From a virus, in the IMG/VR virus record IMGVR_UViG_3300023179_000148, positions 1 through 52,418 of that record: 52,418 nucleotides of DNA. One strand, 5' to 3'. The notes beneath the pieces are model-generated. The model was not told the origin of the DNA and ran no database searches. It was given only the letters and a program-made list of their open reading frames with translations. The position numbers and the translations under genes are program-made. Every line of letters begins with the position of its first letter. The first letter of the stretch is position 1. Below, one piece after another: positions 1 through 52,418 of this stretch.

Positions 1-1059
<1,059 letters not shown>

Positions 1060-1136
1060 TTTAATAAGAATTTAGAGTTTAATTTTATTTTAATCACCTT
1101 TTTTATCTAGTGTAAAATTGGCTTTGGGAATCATCC

Positions 1137-1146
1137 CACTCGAGTG
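1137..1146. repeat. 10-bp perfect palindrome in fibre intergenic region
   Basis: CACTCGAGTG is a perfect palindrome 15 bases before the start codon of the next fibre gene, just after a short GGGA/TCCC inverted repeat. The rest of the 1060-1161 gap is AT-rich with no clear promoter. The palindrome could be an operator or a small RNA hairpin, but one copy alone cannot show function. Confidence 0.3.
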
Positions 1147-1161
1147 AAATGAGAAAAATCT

Positions 1162-3543
1162 ATGCCAATTAATTTCCCAGACTCGCCGTCCGTAAATCAG
1201 ACGTTCACATCTGGAACAACAACTTGGCGTTGGAATGGCACAGTATGGCTAGTAGTTCGTGACTTTGCCCCAACGGGTGCAGTCGGAAATACAGGTCCTA
1301 CAGGTGCTACAGGACAAACTGGTGCAACAGGCGCAGTTGGTAACACAGGAGCACAAGGCAACACTGGTGTAACTGGGCAAACTGGCGCAGTCGGTAACAC
1401 AGGTGCAATCGGTAATACAGGTGCAAATGGTAATACTGGTGCAACAGGTGAAACTGGTGCAATCGGTAATACAGGTGCAGTCGGTAATACAGGTGCAGTT
1501 GGAAATACTGGCGCAGTTGGTAACACAGGAGCAACTGGTAATACAGGTGCTGTAGGTAATACAGGTGTAACAGGTGCTGTAGGTGAAACTGGCGCAGTTG
1601 GTAACACAGGTCCTACAGGTATTACTGGATACACTGGCCCAACTGGTCAAACTGGTGCTGTCGGTCAAACTGGTGCGCAAGGTAATACTGGTGCAACTGG
1701 TGATGCTGGCGCAACTGGTGCAACTGGTGCACAAGGTAACTTTGGTGGTATTACTGTTGAATACAACTTTAGTACTAACACCATTGTTTCCGACCCAGGT
1801 TCTGGCAACGTAAAGTTCAACAACGCTAACGTATCTCTTGCGTCAAAGATGTCTATTGATGACGAAGATGGTAATGCAGTAGATATTCAATCAATGCTGC
1901 GTACAATTGATGACTCAACAAGCACAATCAAGGGTCACTTACGTATATCAAATAAAGCAGATTCTACAGATTTTGCTTTACTTACAATCAGCGGACTTAC
2001 AGAGCAATCAGGCTACTTTGAAGTAGATGTTGCTTATGTATCTGGCTCATCAACATCATTTACAAATGGTGAAGATGTAATTATCACTTTTGCAAGAACA
2101 GGTGATGCTGGTGCACAAGGTAATACTGGTGCACAAGGTAACACTGGTGCTACAGGTATCACTGGTGCTACTGGAGCAATCGGTAATACTGGAGCAACAG
2201 GCCCAACTGGTGAAGTTGGTAATACTGGTGCAACTGGAAATACTGGTGCGGTTGGTAATACAGGCGCGGTCGGTAATACAGGTGCAACAGGATTAACTGG
2301 TGTAACTGGTGCACAAGGTAACACTGGTGTAACAGGTGCTACTGGTGATACAGGTGCAATCGGTAATACAGGTGCAAATGGTAATACAGGAGCGCAAGGT
2401 AATACTGGTGTAACAGGTCAAACTGGTGCAACTGGAAACACTGGAGCAACTGGTAATACTGGTGCTACTGGTCTTACTGGTGTAACTGGTGCTACTGGTA
2501 ACACAGGTTCTAATGGAACATTTGCAACAACTGATGCAACACCTCCAACAAGCCCATCTCCTGTAACTGGAGATTCATGGTTTGATCCTACAAACGGTAT
2601 CGTATTTGTTTACTACGATGGTTTCTGGGTTGAAGCAGTTGGTGGAAACGTAGGTCCTACAGGTATTACTGGTCCTACAGGTGCAGTTGGTAACACAGGT
2701 GCACAGGGTAACTTCGGTGGCGCAACATTTAAGTATGCGTTCGATACAAATACCGCAGACTCAGATCCAGGCGCAGGTGATGTCAAGTTCAGTAATGCGA
2801 ACGTGTCACTAGCATCATACATGTACATCAATAAGACAGACGCAGATGCATCAGATATCTCGTCATTCTTAACAACTATTGATGATTCAACAAGCCCAAT
2901 TAAGGGTCACTTAAAGCTAACAAACATCTCTAACTCCAACGATTATGCATTGTTTACAATTGTAAATAACAGCATCACAAGTGGAGATTATTTCAAGGTG
3001 GCTGTTGCTTACGTATCAGGCTCAACGTCGTTCTCAGCGGCAGAGTCCGTTACAATTACGTTTGCCCGAACAGGTGACGTCGGTGCCGCAGGCGCTACTG
3101 GTGCAGTTGGAAATACTGGCGCAGTTGGTAACACAGGAGCAACTGGTAATACAGGTGCTGTTGGTAATACTGGAGCAACTGGTAATACTGGCGCAACTGG
3201 AAATACTGGTGCAACTGGTTCAAATGCAGTACTCACACTAGTTACAAATGCACAGACTGGTACTACATACACACTTGTACTTGCAGATGTTAATAAGCTC
3301 GTTGAGCTTAACAACGCCTCAGCAATTGCGTTGACAGTTCCAACAAACGCAGCACTTGCTGGGTTTAACGTTGGAGACCAGATTAACCTTCTTCAAACTG
3401 GAGCAGGTCAGGTCACAGTCGGAGGAGCTGGAGTTACCATCAACGGTACGCCAGGTCTTAAGCTTCGTGCACAGTGGTCATCGGCTACGCTGATTAAGCG
3501 TGCAACCGATACATGGGTACTTGTTGGAGATCTCTCCGCATAA
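1162..3543 (+). CDS. Long collagen-like tail fibre (793 aa)
   Basis: The protein opens with a roughly 35-residue N-terminal domain ([11 protein letters not shown]...[13 protein letters not shown]) shared with the fibres at 3661 and 8402, probably the virion attachment end. Four collagen-like stretches rich in GNT, GAT, GAV and GVT triplets follow. They are separated by two copies of a roughly 125-residue globular domain (starting GNFGG near residues 190 and 525, each ending with FARTGD) and one YYDGFW module near residue 490. The C-terminal 85 residues are non-repetitive and end [10 protein letters not shown] strong terminator follows. The role as a trimeric host-recognition fibre is inferred from the repeat architecture. 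Confidence 0.88.
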
Positions 3544-3558
3544 CCTAGAAATTAAGTA

Positions 3559-3600
3559 GAAACTGCCCATCTTTTTACGAAGGTGGGCAGTTTCTTTTAT
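3559..3600 (+). terminator. Intrinsic terminator after the long fibre
   Basis: An 11-bp perfect stem (3559-3569 with 3584-3594) extends inward to about 15 bp with one G-U pair, around a hexanucleotide loop. It is followed by TTTTAT and sits 15 bases after the fibre stop codon, so it should end plus-strand transcripts before the next fibre gene. Confidence 0.85.
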
Positions 3601-3651
3601 ATAGAAAGTTCAAATTTATAGTATAGTAGTGCTATCCTTTTGCTGAAGTAA

Positions 3652-5085
<1,434 letters not shown>

Positions 5086-5101
5086 GGAAAGGTAGTAACT
5101 A

Positions 5102-5416
5102 ATGGCTACAACAAGCAAGACGCTGGCTAGGACAGCAGCGGCAACAAGCAATACTACCCTATATACAGTACCTACTACTAGCACAACTACAGTAGTTACA
5201 GATATAGTGGTTACAAATACAGCAGCCTCAGCAGCAACATTTACATTAAATCTTGATGCTGTTGCAGTTTTAAGCGGAGTATCTCTGTCCGCAAATTCAT
5301 CCGCCTTCTTTAGTTTAAAGCAGGTACTTCAAGCAAATGCTACACCAAAGACAATCTCTGGTAGTGCATCTGCCGTAACAGTTAATTTTCATATTAGCGG
5401 AGTGGAGATAGTATAA
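5102..5416 (+). CDS. Small beta-rich virion-associated protein (104 aa)
   Basis: A small Ala/Thr/Ser-rich protein made almost entirely of predicted beta-strands, with no signal peptide or membrane segment. Its N-terminus (MATTSKTLARTAA) and overall layout resemble the 119-residue protein at 8702, so both may belong to one family of small fibre-associated sandwich proteins. The stop codon overlaps the start of the first tip cassette at 5416, which suggests translational coupling. No specific function is recognised; a cap, joint or decoration on the fibre is a guess from position. Confidence 0.7.
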   Translation: MATTSKTLARTAAATSNTTLYTVPTTSTTTVVTDIVVTNTAASAATFTLNLDAVAVLSGVSLSANSSAFFSLKQVLQANATPKTISGSASAVTVNFHISGVEIV

Positions 5417-6120
5417 TGTCAACGAGCGTATATCCAGTACCTTTATCAGGTATTCAGGAAACACTATTAGCAGCCAAAGGTGATTTAATATCTGCAACCG
5501 CTAATGACACACCAGCAATTTTAAGCGTTGGTTCTAACGACCAAGTACTTACTGCAGACAGTTCAACTGCTACAGGACTTAAATGGGCTGCTGCAGCAGG
5601 TGGTGGTTCTAATTTTTCTTTGCTTAATTCAGGAAACACAGATGTAAGTGGAAGTTCAACTAAAACTATTTCAGGAATTTCTGGAGTAGATAAAGTTCTT
5701 ATTATAGTAGATTATGTAAGACTTGGTGCGGCTGGTTATGTTTGGATTAGATATAATACTGATACAAGCACATCAAATTACATAGATGCTGGACAAAGAA
5801 ATTTGGGGCCAGACTCTTATGATAATTCTAATAGTCAAGGTATTATACATACCAATCTTGGATATTTTAGATTAGGATATGTTCCTAGTAGTGCATCAGG
5901 AGCGTATGGAACAGTTTTATTAACTGGCGCTAATTCAACTGGACTAAAATATATATCTTTAGATGGTGGAGCCAATAACGATGGCGGTACCCACGGTCAA
6001 GGTCAATTTAGCACACAAGGTCTTTATAAAGGTACTAGCACAATTTCAAGTGTTTCCATTATTAACTCATCTGGTGGTAATTTTAGTAGTGGCAATGTTT
6101 ATGTTTATACAAGTGCATAA
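5416..6120 (+). CDS. Fibre tip protein, cassette 1 (234 aa)
   Basis: The N-terminal third carries the motif AAKGDL...VGSNDQVLTADSSTATGLKWA (about residues 17-57), shared almost word for word with the proteins at 6425 and 7389 and common in phage tail fibres. The remaining roughly 165 residues are Gly/Ser/Thr/Asn-rich, beta-strand-like and divergent among the three paralogues, ending VYVYTSA. A conserved base plus a variable head is the usual layout of receptor-binding tips. It is paired with the small gene at 6135, 14 bases downstream with a good Shine-Dalgarno (AAGGAGA). Confidence 0.75.
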   Translation: MSTSVYPVPLSGIQETLLAAKGDLISATANDTPAILSVGSNDQVLTADSSTATGLKWAAAAGGGSNFSLLNSGNTDVSGSSTKTISGISGVDKVLIIVDYVRLGAAGYVWIRYNTDTSTSNYIDAGQRNLGPDSYDNSNSQGIIHTNLGYFRLGYVPSSASGAYGTVLLTGANSTGLKYISLDGGANNDGGTHGQGQFSTQGLYKGTSTISSVSIINSSGGNFSSGNVYVYTSA

Positions 6121-6134
6121 GGAGAAATAAATAT

Positions 6135-6356
6135 ATGGAGATAACAATAAAAGAATTTAATGCTCAAACTGGTGAAGAAATTGTAATAACACGTGAAGAA
6201 ACTGAACAAGAAAAATTACAACGTGAACAGTCTCAAATCGAAGTAGAGCAAATACAAGCCAAAGCCGAAGCAAAAGCACAGGCCAAAGCAATAGCACAGG
6301 CTAAACTGACTGCTCTTGGTCTAACTGTTAGTGATTTAGAGGCTTTAGGTCTATAA
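6135..6356 (+). CDS. Small coiled-coil partner of fibre tip, cassette 1 (73 aa)
   Basis: A 73-residue protein with a short beta-like N-terminus (FNAQTGEEI), a highly charged helix full of Glu, Gln, Lys and Ala (about residues 25-58) and a C-terminal motif LTALGLTVSDLEALGL. The proteins at 7174 and 8048 have the same three-part layout and a similar ending. Each directly follows a fibre tip gene, so an assembly chaperone or trimerising partner is the likeliest role; this is inference from gene order. Codons are repetitive (GCAAAAGC units) in the helix. Confidence 0.7.
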   Translation: MEITIKEFNAQTGEEIVITREETEQEKLQREQSQIEVEQIQAKAEAKAQAKAIAQAKLTALGLTVSDLEALGL

Positions 6357-6424
6357 CACTATTATCCTGAGCAAGATAATAAACTGCTCAACTAAATTTA
6401 CCTTAAGGAGAACAAAGGAAACTA

Positions 6425-7174
6425 ATGGCAACTATATCTAATACACCTAGACCAGGGTATGTATGGGACTCAACAGACAATGTTTGGTATCCTATAGGTA
6501 CTGGTCCGCATACACACGCTGACTACATTACATCTGGCTCTGCAATCAATCCTAATATTGTAGATGCTAAGGGTGACATCATTGCAGCCACTGCTGCTGA
6601 TACAGTTGCCAGACTTGCTGTTGGTTCTAATGACCAAGTACTTACCGCAGACAGTTCAACTGCTACTGGTTTGAAGTGGGCTACCCCTGCTGCTGGTGGA
6701 ATGACTTTATTATCAACTACTTCATTATCAGGAACATCAACAACTGTATCCTCTATCAGCCAAAGTTACAAAACATTATTTATTGTAGTGAGAGGTGTTT
6801 ATTCATCTGCTACTGGGTCAATTTATTTAAGAGTAAATGGTGATACCGCTTCAAATTATTATTTTGTGGTTTATACTACTCAAGGTAATGGCGGTTCAAG
6901 CACAGAACAAGGAACTCCTGGAACTCAATATGAATTTTCACACAGTTCAACTGCAAGTGGCGCTTTAGATGTTACTTATGCACAGGTAACAATTCCCGCA
7001 TATACAGAAACAAGAACAAAACAATTTAATAGTTGGCACGGCAATAAACATTCAGGTTCTCCATTTTTCAAATGGGGATGTTGTAATTACAGTGGCACTG
7101 CTGCTATTACCCAAATAACAATTAATCACCCAACACCAACCGCAGGTGAAGTGTTGATTTATGGAGTTGCATAA
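6425..7174 (+). CDS. Fibre tip protein, cassette 2 (249 aa)
   Basis: It begins with an extra segment (TPRPGYVWDSTDNVWYPI, then HTHADYI) typical of phage fibre-associated proteins, followed by the shared AKGDIIAAT...VGSNDQVLTADSSTATGLKWA base (about residues 48-88) and a divergent beta-rich head ending VLIYGVA. A Shine-Dalgarno AAGGAG lies about 15 bases upstream. Start and stop overlap with neighbours indicate coupling to the small gene at 7174. It is likely the receptor-binding tip of a second cassette; alternatively all three tips are joined on one fibre. Confidence 0.75.
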   Translation: MATISNTPRPGYVWDSTDNVWYPIGTGPHTHADYITSGSAINPNIVDAKGDIIAATAADTVARLAVGSNDQVLTADSSTATGLKWATPAAGGMTLLSTTSLSGTSTTVSSISQSYKTLFIVVRGVYSSATGSIYLRVNGDTASNYYFVVYTTQGNGGSSTEQGTPGTQYEFSHSSTASGALDVTYAQVTIPAYTETRTKQFNSWHGNKHSGSPFFKWGCCNYSGTAAITQITINHPTPTAGEVLIYGVA

Positions 7175-7389
7175 TGACTAGACCAATTACAAGAATACAT
7201 AATACTGAAACAGATGAAATCATTGATAGAGAAATGACTGATGCTGAATTTGAAGTTTATCAATCAGACCAAGCGGCAGAACAAGCAAAGCAAGCCGAAG
7301 CCGAAGCAAAGGCAGCCCAACGCCAAGCACTATTAAACCGTCTTGGTATCACAGAAGAAGAAGCAAGAATCCTACTAGGAGGTAACTAA
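7174..7389 (+). CDS. Small coiled-coil partner of fibre tip, cassette 2 (71 aa)
   Basis: Same plan as the 73-residue protein at 6135: a short N-terminal strand region (HNTETDEIIDREM), an Ala/Glu/Lys/Gln helix and a C-terminal LLNRLGITEEEARILL motif. The start overlaps the stop of the tip gene and its own stop overlaps the next tip gene (ATAATG and TAATG junctions), so the cassettes are translationally linked. Function is inferred as a tip-specific chaperone or trimerisation partner. Confidence 0.7.
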   Translation: MTRPITRIHNTETDEIIDREMTDAEFEVYQSDQAAEQAKQAEAEAKAAQRQALLNRLGITEEEARILLGGN

Positions 7390-8048
7390 TGCCAATAACT
7401 AAAGCAACGGCTAGTTCGGTAGCACCAGCAGCCAAGGGAGACCTTGTTGTAGGTAGTGCCACTAATGATGCCGCAGTATTAGGAGTAGGTTCTAATGACC
7501 AGGTATTAACTGCTGATAGTAGTACTGCTACAGGACTTAAGTGGGCAACTGCCTCTAGTGGTGGTATGACTTTGATTAGCACTACGACTCTATCAAACAG
7601 GCAAACCGATATAACTTCAATTCCTGGTACATACAATAATTTGGTATTAGTTATTAATGGCGCCAATTTCCCTACTTATAATACTCAAATTGATTTAAGA
7701 CCTAATGGTGATACAGATAAGGTCACTACCGATAATAGACAAAATAGCGGTGGCTCAAATAACTCTAATGCTACAACTGCTGGGGCGCTTAATTTATCGG
7801 GTACCTACAACATATCAAATAGTAGTAGCGCCAACACTTTTGTTGTTACAATATATAATTATGCAACTAGTAGTTACTTCAAACCAATTACTAATTTTGG
7901 ATACTTACAACAATTAGGTGGCACTCAAACAGCAGTAGGTGCTTGGGGAGGCTATGCAAGCAATAGCGCCATTACAAGTATTACTTTATATCTTGGACAA
8001 AATGTCAGTTACAATTCAGGTCAAGTTCTATTGTATGGAGTTAAATAA
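7389..8048 (+). CDS. Fibre tip protein, cassette 3 (219 aa)
   Basis: Third member of the tip family. The base region (AAKGDLVVGS...VGSNDQVLTADSSTATGLKWA, about residues 13-54) is conserved. The head starts MTLISTTTLSN, is rich in Asn, Ser, Thr and Tyr, and ends VLLYGVK, echoing the endings of the other tips. No membrane or signal segment is present. The stop overlaps the start of the small partner gene at 8048. It is likely a receptor-binding tip. Confidence 0.75.
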   Translation: MPITKATASSVAPAAKGDLVVGSATNDAAVLGVGSNDQVLTADSSTATGLKWATASSGGMTLISTTTLSNRQTDITSIPGTYNNLVLVINGANFPTYNTQIDLRPNGDTDKVTTDNRQNSGGSNNSNATTAGALNLSGTYNISNSSSANTFVVTIYNYATSSYFKPITNFGYLQQLGGTQTAVGAWGGYASNSAITSITLYLGQNVSYNSGQVLLYGVK

Positions 8049-8257
8049 TGAGTACAAATAAAAAAACAGTTGTTAACTGCGAGACTGGTGAAGTTTATGA
8101 AGTAGATTTAACACCAGAGGAAATAGAAATAAATCGCATTGAGGATGAAAAAGTAGCAAATGCGATAGCCGAAGCAGAAGCAAAGGCTGCTGCTAAGGCA
8201 GCACTACTAGCACAACTAGGTATTACAGAAGAGCAGGCAAAACTTTTACTTTCTTAA
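8048..8257 (+). CDS. Small coiled-coil partner of fibre tip, cassette 3 (69 aa)
   Basis: It carries an N-terminal strand pattern (VNCETGEVYEVDLTPEE), an Ala/Glu/Lys helix and a C-terminal motif ALLAQLGITEEQAKLLLS closely matching the cassette 2 partner. It closes the three-cassette array. The role as tip assembly partner is inferred from the repeated gene order. Confidence 0.7.
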   Translation: MSTNKKTVVNCETGEVYEVDLTPEEIEINRIEDEKVANAIAEAEAKAAAKAALLAQLGITEEQAKLLLS

Positions 8258-8269
8258 CTAGGGAGAACC

Positions 8270-8389
8270 GTGTCCTACCGTGATATACCCGAGGACCGCG
8301 TAGGCACGCGGGTTGCCTCAAATATGGGCAGTGAAACACCCGCCGCAGGGCGATCACCGCAGGTAAAACCTACTATAATACGTAGGTAA
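8270..8389 (+). CDS. Small basic protein, 39 aa, GTG start
   Basis: A 40-codon frame starts with GTG at 8270, nine bases after a GGGAGA Shine-Dalgarno-like sequence, and ends TAA at 8387. The product starts MSYRDIPEDRVGTRVASNMG and ends VKPTIIRR. It fills most of the gap between the tip cassettes and the short fibre, and the next gene's AGGAGG follows directly. Its base composition is richer in G and C than the cassettes to its left. I do not recognise a family; phage structural operons often carry such short linkers. It could also be an untranslated leader. Confidence 0.4.
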   Translation: MSYRDIPEDRVGTRVASNMGSETPAAGRSPQVKPTIIRR

Positions 8390-8401
8390 CCAGGAGGAAC
8401 C

Positions 8402-8677
8402 ATGCCCGCAATAGATTTTCCAAACTCGCCGTCAATCAATGACACACATACCGTTGGCAACCGTGTTTGGAAGTGGAACGGCACCGTGTGGGAGGTCGTT
8501 CGCTCGACCGTTCCGTACTCAACGGGTGCAACGGGTGCAACGGGTGCAACGGGTGCAACTGGAAATACAGGTGCAACAGGTAATACGGGTACTGCAGGTT
8601 CTAGTATAACTGGAAACACAGGAGCGGTTGACTACACAGACGCCAACGCGGCTTTTGGTTTTCAAATATTTTCATGA
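8402..8677 (+). CDS. Short collagen-like fibre (91 aa)
   Basis: It carries the shared fibre N-terminal domain ([13 protein letters not shown]...VWKWNGTVWEVVR, about residues 3-38). Only about 40 residues of Gly-X-Thr repeats and a short tail ending AFGFQIFS follow. A strong AGGAGG sits ten bases before the ATG. It looks like a fibre reduced to its attachment domain and a stub of shaft, either a true short fibre or adaptor, or a remnant left after recombination removed a longer shaft and tip. Four perfect 9-base repeats lie in the stub. Confidence 0.75.
   Translation: MPAIDFPNSPSINDTHTVGNRVWKWNGTVWEVVRSTVPYSTGATGATGATGATGNTGATGNTGTAGSSITGNTGAVDYTDANAAFGFQIFS
8522..8557 (+). repeat. Four perfect 9-base tandem repeats (ACGGGTGCA)
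   Basis: Four exact copies of the 9-mer encode consecutive Gly-Ala-Thr triplets. Copy-number change by slippage would lengthen or shorten the shaft in steps of three residues without breaking the frame. Confidence 0.85.
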
Positions 8678-8701
8678 TAACTACCAAGGAGAAATAAACA
8701 A

Positions 8702-9061
8702 ATGGCAACTACAATAGCTCGTATTCCACTTTCAGGATCTACTCACGGACGTGGTATCAAGGTTGCCGCGACCGCATCAGCAGGCGACACAATTCACACC
8801 GCGACGTCATCAACGACCGACTGTGATGTTGTTACTCTTTATGCGTACAACTCAAGTGGTTCTGCCGTAAACCTAACGCTGCAGTGGGGTGGTACAACCG
8901 CAGTTGACGATGACATCAAGCTTTCAATTCCTGCAACCTCAGGTTTAACGCTGGTTGTTCCTGACCTGGTACTTCGCAACTCTTTGATTGTGAAGGCATA
9001 CGCTGGTACAACAAACGTTGTAACAATTCACGGATACGTAAACCGCGTAGCAACTACCTGA
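8702..9061 (+). CDS. Small beta-sandwich virion protein (119 aa)
   Basis: A 119-residue protein of alternating Thr/Val/Leu-rich strands with a repeated pattern like VTLYAYNSSGSAVNLTLQW and VTIHGYV. It has no cysteine pair, signal peptide or membrane segment beyond one cysteine near residue 40. Similar layout and N-terminus to the 104-residue protein at 5102. Preceded by AAGGAG with eight-base spacing. It is likely a structural component of the fibre or baseplate; the exact role is not recognisable. Confidence 0.7.
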   Translation: MATTIARIPLSGSTHGRGIKVAATASAGDTIHTATSSTTDCDVVTLYAYNSSGSAVNLTLQWGGTTAVDDDIKLSIPATSGLTLVVPDLVLRNSLIVKAYAGTTNVVTIHGYVNRVATT

Positions 9062-9075
9062 TAGGAGCTTAGCGC

Positions 9076-10062
9076 GTGTCGCTAATCAGTCGAATATTAA
9101 AGGCTAACCCGTCAGCGCAGGTTTCAAGCGTGCTAACTGGTAGTTTTACCGTGCCTTCTGCTAAAGCTGCTTTTATTAACACAGGTACTAGAGGTATACT
9201 TGCTGGCGGTAGAAATACTGCTGGAACTTATCTAAACTCTATAGATTATATTGATATTGCGACTACAGGCAACGCAACTGACTTTGGCGATGCTTCGCGT
9301 GTTTTTGGTTATAGTGCTTGTTGTAGTTCTAATACAAGAGGTGTTATTGCTTTAGGTGCAACTACTAGCAGCACTCTTGCCAATATAGAATATATAACTA
9401 TAGCGACTACTGGTAATACTACAAACTTCGGTGATACAACACAAGCAAGAAGTGGATTTGGCGGTTGCGGTAACACAACTAGAGGTCTATTTGGTGGTGG
9501 TGAAAGTGGTAGTCAATATAATATTATTGACTACGTAACAATAGCCACCACTGGAAATGCCACAGACTTTGGTGACTTAACTCAATCAAAGAATGGAGTT
9601 AGCGCTTGTTCATCTTCAACTAGAGGTATATGGCAAGGTGGAGATCCTAGCGGAAACACTAATGTTATTGAATATGTTACTATTGATAGCGCAGGTAACG
9701 CCACGAATTTTGGTAGTTTAACAGAAAGCTGTTCTTATACAGGTAGTTGTTCATCAACAACAAGAGCCTTAAGAGGTGGTGGTAGAAACCCAAATCCAAG
9801 CAACGTTATAGACTACATAACAATAGCCACCACAGGTAATGCTACCGACTTTGGTGATCTAACAGCAGCAAGACAAGATCTTGCTGGTGCCTGCTCTACC
9901 TATACTAGAGGTATTTTTAGTGGTGGATGGACTGGTTCGGCTACATCAAACATCATTGACTATGTAACAATAGCCACTACTGGCAACGCAACAGATTTTG
10001 GTGATCTAACAGAAGATCGCAGATTAGGCGCTGGTATGTCAAACGGACATGGAGGACTCTAA
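9076..10062 (+). CDS. Propeller-repeat host-recognition protein (328 aa)
   Basis: The start is GTG, with AGGAG about eight bases upstream. After a roughly 30-residue leader the protein is six copies of a unit of about 50 residues with the consensus (I/V)xYxTIATTGNATDFGDLT...(T)TRG(I/L)(F/W)xGG, ending with GHGGL. The regular Gly-rich, four-strand spacing resembles Kelch-type propeller blades, so a six-bladed propeller is inferred. Such domains in phage tail proteins usually act in binding to surface glycans or proteins. The stop overlaps the start of the larger paralogue at 10062. Confidence 0.78.
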   Translation: MSLISRILKANPSAQVSSVLTGSFTVPSAKAAFINTGTRGILAGGRNTAGTYLNSIDYIDIATTGNATDFGDASRVFGYSACCSSNTRGVIALGATTSSTLANIEYITIATTGNTTNFGDTTQARSGFGGCGNTTRGLFGGGESGSQYNIIDYVTIATTGNATDFGDLTQSKNGVSACSSSTRGIWQGGDPSGNTNVIEYVTIDSAGNATNFGSLTESCSYTGSCSSTTRALRGGGRNPNPSNVIDYITIATTGNATDFGDLTAARQDLAGACSTYTRGIFSGGWTGSATSNIIDYVTIATTGNATDFGDLTEDRRLGAGMSNGHGGL

Positions 10063-11942
10063 TGCCATATCTACCACAGATTAAGATTCTTGTTCCTAGC
10101 GCACAAGTTTCTACATATACAACTGGGTCTTTTAGTTTGCCTAGTGCTAAGGGTGCATTTGTCACTCCTAACATTGGTGTTTTTACTGGTGGAGAAAATA
10201 ATGGTGCAGTTTTTAGAAATACTATGGATTATATCAATATACAGTCTTTATCCAATGCAACTAATTTTGGTAATCTAACAGTTTCTCGTTCTTATGTTGG
10301 GGGAGTTAGTAGTACAACAAGAGGCGTAGTAGGTGGTGGATACACAGGAACATACCAAAATGAAATGGATTACATAACAATAGCAAGTACTGGAAATGCC
10401 ACAAGTTTTGGAACTTTATCAGTTTCAAGATATGGTCCTAGTGGAGTATCAACTTCTATAAGAGGTATTTTTGGTGGTGGAGAAGGTGCTTCAATGACCA
10501 ATGTATTGGATTACATAACAATTGCTACAACTGGAAACGCCATTGACTTCGGTGACCTAACAGTTGCAAGACACTCAACTAGTTCTTTTCAATCTCCAAC
10601 AAGAGGAGTATTTTCTAGCGGTAATGATGCAAGTAGCACTAATGTTATTGATTATGTAACTATGGCTACAACGGGAAATGCCGTTGATTTTGGTGATGTG
10701 ACTGTTTATAGAAATGGTCTTGGAGGTTGTTCTTCAACAACAAGAGGACTATTTGCTGGTGGAAATGGCGCTGGTGGTTATCAAAATGTCATAGACTATG
10801 TAACCATTGCCACAACAGGTAACGCCACCGATTTTGGTGATTTAAGTGTTGCAAGACTAGGTAATAGTGGAACATCAAACAGTACAAGAGGAGTTTGGGG
10901 TGGTGGTGAAGATGGTAGTAATGGACTAAACACTATTGATTACAACACTATTTCAACAACAGGCAATTCAGTAGACTTTGGTGACTTAAGTGTTGCAAGA
11001 AGAAGATTAGCAGCCGTTTCAGATTCTCATGGAGGTCTTGACCTAGCTACGTTTGAAAGTGGAAGTGGACAGGCATTTAGTGCCTCAGGTTCAAGAAAAA
11101 CATCGGGCGCTGGAGCGATAACGATAGATAGTTTTAACATCACAAACTTCTCATACACAACTACTTTTGGTGACGTTGTTGGAGCCTACGGAGGAAGAGG
11201 TGCTTGTGCATCTAGCACACGAGGTTTACTCTTTGGCGGAGGTAATCCGACAAACGATATTGAGTACTTTGACTTTGCCTCAAAGGGTAACGGAATTAAC
11301 TTTGGAGATTTAAGTAGGGTGTTAGACAGACCAGCAGGTTTAGCAAATGAAACTAGAGGAATATGTGCCAACGGAAGTAACGGCAGCAGCACAAACTACT
11401 CGACGATAGAGTATGTAACTATTGCAACTACGGGTAACACAACAAACTTTGGAAACTCTACCCAGGCAGCTCAAGCATCAGGTGGTCTATCCTCTAGCAC
11501 ACGAGGAGTTATGTTTGGCGGAGAAAGTGGAGTTGGTGTTAATAACTACTCAGAAATGGGATATATAACCATTGCCACAACAGGAAATGCATCTACTTTT
11601 GGTCAACTAACAGTCGCAAGATGCTTTGTCTCAGGAGCTGCTTCAACCACAAGAGGCTTGATGGCAGGTGGAATTATCTCTAGTGGTTCGAACGTTATTG
11701 ATTACATAACCATTGCGTCAACAGGTAATGCCACCGACTTTGGTGATTTAACCGTTGCTACGGCAAAAAATCTTAACTGTGGTACCTCAGATAAAGTTAC
11801 TGCAGTCTGGGCAATGAACAATAACAATGATTTATTAGAAAAAGTTACCATCGCGTCAACGGGCAATGCCACAAGCTTTGGAAACTTAGCCGAGAGTAGA
11901 TATGCCTGTGCTATGGTAGGAAATTCACACGGAGGGGTATAA
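10062..11942 (+). CDS. Double propeller-repeat host-recognition protein (626 aa)
   Basis: A paralogue of the preceding protein, with an N-terminus aligning to it (PSAQVS...TGSF..PSAKGAF). Residues about 30-325 hold six units with the consensus YxTIATTGNATDFGDLxVAR and TRGxxxGG, ending DSHGGL. A roughly 45-residue linker follows, then a second six-unit set ending NSHGGV. This suggests two six-bladed propellers in one chain, or gene fusion after duplication. Blade sequences are most similar at the DFGDL core and differ at loop positions. Translational coupling to the preceding gene suggests they form one tail substructure. Confidence 0.78.
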   Translation: MPYLPQIKILVPSAQVSTYTTGSFSLPSAKGAFVTPNIGVFTGGENNGAVFRNTMDYINIQSLSNATNFGNLTVSRSYVGGVSSTTRGVVGGGYTGTYQNEMDYITIASTGNATSFGTLSVSRYGPSGVSTSIRGIFGGGEGASMTNVLDYITIATTGNAIDFGDLTVARHSTSSFQSPTRGVFSSGNDASSTNVIDYVTMATTGNAVDFGDVTVYRNGLGGCSSTTRGLFAGGNGAGGYQNVIDYVTIATTGNATDFGDLSVARLGNSGTSNSTRGVWGGGEDGSNGLNTIDYNTISTTGNSVDFGDLSVARRRLAAVSDSHGGLDLATFESGSGQAFSASGSRKTSGAGAITIDSFNITNFSYTTTFGDVVGAYGGRGACASSTRGLLFGGGNPTNDIEYFDFASKGNGINFGDLSRVLDRPAGLANETRGICANGSNGSSTNYSTIEYVTIATTGNTTNFGNSTQAAQASGGLSSSTRGVMFGGESGVGVNNYSEMGYITIATTGNASTFGQLTVARCFVSGAASTTRGLMAGGIISSGSNVIDYITIASTGNATDFGDLTVATAKNLNCGTSDKVTAVWAMNNNNDLLEKVTIASTGNATSFGNLAESRYACAMVGNSHGGV

Positions 11943-11948
11943 GATAAT

Positions 11949-12800
11949 ATGGACATAGAGAAAACAGGTGAGAGGAACTTCATGGAGATAGCACTACAGG
12001 AGGTAAGTAACGATCTAGCAATAACCCCTGAGTATAAGGGAATGTTGGAGCACATCAATGCTAACCTTCCTGCGATTAGCAGAGATTCTGAGAACTTCTA
12101 TAAGTCAGCGTCTCAGTTTAAGAACGTAACCTTAGACGTTACCGACCTTACCCCGATGGGTTCACTAAAGCACATCCTTGCGGTAATTGACCGCACCCGC
12201 ATGGCGCTAGAGGAAGCTCACATCTCAGTTAAGCGTAAGCAAATTGAGTTAAAGAAAAAGACCATCGAGTACGACAATGCCGAGGAAGGTCCTGACAAGG
12301 AACTTCTATGGGTAGATATCGTCGAGATAAACAACCACCTAAACAACTCTGAAAACTCAGTCAAGGGCGCGTTGCGCAAGTTAAGTTTCTTTACTACCCA
12401 ATATCAAGCTATAATGCAAAAACTTGGCAAGGATGAAATTACCGAGGAAGACTACGAGCTTAACGAGTCTAGACATCATGTAATGACCGCGATGAAACAA
12501 GCTCTAAACGCAGCTCGTACTCGAAACGGAGTTATCGATGAAGGTAATCATATTTATTTATTTGACATGGGTATCAACGGTGCAGTTGCCCAGGCTGAAA
12601 TTTTTGCCTATTTACAAGCAGAGCAAGAAATGCTTGCAAAGGGTGAAGAACCAACCCACGAGCTCACAGTTAGATGGCTTGAGGCTTGCGCCGACAAGTT
12701 TGCTGACTGCGGAGCTAAGTTCGCTGAACTACGTGGTTTCATTCCACTAGACAAGAAATCACTAGCAAAGGAGATTACAAGTGGCAAAGAAAGTAATTAG
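11949..12800 (+). CDS. Helical phage protein of unknown function (283 aa)
   Basis: A charged, mostly helical protein without cysteine motifs except near the C-terminus (CADKFADCGAKF). Residues 75-150 look like a coiled coil (RTRMALEEAHISVKRKQIEL). No catalytic motif is seen. A second in-frame ATG at 11982 with an upstream GAGAGG is an equally plausible start; the annotated one has GGAGG thirteen bases before it. The gene directly follows the propeller genes and overlaps the next gene by 20 bases, so it probably belongs to the tail-fibre operon. Confidence 0.65.
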   Translation: MDIEKTGERNFMEIALQEVSNDLAITPEYKGMLEHINANLPAISRDSENFYKSASQFKNVTLDVTDLTPMGSLKHILAVIDRTRMALEEAHISVKRKQIELKKKTIEYDNAEEGPDKELLWVDIVEINNHLNNSENSVKGALRKLSFFTTQYQAIMQKLGKDEITEEDYELNESRHHVMTAMKQALNAARTRNGVIDEGNHIYLFDMGINGAVAQAEIFAYLQAEQEMLAKGEEPTHELTVRWLEACADKFADCGAKFAELRGFIPLDKKSLAKEITSGKESN

Positions 12801-13080
12801 TTATAAATTAAACGCAGATGGTACTGTCCCTGATTATGTAGAAGATGGTGGCTACCTAGCAAAAGAACCAAACGACACACCCAATATGGTTGTGCTTGGT
12901 GTATCAAAAGATGGTGCTGATATTTCAGGTGCGGTGGCTGAGTTTGCTGATGAAGCAAGTGCTGTTACCTACGTAAACACTTATCTTTCTGATACTACAA
13001 CTACTGACCCAATTACAGGTGAAGAAAGAATTTTTGTAGTAGCAGATGCAGTAGCAGATCTGTTTTTAAAATTAGCATAG
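12781..13080 (+). CDS. Small phage protein of unknown function (99 aa)
   Basis: The start is GTG, with AAAGGAG about eight bases upstream, inside the end of the preceding gene. The protein is acidic, beginning MAKKVISYKLNADGTVPDYVEDGGYL, with a C-terminal helix rich in Ala, Val and Asp. No known domain is recognised. It is the last gene of the plus-strand fibre block before a 111-base AT-rich gap. Confidence 0.65.
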   Translation: MAKKVISYKLNADGTVPDYVEDGGYLAKEPNDTPNMVVLGVSKDGADISGAVAEFADEASAVTYVNTYLSDTTTTDPITGEERIFVVADAVADLFLKLA

Positions 13081-13172
13081 TTTAAAACTTATCTATATAT
13101 AAGTACGTTTATAAGTGTAGTTATATTTTTACGTAGGTAAAACATACCCGATAATATATAACTTTTGCTTAA

Positions 13173-13178
13173 TATAAT
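13173..13178 (+). promoter_or_regulatory. Candidate promoter -10 (TATAAT) giving a near-leaderless transcript
   Basis: A consensus TATAAT lies 13 bases before the ATG at 13192, in an AT-rich 111-base gap. No Shine-Dalgarno precedes that ATG, so transcription starting about seven bases after the -10 would give a very short leader; leaderless mRNAs are common in Actinobacteria. No convincing -35 was found. A small inverted repeat (13087-13092 with 13099-13104) lies earlier in the gap. Confidence 0.45.
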
Positions 13179-13191
13179 GTAAACTATACCT

Positions 13192-14232
13192 ATGATAAAA
13201 GTTGCCGCATATACCATCGCCCTAAACGAGGAGAAGCACGCTCAGCGGTGGGCAGACACTACTAAAGATGCAGATTTTAGATTGGTATGTGATACAGGAT
13301 CTACAGATAAAACAGTAGAGATATTAAGAAGTAATGGCGTTGTTGTCTATGAAATAAGTGTAAAGCCTTGGAGATTTGATGTTGCAAGAAATACTGCTCA
13401 AAGCCTATTGCCAGCAGATATAGATGTATGTTTAAGTTTAGATTTAGATGAAGTAGTAGATAAAGATTTTTTTAAAAAAGTAAAAGAACACTGGGCACCT
13501 GGTGCTAATAAAGGATGGTGTGACTTTGACACTGGTCACACTTGGCTTGGTGCTCGTTTGCACGCTAGAAATGGTATTTATTGGAAGTATCCTATTCATG
13601 AAGTATTTGTTCCATCCCTTGACACTCCCTTAATGAGTTGTACTATTCCTACCAAAATGTATCATAAACCAGATAATACAAAGTCTCGTGGTCAGTATAT
13701 GACAATGCTTGTTGCAGCAAGTAAAGAATTTGGCGAAGATCATAGGATTTGGGTTTATCTTTGCCGTGAGTATTTTTACTACAGAATGTGGGAACTAGTT
13801 ATAAGTAGCGCTCAAAAAGTTACTGATTTTAGTAAAGATTGGTACGTAGAACGTGCGGCAGTTTGTAGATTTGCATCAGAAGCATGTAGAAATTTAGGAA
13901 GACTTGAAGAAGCTCATACTTGGGCAGATAAAGCAATATCAATTGATCCATGCGGTGAGGCTTATTATGAAAAAGTACGTTGTTACTATGAACAATCAGA
14001 CTGGAGTGGCGTCTGGGAAACTTGTAAATTAATTGCTAAATGTGAACCAACTAAGCATTATTTATCGTCTGAAGCACTATGGAATTGGATGCTAGACGAT
14101 ATGAGAGCTTTATCTGCTCACAATTTAGGAGATAAAGAAAAAGCAATAGAATATGGAGAAAAAGCCCTTAAAGGAAATCCGAACGAGACTAGATTAAAAA
14201 ATAATTTAGTTTTTTATCGCCAAGGTATTTAA
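13192..14232 (+). CDS. Glycosyltransferase family 2 with C-terminal TPR-like region (346 aa)
   Basis: The N-terminal GT-A domain has a nucleotide-sugar binding start (VAAYTIALNEEKH), the motif CDTGSTDKT (residues 33-41) and a DxD-type motif LDLDEVV with Asp84 and Asp86, as in family 2 glycosyltransferases. Residues about 215-340 form helical repeats resembling TPRs (for example LGDKEKAIEYGEKALKGNP). It would transfer a sugar from an activated nucleotide donor; the acceptor is unknown. The stop overlaps the start of the second glycosyltransferase at 14232, so the pair likely works together, plausibly on fibre proteins or host glycans. Confidence 0.85.
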   Translation: MIKVAAYTIALNEEKHAQRWADTTKDADFRLVCDTGSTDKTVEILRSNGVVVYEISVKPWRFDVARNTAQSLLPADIDVCLSLDLDEVVDKDFFKKVKEHWAPGANKGWCDFDTGHTWLGARLHARNGIYWKYPIHEVFVPSLDTPLMSCTIPTKMYHKPDNTKSRGQYMTMLVAASKEFGEDHRIWVYLCREYFYYRMWELVISSAQKVTDFSKDWYVERAAVCRFASEACRNLGRLEEAHTWADKAISIDPCGEAYYEKVRCYYEQSDWSGVWETCKLIAKCEPTKHYLSSEALWNWMLDDMRALSAHNLGDKEKAIEYGEKALKGNPNETRLKNNLVFYRQGI

Positions 14233-15098
14233 TGATACAGCCAAACGTATTTTTAGCCCTTCTTGTAAAACAAAAAGAAGCCGTTCTTCCACTTTTTTTA
14301 GAAAGTTTAAATAATTGGGACTATCCTAAAGAAAACATATTTATCTACATTAGAACTAATAACAACACAGATAACACAAAACAACTTTTAGAAGAGTGGA
14401 TAGAAGAATATGGGGATAAATATAAAGGATTAATCTACAACAGCGAAGATGTGCCAGAAAAGGTAGAAAAATATGATGTTCATTTTTGGAATGGAGAAAG
14501 ATTTAGAGTTTTAGGAAAAATTCGTCAAGAAAGTATGAATCAAGCTTTGCTAACAGATTGCGAATATTACTTTGTAGTAGATATCGATAACTTTTTGTTT
14601 CCAGAAACTCTTAAAGAGTTAGTAAAACTAGACTTACCAATAGTTGCTCCATTTTTAAGGTATGCGGTTGCTTTTGGAGAAAATGCTGATACTCCTATAG
14701 AAGCTGCTAAGCGAGAAGGTCATATGAGTAGGTACTACTCAAACTATCACGACAAGGTAGATGATTTTGGATCAATTATTGCAGAAGATATTTACTACAA
14801 AATTTTAAATCAAGAAATAAAAGGACTAATTGAATGTATGTGTGTTCACTGTACTTATTTAATTAAAAGAGAGTATTTATCTGAACTTAATTATTTAGAG
14901 CAATCAGATCGCTGGGAGTATATGGTTTTTTCTAATTCGGCTAGGGATAAAGGGATTACTCAGTACCTAGACAATAGAACTATATATGGAGTTTTAACCT
15001 TAAGCGAAAATATAGGGGCTTCTAGATGGTGGTTTAATTACTTAAAGAGTAAAGAAAATAGAACAGAAAAATATAAATCTATTACTAGTTTTACATAA
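14232..15098 (+). CDS. Collagen galactosyltransferase-like glycosyltransferase (288 aa)
   Basis: The domain opens with PNVFLALLVKQKEAVLPLFL, then NWDYPKENIFIYIRT, then NNNTDNT (residues 43-49), a DxD motif VVDIDNFLFP (Asp117, Asp119), IVAPFLR (about residue 137), and VHCTYLIKREYL (about 205-216). This order and wording recall the N-terminal glycosyltransferase domain of animal procollagen galactosyltransferases (COLGALT/GLT25D) and lysyl-hydroxylase GT domains, where I recall LALLARN, a DHNxDNT-type motif and a DxDN motif. The assignment is from memory of those sequences. In this phage the acceptor could be the collagen-like fibres; a generic GT-A role is the alternative. The 3' end overlaps the convergent epimerase gene by eight bases. 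Confidence 0.75.
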   Translation: MIQPNVFLALLVKQKEAVLPLFLESLNNWDYPKENIFIYIRTNNNTDNTKQLLEEWIEEYGDKYKGLIYNSEDVPEKVEKYDVHFWNGERFRVLGKIRQESMNQALLTDCEYYFVVDIDNFLFPETLKELVKLDLPIVAPFLRYAVAFGENADTPIEAAKREGHMSRYYSNYHDKVDDFGSIIAEDIYYKILNQEIKGLIECMCVHCTYLIKREYLSELNYLEQSDRWEYMVFSNSARDKGITQYLDNRTIYGVLTLSENIGASRWWFNYLKSKENRTEKYKSITSFT

Positions 15099-16095
15099 TT
15101 CTATCTGTCCAAGTTTTTGGAGTTTTATTAGTAATAAACTCTAAAGGCAGGTGATAATTAAATTCTCTAGCGCCTTTGGATTTAATCCAATTTACTAGTT
15201 CTATTAATCCAGAATTCAACAAAGTAGTAGTTTTATAGTTTAAAAGTTCTCTTGCTAGATCGGCTGAGCAGTTAGCGTGAAACACTTCTTGAGGTCTTCC
15301 TGGCATATAAATTGGATCTAACTTAAAATTAATAATTACTGATAGTTTTTGGGCTAGTTCATTTATGGTAACAAACTCTTCATCTGGACCAATATTAACA
15401 ATTTGACCATCAGCAACATCGGTCTCACATGCAATCATAAGTGGGTCGATAACATCTTGCATAAATGAGAAACACCTTTTTTGCTCGCCATTTCCATAAA
15501 TAATAGGTTGCTTGCCTTGAAGCATTCTATTTATCATAATCGAGGCTACGTTTCTGTAGGGGTCATCAAATTTTTGTCTAGGACCAATGATGTTGTGTGG
15601 AACGAGTATTACATAATTAAGTCCGTGAGTGTCTGCAATATTTTTAATCATAAGTTCAGCCCCGTACTTTGCAATTCCATACGGATCCTGAGGCTTAGGA
15701 GTCATTGACTCAACAAAAGGAACTACATCTTGAGTTCCATACCTTGCCATAGAAGATAAATGAACAATTTTTTTAACATTAGCCTTTACACAAGCACTCA
15801 TTATGTTTGTAGTTATCTGCATAGTATTTCTGACAACTAGGGATGGAGAAAATACAGAGAGTCCTTCATAAGCAGTACATGCAGTATGAACTACTAAATT
15901 TACATTTTCAAAAAGAGGTTGGATTAGTTCTAAATTATCTAAATCTATATTATAAAAATCAACATCTGAAGGTACATTTTCTTTGTATCCACCTAGTAAA
16001 TTATCTATTCCTATAACATCATAGCCTTTAGCAAGAAAAGCATCTGCTAAATGACTGCCCATAAATCCTGCTACACCAGTTATTAATACTTTCAT
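15091..16095 (-). CDS. NAD-dependent epimerase, UDP-glucose 4-epimerase-like (334 aa)
   Basis: An extended short-chain dehydrogenase/reductase with the NAD-binding motif GVAGFMGS (Gly7, Gly10, Gly13), an acidic residue after the second strand (IGIDN, Asp31), an active-site Ser in HLSSMARYG (about residue 114) and the catalytic YGIAK (Tyr139, Lys143). Length matches GalE-type enzymes, which interconvert UDP-glucose and UDP-galactose; related members act on other nucleotide sugars or are dehydratases, so substrate is inferred. The gene ends tail-to-tail with the collagen-galactosyltransferase-like gene and overlaps the start of its downstream partner's reading by four bases at 16092. Confidence 0.85.
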   Translation of the reverse strand: MKVLITGVAGFMGSHLADAFLAKGYDVIGIDNLLGGYKENVPSDVDFYNIDLDNLELIQPLFENVNLVVHTACTAYEGLSVFSPSLVVRNTMQITTNIMSACVKANVKKIVHLSSMARYGTQDVVPFVESMTPKPQDPYGIAKYGAELMIKNIADTHGLNYVILVPHNIIGPRQKFDDPYRNVASIMINRMLQGKQPIIYGNGEQKRCFSFMQDVIDPLMIACETDVADGQIVNIGPDEEFVTINELAQKLSVIINFKLDPIYMPGRPQEVFHANCSADLARELLNYKTTTLLNSGLIELVNWIKSKGAREFNYHLPLEFITNKTPKTWTDRIM

Positions 16096-16772
16096 TTGTT
16101 AATTGCTTTTTTTAGTTTTGTAATATCACTTTCAAAGTTTGTTATTTTGTATTTAGCAAAAGCATTTCTTTCGCGCTCATACATCCAAGGAGAGTTTATC
16201 GCAGAATACAGATCATCAACAGGTGCTTTACTAACTGCGTAGTGATGATGCTCTAAAATAACTTCAGGACAGTATCTAAGAGTTCCCATAAAATCACCTA
16301 ACAGTTTCCAAAAATTATCTATATATAGATGTAATAACTCAGGGGGGGCTAGATAGCCAAGTGTTCTTACAATATTTAAATCAAAACAAGTTCCGTTGCT
16401 AGGTAAACGATCCCTTTGAGCCAAATCATCTGGGTATGAAATGCCCATAGGCACATCTTTTATTGCATTAATAAGGTTTTCATCCCACTTAGGTGTCATC
16501 ACAATTGTGTCATCAGCTGCCCAAAGAATATAGTCATACTCGTTCATATACTTATTTGCCATTCGATTTAATTTTTCATTCACACCTAACTGCTCTGGTT
16601 TAGGCCCTATTTCATATTTAATACCCTGCATTCTTGGATATAAAGCGTGATCATCTTCATCTAAGCAAGCGATTATGTCTGAAACAGTTGAGTGGTACCT
16701 TAAAGAGTCTACTGCTCTAACAAATCTTTTAGGACGAGTTCTAGATGGAACTAAAATAACTGAACGAGTCAT
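16092..16772 (-). CDS. Glycosyltransferase family 2-like protein (226 aa)
   Basis: Compact GT-A-like protein. It starts SVILVPSRTRPKRFVRAVDSL, as in nucleotide-sugar binding N-termini, has DEDDHALY (about residue 38) and a central WAADDTIV (about residue 114) that would hold the metal-binding acidic pair. The ending EHHHYAVSKAPVDD contains a His cluster typical of small phage and bacterial glycosyltransferases. Its stop overlaps the start of the epimerase by four bases (ATGA), so they are co-translated. Substrate unknown; fibre or cell-surface glycosylation is inferred from neighbours. Confidence 0.75.
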   Translation of the reverse strand: MTRSVILVPSRTRPKRFVRAVDSLRYHSTVSDIIACLDEDDHALYPRMQGIKYEIGPKPEQLGVNEKLNRMANKYMNEYDYILWAADDTIVMTPKWDENLINAIKDVPMGISYPDDLAQRDRLPSNGTCFDLNIVRTLGYLAPPELLHLYIDNFWKLLGDFMGTLRYCPEVILEHHHYAVSKAPVDDLYSAINSPWMYERERNAFAKYKITNFESDITKLKKAINK

Positions 16773-16797
16773 AACTTAATTTTAACATGGAATATAT

Positions 16798-16832
16798 AAA
16801 AAATAGGGATAACTCTTTAGAAGTTATCCCTA
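16798..16832 (-). terminator. Intrinsic terminator after the secreted-protein gene
   Basis: An 11-bp perfect stem (16804-16814 with 16822-16832) with a 7-base loop, followed on the minus strand by a run of six T. It lies 15 bases after the stop codon of the gene at 16847 and separates it from the glycosyltransferase genes. Confidence 0.85.
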
Positions 16833-16846
16833 CTTTAAATTTTGTA

Positions 16847-17989
16847 TTACTTAGAAATACCTTCACCCTTAATAACTGTTTCTTGTCCTGTAGCAAGATC
16901 ACGAACTACAACCGAAACGGTGTAATCACGACCTGCTCCAAGGGATCCAACATTTAGAGTCTGAGCCGTACCATCTGTTCCAATTGCAGTAGTTGAGCCA
17001 GTTTTATTATCACGGACAATAAGAGTTGCCCAAGATTTACTTGCATCAAAGTTTGGAACCGCAGGCATTGCAATAGCCACAGATAAGGCTCCAGAGGCAT
17101 CTACAACTTGAGATGAGATAGATGGAGCAGTGATGGTTGCTCTATCTGTCGTATCACTTCGGGCTGGAGTTGGCGCTGGTGTATTTGAGGCGACAGTTGC
17201 AACTACAGGGTTTGATATTACAGTTTCAGTATTTGTCAAAGTATCACGAATAACTGTTTTAACTGTGACGTTTTGATCTTGTGGAAGATTATTAATGGTT
17301 ACTGTACTTTGCCCCTGCGCAAGACCGACTGATGTAGTTGAACGCCCATCAGTAACTGTGTAAACAGATACGCTAGATGTTGATGGAATATCATTAATAC
17401 CAGTAACATCAATTGTCATTGATACAGATTTATCAGCATTGAGTGTCTGAGATGTAACTATAGGTGAATTAGCTGGAGCCACAGCAGGATCAGTTGGCTC
17501 TGTAGGCAATGTGACTGAAGAAAGTTGAATAATTTCATATGTAGGAGTCACCTTGACATCAGGTGCAACATAGACTGAAACTATCGAGCCTTGAGTAATT
17601 GGTTTAAGTCTGGTTATACCATTTGAATCAACATACTTAACTCCAGCACTAGCAGGAAGTTTTACAATAATTCCGTATGAATCAATTACCCGATTTGGTG
17701 AGTAACCATCCCAAGTAACAATTTTGTCAACAACACCATCAATAATGACTGCATACTTTGCTTTGGCAGATGGAGCATCAGTAAGTCCAGACATCTGAGG
17801 TGTAGATGTTATTTCATCTAAAGTAATTGCAAAGTAACCATCTGCTCTTGTTTGAAGTAAATCTTCGGACTTCATTCGAGATACTGTGCTTTGCGCATCT
17901 GTATCTGCTACCCAACCAGCAAAGGCTGGGCTAGCAATAAGTGTTAGCGTAGTGGCTAAACCTAATATACGTAATTTATTCTTTAACAT
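16847..17989 (-). CDS. Secreted protein with signal peptide and beta-sandwich repeats (380 aa)
   Basis: The N-terminus is a classical signal peptide: Lys/Arg-rich start, hydrophobic core LGLATTLTLIASP and AFA-G cleavage site near residue 24. The mature protein contains at least two related Thr/Ser/Val-rich segments (about 190-265 and 290-378) with shared phrases such as VSVYTVTDGRST.TSVG / LIVRDNKTGSTTAIG and VIRDTLTNTETVI / VVRDLATGQETVI, suggesting repeated Ig- or FnIII-like domains. It has its own promoter and terminator, so it is expressed separately from its neighbours. Function unknown; a secreted or cell-surface factor altering the host envelope is possible. Signal-peptide proteins are unusual among phage early genes. 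Confidence 0.75.
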   Translation of the reverse strand: MLKNKLRILGLATTLTLIASPAFAGWVADTDAQSTVSRMKSEDLLQTRADGYFAITLDEITSTPQMSGLTDAPSAKAKYAVIIDGVVDKIVTWDGYSPNRVIDSYGIIVKLPASAGVKYVDSNGITRLKPITQGSIVSVYVAPDVKVTPTYEIIQLSSVTLPTEPTDPAVAPANSPIVTSQTLNADKSVSMTIDVTGINDIPSTSSVSVYTVTDGRSTTSVGLAQGQSTVTINNLPQDQNVTVKTVIRDTLTNTETVISNPVVATVASNTPAPTPARSDTTDRATITAPSISSQVVDASGALSVAIAMPAVPNFDASKSWATLIVRDNKTGSTTAIGTDGTAQTLNVGSLGAGRDYTVSVVVRDLATGQETVIKGEGISK

Positions 17990-18023
17990 TCTTGCTCCTA
18001 GTCATTTTGTCTCTTAAGAAGCA

Positions 18024-18052
18024 ATACTAGTAGGTAGGCTAGTAAATAGCAA
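18024..18052 (-). promoter_or_regulatory. Promoter for the secreted-protein gene
   Basis: On the minus strand TTGCTA (18047-18052) and TAGTAT (18024-18029) are separated by exactly 17 bases, a good housekeeping-sigma promoter. It lies between the WhiB stop and the signal-peptide gene, which also has AGGAG six bases before its ATG. Confidence 0.65.
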
Positions 18053-18057
18053 GTAGG

Positions 18058-18582
18058 CTATAAAACTGCTTTTTTACGCTTGTTTTTCTTCTTTAATTTT
18101 TCTTTTTTCTTTTCTAATTTGGCTGCTTTATCAATTTTTTCAGCTTTATATGCTTCTACTGCATTTGCGCTAGTTCTACTTCTCCAAGCAAAGTTGCACT
18201 CAGTGCAAGTAACAATTTTTGCTGTAGTCCATCTTCCAGTTGTTGATAGTTTTTCCACAGATGTTTCTAGTTTGCTAGGTCTAGCAGTACAAAACGGACA
18301 GTTAGGATATCTGCGCCGACGAGTCTCTTCTCCAAGATATGAAACTGAAAGAGTTCTACGAATTTCAATTTCATCTTTGCCTCCCCATATTCCCCAAATT
18401 TGTCTGTGTTCTAAAGCCCACTGTAAACAATCTTTTCTTACAATACAAGAAAAACATAAATTTTTAGCATCGTATTTTTCAGAAAAATCTTTGGAGAAAA
18501 ACCAGTCTAAATATTTTTTATTTGATGGCTTGGCACATAAAGCTTCACTTTGCCATTTAAGGCTTTCTGCTGGTTTCCACAT
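18058..18582 (-). CDS. WhiB-family Fe-S regulator fused to a zinc ribbon (174 aa)
   Basis: Residues 1-80 are a WhiB domain with the four cluster cysteines Cys16, Cys43, Cys46 and Cys52 (C...CxxC...C) and the GIWGG turn (residues 64-68). WhiB proteins bind a 4Fe-4S cluster and usually act with the primary sigma factor as transcription regulators. Residues 95-129 add two CxxC pairs (NCPFC and TCTEC), a probable zinc ribbon, and the last 30 residues are almost pure Lys/Glu. Usual WhiB proteins are about 80-130 residues, so this is a longer, fused form. It probably redirects host transcription or keeps superinfecting phage out; role inferred. Confidence 0.88.
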   Translation of the reverse strand: MWKPAESLKWQSEALCAKPSNKKYLDWFFSKDFSEKYDAKNLCFSCIVRKDCLQWALEHRQIWGIWGGKDEIEIRRTLSVSYLGEETRRRRYPNCPFCTARPSKLETSVEKLSTTGRWTTAKIVTCTECNFAWRSRTSANAVEAYKAEKIDKAAKLEKKKEKLKKKNKRKKAVL

Positions 18583-18637
18583 ATACTTTATTTTAAACTA
18601 AAGTACTATAAATCTACTGACTAAAACACTATATTCA

Positions 18638-18976
18638 CTATATCTCTATCCATGTAGCTAATTCAATATTTTCTACTATATCACCATACTCAGTTTCAGA
18701 GTTTTCGTCACATACGGTGTACTCAAACTCTTCTTCTAAAATTCCACACCAGCCTCTGGTTATTTGACAATTTTCAATTAATTTAAAACTATCCCCTAAA
18801 GAGTGAGCAACTCCATCTCTTTGAATAGCAGATGCTAGTGCTCTAGAAACAAGATCATTATCCATATCTACATGATCTAAAGTGTAGTAAACGGTTGAGT
18901 TAGGGCTATTTTTACTGTAGCCAGAGCCACTCCACTCACACCAAAGTTCTTCCCCAGGTCTTGTGTCTTTTTTCAT
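18638..18976 (-). CDS. Hypothetical acidic protein (112 aa)
   Basis: An acidic protein starting MKKDTRPGEELWCEWSGSG with Cys/Trp-rich ends (GWCGILEEEFEYTVC) and a helical middle (DLVSRALASAIQRDG). No catalytic motif or known domain is recognised. It lies between two WhiB-like genes and shares the minus-strand cluster of small regulatory or early genes. A Shine-Dalgarno-like GAGGAA precedes the start within the end of the upstream gene. Confidence 0.6.
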   Translation of the reverse strand: MKKDTRPGEELWCEWSGSGYSKNSPNSTVYYTLDHVDMDNDLVSRALASAIQRDGVAHSLGDSFKLIENCQITRGWCGILEEEFEYTVCDENSETEYGDIVENIELATWIEI

Positions 18977-18989
18977 TAATTTTTAAAAG

Positions 18990-19337
18990 CTATTCCTCTT
19001 CTGTAGAGTAAAAATTAAACTCAAAATCCTTTGAAAACTCATCATTTGTAAAATATATTTCTTCTTGTTTTTTTAGTTCATATATCCCAGCAATAGTTAC
19101 TGATCCACACATACAGCAGACATCTACAGAACCAGTGTTTATTATTGTTGGTATGTCTACGCCAACAAGTTTTACAAGGATATTGCCGTTCTCGTTTACG
19201 CTCTGAGGCTCCCATTTAGAGTGCTCTTCCATCCAGCACAACTCGCAAAGAGCCATAGGGCTAACCATTGAACTGTCTTCCATACATAGCCTTTCTTTAA
19301 GCGTATCTAGTAAGACAATTCTAGTTGTATTTTTCAT
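18990..19337 (-). CDS. Zinc-ribbon-like small protein (115 aa)
   Basis: Two cysteine pairs, CELC (Cys31, Cys34) and CCMC (Cys74-Cys77), are separated by about 40 residues, the layout of a zinc ribbon. Trp-rich segments (LCWMEEHSKWEP) flank the first knuckle, and the C-terminus is Phe/Glu-rich. Its start codon lies one base after the stop of the second WhiB gene, so the two are almost certainly co-translated. It may bind nucleic acid or a polymerase subunit; no family name is recognised. Confidence 0.65.
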   Translation of the reverse strand: MKNTTRIVLLDTLKERLCMEDSSMVSPMALCELCWMEEHSKWEPQSVNENGNILVKLVGVDIPTIINTGSVDVCCMCGSVTIAGIYELKKQEEIYFTNDEFSKDFEFNFYSTEEE

Positions 19338-19338
19338 T

Positions 19339-19617
19339 CTATATTTGTTTTAAATCTATATTTACAAAAATTTTTTTATGCTTTCTTATATTTGCTCTTT
19401 CTTTGGGACTTAATCCACCCCAAAAACCAAATAATTCATTTTTAATAGCCCAGTCAGCACATTCGGTTTTGTGAGGACATTTTTTGCATATGGAGTTTGC
19501 CATAGCATATGTATTCATTGAATCAACTTTTCTTTCATCTCTGTCATCAGTGTAAAATATTTCTACACCGACTTCTGCGCATAACGGTTCTTCAAATTCC
19601 CATGGTCCACGAGACAC
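19339..19617 (-). CDS. Second WhiB-family Fe-S protein (92 aa)
   Basis: A compact WhiB protein with Cys13, Cys44, Cys47 and Cys53 and the turn GFWGG (residues 64-68), followed by PKERANIRKH, a typical basic C-terminal tail. Length is normal for the family. It is distinct from the longer WhiB at 18058. In known phages such proteins bind Fe-S and compete with host WhiB proteins for the sigma factor, affecting host transcription or septation. A Shine-Dalgarno AAAGGAG precedes the ATG. Confidence 0.9.
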   Translation of the reverse strand: MSRGPWEFEEPLCAEVGVEIFYTDDRDERKVDSMNTYAMANSICKKCPHKTECADWAIKNELFGFWGGLSPKERANIRKHKKIFVNIDLKQI

Positions 19618-19663
19618 TTGGCTCTCCTTTTAAAGTTTGGTTATCGGGTTATTTACTTACAAA

Positions 19664-19987
19664 TTACTTTTGTTTACTCTCCAAGTCTCCAACTTCATAA
19701 CCGCATGCAGCATAACCAGCAATATCAATCCAAGTATCTGGTTGGTATCCAGATTTAGAAGCATAGCGAGCAACTTTTACAGCAATCATTGCCATCGCTA
19801 CATCTTCATTACTTACAGGGATACCAAAAATTATTTCCCATATTTTTGCTATTCTTTCAAAGTTTTCTTCAGGACCACCGTACTGTTTGTTGCGTTCTCC
19901 AGAAATAATTTTGGCCGCTTCTCGTAATGCTTCAACTCGTAAAGTAGTACCTTCGTTAGTTGTTGTCTTTTCACTATCTGATGTCAT
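19664..19987 (-). CDS. DUF6378-like phage protein (107 aa)
   Basis: The core reads ALREAAKIISGERNKQYGGP, then ENFERIAKIW, then EDVAMAMIAVKVARYA and DTWIDIAGYAACGYE. This pattern matches the phage family I know as DUF6378, small all-helical proteins with a MazG-like flavour, often near nucleotide metabolism or replication genes. No experimental function is established. The start overlaps the preceding gene by 14 bases. Confidence 0.75.
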   Translation of the reverse strand: MTSDSEKTTTNEGTTLRVEALREAAKIISGERNKQYGGPEENFERIAKIWEIIFGIPVSNEDVAMAMIAVKVARYASKSGYQPDTWIDIAGYAACGYEVGDLESKQK

Positions 19988-20192
19988 CTTTTATCCTCGC
20001 TATAACTTGGGCATTGTATTTTTTGGGAAGATTTTTATCAGAAGTGCTGTCAATAGTCACTTCATAATTAACATATTTTAGTGGGTCATCAAAGGTTATG
20101 GCAAGATACAAAGATATTTCTTCTTTGATATTGTCAATAATCTCTTGATGATTATTCCCAACTACAGAAAACTTATATGTAACTGTTTTCAA
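19974..20192 (-). CDS. Hypothetical small protein (72 aa)
   Basis: An alpha-beta pattern: strand (MKTVTYKFSVVGN), helix (IIDNIKEEISLYLAI), strands (NYEVTIDST, NAQVIARI). No motif is recognised. Its end overlaps the DUF6378-like gene and its start lies one base after the stop of the gene at 20194, so it belongs to the same minus-strand transcript. Confidence 0.6.
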   Translation of the reverse strand: MKTVTYKFSVVGNNHQEIIDNIKEEISLYLAITFDDPLKYVNYEVTIDSTSDKNLPKKYNAQVIARIKDDIR

Positions 20193-20193
20193 G

Positions 20194-20625
20194 TTACAAA
20201 CGTTTCTCTAATTGATCTGGTCTTAAATGAACTCCTTCTAAAAGAGGAGTTTTATTATCGTCGCTTTTGATAATAATATCTCCATAGCGAATTCCTACAA
20301 CGCGACCTCTCCTTCCATTAAAGTCTTTACCGCTCTTATTATCAAAAGCATCAGACTTTATTCGCACGTAATCTGCCAAAACAACAGAGCCAGGAGTTAC
20401 TTGAATCCAAGTTTCGCCTTTTTCCTCTTTTACAAGAGCATGACCTAGTGATAACTTAGCAAAGATAGCAATAATATCTTTAGAGTAGTCAACTTTTTGA
20501 TCTTTATTCTTTTCTTTTACATCTTCCCAAGACTTGAGAAGAGTTAAAACAGAGTCACCAACAATTCTTCTGGTCTTGTTTTTTGTCAGTTGCTCTTTCA
20601 CCCAGGCGATATCTACATCAGCCAT
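20194..20625 (-). CDS. Hypothetical protein with SH3/KOW-like C-terminus (143 aa)
   Basis: The N-terminal 75 residues are helical and charged. From about residue 80 the pattern VVLADYVRIKSDAF, then GRRGRVVGIRYGDIIIKSDD, then GVHLRPDQLEKRL looks like a small beta-barrel of KOW or SH3 type, as in ribosome- or nucleic-acid-binding proteins. No catalytic residues are obvious. It is the last gene after the GT-B glycosyltransferase on the minus strand. Function not recognised. Confidence 0.6.
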   Translation of the reverse strand: MADVDIAWVKEQLTKNKTRRIVGDSVLTLLKSWEDVKEKNKDQKVDYSKDIIAIFAKLSLGHALVKEEKGETWIQVTPGSVVLADYVRIKSDAFDNKSGKDFNGRRGRVVGIRYGDIIIKSDDNKTPLLEGVHLRPDQLEKRL

Positions 20626-20655
20626 TTTTTGTTCCTTTCCTAGTTAGTTTGTTTA

Positions 20656-21666
20656 TTACTTTTGTAGCAGTATGTTTCCTATATTTTCTTTTATACTCTC
20701 CCATGAGGGTATATTTTGAATATAAGATTCTTTTTGTTTTTTAGACATCTCTACTCTTTCAATAGGACTCATTTCTTCTATAGCGTTCGGAAGCATTGAC
20801 CATTCTGGACCAATATACGTAGTTAACCTCCAATCAGTAATTGCAGGTACTCCTATGTAAAGCGCTTGAGATAAAGTTGGAAACCACCAAGGATTTCCAG
20901 ATTTATAAACTGAAATCAAAACTCCCATTGAACCAGATATTCTAGCCAATATGTCTTTGTTGCCTTCCCACTTAGTTGCTCTGTAGTTAATTTGCGGGTT
21001 AGATAAAGAAACAGATATTTTACGATACCAATCGGTTTTGGGGTTGTCTATACACCAATAACTTCCATCAACATAGTTATGTATTGGGTTATTAATTTCT
21101 AAAAGATATGCGTCTGGATTAACTAAAAATAATTTTGTTTTATTTATATTAGGTATATATTTAGTAACTACCTCTTCAGTAGACCAAGGATAAGACGGAA
21201 TAATTGTTTTAGGCCAAGCATCGCCATAAAGTTTTCTAGCGCCTTCTACTACGTTTTTATAATTTTTAGGCTCTAAAGCTAACCTGTACTCTCGCTTTTT
21301 AGAGTGAAAATTACCAAAAAAAGATTCTGGTTTTCTATATATGTCTCCTAAACTAAAATACAGTTTGTGAGGATTTATGGTGTCTATAAAAAGAGAAAGA
21401 GTTCCTAGGTCACTAGCGTGATTTATTACGGATAGAGCGCCGTATGCCCTGTGGGAAGCAATACCTGTTGGCTTAGCGATACCCACCAAAATGGCGTCAT
21501 ATTGGGATAAATAATCTTTAGTCATAGTTACTGAAGGATCTTCCCAAGTAACATCAAAACCTAATTCATTTAAAGCACTATTAATATTTCCAGCAAATGA
21601 AGGAATTTTTTCGTTTGTATTTTTAGATGCATGAGAGGCTGTGCATCCTGTAATTAATACCTTCAT
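20656..21666 (-). CDS. GT-B-type glycosyltransferase (336 aa)
   Basis: The N-terminus MKVLITGCTASHASKN followed by FAGNINSALNELGFDV is typical of GT-B glycosyltransferases, and the C-terminal half has ISGSMGVLISVYKSGNPWWFP, TLSQALYIGVPAITDW, the donor-binding layout of that fold. It shows no clear similarity to the GT-A enzymes at 13192-16772. It sits directly after the replication genes, so a role in DNA-base glucosylation (as for T4 glucosyltransferases) is conceivable, but surface or protein glycosylation is equally possible. No hydroxymethylase or other base-modification gene is seen in the window. Confidence 0.7.
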   Translation of the reverse strand: MKVLITGCTASHASKNTNEKIPSFAGNINSALNELGFDVTWEDPSVTMTKDYLSQYDAILVGIAKPTGIASHRAYGALSVINHASDLGTLSLFIDTINPHKLYFSLGDIYRKPESFFGNFHSKKREYRLALEPKNYKNVVEGARKLYGDAWPKTIIPSYPWSTEEVVTKYIPNINKTKLFLVNPDAYLLEINNPIHNYVDGSYWCIDNPKTDWYRKISVSLSNPQINYRATKWEGNKDILARISGSMGVLISVYKSGNPWWFPTLSQALYIGVPAITDWRLTTYIGPEWSMLPNAIEEMSPIERVEMSKKQKESYIQNIPSWESIKENIGNILLQK

Positions 21667-21690
21667 ATAAACCTCTTATATCTAAGATGG

Positions 21691-21739
21691 TTACTAGATG
21701 TTGTTGGTAATTCCCCTAAACAACAACAACATCTAGTAA
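21691..21739. repeat. 16-bp perfect inverted repeat between replication and glycosyltransferase genes
   Basis: Bases 21691-21706 are the exact reverse complement of 21724-21739, with a 17-base spacer. On the minus strand it follows the stop of the ssDNA-binding candidate but no T-run comes after it. On the plus strand ACTCTA and seven T follow. It is probably a transcript-end or processing hairpin; a binding site for a dimeric protein or replication protein is also possible. Confidence 0.7.
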
Positions 21740-21754
21740 ACTCTATTTTTTTAT

Positions 21755-22276
21755 TTAGAATGGAGCAGCAGGAGCAGCAGCTGGTGCTGGTGCAGGTGCT
21801 GGTGCTGGAGATGGAGCTGGTGCTGGTGCACTGGCAACTGGAGCAGATACTGCAGAAGTTTGCGCAGCATTTGGGTAATAGTTCTTAATTTCATTCTTTT
21901 TAGAACCATTCCAAGTACGTGTTCCAACTTGAGCACGAAAACGCTTACCAGTAATTACTTGCTCAATTTGAGCATTAGTTGGCGCTGGTTGCTGTAAGAA
22001 GTAATCACGAGGAACACCAAGAGCATGCATCTTTTTAAAAAAGATACCAAGAGCAGCAGGACTATCTGGGGAAACAACTAGGTTGTCCCAAACAAGACGC
22101 TTGTTATGAGCGCCACCTTCAACCTGAGCTTTTACAGAGAACATTGTTTTACCGCTCTGTGTCATTTTATGTGTAGCCTCTAAAACTACAACATCATAAT
22201 CACCGTCTGGAAGCGGATCATAGTTACCTGATTCGCCTGCTTCTTTGATGAGATCACTCCAATTTAGAGTACTCAT
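21755..22276 (-). CDS. DUF669-type candidate single-strand DNA-binding protein (173 aa)
   Basis: Residues about 20-130 match the phage DUF669 pattern: LPDGDYDVVVLEATHK, SGKTMFSVKAQVEGG, KRLVWDNLVV, then FRAQVGTRTWNG. Proteins of this family are commonly assigned as phage ssDNA-binding proteins in recombination modules. The tail (about 140-173) is an Ala/Pro-repeat linker ending AAPF, recalling a flexible SSB-like tail, although it lacks the acidic tip of bacterial SSB. It follows the RecA-like ATPase by three bases, consistent with a recombination cassette. Confidence 0.75.
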   Translation of the reverse strand: MSTLNWSDLIKEAGESGNYDPLPDGDYDVVVLEATHKMTQSGKTMFSVKAQVEGGAHNKRLVWDNLVVSPDSPAALGIFFKKMHALGVPRDYFLQQPAPTNAQIEQVITGKRFRAQVGTRTWNGSKKNEIKNYYPNAAQTSAVSAPVASAPAPAPSPAPAPAPAPAAAPAAPF

Positions 22277-22279
22277 TTG

Positions 22280-23059
22280 TTATACCTCTTTCTTTTCTTT
22301 AGTTGTGTTTTCTTGAGTATTTTGCTTAGGTCCAAAAATGGTATTAAGCATTACTTCAATTGATAACTTATCTTGCTCGACTATAGAACCTAGACGACCT
22401 TGTACTCGCTCGCCAGCTTCATAATCGTTTGTTCTTTCCACATACATACGCCTTACTTTATAAGGAGGTTGTAGTGGATCTGGATTTGCCATTTGCTCTA
22501 CTGTCAACGCACCAAGAATGTCGTAAAAATATGGTGCTTGAATTGCTAGTTGACCTTGTAAATATGGACGGTGTCTTCCATCCTGGCTTGTTCTTGACAT
22601 AGCAGTAAGTACAACTGCTTCAAGAGGATTTGTAGCATGCATAGTCAAATCGCGAAGATCACGAAGAAGCCCACCCATGTGACGAAGAAGTTCGCCCCAC
22701 TGCTGCATCTTCATTTGTTCTGTACCTGCGATGCTGTCCATACATTTCACTTGTAGTTCAGAGATTGAATCAATAATCAAACTCTTGAAGTGATGCTTTC
22801 CAAGTTGTAACCACTGATAAACCTTGATAACAGTGTCATAGTCACGAACTGTAACTACAACAGTGTCCCAAGTTCCATCGGCGATTGGTGGTTCCTCACG
22901 AAGAGGATCCCAATACTTAACAACGATAGGTAGGAATCGGTGCCCACCCTCGACGTCAAGCATGAGTCGTGGGTATGGAGCAGTTACAGCAAAAGTAGAT
23001 TTACCTACTTTGCTTTCTCCGTACACCATAACCGTAAGAGAGCGTTGAATCTCACTCAT
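22280..23059 (-). CDS. RecA-like recombination ATPase, Sak4-type (259 aa)
   Basis: Walker A is GESKVGKST (residues 14-22); Walker B is LIIDS (about 94-98). Residues VVLTAMSRTS (about 149-158) fit the sensor region. Size and the lack of large extra domains fit phage Sak4/AAA_24 proteins, which help anneal or exchange strands together with an SSB-type partner. The neighbours, an SSB candidate on one side and a Cas4/RecB-like nuclease on the other, support homologous recombination or replication repair. It acts in the cytoplasm on phage DNA. Confidence 0.85.
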   Translation of the reverse strand: MSEIQRSLTVMVYGESKVGKSTFAVTAPYPRLMLDVEGGHRFLPIVVKYWDPLREEPPIADGTWDTVVVTVRDYDTVIKVYQWLQLGKHHFKSLIIDSISELQVKCMDSIAGTEQMKMQQWGELLRHMGGLLRDLRDLTMHATNPLEAVVLTAMSRTSQDGRHRPYLQGQLAIQAPYFYDILGALTVEQMANPDPLQPPYKVRRMYVERTNDYEAGERVQGRLGSIVEQDKLSIEVMLNTIFGPKQNTQENTTKEKKEV

Positions 23060-23062
23060 ACG

Positions 23063-23989
23063 TCACTCGCCTCCTTTTTTCTCTGTTTCGTAATATGCAT
23101 AAGGATCAGTCTCCTCATACATTTCACTAAGTGCTTGTTCAGCGGCGCTTCCGTCGTCAAACATTGGGCAGATAGTAAAAAATTGGCATTTCCATTTACA
23201 ATCACGACTTGGTTTTGGATAAGCATTAAAAGCATGGCTCTCACCAGCATCTAATGCATGTCTTACTCTCATTAAGTCAGTAATTGTTCCGTGAATTCTA
23301 TTCCAAAAAGAACGTAAAGTAAAAATGTTATGACGAATTTCTACTTGATCATAAAACGGAGGTTTAGCAGCCGCAGTTCTACGAACTTTTTTAAGAAGAG
23401 TAAATATTCCGCCTTCACTTCTTTCTTTTTCATTTGTTTTAGTAGACTCTAAAAGCATATATGTCATAACTTGTTCATTCATGTGAGCCATATTTGCAAA
23501 CTCAGATAAAGAACCTCCTACAGTTTTAAAATCTCTAAACATTCTTACTCCGTCAGCTTTACGACGAACACGCATATCAAGTTTTCCTTGAAGTTCTACT
23601 TCGCCGTTAAACAGTGGAGCAACAATCTGTTCTTCAGTAGATATCATTTCTAATTCAGCATCAATACCATTTTCTTCCACCCATTGCTCATAACCTTCAA
23701 GCATGATACGACCTAACTCTCCTTCTGTTTCAAGATTAGACACATCTCTAAAATCTTGAAGTAAAATTTGTTTATCTTGCTCAATTAGTTCAGCATGTGC
23801 AGTTAATAGTGGAACACCTTTTGCATAGTGAGCATCTAAAGCGGCGTGAATTCTACTTCCCATAGCAAGTGGCCCAGTCATATCTTGATACTTAGGTTTT
23901 AATCCACGATAATAAGTTAGCCACCATCGACGACGACAATCTTTAAATGTTTGTATTTCCGAGTTAGATAGTTTTATGACTCCACTCAT
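23063..23989 (-). CDS. Cas4/RecB-like Fe-S PD-(D/E)XK nuclease (308 aa)
   Basis: The PD-(D/E)XK core has His48 (GSRIHAA), Asp138 (KLDMRV) and Asp153-x-Lys155 (RDFKT). Cys18 (FKDCRR) and the C-terminal CKWKCQFFTIC (Cys264, Cys268, Cys274) form the four-cysteine layout that holds a 4Fe-4S cluster in Cas4 and AddB-type nucleases. Such phage enzymes process DNA ends for recombination, often as 5' to 3' exonucleases. The start overlaps the end of the helicase gene by four bases (ATGA), so they are co-translated. No CRISPR array is seen. Confidence 0.88.
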   Translation of the reverse strand: MSGVIKLSNSEIQTFKDCRRRWWLTYYRGLKPKYQDMTGPLAMGSRIHAALDAHYAKGVPLLTAHAELIEQDKQILLQDFRDVSNLETEGELGRIMLEGYEQWVEENGIDAELEMISTEEQIVAPLFNGEVELQGKLDMRVRRKADGVRMFRDFKTVGGSLSEFANMAHMNEQVMTYMLLESTKTNEKERSEGGIFTLLKKVRRTAAAKPPFYDQVEIRHNIFTLRSFWNRIHGTITDLMRVRHALDAGESHAFNAYPKPSRDCKWKCQFFTICPMFDDGSAAEQALSEMYEETDPYAYYETEKKGGE

Positions 23990-25785
23990 AGGTTTCCTGT
24001 CTTATCATCTTGTAGTAGTTTTAAAAGTTGATTCTTATCTTTAACAATTTGTTCAAAGTTATCGGCTTTAGTTTCTAAAACTTGAATAACTTTTTCTTCT
24101 ATAGTTCCTTCTGTAACATAGTCAGTGACTACTATAGAATCATGTATTTCACTTCCAATTCTGTGTACGCGATCTAATACTTGCTTGTAATCAATTAAAG
24201 ACCAAGGTCTTTGAAGCATTATTAGACGACGAGCAGCAGTTAGTGTAATTCCAACTCCCCCCGCTTGGGCTGTAAACAGAATCCATTTTATTGCTCCAGA
24301 TTGAAAATCGTCAATAGCCTTCTGACGTTCATCTTCATCTTGCTCTCCTGTAATTAATCCATGGGAAATTTTTTTCTTTGTTAACTCTGCGCTCAGCAGG
24401 TTAATAAGTTGTTTAGAGACGGCGCTTACCGCTACAGAGTCATCTCCAAAATCCCCATTCTCAATATCATCCATCAAAGCATCAATTTTGCATGAAGGAG
24501 CATCTAGTACTGCTTTAGGCTCTCCAGTTACTTCATTAATAGCAATAGTTGCATAAGAACTAGCAAATTGAAGAAGTCTTATTGTTTGAGTTAAAACGCT
24601 AGGAGCTACAAGAGTATCGCCAGACTCAAGTTCAGAGATCATCAAGTCTCTCATCTGCTCGTAGGCTTTTTTCTGCTTAGTGGACATCTCTACATCTCTG
24701 CGCTCTTTTAAAACTGGAGGTAAATTAGGTAGTACAACTTTTTTAAGCATACGTCTCATGTATGGATTTACGCTTTTATAAAACTCATCTTGCATCTGAG
24801 GCTTAACCCCTAAAACCATCATTCCACCAAAAGCGTTAAGCATTACATCAACCATTCGATCAATCCATTTTGTCTTGCTAGGCCAGTCTTTAGGAGAGAT
24901 CCAATGAAGTATTGACCAAAGATCTACAACATTGTTAGCAATAGGTGTTCCAGTTAATGCAAAACGAATTTCAGAAGTACCAGAAGCAGACCAAAGAGCA
25001 CGAGACTGTTTTGACTTAGGATCTTTACTTCTATGAATCTCATCGGCTATTACTGCTTTAAATTTAAAATTATTTAACTCTCTTAAATGAACTTCGCAAC
25101 GGTTCTCGCTAATCTTTTCATCTTGACCACCGCAAGCGCGACATCTTGTCAAAGAAATAGATCCATAAGGAGAAAGTCTTGAGTGAGAACGAAGTGACTC
25201 CCAATTAATAATAAATACTTCTGCTGACTGTTCAAATTGTTTTTTGCGTTGAACAGCAGATCCTTTAATAACTTGAGTCGTTACATCTGGCCACCATTTA
25301 GCAAACTCTCTTGCCCAGTTCTTTTTTAAAGTGTTAGGGCAAACAATAAGAATAGGAAAAACCTCTTCTCCTCTATCGTTTAACTCTTTTAGGGCTCTAA
25401 TAGCCTGAGCAGTCTTACCTAAGCCAGGTTCATCGGCTAGAAGGGCTCTTTTAGCGGTTGCTAGGAAGGCAACTCCTGCTCTTTGATGAGGAAATAGCAC
25501 CTCATCGCCTTCATAAGTCTCTAACTCTCTTAAATTATTAGCTGGGGTAATTCTTGTCTCTAATTGATTGGTTGCCCAGGCTCCTAAAGTAGGCTTTATC
25601 TCTAAATCACTGCGGAAAGTGGAGCGTAGGGCTAGACAGGTTGTCCAACTTAGGGGGACTCTCCAAACCTGCTCAGAAGCGCTCCAGGAGGCTCCTGGAA
25701 GGCTTTTACAGAGTTCTTTATATCGCCAGTCAGCACTTATAAGGATATATTCTCCTTGAGCATCTATATCTACAGATACTGACAC
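23986..25785 (-). CDS. SNF2-family DNA helicase/annealing translocase (599 aa)
   Basis: Motif I is ADEPGLGKT (residues 117-125), motif II is ADEIH (247-251), motif III is ALTGTPIAN, and motifs V-VI read QAGGVGITLTAA and QVLDRVHRIGS. The N-terminal roughly 60 residues (WSASEQVWRVPL) resemble the HARP-like segment of SMARCAL1-type annealing helicases. Between motifs Ia and II there is CRACGG...CEVH (Cys215, Cys218, Cys230, His233), a probable zinc finger insertion. It is likely a DNA translocase for replication fork or recombination work on phage DNA. Confidence 0.9.
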   Translation of the reverse strand: MSVSVDIDAQGEYILISADWRYKELCKSLPGASWSASEQVWRVPLSWTTCLALRSTFRSDLEIKPTLGAWATNQLETRITPANNLRELETYEGDEVLFPHQRAGVAFLATAKRALLADEPGLGKTAQAIRALKELNDRGEEVFPILIVCPNTLKKNWAREFAKWWPDVTTQVIKGSAVQRKKQFEQSAEVFIINWESLRSHSRLSPYGSISLTRCRACGGQDEKISENRCEVHLRELNNFKFKAVIADEIHRSKDPKSKQSRALWSASGTSEIRFALTGTPIANNVVDLWSILHWISPKDWPSKTKWIDRMVDVMLNAFGGMMVLGVKPQMQDEFYKSVNPYMRRMLKKVVLPNLPPVLKERRDVEMSTKQKKAYEQMRDLMISELESGDTLVAPSVLTQTIRLLQFASSYATIAINEVTGEPKAVLDAPSCKIDALMDDIENGDFGDDSVAVSAVSKQLINLLSAELTKKKISHGLITGEQDEDERQKAIDDFQSGAIKWILFTAQAGGVGITLTAARRLIMLQRPWSLIDYKQVLDRVHRIGSEIHDSIVVTDYVTEGTIEEKVIQVLETKADNFEQIVKDKNQLLKLLQDDKTGNL

Positions 25786-25803
25786 TTTAACCCCTTACTT
25801 GTA

Positions 25804-25845
25804 TATGGACTAAAATATTTTTTAGATTATTTTTTTCTGTCCATA
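25804..25845. repeat. 7-bp inverted repeat flanking a T-rich loop
   Basis: TATGGAC (25804-25810) pairs with GTCCATA (25839-25845) across a 28-base loop containing long T and A runs. It lies between the RuvC-like and helicase genes, where it may be a weak minus-strand terminator or leader structure. Confidence 0.35.
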
Positions 25846-25846
25846 C

Positions 25847-26326
25847 CTATTTTAGCAGAACTAATGGCTTCCAACCGATCTTAACCAACTTTAAAAGGGC
25901 GTGTCGTATAGCGTCATTTGCATGACCCTCTCCGCCTTTATGCCAAGTGCCTAACTTCTTTAAAGCATCGTTAGGAAACATAGTTTTAGCATCAACAGGG
26001 GATTGAAAAATGATTTTTTCAGGGTCATATTCTTTAGTTCGACACATATGCTTTAAAACCCCTATCTGTTCAAGACTAAATGGTGCTTGTGAGTTTTTTA
26101 CTGTCTGAGCAGTAATAACAAATCGCTCACAAACTACCAAAACATTATCGTAGGACGTAGCCGAAGAAAAAGCAATAGACATAGCCGTGTCTATCCAAGA
26201 AGCAAAAGTTTCTGGATCAACCTCTGCTGACATCTTTACTACTGGAGCCTCTTCTGGCAAGCCAGACCACTCAACTAAACAAACTCCTGTTGCTTTACCA
26301 GGATCTACAGAAATTATATATTTCAT
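25847..26326 (-). CDS. RuvC-like Holliday-junction resolvase (159 aa)
   Basis: The RNase H-fold signatures are present: first acidic residue in SVDPGKATG (Asp8), second in VCERFV (Glu67) and a C-terminal HANDAIRHAL with His135/Asp138, the usual RuvC-type catalytic acidic set. Length is close to bacterial RuvC. It would cut branched DNA intermediates before packaging. The start overlaps the DNA polymerase stop by one base, which ties it to replication. Confidence 0.83.
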   Translation of the reverse strand: MKYIISVDPGKATGVCLVEWSGLPEEAPVVKMSAEVDPETFASWIDTAMSIAFSSATSYDNVLVVCERFVITAQTVKNSQAPFSLEQIGVLKHMCRTKEYDPEKIIFQSPVDAKTMFPNDALKKLGTWHKGGEGHANDAIRHALLKLVKIGWKPLVLLK

Positions 26327-28146
26327 TAGTACTTTTCGCCCCAGTTCTCTAAAGGACCATCTATTCCAGCAGTCAGTGGAACATCCCAGCCTTCAGTAGT
26401 TGTCATACATTCTTGAACTATTTTTTTAAACTCTTCTGCTTGCTCCCTAGGTGCTTGTAAAACAATTTCATCATGAACAGGAACAATAAGGTACTCTGTC
26501 AAGTCCGCTTGGTCAAGTTTTATTAGATTACTTTTAAATATTTCTGCAGCCCCGCCTTGAATTAGATAGTTAATTAACGTGTAAACACGACCTTCATCGC
26601 AAGGAATTTTACGACCAGTCCAAGTGTAAATGTAACCTTGACCTTCATCTCTTTCCCTACGAGCACCTAAATTTTCAATATCTTTTTGGAACTTAATCAT
26701 TCCTGGATAACGTTTATCAAAAGCATCTGATACAGATTTCATCTGAGACTCTAAAACTCCAGCGGTAAGCGCTTGTTTAGCAACTCCAGCCCCATATAAA
26801 CGACCATATACCATTCCTTTAATTAAATTACGTCTTTTATCTGAACGAGTCATTTCTGGCTCTTGATAAACTTCACGACCAATTTCAGTAAAGGGGTCTG
26901 AGCCAGTTGCGTCAGCGCGATTAAAAAGATTAATTAAATTAGGATCTTTAGATAAAGAAGCAAACATACGAAACTCAACTTGATCAAGATCTGAAGTAAT
27001 AATTACGTGATCTTTATCTTTAGGTATAAATGCTCTACGAACAGTGTTATCTCCTTTTGGTAGAGTTTGAAGCGCTGGGTCAGTAATAGACATACGAGAA
27101 GTACGAGCACCTAAGGTCTTTACAGAAGGGTGAACAATGCCATCAATGGACTTGTTTAAGAAGTTAAGAAAGTAGGTGTTTGCCAGTTTATCTGCTTTAC
27201 GCTGTTTAAGGATTGTTTCAGCAAGGTTTTTAACCTCATCATTGCCTTGAATAGTTAGTAGGTGAAGTTGATCCTTACTCGCAGACTTTTGACCAGAAGG
27301 GGTAGTTTCAGTTATCTCTGCGCCAAGTTTTTCAAATAATCTAACTAGTTGAATGTTGCTAGTTATACTAGTTCCAGCGTAAGTTTTAGCGGCCCAATCT
27401 TTTACTGACTCTGTGTAATCAATAAGTTCTTCATATTTACGTTTTGAATACTCTAAATCAACTCTTGCTCCATTTATTTCCATACGAGTAACTATTTTTC
27501 TAGTAGCCATCTCAATTTCATAGGCTTTGTGATAAGGCTGATTAGGACCGCATTTATTGTAAAATTTTTCCCAAAGACGCATTGTTAAAATAGTATCGAG
27601 TGCGCCATAAGACCAGTAAGGCTCAAAGTTTGTGGGAACAGTTCCCCAAGTCCAACCATTTTTTGCTAGGTCAACATCTAACTTATCTTGAAGGTGCGCA
27701 GCATTACCATCTACAAGTCTTGCTGATAAAGGCTTTAACCCGCCAGAACCTAAAGGATCAATAAGATGAGCCATAATCATTGTGTCATGTGCACGATGCC
27801 AAGGAATTTTCCAATTAGATTTAATTGCAAACCATCTTGCTTCAAATGCAATATTGTGGCACACAATAGGTCCATCAAATTTATTCATTGCTTCGTAAAA
27901 AACTCCAGACCATTCTGCCCAAGGAATAGACCAGCCATGCATACCATCACCAACTTGAACCAAACGAAGATCACCATGCCAAGGAGATAAAGCATGATCT
28001 CTAGGTGAACCTAATTTTTCTCCAGTTTCAGTGTCAATTGCAATTGCATTATGAGGACGACGCTGACCTAACCAAGAAATAAATTTATTTGCCTTTTCTA
28101 CAGAATCAACAAGGCTTACTTGAACTCCATCTAATCCGTTTGTCAT
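26326..28146 (-). CDS. Family A DNA polymerase with proofreading exonuclease (606 aa)
   Basis: The 3'-5' exonuclease motifs are AIDTETG (Asp38, Glu40), HNIAFEARWF (about 97-106) and YGALDTIL (about 180-187). Polymerase motif A is SDLDQVEFRM (from 385), motif B is RNLIKGMVYGRLYG (Arg439, Lys443, Tyr447, Tyr451) and motif C is PVHDEIV (His558, Asp559, Glu560). It lacks an N-terminal 5'-nuclease, as usual for phage polymerases of this size. Tyr447 occupies the position of E. coli Phe762; Tyr occurs there in T7 and has been linked to lytic phages. It is the replicative DNA polymerase of this phage. Confidence 0.95.
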   Translation of the reverse strand: MTNGLDGVQVSLVDSVEKANKFISWLGQRRPHNAIAIDTETGEKLGSPRDHALSPWHGDLRLVQVGDGMHGWSIPWAEWSGVFYEAMNKFDGPIVCHNIAFEARWFAIKSNWKIPWHRAHDTMIMAHLIDPLGSGGLKPLSARLVDGNAAHLQDKLDVDLAKNGWTWGTVPTNFEPYWSYGALDTILTMRLWEKFYNKCGPNQPYHKAYEIEMATRKIVTRMEINGARVDLEYSKRKYEELIDYTESVKDWAAKTYAGTSITSNIQLVRLFEKLGAEITETTPSGQKSASKDQLHLLTIQGNDEVKNLAETILKQRKADKLANTYFLNFLNKSIDGIVHPSVKTLGARTSRMSITDPALQTLPKGDNTVRRAFIPKDKDHVIITSDLDQVEFRMFASLSKDPNLINLFNRADATGSDPFTEIGREVYQEPEMTRSDKRRNLIKGMVYGRLYGAGVAKQALTAGVLESQMKSVSDAFDKRYPGMIKFQKDIENLGARRERDEGQGYIYTWTGRKIPCDEGRVYTLINYLIQGGAAEIFKSNLIKLDQADLTEYLIVPVHDEIVLQAPREQAEEFKKIVQECMTTTEGWDVPLTAGIDGPLENWGEKY

Positions 28147-28183
28147 TTATCCTTCTGTCGTTTTGATTTAGTTTAATTCTTTT

Positions 28184-28654
28184 TTATGGAATTGTCTCTA
28201 CTCTATAGATAAGATCTATATTCTCGTCATTCTTAGCGGCAATGTCTAGAAGTTTCTGAGCAACGTAGGTGAGGTATCTTGCCCCATTCTCGTTATATTT
28301 GTAAAGTGCATCTAATACTGGTTGAGGATTATCACTTACTTGAGCCCAGTAACGATATTTTTCTGGAAAAACAATAGGTAAGGACCTATTAGGAGAGCAC
28401 TCTTCACAAGGAATAGCATCATCTTCAAGGTTTTTAGTAAACTCATCAACTAAATTATATCGATCTACTTTTTCACAGGTTGCTCCGTGATAAATTAAAG
28501 AGACTCCAATACGAGATAGTACATAAGAACCATTTTCAGTTTTGTAAAGAGCAAACTCAATCCAGCGAACAGAGCCTTTACGCCATGAAGAAGATTTACT
28601 TAACAGTTTTCCATTAAACTGTAAAGTTCTAGAACTATCTTTTACCTCAAACAT
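28184..28654 (-). CDS. Hypothetical phage protein (156 aa)
   Basis: An alpha-beta protein with patterns such as RWIEFALYKTENGSYVLSRI and a Cys pair CEEC (about residues 98-101). The C-terminal half is helical (VLDALYKYNENGARYLTYVAQK). No catalytic motif or named domain is recognised. It sits immediately before the DNA polymerase on the same strand, and its ATG shares a base with the stop of the 54-residue gene upstream (TAATG). It may be a replication-associated accessory protein; this is inference from position only. Confidence 0.65.
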   Translation of the reverse strand: MFEVKDSSRTLQFNGKLLSKSSSWRKGSVRWIEFALYKTENGSYVLSRIGVSLIYHGATCEKVDRYNLVDEFTKNLEDDAIPCEECSPNRSLPIVFPEKYRYWAQVSDNPQPVLDALYKYNENGARYLTYVAQKLLDIAAKNDENIDLIYRVETIP

Positions 28655-28818
28655 TATGTTTTTTTAGTTTCAGTTTCAGTAATTTTTGCTATTTCCATAA
28701 GTTGAGTTAAGTCAGCGCGAAGAGAAGCAATCTGCCCTTCATAATTTGCAGTTATCTCACCGATACGCTGTTGAAGGGCAATGATCATCAGTTCGTTCTT
28801 TGTCTTTGGAGTGTCCAT
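28654..28818 (-). CDS. Small coiled-coil protein (54 aa)
   Basis: A 55-codon frame starts ATG at 28818 and ends TAA at 28654-28656, sharing one base with the next gene's ATG. The product (MDTPKTKNELMIIALQQRIG..., ending ITETETKKT) has leucine/isoleucine heptads and should form a coiled coil. A GGAG lies in the upstream gene's end. It continues a run of three small coiled-coil proteins after the tail genes, so a virion or assembly role is likely. Not recognised as a known family. Confidence 0.6.
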   Translation of the reverse strand: MDTPKTKNELMIIALQQRIGEITANYEGQIASLRADLTQLMEIAKITETETKKT

Positions 28819-28827
28819 GAGGCTATA

Positions 28828-29052
28828 TTACTCCGCCTGAATTGCGTCGTATTGAGCCTGAAGTGCAGCAATTTGCGCCTCAGCTGTACTTATTATCTTG
28901 TTTGATGACGCGACAATACTGGCTTCAGGAGTGTCAGTCGCGTTTTGCTCAACAATGTTAAGTTCAGCGCTGTACTTGTTGATTTTTATACCGCGTATGC
29001 GCGACGCTATGAGGTTTAACTTTTCTTCATTTGTTATATCTGTACTTGGCAT
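28828..29052 (-). CDS. Small coiled-coil protein (74 aa)
   Basis: It starts MPSTDITNEEKLNLIASRIRG and ends with a helix (STAEAQIAALQAQYDAIQAE) whose Ala/Ile/Leu spacing is coiled-coil-like. It has no enzyme motif. It is one of three consecutive small helical proteins (28654, 28828, 29085) downstream of the FnIII tail protein, probably tail-tip or fibre assembly partners. Confidence 0.65.
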   Translation of the reverse strand: MPSTDITNEEKLNLIASRIRGIKINKYSAELNIVEQNATDTPEASIVASSNKIISTAEAQIAALQAQYDAIQAE

Positions 29053-29084
29053 TATTTTTCCTTTTCTTTTATCTTATGTAAGTA

Positions 29085-29312
29085 TTAACCTATTTGGTCA
29101 ATACCGTTTCTTAAATTGTTAAGAATACCATTAAATACCTCTATTACCTGTTTTTGACGTGCAACCTGATTAATTATAAGCTCTCGTGTTCCAGTTAACA
29201 CCTGAGCGTCAATTTCCTCCTGTGATGGATCTTGAGCATATCTTATTGTCCTTTCTACCTCAAGAATTTTTTCCTCGACTATCTTAATTTTTTCTTCTAT
29301 TGTAAGTATCAT
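29085..29312 (-). CDS. Small coiled-coil protein (75 aa)
   Basis: Mostly one long amphipathic helix (MILTIEEKIKIVEEKILEVE...) followed by a second (ARQKQVIEVFNGILNNLRNG). No catalytic motif. Nine bases separate it from the FnIII tail protein upstream. It is inferred to be a tail-associated trimerisation or chaperone protein, in parallel to the small partners of the fibre-tip cassettes on the other strand. Confidence 0.65.
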   Translation of the reverse strand: MILTIEEKIKIVEEKILEVERTIRYAQDPSQEEIDAQVLTGTRELIINQVARQKQVIEVFNGILNNLRNGIDQIG

Positions 29313-29321
29313 TTTTTCTTC

Positions 29322-30896
29322 CTATGGATATAGTTGTTGAGATTTTGGAGTTGCAGTATTTTGAAAAGATGAACTTGTAATTGGAGTAGGTAGTGTTGTT
29401 CCATTCAAACTTATTACCTGCGCTCTATACCAAAAATTACCAAATGCGTTTGTTGTTCCAACTGGTTGGTTAGTTGATTGACTTGCATAATTTGAAACTA
29501 CACTTAGTGATTCTGTAGCTCCACTTGTCCAAGTTGAATTATCTGGAGATCTCTGTATTCTTGCAGTTGCAGATGTTGTATTAGAAAAGTAGTAGTCCAT
29601 AGTAGCTTTTGGATTTGCCCAGTTATTATTTGCAATTCTTCCTCCGGTATAGCCAAAAATAAGAATGACTGACGCTGGAGGCGCCGCGACTGTAACTGAT
29701 ATAGAAGACTCTGTACCATTTCCAATAGCGTTAACAGCTCTTACCGAAATAGTGTATGTTCCTGGAGAAAGAGTATAGTCATACGTTGTACTAAGACCAA
29801 CAGAAAAATAAGCAAAAGAGTCTCTTTTTACCTCGTATCTAGTAATTGCTGATCCACCGTCGCTTAGCGGAGCATCCCAAGATATCCTTGCTCCGCCACT
29901 AATTGCAGTAGAGCTAAGATTTCTAACTGGACCAGGCACTGTAAGGTTGGTGGTGGAGAAGGTAACACTTCCGTAGTTTGTTCCAGTAAAGTAGTAATTA
30001 TTTGCTCTAACTAATACAGTGTAAGAGGTATTTGCAGTAAGACCTGTCAAACTAACCGATGTGTTTGTGCTTGTTGATGTCCAACTTGACCCACCGTTTG
30101 TAGAGTAATCATAAGTTTGTATTGCGGACATTCCAGAGTTTGCGTTTGTAGGAGCCGTCCATGAAACTGTTGCGGTGGTGTTAGTGATGCTTGACGCAGT
30201 GACCGAGGTGGGTGCCTGTGCGGAGGAACCTTGACTTGCAACTATGCTGATGTATCCGTCGTCAGCGCTACCTGATGTTAGAGTACTTTGTGAAAGCCAA
30301 ACAGAAGCAGATGCTGTTCCAAACTCGGTAAATGAGGTGGCAAACGCCGCGGTTGTGCCAAAGTAAACTCTGTATTCTGCACCGACCGTTCTTGTTGATG
30401 TAATTCTGCTGTTTCCAACGCTAGACCCATCGACGTACCATCCTGTAAGTGCGTACGTGCTTGACGGAAACGCAACTAATTTAATAAGCGCGTAGTTCTG
30501 GCCATTAGGAAAGTGAACCTCGTACTCGATCTCAAAGTTAGATCCTACTGAAAATCTTTTTCCACGGTAGAACACATAAAAAGTAGAGCTATCAGCCGCG
30601 TAGCGAATTGAGTTTAACTCTAGGTCCGCGGGAAGAATTCCAAGAACTCGTCCTGTGGTAGCTGTTATGTCATAAGTAGACTGTCCACCATTTATTGAGA
30701 TGTATCCATTTGTTCCGATGTGAACTGTATCGCCAAAACTAAATGTGTAGGTACCAGACACACTTGCATAAAACTGTCTCCATTGGCCACTTGCGTATAC
30801 AAATCCCTTTTGAAGAGTTCTCCATGAACCACTGATGTACATAAATCCTTTTTGAAGAGTTCTCCACGCACCATTAGCATATATGTAACCGGCCAT
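29322..30896 (-). CDS. Tail protein with three N-terminal WRTLQKGF-type repeats and fibronectin III domains (524 aa)
   Basis: It begins with three short repeats of about 15 residues (YANGAWRTLQKGF, YISGSWRTLQKGF, YASGQWRQF), then a roughly 175-residue Gly/Thr/Ser beta-rich domain. Two fibronectin type III domains follow (about 225-315 starting PTSVTASSITN, and 320-400 starting PVRNLSSTAISGG with RYEVKRD and YTISVRAVN). The C-terminal part is another beta-rich segment. FnIII domains in phage tails are thought to help contact the host surface. It lies at the end of the minus-strand tail operon, so it is likely a minor tail or tip protein. Confidence 0.8.
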   Translation of the reverse strand: MAGYIYANGAWRTLQKGFMYISGSWRTLQKGFVYASGQWRQFYASVSGTYTFSFGDTVHIGTNGYISINGGQSTYDITATTGRVLGILPADLELNSIRYAADSSTFYVFYRGKRFSVGSNFEIEYEVHFPNGQNYALIKLVAFPSSTYALTGWYVDGSSVGNSRITSTRTVGAEYRVYFGTTAAFATSFTEFGTASASVWLSQSTLTSGSADDGYISIVASQGSSAQAPTSVTASSITNTTATVSWTAPTNANSGMSAIQTYDYSTNGGSSWTSTSTNTSVSLTGLTANTSYTVLVRANNYYFTGTNYGSVTFSTTNLTVPGPVRNLSSTAISGGARISWDAPLSDGGSAITRYEVKRDSFAYFSVGLSTTYDYTLSPGTYTISVRAVNAIGNGTESSISVTVAAPPASVILIFGYTGGRIANNNWANPKATMDYYFSNTTSATARIQRSPDNSTWTSGATESLSVVSNYASQSTNQPVGTTNAFGNFWYRAQVISLNGTTLPTPITSSSFQNTATPKSQQLYP

Positions 30897-30903
30897 ATTT
30901 ATT

Positions 30904-32166
30904 TTAACTGTACGTTAGTACAATCAATCCTTCTTGACCAGTTATTCCTGATATAATAGAAGATAGATCTGGATATATAGTTGCAGAGCCAAAACCAATT
31001 TCTCGTAGTGATCTTTGACCAAAAGGGTTAACAGCTGCTGTATTAGTTACTCCTATAGTAGCAGTATAGATTCCACTTGAGCTTGAAAAACTTAGCCCTC
31101 CGTTAGAACTATCTAGTATTAAAGTAAACTGTCCATCTGATCCAGCAGGATACATGATCATCTTAGGATATGCAGATGAAGCAAAATCGCTAGTTGCTGA
31201 TCCTCCTGAGCTTATGATAACTCCAGCGTAGTCAGTTGCTGGTCTTATATGGCCTAAGGCTGTACCAGAGGAATTATAAAATGATAGTGCGTTGTTTGAA
31301 GAGTCCATCTCTACTCTTCTTCCAGAAGCTGCAGTTCTAATAGTTCTTCCAGTCAAAGTTCCAGTTGTAATCTGCCCGGCATCTAAGTTTGATGTAACAA
31401 TTACTCCCGCGTTCAATGATCCTGCGGTAATCTTTGCTGCAGAGATGTTTATAAGTGCTCCATCACCTAACGCAAAGCCCTTCCAACCCGCGGTATTGGT
31501 GATTGTTCCTGTTGATACCGTCGATGGGACGTTTGCCGCGTTCTTTGCATATCTAACTGTTAATGCGGTAGGAGTTGCGGTAACCTCGTAAGATCCGTTA
31601 AACGTTGCGTCAACACCCGAGACGGTTATTGTTTCTCCAACCACAAATGTGTGCGCTGATGAGACGGTAAGAGTTGCAACGCTTGACGTAAGTTGCTTGT
31701 TGGTTACAGTTGCCGTTATTGCCGTGCTGTAGCGATATATCTTATTATCATCATTTGTATCAAACCAGGTGTCACCTAGTACGTATGTTCCATCTGTTGG
31801 CTCGTAGTCCTGTCGGTAGATAGTATTTTTTCCATCTGCAGATGCTTGAGCAGCAGGATCTTTTACATCTACCCACTCTCCAGTTGATTCATCATATACT
31901 TTTTTCCCACCTGTTTCTGGATTTGTTACTTCTTGCCCATCTTTTGGATTAACAATAGAATCTTCAGGATTTTCTGTGCTTACTATGTTAGTACCAAACT
32001 CAACTTCATCTGCTGTAATACTGCTAGGGGCTATAGCAGCACCCTTAATAACTCTATTTTGAAGCCTAGTTCTTATAGGCTTTCGCTCCATACGTCGTAA
32101 ACGTCTTTGTATATCAGATATGCTATTTCCTAAATTTTTTTTACTATTACGTCTTCTACTAGACAT
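30904..32166 (-). CDS. Minor tail protein (420 aa)
   Basis: I chose the ATG at 32166 because AGAGGAT lies about eight bases upstream of it; an in-frame ATG at 32196 would add ten residues and overlap the previous gene more. The N-terminus is very basic (MSSRRRNSKKNLG...RRLRRMERKP), with a helical coil, followed by acidic spacer and a VGETITVSGV-type beta module (about 155-225, SSVATLTVSSAHTF...) like those in the two upstream tail proteins. The C-terminal half is Gly/Ser/Thr-rich (TAASGRRVEMDSSNNALSFY) as in tail spike or baseplate proteins. It is inferred to be part of the tail tip. Confidence 0.75.
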   Translation of the reverse strand: MSSRRRNSKKNLGNSISDIQRRLRRMERKPIRTRLQNRVIKGAAIAPSSITADEVEFGTNIVSTENPEDSIVNPKDGQEVTNPETGGKKVYDESTGEWVDVKDPAAQASADGKNTIYRQDYEPTDGTYVLGDTWFDTNDDNKIYRYSTAITATVTNKQLTSSVATLTVSSAHTFVVGETITVSGVDATFNGSYEVTATPTALTVRYAKNAANVPSTVSTGTITNTAGWKGFALGDGALINISAAKITAGSLNAGVIVTSNLDAGQITTGTLTGRTIRTAASGRRVEMDSSNNALSFYNSSGTALGHIRPATDYAGVIISSGGSATSDFASSAYPKMIMYPAGSDGQFTLILDSSNGGLSFSSSSGIYTATIGVTNTAAVNPFGQRSLREIGFGSATIYPDLSSIISGITGQEGLIVLTYS

Positions 32167-34813
32167 TTTTTCTATCCTCTTTCCATTCAGTTTCAAGAGT
32201 TAATGTTACTTTTTCTGGAAAAGATGGAGTTTCTGGAACACTAACTGTGTATCCAACAATTTTACGAACAATTACATCACCTCTAGGCTCTAAATCAGTT
32301 GCTAAACGCATTCTAACAAATTCATCATCAAGAATTATTGAGCACCAATCTCCTGGGTAATAAGTTCCAACAACGGGATCTAAAGATCCATTAACTTCTA
32401 TATTAAAAGTTGCCTCTGGAGGTCTAGATTCTCCTAAAAAGTCTAAAGCATAGTTATACAAAGCTTCTTTACCAGCAGCAACAGTATTTACATCATTTTT
32501 TTCTTCAATTTCATCTAGTAGTGGCCAACCTTGATTTAGTAAATCTTTGGAAGCTGCTGCAGCGTAAGGTTGGCTAGCAGTACCGTCTAGTCCATCAGTA
32601 GATCCACCTACCCACATTCTAGTAGAAGAGTTTTCTGCATTTTCATTCAAAGTAAATTGAAAAATGTTTCCTGGATACTCAAAAACATAAAGATTAGCAC
32701 CTAAAACACTTAAAGGATGAACTACTCCTATGTACCCTGTAGATGCAGTTAAAGGAACATTGTTGTTGTAAGAGTAGAAAGTAAAGGTAGTTGCAGTAGG
32801 AGCGCTAACAACAGTTATTGTTCCATCAAATGATGAACCAACATCTGTAATAACAGTCTCATCGCCAGCAACTAACCCGTGAGCAGTGCTTGTAGTTATT
32901 GTTGCAATATTAGATGTTAGTTGTTTAAATGTTACAGGTATTCTTACAGGTGGATCAACAAAAGGAACAAAGGTAAATGTTCTAGTAAAAGCGTTATTTT
33001 CAAAATCACAGTCTATTCTATAATCAAAACCTTCAAGTTCTTTAGCAAAATCTTCTAATATTTCTCCAAAAGATTGTAAGTCAGATCCTCTAAATACTTT
33101 ATTGCTTGCTCCTAAATATTTACCGCTTAAATCTTGATTTGATTCTATTCCTATATTAGAATTAGAAGAGTAGGAACCATAAGTACCAGCAACTAATCTA
33201 CCACCCCAAGAAACAGTACCACCAGAAACTCCCGTAGTAATATAATTTAAAGTAGAAAAAACTGTATATTTTATAGTTTTAGCATCTGGTACGGATGCTA
33301 CTACAAAATTACCATTGTAATCACTTCCTACATTTTCAACAATAATACTTGTACCCTCTACTATTCCATGATTAGCAGATGTAGTTAAAGTAACACTTTT
33401 ATAAGTAACTTCTCCTGTATTTGCAGTAACAGCAGTAGTACCAATATCAGAACTATCTACTGGTATTGTAAAAGTGGTACTAGTTGGTGTTGACAGAACA
33501 TTAGTAGTGCCATTTAATACAGATTGACTTATAAAACTTACAGTTTCAGAAGATATAGCGGCTATAGTAGGTTTATTTAAAGTAACAGTAGTGCCAACTA
33601 TTTTTTCAATAATAGTATTAGAGCTAAGTTTTCCAGTTATAGAAACTAACATTCCTGCTACTAAATTAGTGTCGTCTGTGACTGTAAGAGTGGTAGATCC
33701 ACTAGAAGCAGTGGCTGTTTTATTATAAGAAACGCTGTTATCTAATTTTGCTATGCTCACATAATCTCCTACTGCAAGCCCATGAGCAGAAGCTGTTGTA
33801 ATAGTTGCTATATTAGATGAAACTGCCTTAAATGTTATAGGCAAAGTTGTAGTAGATATACTTTTTGAAGTTACATCATAACTTGTATACGGAGTTACAG
33901 CAGCAGTTGAGATATTTACAGAACTACTAACGTTGTATTGAATAGTGGTACTGGTCGGAACAGCTGTAATAGTTTGATAGCCGTCTAATAAATCATCTAC
34001 AGCTGCAATTTCAACTAGTTGTCCTACTATTAGATCATGTGATGTATTTAAAGTTAAAGTAACACTTCCTGAAGTACAAACTTTATTTGTTACAGTATAT
34101 TCTTCGTCAGTTGCTGGAAAATTTATACGTTTATCACCATAAGCTTCGTCATTTAAAAAGTCATTTGTAGAAAAATCTTCATTTAACCAGCCTAAAATAT
34201 CTCTAGCAACTTCATAAGAGTCAACAACAGTTCTAGCCTGACCTATATCAGAGGAACTTAAAGGAAGCGTCGCAGCGGAGGCAAAAGAAAAACTTGAAGC
34301 AGATGGAATTGCTGTTATTACATGAGTACCGTTTAAATCATTATTTAATGCATAAACCTTTACAATATCTCCTTCTTCAAATTCATGTTCTACACTAGTA
34401 TAAATAGTCGCTGTACCAGATGCTGCTTGGTATTTGCTACAGTAATAAGCCTCACTTCCATAATAAAGAGTTTGCCATACCATTCTATGATACAAATAAC
34501 TTATAAATTCTGCGCCGTCAACAGTTAATTTTTTATCAACAGGAGAGTAACTTCTACTCCAAATAATTCCACCCCAGACGCATACACCATTTCTAAGAAT
34601 ATATATTGCTGTTTTTCCTGGCATAGTATTTTCATATAAATTTAAATGAGCGTTTGCCTCAACTACTGGGATTGATGCAGAAAATAATCCTGCTTTACTT
34701 AAAGCTCTTCCATAAGTAACATCTACAAATGGTATCTCTACTAACACGGTATTTGTAAGTAAATCTACAGCATAGTATCTGTAATCAGCTAGGTTAATTT
34801 CATTAGTTGTCAT
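32159..34813 (-). CDS. Large tail-tip protein with repeated beta modules (884 aa)
   Basis: The N-terminal roughly 120 residues (YYAVDLLTNTVLVEIPF...KTAIYILRNGVCVWGGIIWSR) have the look of actinophage tail-tip proteins that form the central hub or tail-associated baseplate. At least five copies of a roughly 65-residue module (ATITTxxAHGLxVGDxVxI...VxxVPTxTTFxY) are scattered between residues about 130 and 690. The C-terminal part (about 690-884) has LVVGTYYPGDWCSIILDD-like text and ends with VTLTLETEWKED. Gene order after the Dit-like protein matches the usual place of the tail-tip hub. No enzymatic motif is evident. Confidence 0.75.
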   Translation of the reverse strand: MTTNEINLADYRYYAVDLLTNTVLVEIPFVDVTYGRALSKAGLFSASIPVVEANAHLNLYENTMPGKTAIYILRNGVCVWGGIIWSRSYSPVDKKLTVDGAEFISYLYHRMVWQTLYYGSEAYYCSKYQAASGTATIYTSVEHEFEEGDIVKVYALNNDLNGTHVITAIPSASSFSFASAATLPLSSSDIGQARTVVDSYEVARDILGWLNEDFSTNDFLNDEAYGDKRINFPATDEEYTVTNKVCTSGSVTLTLNTSHDLIVGQLVEIAAVDDLLDGYQTITAVPTSTTIQYNVSSSVNISTAAVTPYTSYDVTSKSISTTTLPITFKAVSSNIATITTASAHGLAVGDYVSIAKLDNSVSYNKTATASSGSTTLTVTDDTNLVAGMLVSITGKLSSNTIIEKIVGTTVTLNKPTIAAISSETVSFISQSVLNGTTNVLSTPTSTTFTIPVDSSDIGTTAVTANTGEVTYKSVTLTTSANHGIVEGTSIIVENVGSDYNGNFVVASVPDAKTIKYTVFSTLNYITTGVSGGTVSWGGRLVAGTYGSYSSNSNIGIESNQDLSGKYLGASNKVFRGSDLQSFGEILEDFAKELEGFDYRIDCDFENNAFTRTFTFVPFVDPPVRIPVTFKQLTSNIATITTSTAHGLVAGDETVITDVGSSFDGTITVVSAPTATTFTFYSYNNNVPLTASTGYIGVVHPLSVLGANLYVFEYPGNIFQFTLNENAENSSTRMWVGGSTDGLDGTASQPYAAAASKDLLNQGWPLLDEIEEKNDVNTVAAGKEALYNYALDFLGESRPPEATFNIEVNGSLDPVVGTYYPGDWCSIILDDEFVRMRLATDLEPRGDVIVRKIVGYTVSVPETPSFPEKVTLTLETEWKEDRKNV

Positions 34814-34836
34814 TTTTGTTCCTTAAGTTTTTAAGT

Positions 34837-36978
34837 TTAAGCAAGCCATCCAGAACGATAGTCTACAGATAAAGTAGACGTTGAACTGACAGTATCTCCT
34901 GCGTCATAAAAACTAATTGTGTTATTGCCTGGGTACAAATTAATCCAGTCATTATATACTTCTAATTTTGCTCTTGCTCCTAAATACTCTCCATTTAAAA
35001 ATACAGATCTGTCATATGTGTTAATTTCTAAAACATCTGGACCATAAGCAAGAGTTCCACTTGCAGCTCCATAAGCAACATTAGAGCCAGTTGCTCCATA
35101 TGTGAATGTGCTAGTTGTAGGGACACTAAGCACTACAACTTCTCCATCATACGGTGAACCAAGACCAGAAATAGTAATAACATCGCCAACAACTAATCCA
35201 TGAGTGGCAGTAGTAGAAATAGTAACTAAATTATCAGTTAAGCCTCTGTTATTAATTGTCTTAGTAGTAGCATCTCTTAGAGTGCCTGTGATAGTAATAA
35301 GTTCCTCAGAAGTATCATTAGATATTACTGTCGGACCAACTAATGGACCAGTAATAGTTAGATATACGCTAACAGGATAATTACCTTCATTTTCTATAAT
35401 TTCAGTTCCATCAGCAACTGGAGATGTTGCTCTACATGGTATTAATACGTTCTCGTACCCGTAGATCGGATCTTCTGTATTCCACTTATACTTTATAGGA
35501 TCTGCTGCTCTAAGTCCGATAGAAAATTCAGTACGCCCACGAGCATTTACTGTTTGTATTTCTGGGTCTCCGCTTAATCTTACATAAGATGCTTTAATGT
35601 AAGAGCCTTCATTTGTTTTAAGCCATCCACCTGTATAAACTAAATTTGTAGCCGCAACAAATCTATCTCTAGCAGCAGCAAGTAAAGAAGGATCTGGAGT
35701 TAAAATTACGCCTTCAAAAGTTATATCTCTTGCATTATATTTACCTTTAACATCATATGAACCATCACCCCATCCTCGAGAAACTTCAGGAATTTCAGGA
35801 GAAGGGTGCTGCCACCAACCACCAATATCAGTAACTACCCAAATAACTCCATATTCATCAATTGTATTAAAGGTAAAATCATTTAGCGATATATCTGCTT
35901 GCAACTTCATTCCTGTTAAATGAGGCTGTGGAAGCGGGGCTAAAGCAAGGTTTACCTTTGAAGTTTCATTGGCTTGATTAGAGTTAACAAAAAAGCCTTC
36001 TACTAAATTAGATTGCTCTAATAAAACAGCATCAAGTAAGAAAGTCTCGGCTTTAGTTCCAGCAGTGCTTTGAATAAAAGCAAAGTTTGCATGAGTTGAA
36101 GTAGCTGGTGCAGTAAATACTGCTGTAATTCTTTGCCAACCTGAAGAACTAGTTAAATCTCTTGCAGTGTTATTACTTATTGAAATTATGCTTCCAGCAG
36201 TAGATGCGTTATACCAAATAGCTTTAATACTAAAAGAGCCTTCTTCTGCGCTAGTAGGAACTTTTACATACCCAGAAACTGCATAACTAGATAACGCTGT
36301 AATAGCAATTCTGTCGGTAGTAATTACTCCAGAGTTAGCCTGAGCAGACTTAGTTATTTCTAAAGATGAAGAACCAACAAAATAATCAGAGGTAACTCTC
36401 GCTAAAGATGTGGTGGCAACTACTGCAGTACCAGTGTCAGCAGCCGAGGTAATTGTTCCAGAGGTTGTAGTTGTGTAAGTAAAAGTAGTATTGCTAGGAA
36501 CGCCTGTAATTGTATATGTGCCATGAAGAGAGGTATTACCATTAGTTCCAGCAATAGTTACAACATCTCCTACCGCAAAATCGTGTGAGGCTGAGGTGGT
36601 TATAAGTGCAGTTGTACCAGTTCTTTCAGAGTTACTAATATTTTTTGTATTTGTAGAAGGTGCCAATCCAAATACAGTGGCAGTTCCTGTATCAGCGGCT
36701 GAAGTTATAGTTCCGCTGGTAGTAGTTGTGTATGTAAATGTTGTTGCTGTTGGCACTGCTGTAATAATGTAAGTGCCATGCAAAGCAGAGTTACCATTAG
36801 TACCAGAAATAGTTACGCTATCACCAACTAAGAACCCATGATTTGCGCTAGTAGTTATGGTTGCAGTAGTAGAACTTCTTTGAGAGTTAATAATTCTTTT
36901 ATTTAAATTTTGAGCAGCTGACCAACCAGTAGTGTTAGTTTGATAAGTAGGGTTTGTAAACAAATTTGAGCGACTCAT
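34837..36978 (-). CDS. Distal tail (Dit)-like protein with carbohydrate-binding-type domain (713 aa)
   Basis: It begins with two near-identical copies of the VGDxVTISGTNGN module (about 33-108 and 118-190). A jelly-roll-like domain follows (about 190-330, with YFVGSSSLEITKS, SYAVSGYVKVP, WQRITAVFTAP), typical of carbohydrate-binding domains. A siphovirus tail-protein (Dit-type) region comes next (about 355-520, LQADISLNDFTFNTIDEYGV, KYNARDITFEGVILTPD). A third module near 585-655 and a C-terminal strand domain close the protein. It lies directly after the tape measure gene (start and stop overlap by one base), the standard place of Dit. It likely links tail tube to tip. Confidence 0.8.
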   Translation of the reverse strand: MSRSNLFTNPTYQTNTTGWSAAQNLNKRIINSQRSSTTATITTSANHGFLVGDSVTISGTNGNSALHGTYIITAVPTATTFTYTTTTSGTITSAADTGTATVFGLAPSTNTKNISNSERTGTTALITTSASHDFAVGDVVTIAGTNGNTSLHGTYTITGVPSNTTFTYTTTTSGTITSAADTGTAVVATTSLARVTSDYFVGSSSLEITKSAQANSGVITTDRIAITALSSYAVSGYVKVPTSAEEGSFSIKAIWYNASTAGSIISISNNTARDLTSSSGWQRITAVFTAPATSTHANFAFIQSTAGTKAETFLLDAVLLEQSNLVEGFFVNSNQANETSKVNLALAPLPQPHLTGMKLQADISLNDFTFNTIDEYGVIWVVTDIGGWWQHPSPEIPEVSRGWGDGSYDVKGKYNARDITFEGVILTPDPSLLAAARDRFVAATNLVYTGGWLKTNEGSYIKASYVRLSGDPEIQTVNARGRTEFSIGLRAADPIKYKWNTEDPIYGYENVLIPCRATSPVADGTEIIENEGNYPVSVYLTITGPLVGPTVISNDTSEELITITGTLRDATTKTINNRGLTDNLVTISTTATHGLVVGDVITISGLGSPYDGEVVVLSVPTTSTFTYGATGSNVAYGAASGTLAYGPDVLEINTYDRSVFLNGEYLGARAKLEVYNDWINLYPGNNTISFYDAGDTVSSTSTLSVDYRSGWLA

Positions 36979-39704
36979 TAGGCGGCTCCCTTACGAAGTT
37001 GAAAAGCAATTTGACGAGAAACAATAGAAGCAAGTTCTCTTTCGTCCATGCCAGCAGAAGGATTAATTGTTATGTTAATTCCAGAACCTGCTTTATTAGA
37101 TAGCATTTGAATCATTGCTTTATCACGTTTTGATAAACCATCTGGATCAAGTGGTTCTACACGCTCAGGTCTTCCTGCTTCACCAATCGTGGCAAGAGTT
37201 CCACCAGCCGAAGGCATAACTGTTCCACCTCTAGCAAGAGGAGTTATTGGTGGTAATCCTAAAGTGAATCCATCAAACTTAATTGGACCTAACTTAAATC
37301 CTGGTATTTTAAATTGAAGTTTATTCCAGCCATTTATGATCCAGTTAATTGCAGACTTAAATGCATCTTTAATTCCATCCCACATATTTCTAGCAGCAGA
37401 TGCAATTTTAGAAGGAAGGGTTGTTATAAATGAAACTAATTTAGTAAAATTTGTTGAAACAAAATCAACGGCTGCTCCAAGTCCGTTTTTAATTGTTGTT
37501 CCCAAAGAGTTAATAGCATTTCTAAATGTTTCGCTGTTTTTGTATAAAAGAGTAAAACCAGTGGCTAAAGCGGCAATAATGACAATAAAAGGTCCTATAG
37601 GAGAGGCTATAAGTAATGAAAACAGCCCCCTAATTGCTGTACCAAGAACTGTAAGTATAGTTTTACCAAGAGTTGCGGTGGTTAAATTTGCTAGTTTTGC
37701 ACTACCAGTAAGTGCTCCAAATGAAGTTATTAAAGGAAGTAGCCCTCCTAAAACTACTTTAAATGCAAATCCGCCTACTTTAGTTATTGTACCTAAAGCT
37801 AATAAAAATGGAAGTACAGCTGCTGAAAGTTTTAAAAAGAATTGACCTACAGGACTTTCTAAAATATTATTTAAAGTTTTTAAAACACTAGTTAATGTAT
37901 CAAAAAATATTTTTATAGATCCAGCATCAGTAACTAATTTTACAAATTCAGAAAAAGTTATTAAAAACTCGCCAAAAGACGGTAAGGAATCACTTATATT
38001 TTCTCCTATAGCTTGAAAATTATCAGTTACCACTCCTAATTGATCTAAGAAAACTCCTAACTCTGGGTTATCAGCAAGAGTTATAAATCCTCCTATAATA
38101 TTTCCAAGAAGACTTAAAAGTTTTGTGCCATTTACTGCTGCATCAGCAAAAAATGTTTTTAAAGGCTTACCGTCAATAGTCTCTAGATTTTTAAAGGCTA
38201 AAGATATGTCTTTAAAGTAGTTTAAAAAGATTTCTCCAGCACTACCTGGACCCACGTTTTCTTTTACAAGGTTTTTAAGTCCACCAAAAACATTACCAAA
38301 AATAATACCTAAATCCGATAATATTCCCTTAGCAATCTTAAAGCGTTCTCCAAGTTTTCCAGTTGCTTCATCAAGTTTTAAAGTCTCTTTCCAAGATTCA
38401 GTGGTGTTTTTTAAAAACTCTCCAAAAGCATCAATTAAAGGTTTAGCAGCGGTTAGAAGAATTAAAAATCCTTCATAAAGATTACCTACTGCAGTTCCTA
38501 AATTATTTATAAATTTATTGTTTGTTTTCCATATAGACTCTAACCTTTTTATGTTTTCTGAACTTGTTATGACCTCAGAAATTCTTATTGCTACTTTACC
38601 TAAAACATCCCCGGTTGCGGTAAGAAGTGGTCTTAAAGCAGGAAATAGGTTTTTTACTAAGTTATCTATTGCTTTCTCTAGTTGAGGGAAAAGTTTTTCT
38701 CCAGCAGCATCTTTTAGTTTTTTAAACTCTGACTGTATAGAAACTAAATATTTAACAAAACTTTGAGCTTCTTCTGATAAATCAGAAAGGGCGTCAGCAT
38801 AAGCATCTGCTCCAGATCCTTGTTTAGCAAGACTAACAGCCTCTTCTGCTTTTTTTACATCACGTAATGCATCAATAACATTTTCTTGACCAAGAATAAC
38901 AGCGTCAGTACCTTTTTTAGAAAGTTCTACGTTCTTTGCTTCTTCTTTTTTAAGATCATTGTTTCTATCAATTGCTCTTCTGTAATTTAAATCTGCTTCA
39001 GCAAAGGCAAGTTCGGCTTCTTTACGAGCACGAGAGTTAGGAGGTAAATCTGAAACACGAGCAAGAGTCTCGCGGGCTTTTTCAAGTTCAAGTGCTGCTC
39101 TTTTTTCAGATATTGCAGCGTCTTCAGAATCAAAACCTAGTTGCTGTATCTGCTCAATTGCTCTATCTCTAGCTTTTGCTAGTCTTTCATATGCTTTTGC
39201 AAGATTTTCTTCAGCATCTTGTTGTGCTTTTGTGTTAGAGACACTTTTTTTAGATGCTTTATTTCCTGCTTGTACTGCTTTGGCTACTCCAGAAAATGCT
39301 AATCTTAATGTTAGGGCTGCTTGCCCTGCGGCTGTAAATGCTCCAGCTAAAGTAATTAACGCAGGGGTAGCAGCAGCTCCAATTATTGAAACTAAAGAAA
39401 TAAGTCCTGTACCAAGAAGACCAATGATTCCAGACACTGCAGTAATCGCTGGGACTAGAAAATAACCTGCTCTTGTTAAACTTGAAAATTGCTCTTTAGC
39501 AGCTACCGACTGTGCCAAGAATTGTGCACTAAAAAAATTAAGATCAATACCAGATCTACGAACACCTCTACTTATTCCATTAGAAATATCTTTTCCAGCT
39601 CTTTCACCAACTCTATCAATACCATTAAAAGATTTTTGAATATCTCTTTCAACACTAGTAGTGATGGCGCGAACTACTATATATGCATCACCAACAATTG
39701 CCAT
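36978..39704 (-). CDS. Tape measure protein (908 aa)
   Basis: Large, Ala/Leu/Phe-rich protein with long helical segments. Two or more hydrophobic stretches lie near residues 80-130 (FLVPAITAVSGIIGLLGTGL...) and 735-765 (SPIGPFIVIIAALATGFTLLY). There is a coiled-coil part (about 165-260), many GxxIxxLFxxL-type repeats, and a conserved-looking C-terminus after a Gly/Pro-rich loop (AGGTLATIGEAGRPERVEPL). It follows the frameshift-fused chaperone genes, exactly as expected. At the usual 1.5 Angstrom per residue it predicts a tail of roughly 135 nm. The ATG is preceded by an exceptionally strong Shine-Dalgarno at 39710-39719. Confidence 0.92.
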   Translation of the reverse strand: MAIVGDAYIVVRAITTSVERDIQKSFNGIDRVGERAGKDISNGISRGVRRSGIDLNFFSAQFLAQSVAAKEQFSSLTRAGYFLVPAITAVSGIIGLLGTGLISLVSIIGAAATPALITLAGAFTAAGQAALTLRLAFSGVAKAVQAGNKASKKSVSNTKAQQDAEENLAKAYERLAKARDRAIEQIQQLGFDSEDAAISEKRAALELEKARETLARVSDLPPNSRARKEAELAFAEADLNYRRAIDRNNDLKKEEAKNVELSKKGTDAVILGQENVIDALRDVKKAEEAVSLAKQGSGADAYADALSDLSEEAQSFVKYLVSIQSEFKKLKDAAGEKLFPQLEKAIDNLVKNLFPALRPLLTATGDVLGKVAIRISEVITSSENIKRLESIWKTNNKFINNLGTAVGNLYEGFLILLTAAKPLIDAFGEFLKNTTESWKETLKLDEATGKLGERFKIAKGILSDLGIIFGNVFGGLKNLVKENVGPGSAGEIFLNYFKDISLAFKNLETIDGKPLKTFFADAAVNGTKLLSLLGNIIGGFITLADNPELGVFLDQLGVVTDNFQAIGENISDSLPSFGEFLITFSEFVKLVTDAGSIKIFFDTLTSVLKTLNNILESPVGQFFLKLSAAVLPFLLALGTITKVGGFAFKVVLGGLLPLITSFGALTGSAKLANLTTATLGKTILTVLGTAIRGLFSLLIASPIGPFIVIIAALATGFTLLYKNSETFRNAINSLGTTIKNGLGAAVDFVSTNFTKLVSFITTLPSKIASAARNMWDGIKDAFKSAINWIINGWNKLQFKIPGFKLGPIKFDGFTLGLPPITPLARGGTVMPSAGGTLATIGEAGRPERVEPLDPDGLSKRDKAMIQMLSNKAGSGINITINPSAGMDERELASIVSRQIAFQLRKGAA

Positions 39705-39709
39705 GCGCC

Positions 39710-39719
39710 ATCACCTCCT
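39710..39719 (-). promoter_or_regulatory. Very strong Shine-Dalgarno before the tape measure gene
   Basis: On the minus strand AGGAGGTGAT matches ten bases of the anti-Shine-Dalgarno end of 16S rRNA, with its AGGAGG nine bases from the ATG at 39704. This confirms that start codon. Confidence 0.8.
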
Positions 39720-39725
39720 AATCTC

Positions 39726-40172
39726 TTAACCCAAAGGGGCATCTAGTACTGATCCAAACGGCTTTTGCATGTCTGGATTAAAATCTGTTGGCGGAATAAA
39801 CGGCTTCACTGTTTGACTGCTTGGGTCAAACGGTGTGATGTCGCTGTAATCAAAATCTCCAACAGAGTTGTCAAAACCTGCGTTTTGACTTTTTTTAGTT
39901 GTTTTATATTTATAAGTAGTTTTATAAAAATCCCTATAAATAATTTCTCTTACTTTATCTTTGACGTCAACTTGTTCTGCACTAGCGACGGAGGTCATGT
40001 CATCTTCAAAAATTACATGGACAACATCTAGCATGTCTGCCAGTTCCATAGAAGATAGTTGTAGGCCGTTCATCAGTGCTTTCCCATTAACATAAGGCCA
40101 GAGATCTACTGCCCACTCCGCGAGTCCTCTAGCCCCGGTATAGGACGGCTTGAATACTGCTCGACCAACCAA
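39726..40172 (-). CDS. Tail assembly chaperone, downstream (T) part expressed by -1 frameshift
   Basis: The frame is -1 relative to the gene at 40106 and overlaps it by 67 bases. Its only upstream start is TTG at 40172, without a Shine-Dalgarno; in-frame stops lie just before it. The product is acidic with FEDDMTSVASAEQVDVKDKV and a Pro-rich tail (PFDPSSQTVKPFIPPTDFNP). In nearly all siphoviruses the two genes between major tail protein and tape measure are a G/G-T chaperone pair made by programmed frameshift, so this segment is probably the C-terminal extension of the 117-residue protein and not a separate protein. It bridges tail-tube subunits to the tape measure. Confidence 0.8.
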   Translation of the reverse strand: MVGRAVFKPSYTGARGLAEWAVDLWPYVNGKALMNGLQLSSMELADMLDVVHVIFEDDMTSVASAEQVDVKDKVREIIYRDFYKTTYKYKTTKKSQNAGFDNSVGDFDYSDITPFDPSSQTVKPFIPPTDFNPDMQKPFGSVLDAPLG

Positions 40173-40459
40173 GAAGTTATTTCACCTAATTTTTCAACAG
40201 TTACAATTTTGTTAGGATCATTTACCAGTTTTAGAAAACGATCTAAACTTTCTGGCAATAAAACCTTTGCAAAGAACTTGTCAATAAGAGCAGCTGCCAT
40301 TCCAGTTGAATCAGAACCAGCGTCTGCAACCATATCTAAAAGAACTTTACCTTGAAGAGCCGTTTTACATTGGAAATCTTCTCCATAAAGTTTGAAAGAT
40401 AAAGGTTGCGTGTTTACATCACCACCGCTACCAAAATCTTTAAACCTACCTGTTGTCAT
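40106..40459 (-). CDS. Tail assembly chaperone, upstream (G) protein (117 aa)
   Basis: A small protein with MTTGRFKDFGSG, LYGEDFQCKTALQGKVLLDMVADAG and a helical end FLKLVNDPNKIVTVEKLGEITSWLVEQY. This organisation is characteristic of actinophage tail assembly chaperones, which hold the tape measure during tube assembly. The normal product stops at 40106; a fraction of ribosomes is expected to slip -1 at the GGGG run (40133-40136) and continue in the frame of 39726. Confidence 0.83.
   Translation of the reverse strand: MTTGRFKDFGSGGDVNTQPLSFKLYGEDFQCKTALQGKVLLDMVADAGSDSTGMAAALIDKFFAKVLLPESLDRFLKLVNDPNKIVTVEKLGEITSWLVEQYSSRPIPGLEDSRSGQ
40133..40136 (-). other. Probable -1 ribosomal slippage site (GGGG)
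   Basis: On the minus strand the zero-frame codons are CCG GGG CTA. A peptidyl-tRNA on GGG can slip back one base and still read GGG, moving into the frame that continues as Ala-Arg-Gly-Leu. The frame shift must occur between 40181 and the stop at 40106-40108; this is the only homopolymer of four or more bases in that stretch. Confidence 0.6.
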
Positions 40460-40520
40460 GTTGATATTCCTCTTTTCTCGTTTGTCTTTTTATTTACCAT
40501 TTTTATAGTAAATGTTGTTC

Positions 40521-40904
40521 CTATTTTACCAACTTTAAGTTATCTGATAGATAGCGATTTGCTTTAGTTCCAGGATGCATAACAGAAGTTGTGTATATAA
40601 TCCTTGAACCTTTAACAAATCTCAGCACTTTTGCCCTATCTGGTCGAATAACATGAGGCTTAGTTCCTTGATGGTGTAGCAAAGCGTAGTCTAAATTAGA
40701 TCCAATTTTTACATACTGACCCCGAGAGTCTCGTAAATGTCTCATATGAATTGAAGAACGAAGTGCTCCTGTTCTTACTCCAACCTGAGCTTTAGCAGCG
40801 GCGGTTATTAAACGACCTTTTTTTGCTAAGTACTTTCCTACATCACCTTCAGGAGAGTTAAGTAAAAAATCTAACTCTGCCCTGCGAAATACTACTGTTG
40901 CCAT
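40521..40904 (-). CDS. HK97 gp10-like neck/head-tail protein (127 aa)
   Basis: The pattern LITAAAKAQVGVRTGALRSSIHMRH, then YALLHHQGTKPHVIRP and VMHPGTKANRYL, is a textbook HK97 gp10/neck protein signature. Proteins of this family join the head and tail. The gene lies between the tail terminator and the chaperones, in the expected position. The start is two bases from the previous stop, indicating coupling. Confidence 0.82.
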   Translation of the reverse strand: MATVVFRRAELDFLLNSPEGDVGKYLAKKGRLITAAAKAQVGVRTGALRSSIHMRHLRDSRGQYVKIGSNLDYALLHHQGTKPHVIRPDRAKVLRFVKGSRIIYTTSVMHPGTKANRYLSDNLKLVK

Positions 40905-40905
40905 T

Positions 40906-41412
40906 TTATGGAACGGCTGCAGTCAGGGTAAGAGTTACAGTTTGAAAACCGCCCTCGGGAGGTTGAACTTCAACAGTTGCAATAACTCCAAGACCAAATC
41001 CAGATGACTCCCAAGTATCTAGTTGAGAAGCGCTGTCTAATAAAATCCATGCATCATATGCAGCAATCTCTGAAGCACTTTCTATTGTCTCAGCTGAAGG
41101 TGGTCTACCGTTTTGACCAACTACTGGCACTGCTCTTGATACAGAAACATTGATTGTCGCACTTCTTGGATCACTACATCTACGCGGTTGGGTTGCTTCA
41201 TCCCCAGGGGCACCAACATACATTTGTACAAAAGAAACAACTACTTGCTCACAATCGACTACAGGTTGTCCTAATGTATAGTATCTACGCAAAGGAAGTG
41301 GCATAGTATAAGAAGCGTAAGAAGTAACAACTTGAGCAAGAACTGCATCTAAAAATACAGCAAGATTTTTGGCACTGCTACTAACAGTTGCTTTATTTAT
41401 TGTTGTCGACAT
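40906..41412 (-). CDS. Tail terminator/completion protein (168 aa)
   Basis: Alpha-beta protein with LAVFLDAVLAQVVTSYASY, LGQPVVDCEQVVVSFVQMYVG and TINVSVSRAVPVVGQNGRP, and a C-terminal beta pattern VIATVEVQPPEGGFQTVTLTLT. This matches the general layout of siphovirus tail terminators, which cap the tail tube for attachment to the head. Position next to the gp10-like protein supports it. The assignment is by pattern and gene order. Confidence 0.7.
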   Translation of the reverse strand: MSTTINKATVSSSAKNLAVFLDAVLAQVVTSYASYTMPLPLRRYYTLGQPVVDCEQVVVSFVQMYVGAPGDEATQPRRCSDPRSATINVSVSRAVPVVGQNGRPPSAETIESASEIAAYDAWILLDSASQLDTWESSGFGLGVIATVEVQPPEGGFQTVTLTLTAAVP

Positions 41413-41438
41413 TTGTCTCTCCTAATTTTTTATATATC

Positions 41439-42581
41439 CTACAATGTATAAATTGGCTCTACTCTTGTGTAAAGTTCAAATGATACGTTTGCTGTAAGTA
41501 AATTAATTACTTCATCAACAGTTGGATCGTCTAGGCTAGGTCTAGTGCAATAAATGTCATAAACACCAGGCTCTCTTGGACCAATAATATCTAATATTTG
41601 ACTATAAGTTGGAGAAATAGTTATTGTTCCATTAGGACGACTTAGGCTAATAGAGTTCTCTAAGTTTTCTGACTTTGTATAAGAATGATCAGATACTGTT
41701 AAAGATACTTCCCACGCTGCATCATCTTCTAAAAATTCTCCATTTATTTCATTTAAATAAAGAACTAATAGTGAACCAGATGTAAGCACTTTTAGATCAT
41801 AAGCACTTTCTGTTAATTGATATGGTTTAGGAATAGGGCGACGTGCTCTAGGAGTATCTGGACTAAATACTTTTGCTTTTGCTCTAGCCTTATCTGGATT
41901 AGTGGTTTTTAAAAATAAATCTACAGCGTATAAACCAGTTCTAAGTTCATCAATAAAATCTTGATTATCAAGAATTGTATATGAAACACCTTGACGAGCA
42001 ACAGAGGTTACACGTTGAGGTAGAGCGCAAGTATCGTCATTTTCATATAATTTAATTAGTTCAATAGCAAGTAAACGAGCAGCATTTTTTCCTGCTAATG
42101 GAGGCGGTGTTCCATATGAATAAGTAACTTCAATATTAGAAGATGTCCATCCAGCACCTGGAGTAGCAAGAATAGTTGAGTGCTCTACTAAATAATAATC
42201 TTTTGGATCTATTATAACGCCATTTCTATCTCTTAGCGTATGAACTCTTATTACTTTACGACCACGAAGGCGCACACGAGTGCTTGCAGATGTTCCATCT
42301 CCTGTAAAATCATCTTGTTGATATGGTCCTGAACCATTTAATCTAATGTTTTCAACGTTTCCCCTTATTAGAGTAGGAGAATATGTAAGGATAGACGCAC
42401 CTATACGGATATTAGGATCATAAGAAGAAACATATCGCTCAGTGACAGTTGTTACGCCAGAGTACTTTCTTCCAGACATACCCCAGAGTAAGTAAGAAGC
42501 TGTTTTTACAGCATCATATGCGTATGAAGACTCTGCATAAGTAGATCCAAGTTCATTAGTATTTACCCAAAGATTACTCAT
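41439..42581 (-). CDS. Head-tail connector protein (380 aa)
   Basis: The first roughly 60 residues (ELGSTYAESSYAYDAVKTASYLLWGMSGRKY) resemble the helical start of head-tail adaptor proteins; a strand-rich middle (VRLRGRKVIRVHTLRDRNGVIIDPKDYYLVEHST) and helical segment (AARLLAIELIKLYEN) follow. The C-terminal third is a beta-rich extension (ISLSRPNGTITISPTYSQILDI) that typical adaptors lack. It lies between the major tail protein and the tail terminator. A head-to-tail connector role is likely; the exact adaptor or stopper identity cannot be set from sequence reading. Confidence 0.7.
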   Translation of the reverse strand: MSNLWVNTNELGSTYAESSYAYDAVKTASYLLWGMSGRKYSGVTTVTERYVSSYDPNIRIGASILTYSPTLIRGNVENIRLNGSGPYQQDDFTGDGTSASTRVRLRGRKVIRVHTLRDRNGVIIDPKDYYLVEHSTILATPGAGWTSSNIEVTYSYGTPPPLAGKNAARLLAIELIKLYENDDTCALPQRVTSVARQGVSYTILDNQDFIDELRTGLYAVDLFLKTTNPDKARAKAKVFSPDTPRARRPIPKPYQLTESAYDLKVLTSGSLLVLYLNEINGEFLEDDAAWEVSLTVSDHSYTKSENLENSISLSRPNGTITISPTYSQILDIIGPREPGVYDIYCTRPSLDDPTVDEVINLLTANVSFELYTRVEPIYTL

Positions 42582-42604
42582 TATTTATACCAATCTTAAA
42601 GAGT

Positions 42605-42660
42605 AAGGGCGAACAACGATTAGTGGTATCAATGATACGACTAGCACGTCGTCCGCCCTT
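42605..42660 (-). terminator. Long nested hairpin after the major tail protein gene
   Basis: On the minus strand a 14-bp stem with two G-U pairs (42647-42660 with 42605-42618) encloses a second stem (TAGT/ACTA, then GTATC/GATAC) with an ATT loop. It begins 13 bases after the stop of the major tail protein and has only a weak T-run after it. It may be a terminator or a processing/stability hairpin raising major tail protein mRNA levels. Confidence 0.65.
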
Positions 42661-42672
42661 CTTTTACTTATA

Positions 42673-43722
42673 TTAAGAGGTTGGATCCTCTGATGAAGCA
42701 ATAATGAAGTCAACATCATTATCAGCATTATATGTACTGCTACCAGGTACGTTGTATGCAGTAGTAGATCCTTGAGAGGTGAAGTCTGTAACTTCCCAGT
42801 AACCATAATCAACAAATGCAGTACCAGTGTCAGCAGCCGAGGTAATTGTTCCACTAGTTGTAGTGGTATATGTAAATGTTGTTGTTGTTGGGACTGCGGT
42901 AATTGTGTAAGTACCGTGAAGTGCAGAGTTACCATTAGTACCAGAAATAGTTACACTATCTCCTACACGGAATCCATGAGCAGTAGATGTTGTAATAGTT
43001 GCAGTAGTTCCAGCACGAGCAGAGTTACTAATAGTCTTAGTAATTTCTGCATGCCACTCGTAGAAGCCTTTTAGACCAGTTGGTGCCCATGTATCGCGAG
43101 CGTATGAATATGGACGCTCTGCTGCAACTGGGAACTCCCAGCGGCCATCTGGACCTGCATCAAAAAACTCATTTCCAAGACCATAGCCTTCAAAAGTGTT
43201 TGCAAGTAATCCGTTTTCAATTACACGATCACCTGATTGACGCAATTTAACATATGGAAAAACCCAGTGGAAGTATGGACGAGTTGTTGCACGCTTTCCA
43301 TCTTTTACAGCAAATGACCAAACTTCAAGAGCAACGCCATTTCCAGCAGGATCATCTCCAACGGCTGGTGCGGCCCAACCGATTGATTTGCGTTCTGGTA
43401 CAGCATAGGTTCCTAGATTTTTACGAAGTAGCAAACCTCCTGCTAATAAAGCAGTAAGTTCCGTGTCTGGCTCACAAATTGCCAGTTCCATAGTAATTCT
43501 TTTAAGAGTGTCTGGGGCTTTGTAGGAAACGCAAACTGTACCGTTTGCTGACTTCTCTACGATTTCATCGCCCTCTTCGTACTCTGGTGTAAATGAAGCG
43601 CGAAGGAACGCCGAGGTTGTATAACTATCACCTGGCTCGGTGAGTAGGTTACCTGAGGCGTCCAGTCTAGTGACACGGATCGCCACACCTTGGACGCTTG
43701 CCGCGTAGTCCTGAGTGGCCAT
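42673..43722 (-). CDS. Major tail protein with C-terminal Ig-like module (349 aa)
   Basis: The N-terminus (VAIRVTRLDASGNLLTEPGD, then RASFTPEYEEGDEIVEKSANG and VCVSYKAPDTLKRI) matches the pattern I know from actinophage major tail proteins. The middle part (about 120-230) is beta-rich. Residues about 240-320 hold the repeated VGDSVTISGTNGN module, seen twice more in the Dit-like protein with almost the same DNA. It would form the tail tube, with the module exposed outside. Placement before the connector genes instead of after the tail terminator is unusual. Confidence 0.72.
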   Translation of the reverse strand: MATQDYAASVQGVAIRVTRLDASGNLLTEPGDSYTTSAFLRASFTPEYEEGDEIVEKSANGTVCVSYKAPDTLKRITMELAICEPDTELTALLAGGLLLRKNLGTYAVPERKSIGWAAPAVGDDPAGNGVALEVWSFAVKDGKRATTRPYFHWVFPYVKLRQSGDRVIENGLLANTFEGYGLGNEFFDAGPDGRWEFPVAAERPYSYARDTWAPTGLKGFYEWHAEITKTISNSARAGTTATITTSTAHGFRVGDSVTISGTNGNSALHGTYTITAVPTTTTFTYTTTTSGTITSAADTGTAFVDYGYWEVTDFTSQGSTTAYNVPGSSTYNADNDVDFIIASSEDPTS

Positions 43723-43761
43723 ACTGATTTCTCCTTTAGTTGGTTTTTACTTGTTCTTATT

Positions 43762-44628
43762 TTACGCTGTTAAATCAACTCTGATTGCTAAATGTATAGA
43801 TGTATCAAAGTAAACCGCCGCTGGGCGAATTGCCTTAATACGCATATCATTTTGATTTCCCGCTACATCATAACTTTGAGCCAGATTATCAGCTACGACA
43901 TCAACATCACCAATAAGTGTCTTGATTGTGCCAGTGCCGTACATCCATTTGTTTATCGCTGACGCTGTTGCGCCTGTCTGTGAATCGGGACCATTTCCAG
44001 TGTAACCAGAACCAACAATAATTTTAGTTCCACTAACTGTCTGAAGGTGGCCTTTTTCTTTATTATCAAAAATCATATAGTTAGCAGATAGAAGACCAGC
44101 CACATCCTTTGTCATGTGAATGACACCGTTTTCTCCACAAGGGGAGGTATCAGACAATTCATAGTCAAGTAATGCAAGTGCACGTTGAACAGAAAGTGCT
44201 GTAGTTCCATTAACAAGTGTTGCACTTGCGGCACTAAGTGCTTTATTTTCGTGGGATTCGCCTTTTCTAACTGCTCCATCCCATAACTCGCGCTCCATTG
44301 CCTTCTGTGTTATTCCTTCAAGTTGACGTTTAACTCTTGCTACATAGTCAAAGCCAGTAAAACCTAATGTTGAGCGATAATCTTCAGCTTCAATAAAAAA
44401 TGGTTTAATTTCAGTGTATCGCGTAGGTGTTGCATTCGAGGCAACAACAGCGGATGTAGTATCTGTATCGTCCCAGCTCTTTGCAGAATAAATACTGGTA
44501 TCCCACTCTTGTGAGAATCCTCTGATCCATTGATCTTCTTTTATTTTAGTATCAGGCTTTGCTACGGTGAATAGACCGAACTCTGAAGGTGTGATCTTTG
44601 GAGCTTCAAATATTCCGGTAAAAGCCAT
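43762..44628 (-). CDS. Capsid-associated protein, possible decoration or second capsid subunit (288 aa)
   Basis: A medium-sized protein with QKAMERELWDGAV, LALLDYELSDTSPCGENGVIHM and a C-terminal pattern IKAIRPAAVYFDTSIHLAIRVDL. These phrases are reminiscent of capsid-family proteins in actinophages encoded next to the major capsid gene. It lies directly after the major capsid protein. A head-decoration, minor capsid or head-completion role is likely; exact function is not known. AGGAATAG-type ribosome site precedes the ATG. Confidence 0.6.
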   Translation of the reverse strand: MAFTGIFEAPKITPSEFGLFTVAKPDTKIKEDQWIRGFSQEWDTSIYSAKSWDDTDTTSAVVASNATPTRYTEIKPFFIEAEDYRSTLGFTGFDYVARVKRQLEGITQKAMERELWDGAVRKGESHENKALSAASATLVNGTTALSVQRALALLDYELSDTSPCGENGVIHMTKDVAGLLSANYMIFDNKEKGHLQTVSGTKIIVGSGYTGNGPDSQTGATASAINKWMYGTGTIKTLIGDVDVVADNLAQSYDVAGNQNDMRIKAIRPAAVYFDTSIHLAIRVDLTA

Positions 44629-44671
44629 GTTCTCTATTCCTAACTTAAATCTAGTTTTTGTTTATTGTATC

Positions 44672-44696
44672 GGGGGAGCCTATTTCTAGGCCCCCC
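44672..44696 (-). terminator. GC-rich hairpin after the major capsid gene
   Basis: A 10-bp stem with one bulged base (44672-44682 with 44687-44696) closed by a GAAA loop on the minus strand, 20 bases after the major capsid stop. It lacks a T-run, so it may be a pause or mRNA-stability hairpin as well as a terminator. Confidence 0.6.
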
Positions 44697-44716
44697 TTCA
44701 ACAAATGGGTTACGGC

Positions 44717-46855
44717 TTAGTACTCGATTGTTGCTGCAGTCAATCCACCAAGTGTATCGCGAAGAGCGGCTGCTACTCCGTTTACATTGATGGTTGATGT
44801 TACCTGTAGAGACTCGACGCCAACAAGGGCAACGTTCTCAAAGGTTTCAACGAACATCTTGTAGTCGTTGGTGCCAACAAGTGTTGAATCACGGATAACT
44901 CCAAGATCCAATGTGCCACCATCAAGGAACAAGAATGATCCTTCAGCAAATAAGTACCAGACGAATGTATCTGGGAACTCATTCATTGCGCCAGAACCCT
45001 GTGCACCAAAAGCAGAAGCTCCTGCTGAAGTGTCTAGAGCATATGTAGCAATGATTCCGCGAGCTGCAATGTAAGCATCAATCTCAGAATATGCATTAAG
45101 AGTTGAATCTCCAGGCATTGCAATAGTTAGATCTGCTGCCATTGCGTCTTTAACCCATGCTGGGATAATTGCGCGAAGTGGAGCATCTGCATCTAGACGA
45201 TGACGTGCACGGTAAGCAGCAGCAGCGCGACCTAGTTGAACTAGGAAGTCACGACCCATTCCAATTACGGAAGTTGAAGTAACTGCTGTTGATGCTGAAC
45301 CGATTTTTGCCAAAAGATTTCCTTCAGCCTCGCGAGCATGTTGAATCAAACCAAGCTCGTTGTGACGAGCGATTAATTCAGGATATGCACGGCTTAGAAG
45401 GTTACCAAATTGTAGTTGCAAAGTAACAGCATCAGTTGAAACAGTTGTCTCACTGGCTGCGGATACAGTTAAACTCAACTTTGAAGCTGGACTTGGTGTT
45501 TCTGCTGAATCGTTAGCAGCAGTCCATACACCAACAGCGTTAGCATATGAGCTAAGTACTGGTGGAGTAATGTAGCGGATACCGCCACGATCTGCTTGGA
45601 AACGAGGTAGAGAATCACGGACTGGCCGTACTGCTGAGCCAATACCAAAGATGTCGTACTTAACCTCGAAAGGTGCTTGATGTCCACCAGAAGCAACAAG
45701 TGCTTCAGGTCCGACTACAGCTTGTACTTTTTCCCAGTTGGCTTGTGCATCCTGAGTAAGGGTGCGAGCCTCTGGAAATTGGGTAGAAATAGAAGCAACG
45801 ATATGTTGTTCTCCATCTCCACCATTTACACGGCGTAGGCCATGTAGACGCTTGGCCATTGCTTCAGCAACTTCTGCCATGCTTGAAATTGAGCTGCCTG
45901 CTGTATATCCAGGAATGTCAGCGCCCGCAGTGATTGCCACGGTTGCTTCTGTTGTCCGAGATGTTGGGCGGCGGTCAGCTGGTACCTCAATGTTGAGGTT
46001 ATCTGCGTTATCTGCAGCGGCGGTCACGGGTGCCTCCATAGTTTCTTGTGCTGTTTGCACATTTTCTGTTTGTGTTGGTGTTTCAATAATTGCTGCTTCA
46101 GTACCTTCAGTAACAATAACTGTTGCTTCTGCTGCAGGAGCATCTTGCGACACTGCTACCTCTTCTACAACTGCTGCTTCTGCTACTACTGGTACTTCTG
46201 TTGTTGTTGTTATTGCTGATGCTTCTGCAACAGCTGCGACAACTGTTTCTTCCACAGCTGGTGCTGCTTCAGTTGTTTCTTTAACTTCAGTCGAAAATTC
46301 AGATTTTTTATCTGCTTCGGTTGACGCTTCAGTCATAGTTTTTTCCATTTCTTTTTCTTCCTTTTTGTCTTCTTCCATGTCTGCAGAAGATTTTTCATCC
46401 TCTACTTTTGGAGCAGCTTCTGGAGTTGCAGGCATTGCTGCTGCTTCTTCCATTTTTTTATCCTCTTCCATGGTTGGGGAAGGAGTTTCAGAAACGGGTG
46501 CTTCTTCAGTTACTGGTGCTTCTTCAGCAGGAGCGGCAGGAGCCTCTTCTGTCATTGCAGCATCTTTAACTTCAGTAGTTTCCATGTCTTTGTCTTCGTC
46601 TTCTTTTCCGTATACGCGATTAGCTGCTTCTGCTGCTCTTTGAGCAAGTTCTACAGTTGCTATTTCACGACGCTTGATTTCATTTCTAACTCCATCAAGC
46701 ATGTCGGCAAGTGACGTCATAGCGTCAACTGTCTGCGGAGTAGGATCCTCCTTCTCAACCGATTCAAATTCGTTGAGGATAGATGTCTGAAGTTCACTAA
46801 CTTGTTCGTCAGTGATTTCAGATAGCTGATCCATCATTTGTTTGATTTGGTCCAC
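44717..46855 (-). CDS. Major capsid protein, HK97 fold, with long acidic N-terminal scaffold region (712 aa)
   Basis: The start is GTG at 46855, with AAGGAGG seven bases upstream (46863-46869). Residues 1-83 are helical (MDQIKQMMDQLSEITDEQ...). Residues 84-290 are an extremely acidic, Glu/Ala/Thr/Val/Pro low-complexity tract. From about 300 on the sequence matches actinophage HK97-like capsid proteins (HIVASISTQFPEAR, GGIRYITPPVLSSYANA, DAPLRAIIPAWVKDAM, and a C-terminal VALVGVESLQV). The N-terminal part likely serves as a built-in scaffold (delta domain) removed by the protease encoded upstream at 47023. The mature subunit would be about 410 residues. Confidence 0.87.
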   Translation of the reverse strand: MDQIKQMMDQLSEITDEQVSELQTSILNEFESVEKEDPTPQTVDAMTSLADMLDGVRNEIKRREIATVELAQRAAEAANRVYGKEDEDKDMETTEVKDAAMTEEAPAAPAEEAPVTEEAPVSETPSPTMEEDKKMEEAAAMPATPEAAPKVEDEKSSADMEEDKKEEKEMEKTMTEASTEADKKSEFSTEVKETTEAAPAVEETVVAAVAEASAITTTTEVPVVAEAAVVEEVAVSQDAPAAEATVIVTEGTEAAIIETPTQTENVQTAQETMEAPVTAAADNADNLNIEVPADRRPTSRTTEATVAITAGADIPGYTAGSSISSMAEVAEAMAKRLHGLRRVNGGDGEQHIVASISTQFPEARTLTQDAQANWEKVQAVVGPEALVASGGHQAPFEVKYDIFGIGSAVRPVRDSLPRFQADRGGIRYITPPVLSSYANAVGVWTAANDSAETPSPASKLSLTVSAASETTVSTDAVTLQLQFGNLLSRAYPELIARHNELGLIQHAREAEGNLLAKIGSASTAVTSTSVIGMGRDFLVQLGRAAAAYRARHRLDADAPLRAIIPAWVKDAMAADLTIAMPGDSTLNAYSEIDAYIAARGIIATYALDTSAGASAFGAQGSGAMNEFPDTFVWYLFAEGSFLFLDGGTLDLGVIRDSTLVGTNDYKMFVETFENVALVGVESLQVTSTINVNGVAAALRDTLGGLTAATIEY

Positions 46856-47022
46856 TACTGTCCCTCCTTAGGGTCAGTTAGGATAGGGCTTTTCCCCATC
46901 TCGCTGATCAGTCGAGGCTGAGGGACTCGCAGACGCAATAAATGCGTGGAGGCACTCCACCTAATACTGAATATTACATTAGTTCTTATAGTGTGATTTT
47001 CTTTTTTTGTGTATTTTTTCTA
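46856..47022 (-). other. Structured 5' leader of the major capsid gene
   Basis: This 167-base gap between protease and capsid genes holds no ORF. On the minus strand it contains an AT-rich start (CACTATAAGAAC, a possible -10), two competing small hairpins (46933-46937 with 46943-46947, and 46946-46951 with 46955-46960), the palindrome CTGATCAG (46904-46911), and the AAGGAGG at 46863-46869. It may hold a promoter and translation control for the most abundant virion protein. Confidence 0.5.
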
Positions 47023-50000
47023 TTAGGTAAGCAGTCTAAGTAATTTAGACATTTCCTTAGATATCTCGCTCTGGCTGTAGACATCTTGACCTGACATGAA
47101 GTTTTTTATACCTTGAGTAGCAATATCTGCATCTTTTTGACCAATTTTATTCTCAACTCTAGTAATCATTTTCTCCATTAAATCCTGTAAGGCAGGGGGT
47201 ACATCACTAAATCTAATCTTTTGAGCATCTTCTCCAAAGGCAAAAGGTAGGTTAGCAATGACTTTGCCTAGCTCTCCAGCGCTATTTCTAACATTACCTA
47301 TAGCCTCGGCATTAAGTGCTCCTGTATCTAACCTATCTACAATATCTAGCAAATCACCAGCAGCCTTGGCTGCTTCAGCGTAGTCACCAGCATTATCTAG
47401 ATTATTAACCTCTTCAATTTTTTCTAATGCAGCATCTGACCCAGCGTCACCTAAGTCCAATTTCAACCGAGCAAGCACTTGTCGAAACTTCCCTGTGGCA
47501 TCACGGGGTTGGGTTTTAGGTGTGTATTTAACTCTGGAATCTTCTGCGTCTTGCTTACTCTTAACTTCTTTTTTTAGTATATCTGTTTCTTCATCCGTAA
47601 GATCTGCGTTTTCCTGGTTACGATCCAAACCGCCAGCGGCAACAACTGATTCAATAATAGAAATTCTTGCTCTTAAACTAGCAGCAACACTATCTATATC
47701 GTTGATCGATGCTTCTTTCCAATTTTCTGGAATTAAGTCTTTACGATCTAATTGACGAGCCATCTTTACAATATGACGGCGAACCAAACCACGTTTTCCT
47801 GGCTTGGCACGTCCATATGCTTGAACAGCATTCTTTAAATCAGAGACATTTCTAATTGGAAATGATCCATCTGGAAGTGCTTTTTTATCTTTTGCTAATT
47901 CCATACGTTTTTTACGAGTAATAACCGCTAACTCTGAATCTGAGTCATTAATATTTTGAAGCATGTAAGAAGAAGATTCTTCTTTCATTTTATTTACTCT
48001 ATTAGATAATTCAGATGCTTTAATAGCAGCAGTAATTGTTTTTATTCTATCTTTAACATTATTACTAGCAGCAATTAATGGTGCTTCTAATTTATCAATT
48101 CTAGTATGCAGTTCTGCTATAGGATCATTTTTTAGTTGAGCAAGAACGCTTGCGCCAGCAGCAACAAGTGCCATAACTTGACCTGATGCAACACGAGCGC
48201 GAGCAATTGGGAAGCCAGGAACATTTACCTGACAGATTGCTACAAGTTCTAGAGCACCTTTAATTGGTCTCCAATCTCCTGATGGAGCAGAGGCACGTAA
48301 AGCACGAATTTGTTCTGGAGTTGTGCCAGGGCGAAGTGCTCCTGATACCCAAATGCCATAAGCATCTTCTCCAGCATGTACATCTGCTACCGCAGACGCT
48401 GTGTCATCGTAATGACGAACTGCTTCTGAAGCACTGGCTTCAAGAGAAGCATGTCCTCCAGCTAAAGTTAATTGTCCAACTGGAATATCTGTTCCGTCTT
48501 CAGTACGTACAGCACCAGTGTGAAAGTATGCATAATTGCTCTTACTTCGAGGAGGACGAGTTCCATAAGACATTCCAATATGGTCTACATGCCATGCAGC
48601 AATGTGACCATACACTTGACCTTCATCAGTTACTGTTAGTGCGGTTGGTTTTTTTAATTTTGGATCAACAAACCATTCCTTTGGTGGAGTAACTGGTATT
48701 GATCCAGCCACAATGCCACAGGCTACTAACGCTGATGCGTCTAAAGGATTTAGTCCTTCGACATACACTCCATCAGATATCACTTCTTCCTCCTGAATTT
48801 CTCCGCTTTGGTCTACGAGTTCTACTCGACATTCCTGAAAAGCGGGTTTAGGGACAAGAGTTACAGCCATAACTCTTGCCTTAGTTATATTCATTTTACC
48901 TGCTCCAACTTTTTTGTTAGATTCATTTTCAGCATTTTCTTTTTCTTCATCTGCTTCAAACATGTCCATATCAGCAGAAACTCCACGAATGAAGCCTCCA
49001 CGAACCAATCTTTCCGCTTCTTTTCCGTATTCTCCAGTATCAAAATACCCTCTGGCATTTCCAATACCTTGATCTACTCTTTCCATCTCAAGAATTGTTC
49101 CAATTACAACTGATCCAGAATGACCCTCGCCAGTCTTAATTTGCCATAAAAATGGAAGAGGAAGTTCACGCATAGTGATAGCGCCTTTTTCAAATTTACG
49201 ACCATCTCCAGACTCAATATCTTCTGGGATAACTAAAGGAATAAAAAACTCTGCTCCTCTAATCTCTTCAGTTTCTGCTCCTGCTAAGACAACTCTGTTT
49301 CTAGCGTCTGCTGCTCTTGTTTTGAGATAGGTTGCTTCGAGTATGGCCTCAGAAGGAAGTATAAAATCTGTGCTAAACGCGTCCGCTCTAATTCCTTTTT
49401 TGCCATAAAGTTGACGATGCTCCTTGTCTCCAGTCCACATGCCAGTTGCTTCTTTATGACGCAATGCGCAGTAGCCTTTTGCTCGAGGACCCATGTATTT
49501 TGAAAGTTGACGAACGCAGCGGGTCCAATCACCTGCAGTTCTCCAACGAATTTTTGCTGCACCTTTTCCATATAACCAATAACGACGAAGTTTTTCGGCA
49601 TTACCTCTATTTCGGTCAATTCCTCCAGCAGAAATTAAGGAAGAAATTATTGAATCTATATTATATGCAGATGCAGTTTTAGCAGCTGAATCTATTTGAT
49701 CCAAAACTATTTTTAAATTGTCATTATCTAAGACAACAACTGGTGGAGGTGTAGGACTTTTTAGATCAGAAAGAATAGAATTATCTTTTTCCCACATGCC
49801 TGGCTTACGCTTCCATGTAGAAGTTGTTACAGAATCTTTACTTACTGGGATAAGTGAGACTAATTCCATAACAGCCTGAGGATCATCAGGTGAAACAATT
49901 GCCATGTAAATTGGTGGAACATCTGAAGTATCTGGCGTTAACTCTGCAGATGCGGCAGAGGTAAGACCTTTAACAGGTTTATATGATTGAGTAAGTTTTG

Positions 50001-51720
50001 ATATAGGATTAGGAACTAAATCTTTAGTTGGCTTATATTTTTCTATTGAAGATGGATCAACTCTTGGTTGATACCAAATAGCGTTAGGGTATAAAGTCTC
50101 ACCATTTACTACAATCTTTTTCTCTAAGAATTTTCTTAAACTTGGATCGTTATAAGCATTAGGAGTTTTTCCTTCTTCAGTAACAACAGGTGCTGTAGAA
50201 GAAGATGCTTTAACTCTTTGATCAGTACTCCAAGCTGGAAGATCATTTAATATTGTTTTTATTTGAGAAGTATTTAGTTGAGGAAGTTTTCCAGGAAGAG
50301 TAGCGTTGGGTGAATCAATAGGAACTCTAGGTTCTCCTAAAATCCCTGTAGTAATTTGCTTAGTAGATCTTAAAGATTTTTCTTGTGGAAGCGGTTTAAA
50401 AGTGTCTGCAGATTCTGTAGTATTAGCAGGAACATCAACATAATTTCCATTATCTAACTTAACCTTAACGCTTTGAGTAGCAGGATTAATAGACTCGATA
50501 GTGCCTGAATACTCTGATTTTTTACCAATAATAACTCGTCCACCAGACTTAGCAAACTTACCTACAGCATCTCTCACCTGAGAACGTGCTTTTTCAGATC
50601 GTTCTTCTGGAGTATAGTTGCCATCTTGATTAGTTATAGGATTTTCTGCTGTTGGAGCAGTGGCTGCGGTTATAGAAGAATCTGAAAACTCTTCATATTC
50701 GTCGTACATATTTTCATCATATGAAATTTCATTAATTAAATTCCAATCAATTTTATCCATTTCATCTGCAAATATTTCAGACTCTTCTTGATTAATTTGA
50801 GATATAGAAATTGGTTTCATAGGATTAAAATCTAATTTTCCTGAAATGATAACTGCAGTTTCTGTGTCTACGGGAACATGTATTTTTTTAACCATGTCAT
50901 AGGGATCATCAAGGCTTTTATCGTAAGTGTGAAAATCATAGTTAATATTTCCAAGATCTTCCCACATTGCATCATCCCAAGCAAAGACTGATCCATCTGT
51001 ATTTACTTTATATAAACGATCAATACCAGTACCATCTAAACGAATACGAATAAAGAATTGAGGAGCTATATCTTCTGGCAACATATCTGACTCTATAAAA
51101 GAGTTAAGTTCTACTTTTTCTGGAGACTCATAATCGCTCATAACAAATTTATATGAAGCAGTGATTGAATTTGCCTGAGCCTTTTTATTTTCACGAGCGA
51201 CTATTGCACTAGCCCAACGCTCTCCTGCATCTCCACCCCAAAGCGCCCAAGCAATACGTCCGTTTGAAGGATAGCCAGGTTCTGAAGGCTCGTAGCCTTT
51301 TCCTTTTTTATCTACTTGATGACGTGGAAAGTATTTAGCAATGTGACGAACTTTTCTAATACCAATTTGACCACCACGGGCAAGAGTTCTAGCAGTATTT
51401 AAACCCACAGGTGTGCCTCCGCGATTATGCTTTTTACGCCACTCTAAAGCACGTTTTGCCTCTGCTTGAACTGATTTTGGAATTGTATATAAACGGTCAT
51501 TATTTGAAAAAATTTTTATATCTAAATCTGATATTGCAGCGTTTGCTAACTCGTAAGTAACAGAAGACGGATTTTTTTGATCACCATCAGAAGTGAAAGA
51601 AGCAATAAGCGCATCTGCATAGTCAATACAAGAAACTAAATTTTTTTTCTCGTCGACTATTACAGCCTTGTTTTCAAGCACAAATAAGGCGTTATTTCCA
51701 CTGCGACCTACAAATTCCAA
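47023..51720 (-). CDS. Giant capsid maturation protease polyprotein (1565 aa)
   Basis: It holds a basic N-terminal region (about 80-180) with IPKSVQAEAKRALEWRKKHN and SNGRIAWALWGGDAG. Around 380-435 is a small barrel-like segment (VRDAVGKFAKSGGRVIIGKK). At 698-780 an Arg-rich domain reads LRRYWLYGKGAAKIRWR, DWTRCVRQLSKYM, YCALRHKEATG. The prohead-protease domain (about 815-970) has GEGHSGSVVIG (His867) and RGVSADMD (Ser915). A following domain (about 1025-1180) has GQVYGHIAAWHVDHIG, NYAYFHTGAV, GIWVSGALRPG. A DUF6582-like segment lies near 1280-1335 (GSFPIRNVSDLKNAVQAYGR), and a helical C-terminus follows. It would process the capsid scaffold. It is far longer than usual proteases of 200-300 residues. 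Confidence 0.85.
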   Translation of the reverse strand: MEFVGRSGNNALFVLENKAVIVDEKKNLVSCIDYADALIASFTSDGDQKNPSSVTYELANAAISDLDIKIFSNNDRLYTIPKSVQAEAKRALEWRKKHNRGGTPVGLNTARTLARGGQIGIRKVRHIAKYFPRHQVDKKGKGYEPSEPGYPSNGRIAWALWGGDAGERWASAIVARENKKAQANSITASYKFVMSDYESPEKVELNSFIESDMLPEDIAPQFFIRIRLDGTGIDRLYKVNTDGSVFAWDDAMWEDLGNINYDFHTYDKSLDDPYDMVKKIHVPVDTETAVIISGKLDFNPMKPISISQINQEESEIFADEMDKIDWNLINEISYDENMYDEYEEFSDSSITAATAPTAENPITNQDGNYTPEERSEKARSQVRDAVGKFAKSGGRVIIGKKSEYSGTIESINPATQSVKVKLDNGNYVDVPANTTESADTFKPLPQEKSLRSTKQITTGILGEPRVPIDSPNATLPGKLPQLNTSQIKTILNDLPAWSTDQRVKASSSTAPVVTEEGKTPNAYNDPSLRKFLEKKIVVNGETLYPNAIWYQPRVDPSSIEKYKPTKDLVPNPISKLTQSYKPVKGLTSAASAELTPDTSDVPPIYMAIVSPDDPQAVMELVSLIPVSKDSVTTSTWKRKPGMWEKDNSILSDLKSPTPPPVVVLDNDNLKIVLDQIDSAAKTASAYNIDSIISSLISAGGIDRNRGNAEKLRRYWLYGKGAAKIRWRTAGDWTRCVRQLSKYMGPRAKGYCALRHKEATGMWTGDKEHRQLYGKKGIRADAFSTDFILPSEAILEATYLKTRAADARNRVVLAGAETEEIRGAEFFIPLVIPEDIESGDGRKFEKGAITMRELPLPFLWQIKTGEGHSGSVVIGTILEMERVDQGIGNARGYFDTGEYGKEAERLVRGGFIRGVSADMDMFEADEEKENAENESNKKVGAGKMNITKARVMAVTLVPKPAFQECRVELVDQSGEIQEEEVISDGVYVEGLNPLDASALVACGIVAGSIPVTPPKEWFVDPKLKKPTALTVTDEGQVYGHIAAWHVDHIGMSYGTRPPRSKSNYAYFHTGAVRTEDGTDIPVGQLTLAGGHASLEASASEAVRHYDDTASAVADVHAGEDAYGIWVSGALRPGTTPEQIRALRASAPSGDWRPIKGALELVAICQVNVPGFPIARARVASGQVMALVAAGASVLAQLKNDPIAELHTRIDKLEAPLIAASNNVKDRIKTITAAIKASELSNRVNKMKEESSSYMLQNINDSDSELAVITRKKRMELAKDKKALPDGSFPIRNVSDLKNAVQAYGRAKPGKRGLVRRHIVKMARQLDRKDLIPENWKEASINDIDSVAASLRARISIIESVVAAGGLDRNQENADLTDEETDILKKEVKSKQDAEDSRVKYTPKTQPRDATGKFRQVLARLKLDLGDAGSDAALEKIEEVNNLDNAGDYAEAAKAAGDLLDIVDRLDTGALNAEAIGNVRNSAGELGKVIANLPFAFGEDAQKIRFSDVPPALQDLMEKMITRVENKIGQKDADIATQGIKNFMSGQDVYSQSEISKEMSKLLRLLT

Positions 51721-51737
51721 CTTAAACTCCGTCTCTT

Positions 51738-52022
51738 TTACTTTGCTAACTCGTACTCTTTTAGTTCGTTCATTCCAATAGCCTCGCTAAAACCTTCGGC
51801 TTCGTCATATACGGCTATAAAGGCGGGGTCAACATATATGACCATTAAACCATCAAAATCAAATAGGTCATCCTCGTCAGATAGCTCTATCCAGTCTCCA
51901 TTGCGTCTGTAAAAAGTGCCTTCATCTGACTCATAAATTATTACTGTTACTTCATCAAATTCTGTATCAATTAATGCATACAAATCTTCAATGTTTTCTG
52001 GTTTATCTGGTGTGAAAGCCAT
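51738..52022 (-). CDS. Acidic hypothetical protein (94 aa)
   Basis: Very acidic protein (DEFDEVTVIIYESDEGTFY, DWIELSDEDDLFDFDG) with strands and no cysteines. No family is recognised. It lies between the cysteine-rich protein and the protease, with AAAAGGAG nine bases from the ATG, so it is in the capsid operon. It may be a small head-assembly factor; this is inference from position only. Confidence 0.65.
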   Translation of the reverse strand: MAFTPDKPENIEDLYALIDTEFDEVTVIIYESDEGTFYRRNGDWIELSDEDDLFDFDGLMVIYVDPAFIAVYDEAEGFSEAIGMNELKEYELAK

Positions 52023-52024
52023 AA

Positions 52025-52418
52025 CTACTCCTTTTCCTTAGAGTCATCAATTGGACCACCTGTAACCCAAGCGTTACAAGTCCTGGAAGCGGCACATTTA
52101 AAATCAAATGCTTCGCAGTAACCAAGTTCAGCAGCATCTATAGCATCCCAAGCGTTGTTCTCACTTGATCCACCTTGCTCAATGCCTTGAGCAATACAGT
52201 CTTTCATTTTAGTAGTTGTAATAAACATTACGCAGTTTCCACAAAGTGATTTCTTTGCTTCATCTGGTGTAATAGACCAGCGTGTTGCTTTTTCTTGCCA
52301 GAATTCTTCATTTGGTTCTGCTGGATTTAACGGACCATAGCCAGCATCTTTAATTGCCTTTTCACGATTAGCAAGATTAATTGAGATGTCTTGTGTTGCA
52401 GGAGGACAAACATCTGAT
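52025..52418 (-). CDS. Cysteine-rich phage protein, 5'-truncated by the window edge
   Basis: The frame is open to the right edge; the internal ATG at 52228 is not a good start because upstream codons encode a plausible conserved part (PEDAKKS-like WSITPDEAKKSLCGNCVMF). The visible protein has Cys pairs CGNC, then CIAQG, YCEAFDFKC and RTCNAW, a spacing usual in small actinophage cysteine-rich proteins that sit beside the portal or capsid genes. Metal binding is likely. The start of this gene and probably the portal and terminase lie outside this window. Confidence 0.75.
   Translation of the reverse strand, partial: SDVCPPATQDISINLANREKAIKDAGYGPLNPAEPNEEFWQEKATRWSITPDEAKKSLCGNCVMFITTTKMKDCIAQGIEQGGSSENNAWDAIDAAELGYCEAFDFKCAASRTCNAWVTGGPIDDSKEKE

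What the first reader, a model, noticed from the sequence alone, without database searches (positions are those of the whole stretch)
14232..15098. Collagen-galactosyltransferase-like enzyme encoded next to collagen-like tail fibres
The gene product reads like the glycosyltransferase domain of animal procollagen galactosyltransferases: LALL at the start, YPKEN, NNNTDNT, VVDIDN, IVAP and VHCTYLI in the same order as I remember for COLGALT/GLT25D. The same strand carries three long collagen-like fibres within 14 kb and a short one. A phage that glycosylates its own triple-helical fibres would be a new kind of virion modification. The enzyme class is a memory-based match; the acceptor is inferred.
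Basis: partly seen in the sequence, partly recalled or inferred. Interest (0 to 1): 0.85.

Follow-up and report, generated by a model that had tools for sequence, protein, structure and literature searches.

The report
Collagen-type glycosyltransferase beside phage collagen fibres
A freshwater phage carries a sugar-adding enzyme related to the one that decorates animal collagen, near its own collagen-like fibres, and relatives in bacteria also sit beside collagen genes, which suggests that microbes and their viruses stabilise proline-poor collagen by adding sugar.

Summary
The gene is real: 288 aa, dN/dS 0.02-0.08. Its best sequence, profile and structure match is human procollagen galactosyltransferase COLGALT1, then LH3 and mimivirus R699, ahead of generic GT2 enzymes. 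(1) It matches COLGALT1's N-terminal GalT_N half, reported catalytically dormant in humans, not the catalytic GT25 half. (2) The acceptor cannot be hydroxylysine: the window's 221 Gly-X-Y triplets contain no lysine, while Thr fills 72% of Y. Bacterial homologues (39-51% identity) lie beside giant Gly-X-Thr collagens; the Mesorhizobium proteins carry both COLGALT1 halves in order. In 199 sampled genomes of one order, all 7 with the enzyme have (GXT)8 collagens versus 7 of 192 without (p=1.6e-9). Phages with the enzyme have almost proline-free collagens (0.02-0.10 Pro per triplet); capsid relatives without it do not (0.27-0.54), at equal GC. An adjacent upstream GT gene matches the N-terminal part of the bacterial protein. 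Best explanation: a collagen-dedicated glycosylation system in which Thr-linked sugar in Y replaces proline as triple-helix stabiliser. Activity, sugar and acceptor are untested. In phages, simple co-presence with collagen is not significant (5/6 versus 10/21).

The parts
14232..15098 (+). COLGALT1 GalT_N-like glycosyltransferase, 288 aa; predicted GT-A fold; D117xD119, H206 and R41-T-N-N-N-T-D47 invariant in 37 homologues
13192..14232 (+). Partner glycosyltransferase (GT2 domain + TPR; phrog_13126), stop-start overlap TAATG with the next gene; its profile aligns to the N-terminal GT2-TPR part of the bacterial homologues
1..1059 (+). Collagen-like fibre, open at the window's left edge; 41 Gly-X-Y triplets, Y mostly Thr
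1162..3543 (+). Collagen-like fibre, 793 aa, 126 Gly-X-Y triplets (PF01391 E 3e-53)
3661..5085 (+). Collagen-like fibre, 474 aa, 54 Gly-X-Y triplets
8402..8677 (+). Short collagen-like protein, 9 triplets
15091..16095 (-). Nucleotide-sugar epimerase, best PDB match UDP-glucose 4-epimerase (4zrm, E 6e-43); overlaps the GT gene tail to tail by 8 bp; possible donor supply (inferred)
16092..16772 (-). Second accessory glycosyltransferase (phrog_14945), role unknown

Best explanation
The gene encodes an active GT-A glycosyltransferase of the family to which the N-terminal half of animal COLGALT1 belongs. With the GT2-TPR enzyme encoded just upstream it glycosylates the phage's own collagen-like fibres in the infected cell, most likely on threonine in the Y position of Gly-X-Thr triplets. 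The sugar takes over the triple-helix-stabilising role that proline or hydroxyproline plays elsewhere, so the fibres can be almost proline-free. It is the split, phage-borne form of a bacterial system in which GT2-TPR and GalT_N-like domains (and in Mesorhizobium a GT25 domain) form one polypeptide beside giant Gly-X-Thr surface collagens. Shown: homology and predicted fold, conserved metal-site residues, selection, gene pairing, domain correspondence, co-occurrence in bacteria, composition shift. Inferred: activity, sugar, acceptor residue, and the effect on the virion.
For: COLGALT1 is the top match by sequence, profile and fold (model pLDDT 93). 36 columns invariant in 37 homologues include D117, D119, N120, H206 and R41/N43/N44/N45/T46/D47; human GalT_N keeps 23. 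Bacterial homologues found by GT peptides alone: 15 of 25 loci hold Gly-X-Y ORFs within about 8 kb and 24 of 25 genomes have PF01391. In an evenly drawn order sample, all 7 GT+ genomes have (GXT)8, versus 7 of 192 GT- (p 1.6e-9; newly drawn genomes only 4/4, p 5.5e-6); 5 of 7 lie within 8.4 kb of collagen on the same contig. A second order agrees (2/2 versus 3/198, p 5e-4). Mesorhizobium protein aligns to COLGALT1 over both domains, E 3e-41, with GT25 E 5e-18. The phage partner gene aligns to the N-terminal part of the bacterial protein (96.8%, E 3e-10), and all 34 partner loci found also hold the GT. Phage GT+ collagens have 0.02-0.10 Pro per triplet, GT- capsid relatives 0.27-0.54, no overlap, same GC; bacteria show the same trend. 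Galactosylated Thr dominates the stabilising position of Riftia collagen, and glycosylation stabilises collagen (works cited in PMC10141479).
Against: The homologous human domain is reported dormant (PMC13382579). No activity, sugar or acceptor has been measured. Among capsid relatives 10 of 21 phages without the GT still have collagen fibres, and the presence/absence test there is not significant (p 0.14). The phage composition contrast rests on only two or three capsid lineages. The bacterial GT- collagens used for composition were the best PF01391 hits, which favours proline-rich ones; only the (GXT)8 test avoids this. Some genomes have GXT collagens without the GT (G098, G160, G218, G453), although G160 carries the partner GT beside them. 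A few GT+ loci have proline-containing collagens (L040, L231, L233).
Confidence: 0.6

Rival explanations
1. The enzyme is active but decorates the host surface (wall polysaccharide or teichoic acid) to block superinfection, and sits near the fibres only because both lie in the variable host-interaction module.
For: Closest generic folds after the collagen enzymes are TarS, RmlT and TarP, wall-teichoic-acid glycosyltransferases. Host-surface modification and DNA protection are proposed for GTs of freshwater actinophages (PMC10202952). A GalE-like epimerase and another GT lie next door.
Against: Those folds score about 12 orders of magnitude worse than COLGALT1. Does not explain the bacterial co-occurrence with GXT collagens, the domain correspondence or the proline loss.
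Confidence: 0.2
2. The protein is a non-catalytic scaffold or chaperone for the partner GT, as GalT_N is described in human COLGALT1, and the GT2-TPR enzyme does the glycosylation.
For: GalT_N and the LH3 accessory domain are described as dormant and structural (PMC13382579). Gene pairing in all partner loci found. G160 has GXT collagens and only the partner GT.
Against: DxD, His and the RTNNNTD segment are invariant in 37 phage and bacterial homologues, while human GalT_N differs at the R41, N43, N44 and T46 equivalents. Several bacterial homologues lack the fused GT2-TPR domain.
Confidence: 0.15
3. It glucosylates or hypermodifies phage DNA.
For: A known role of phage GTs (cited in PMC12619734).
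Against: No homology to known DNA GTs in PHROGs. No base-hypermodification genes among the window ORFs scanned. Chromosomal bacterial copies sit beside surface collagens.
Confidence: 0.05

Closest known systems
Animal procollagen galactosyltransferase COLGALT1/GLT25D1
   Same: Predicted fold and sequence of the N-terminal GalT_N domain (TM 0.78 over the query); DxD, the VHxTxLI segment; link to Gly-X-Y proteins
   Different: No catalytic GT25 domain in the window protein; acceptor cannot be hydroxylysine; retains residues lost in human GalT_N; paired with a GT2-TPR enzyme
Lysyl hydroxylase LH3/PLOD3 accessory domain and mimivirus R699 collagen glucosyltransferase
   Same: Next best fold matches; R699 is a virus-encoded collagen glycosyltransferase
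   Different: No hydroxylase found in the window ORFs scanned; giant viruses of eukaryotes versus a tailed phage; lower similarity (17-22%)
Glycosylated BclA collagen-like spore proteins of Bacillus
   Same: Bacterial collagen-like protein carrying sugars, Thr-rich Y position
   Different: Pro in X remains common in Gram-positive collagens (31%, PMC8968730); relation of its GTs to this family not tested
Mycobacteriophage virion glycosyltransferases (Che8, Corndog, Myrna)
   Same: Phage-encoded GTs that glycosylate the phage's own virion proteins
   Different: Targets are capsid and tail tube, not collagen fibres; homology not tested here

Membership tests
Animal COLGALT (GLT25D) galactosyltransferases | GalT_N domain homologous over its length | tested here: met
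   E about 1e-24 by profile; fold E 1e-22 over 290 columns
Animal COLGALT (GLT25D) galactosyltransferases | C-terminal catalytic GT25 domain in the same chain | tested here: not met
   Window protein ends at 288 aa; no PF01755 in the window; two of 17 related phage records have it as separate genes. Met in Mesorhizobium homologues
Animal COLGALT (GLT25D) galactosyltransferases | N-terminal DxD equivalent to D166/D168, essential in GLT25D1 | tested here: met
   D117 and D119 invariant in 37 homologues; essentiality from PMC3244457
Animal COLGALT (GLT25D) galactosyltransferases | Acceptor is hydroxylysine in Gly-X-Lys | tested here: not met
   No Lys in 221 triplets of the window collagens
Animal COLGALT (GLT25D) galactosyltransferases | UDP-galactose transfer | not testable with these tools
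   Needs biochemistry
Generic GT2 or Anp1 families (Pfam) | Passes the curated family score | tested here: not met
   Anp1 26.5 bits against cut-off 28.8; Glycos_transf_2 20.4 against 23.3; some bacterial homologues pass Anp1
Virion-protein glycosylating phage GTs | Modifies the phage's own structural proteins | not testable with these tools
   Inferred from genomic association and composition only
Collagen-like phage fibres | Gly-X-Y repeats scoring above the PF01391 cut-off | tested here: met
   Three fibres, E 1e-9 to 3e-53

The most novel reading that the evidence does not exclude
Prokaryotes and their phages have a dedicated collagen glycosylation system whose enzyme shares the two-domain architecture of animal COLGALT1 and whose substrates are proline-poor Gly-X-Thr collagens stabilised by Thr-linked sugar; animal COLGALT1 would derive from such an enzyme, with its N-terminal half a retired Thr-collagen glycosyltransferase.
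Probability: 0.35. Interest if true: 0.92.

Novelty: new variant of a known kind. Interest (0 to 1): 0.78.

Why it matters
How bacterial and phage collagens form stable triple helices without hydroxyproline is an open question. A widespread enzyme whose presence predicts Thr-rich, proline-poor collagen gives a testable answer: sugar on Thr replaces proline. It would add a new kind of virion modification (glycosylated triple-helical fibres), give a prokaryotic relative and possible origin for COLGALT1, explain why human GalT_N looks like an enzyme yet is reported dormant, and offer a tool to make thermostable collagen biomaterials in bacteria.

Tried and rejected
Rejected: chance motif resemblance; generic GT2; hydroxylysine acceptor; base composition as the cause of low proline (phage GC 0.46 versus 0.45; bacterial GT+ loci are GC-rich). 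Tried without success: INPHARED phages, no tblastn match; PHROGs and NCBIfam have no family for the GT; aligning GXT segments failed in the tool, so an exact (GXT)8 DNA pattern was used; the two main COLGALT1 structure papers are not held, so dormancy rests on a later review, which assigns D461/D463 to GalT_N although the 2011 paper places that motif in the C-terminal domain; the tree of phage capsids does not settle whether the GT was gained once; the partner-GT profile finds few bacterial genomes by itself (2 of 39). A literature search for bacterial COLGALT homologues with collagen-like proteins found nothing relevant.

Full report
Observation. ORF 14232-15098 (+) encodes 288 aa as stated. 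It is under purifying selection (dN/dS 0.024-0.075). The window is a 52,418-base IMG/VR virus record. It carries tail genes (tape measure, minor tail, major tail), a major head protein, a DNA polymerase A and a SNF2 helicase. ORF 18058-18582 looks WhiB-like by eye; together with the resemblance to freshwater actinophages (PMC10202952) this suggests an actinobacterial host, which is an inference. Collagen-like ORFs on the same strand have 41, 126, 54 and 9 Gly-X-Y triplets.

What the enzyme is. phmmer against all PDB chains gives COLGALT1 at E 3e-15 and LH3 at 6e-7, with nothing else below 0.1. A profile of 13 phage homologues gives about 1e-24 and 6e-10. [quoted passage not shown] An AlphaFold2 model built on 37 phage and bacterial homologues has pLDDT 93. 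Foldseek against PDB ranks COLGALT1 first (E 1e-22, TM 0.78 over the query), then LH3 (3e-19), then mimivirus R699 (1e-14), and only then TarS (8e-11), Mnn9 and RmlT. Against viral structures the best named hits include a giant-virus procollagen-lysine dioxygenase and a PLOD-like GT domain. Pfam scores stay below the cut-offs. PHROGs and NCBIfam have no family for it, and no INPHARED phage encodes a match. IMG/VR holds 67 related loci.

Which half of COLGALT1. According to a 2026 review (PMC13382579) the C-terminal GalT_C (GT25) domain of COLGALT1 is catalytic and GalT_N is dormant. Mutating D166/D168 of GLT25D1 abolished activity (PMC3244457), so the role of GalT_N is not fully settled. Across 37 homologues from phages and several bacterial groups 36 columns are invariant; the human domain keeps 23, including the DxDN and the His, but differs at R41, N43, N44, T46 and H84. 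I read this as an active enzyme in prokaryotes that decayed in the human domain; this is inference.

Bacterial relatives. A scan of 84,980 species genomes with two peptide patterns of the GT family (no collagen information used) found 25 chromosomal or contig loci at 39-51% identity: Mesorhizobium, Methylobacterium, Acidisoma, Rhodoblastus, Methylobacter, Paenibacillus and others. Fifteen hold long Gly-X-Y ORFs within about 8 kb, up to 456 consecutive triplets in which Y is almost always Thr. A rough null calculation with a generous 10 collagen loci per genome gives about 1e-16. Mesorhizobium proteins carry a C-terminal GT25 domain (PF01755 E 5e-18) and align to COLGALT1 over both domains (query 4-516, E 3e-41). 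Most bacterial homologues also have an N-terminal GT2-TPR part. In the phage that part matches the adjacent upstream gene 13192-14232 (profile comparison 96.8%, E 3e-10, 307 columns), which overlaps the GT start as TAATG. All 34 phage loci found with the upstream gene also hold the GT (contigs). One phage record, G251, has a whole cassette beside its fibres: a further GT, two GT25 genes, the GT2-TPR gene and the COLGALT-like gene.

Controlled association. In 199 evenly drawn genomes of the order of Mesorhizobium sp. AR07, 7 have the GT, 61 have any PF01391 match and 14 have an exact (Gly-X-Thr)8 DNA pattern. All 7 GT+ genomes are in both collagen sets: 7/7 versus 7/192 for (GXT)8, p 1.6e-9; counting only newly drawn genomes 4/4 versus 7/192, p 5.5e-6. 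The seven GT- matches include likely non-collagen repeats (G169, G170, G179). Five of the seven GT+ genomes have collagen within 8.4 kb on the same contig. In a second order the GT is in 2 of 200 genomes, both with (GXT)8, versus 3 of 198 (p 5e-4); in one of them, G467, the two are about 280 kb apart.

Phages. Fourteen of fifteen GT+ contigs over 40 kb have collagen matches. Among 27 capsid relatives, however, presence/absence is not significant: 5/6 GT+ versus 10/21 GT- have collagen. The GT is therefore not needed for every phage collagen. What differs is composition. GT+ phage collagens have 0.02-0.10 proline per triplet and 0.67-0.81 Thr in Y; GT- relatives have 0.27-0.54 proline and 0.46-0.74 Thr. 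The proline ranges do not overlap (p 1.4e-4) and GC is equal. GT+ phages fall in three capsid subclades, but a single origin is not excluded. Bacteria show the same trend (median proline 0.01 versus 0.53; one per genus p 3e-5), with the caveat that the GT- bacterial collagens were the top PF01391 hits and thus biased to proline.

Mechanism. Lysine is absent from the 221 triplets of the window collagens, so hydroxylysine galactosylation is excluded for them. Thr in Y is the obvious hydroxyl. In the vent worm Riftia, galactosylated Thr rather than hydroxyproline dominates the stabilising position, and glycosylation stabilises the triple helix (works cited in PMC10141479). Proline in X is typical of bacterial collagens (19-31%; PMC8968730). 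The simplest account is that this system adds sugar to Gly-X-Thr, which frees the sequence from proline. The GalE-like epimerase next door could supply UDP-galactose; that is speculation.

Known and new. Virion glycosylation by phage GTs is known for capsid and tail tube (cited in PMC12363180), and mimivirus has collagen glycosyltransferases (PMC9546862, found). The literature available here did not mention a COLGALT-related enzyme in bacteria or tailed phages, the fused bacterial architecture, or the enzyme-composition link. It should not be filed as a COLGALT: the GT25 domain and the hydroxylysine acceptor were tested and not met. It is a relative of the GalT_N family that probably works on collagen.

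Noticed in passing
window 9076-11942 (+): Two proteins (328 and 626 aa) built of tandem repeats around TTGNATDFGDLT; the 626-aa one has no Pfam match. Perhaps beta-propeller-like receptor binders.
   Followed up: no
L247 (G251:1-13000) 7422-12468: Glycosylation cassette beside collagen fibres: another GT, two GT25-like genes, a GT2-TPR-methyltransferase fusion and the COLGALT-like gene on the opposite strand.
   Followed up: partly
L040, L042, L048, L057, L232: C-terminal extensions of the COLGALT-like bacterial proteins differ by lineage (sulfotransferase in L048, methyltransferase in L232, unassigned in L040 and L057), suggesting swappable collagen-decorating modules.
   Followed up: partly
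L229, L255, L256: Proline-free GXT collagens in Rhizobiales lie next to genes that look like a type I secretion ABC transporter and HlyD-type adaptor.
   Followed up: no
L254 6948-8114 (G160): A genome with proline-free GXT collagen but no COLGALT-like gene carries a close homologue of the phage partner GT (E 2e-63) within about 8 kb of the collagen.
   Followed up: partly
window 18058-18582 (-): WhiB-like protein, suggesting an actinobacterial host.
   Followed up: no
L047, L045, L049: Mesorhizobium collagens begin with the same MARASEILFVDPS head, which resembles a surface-adhesin head domain.
   Followed up: no
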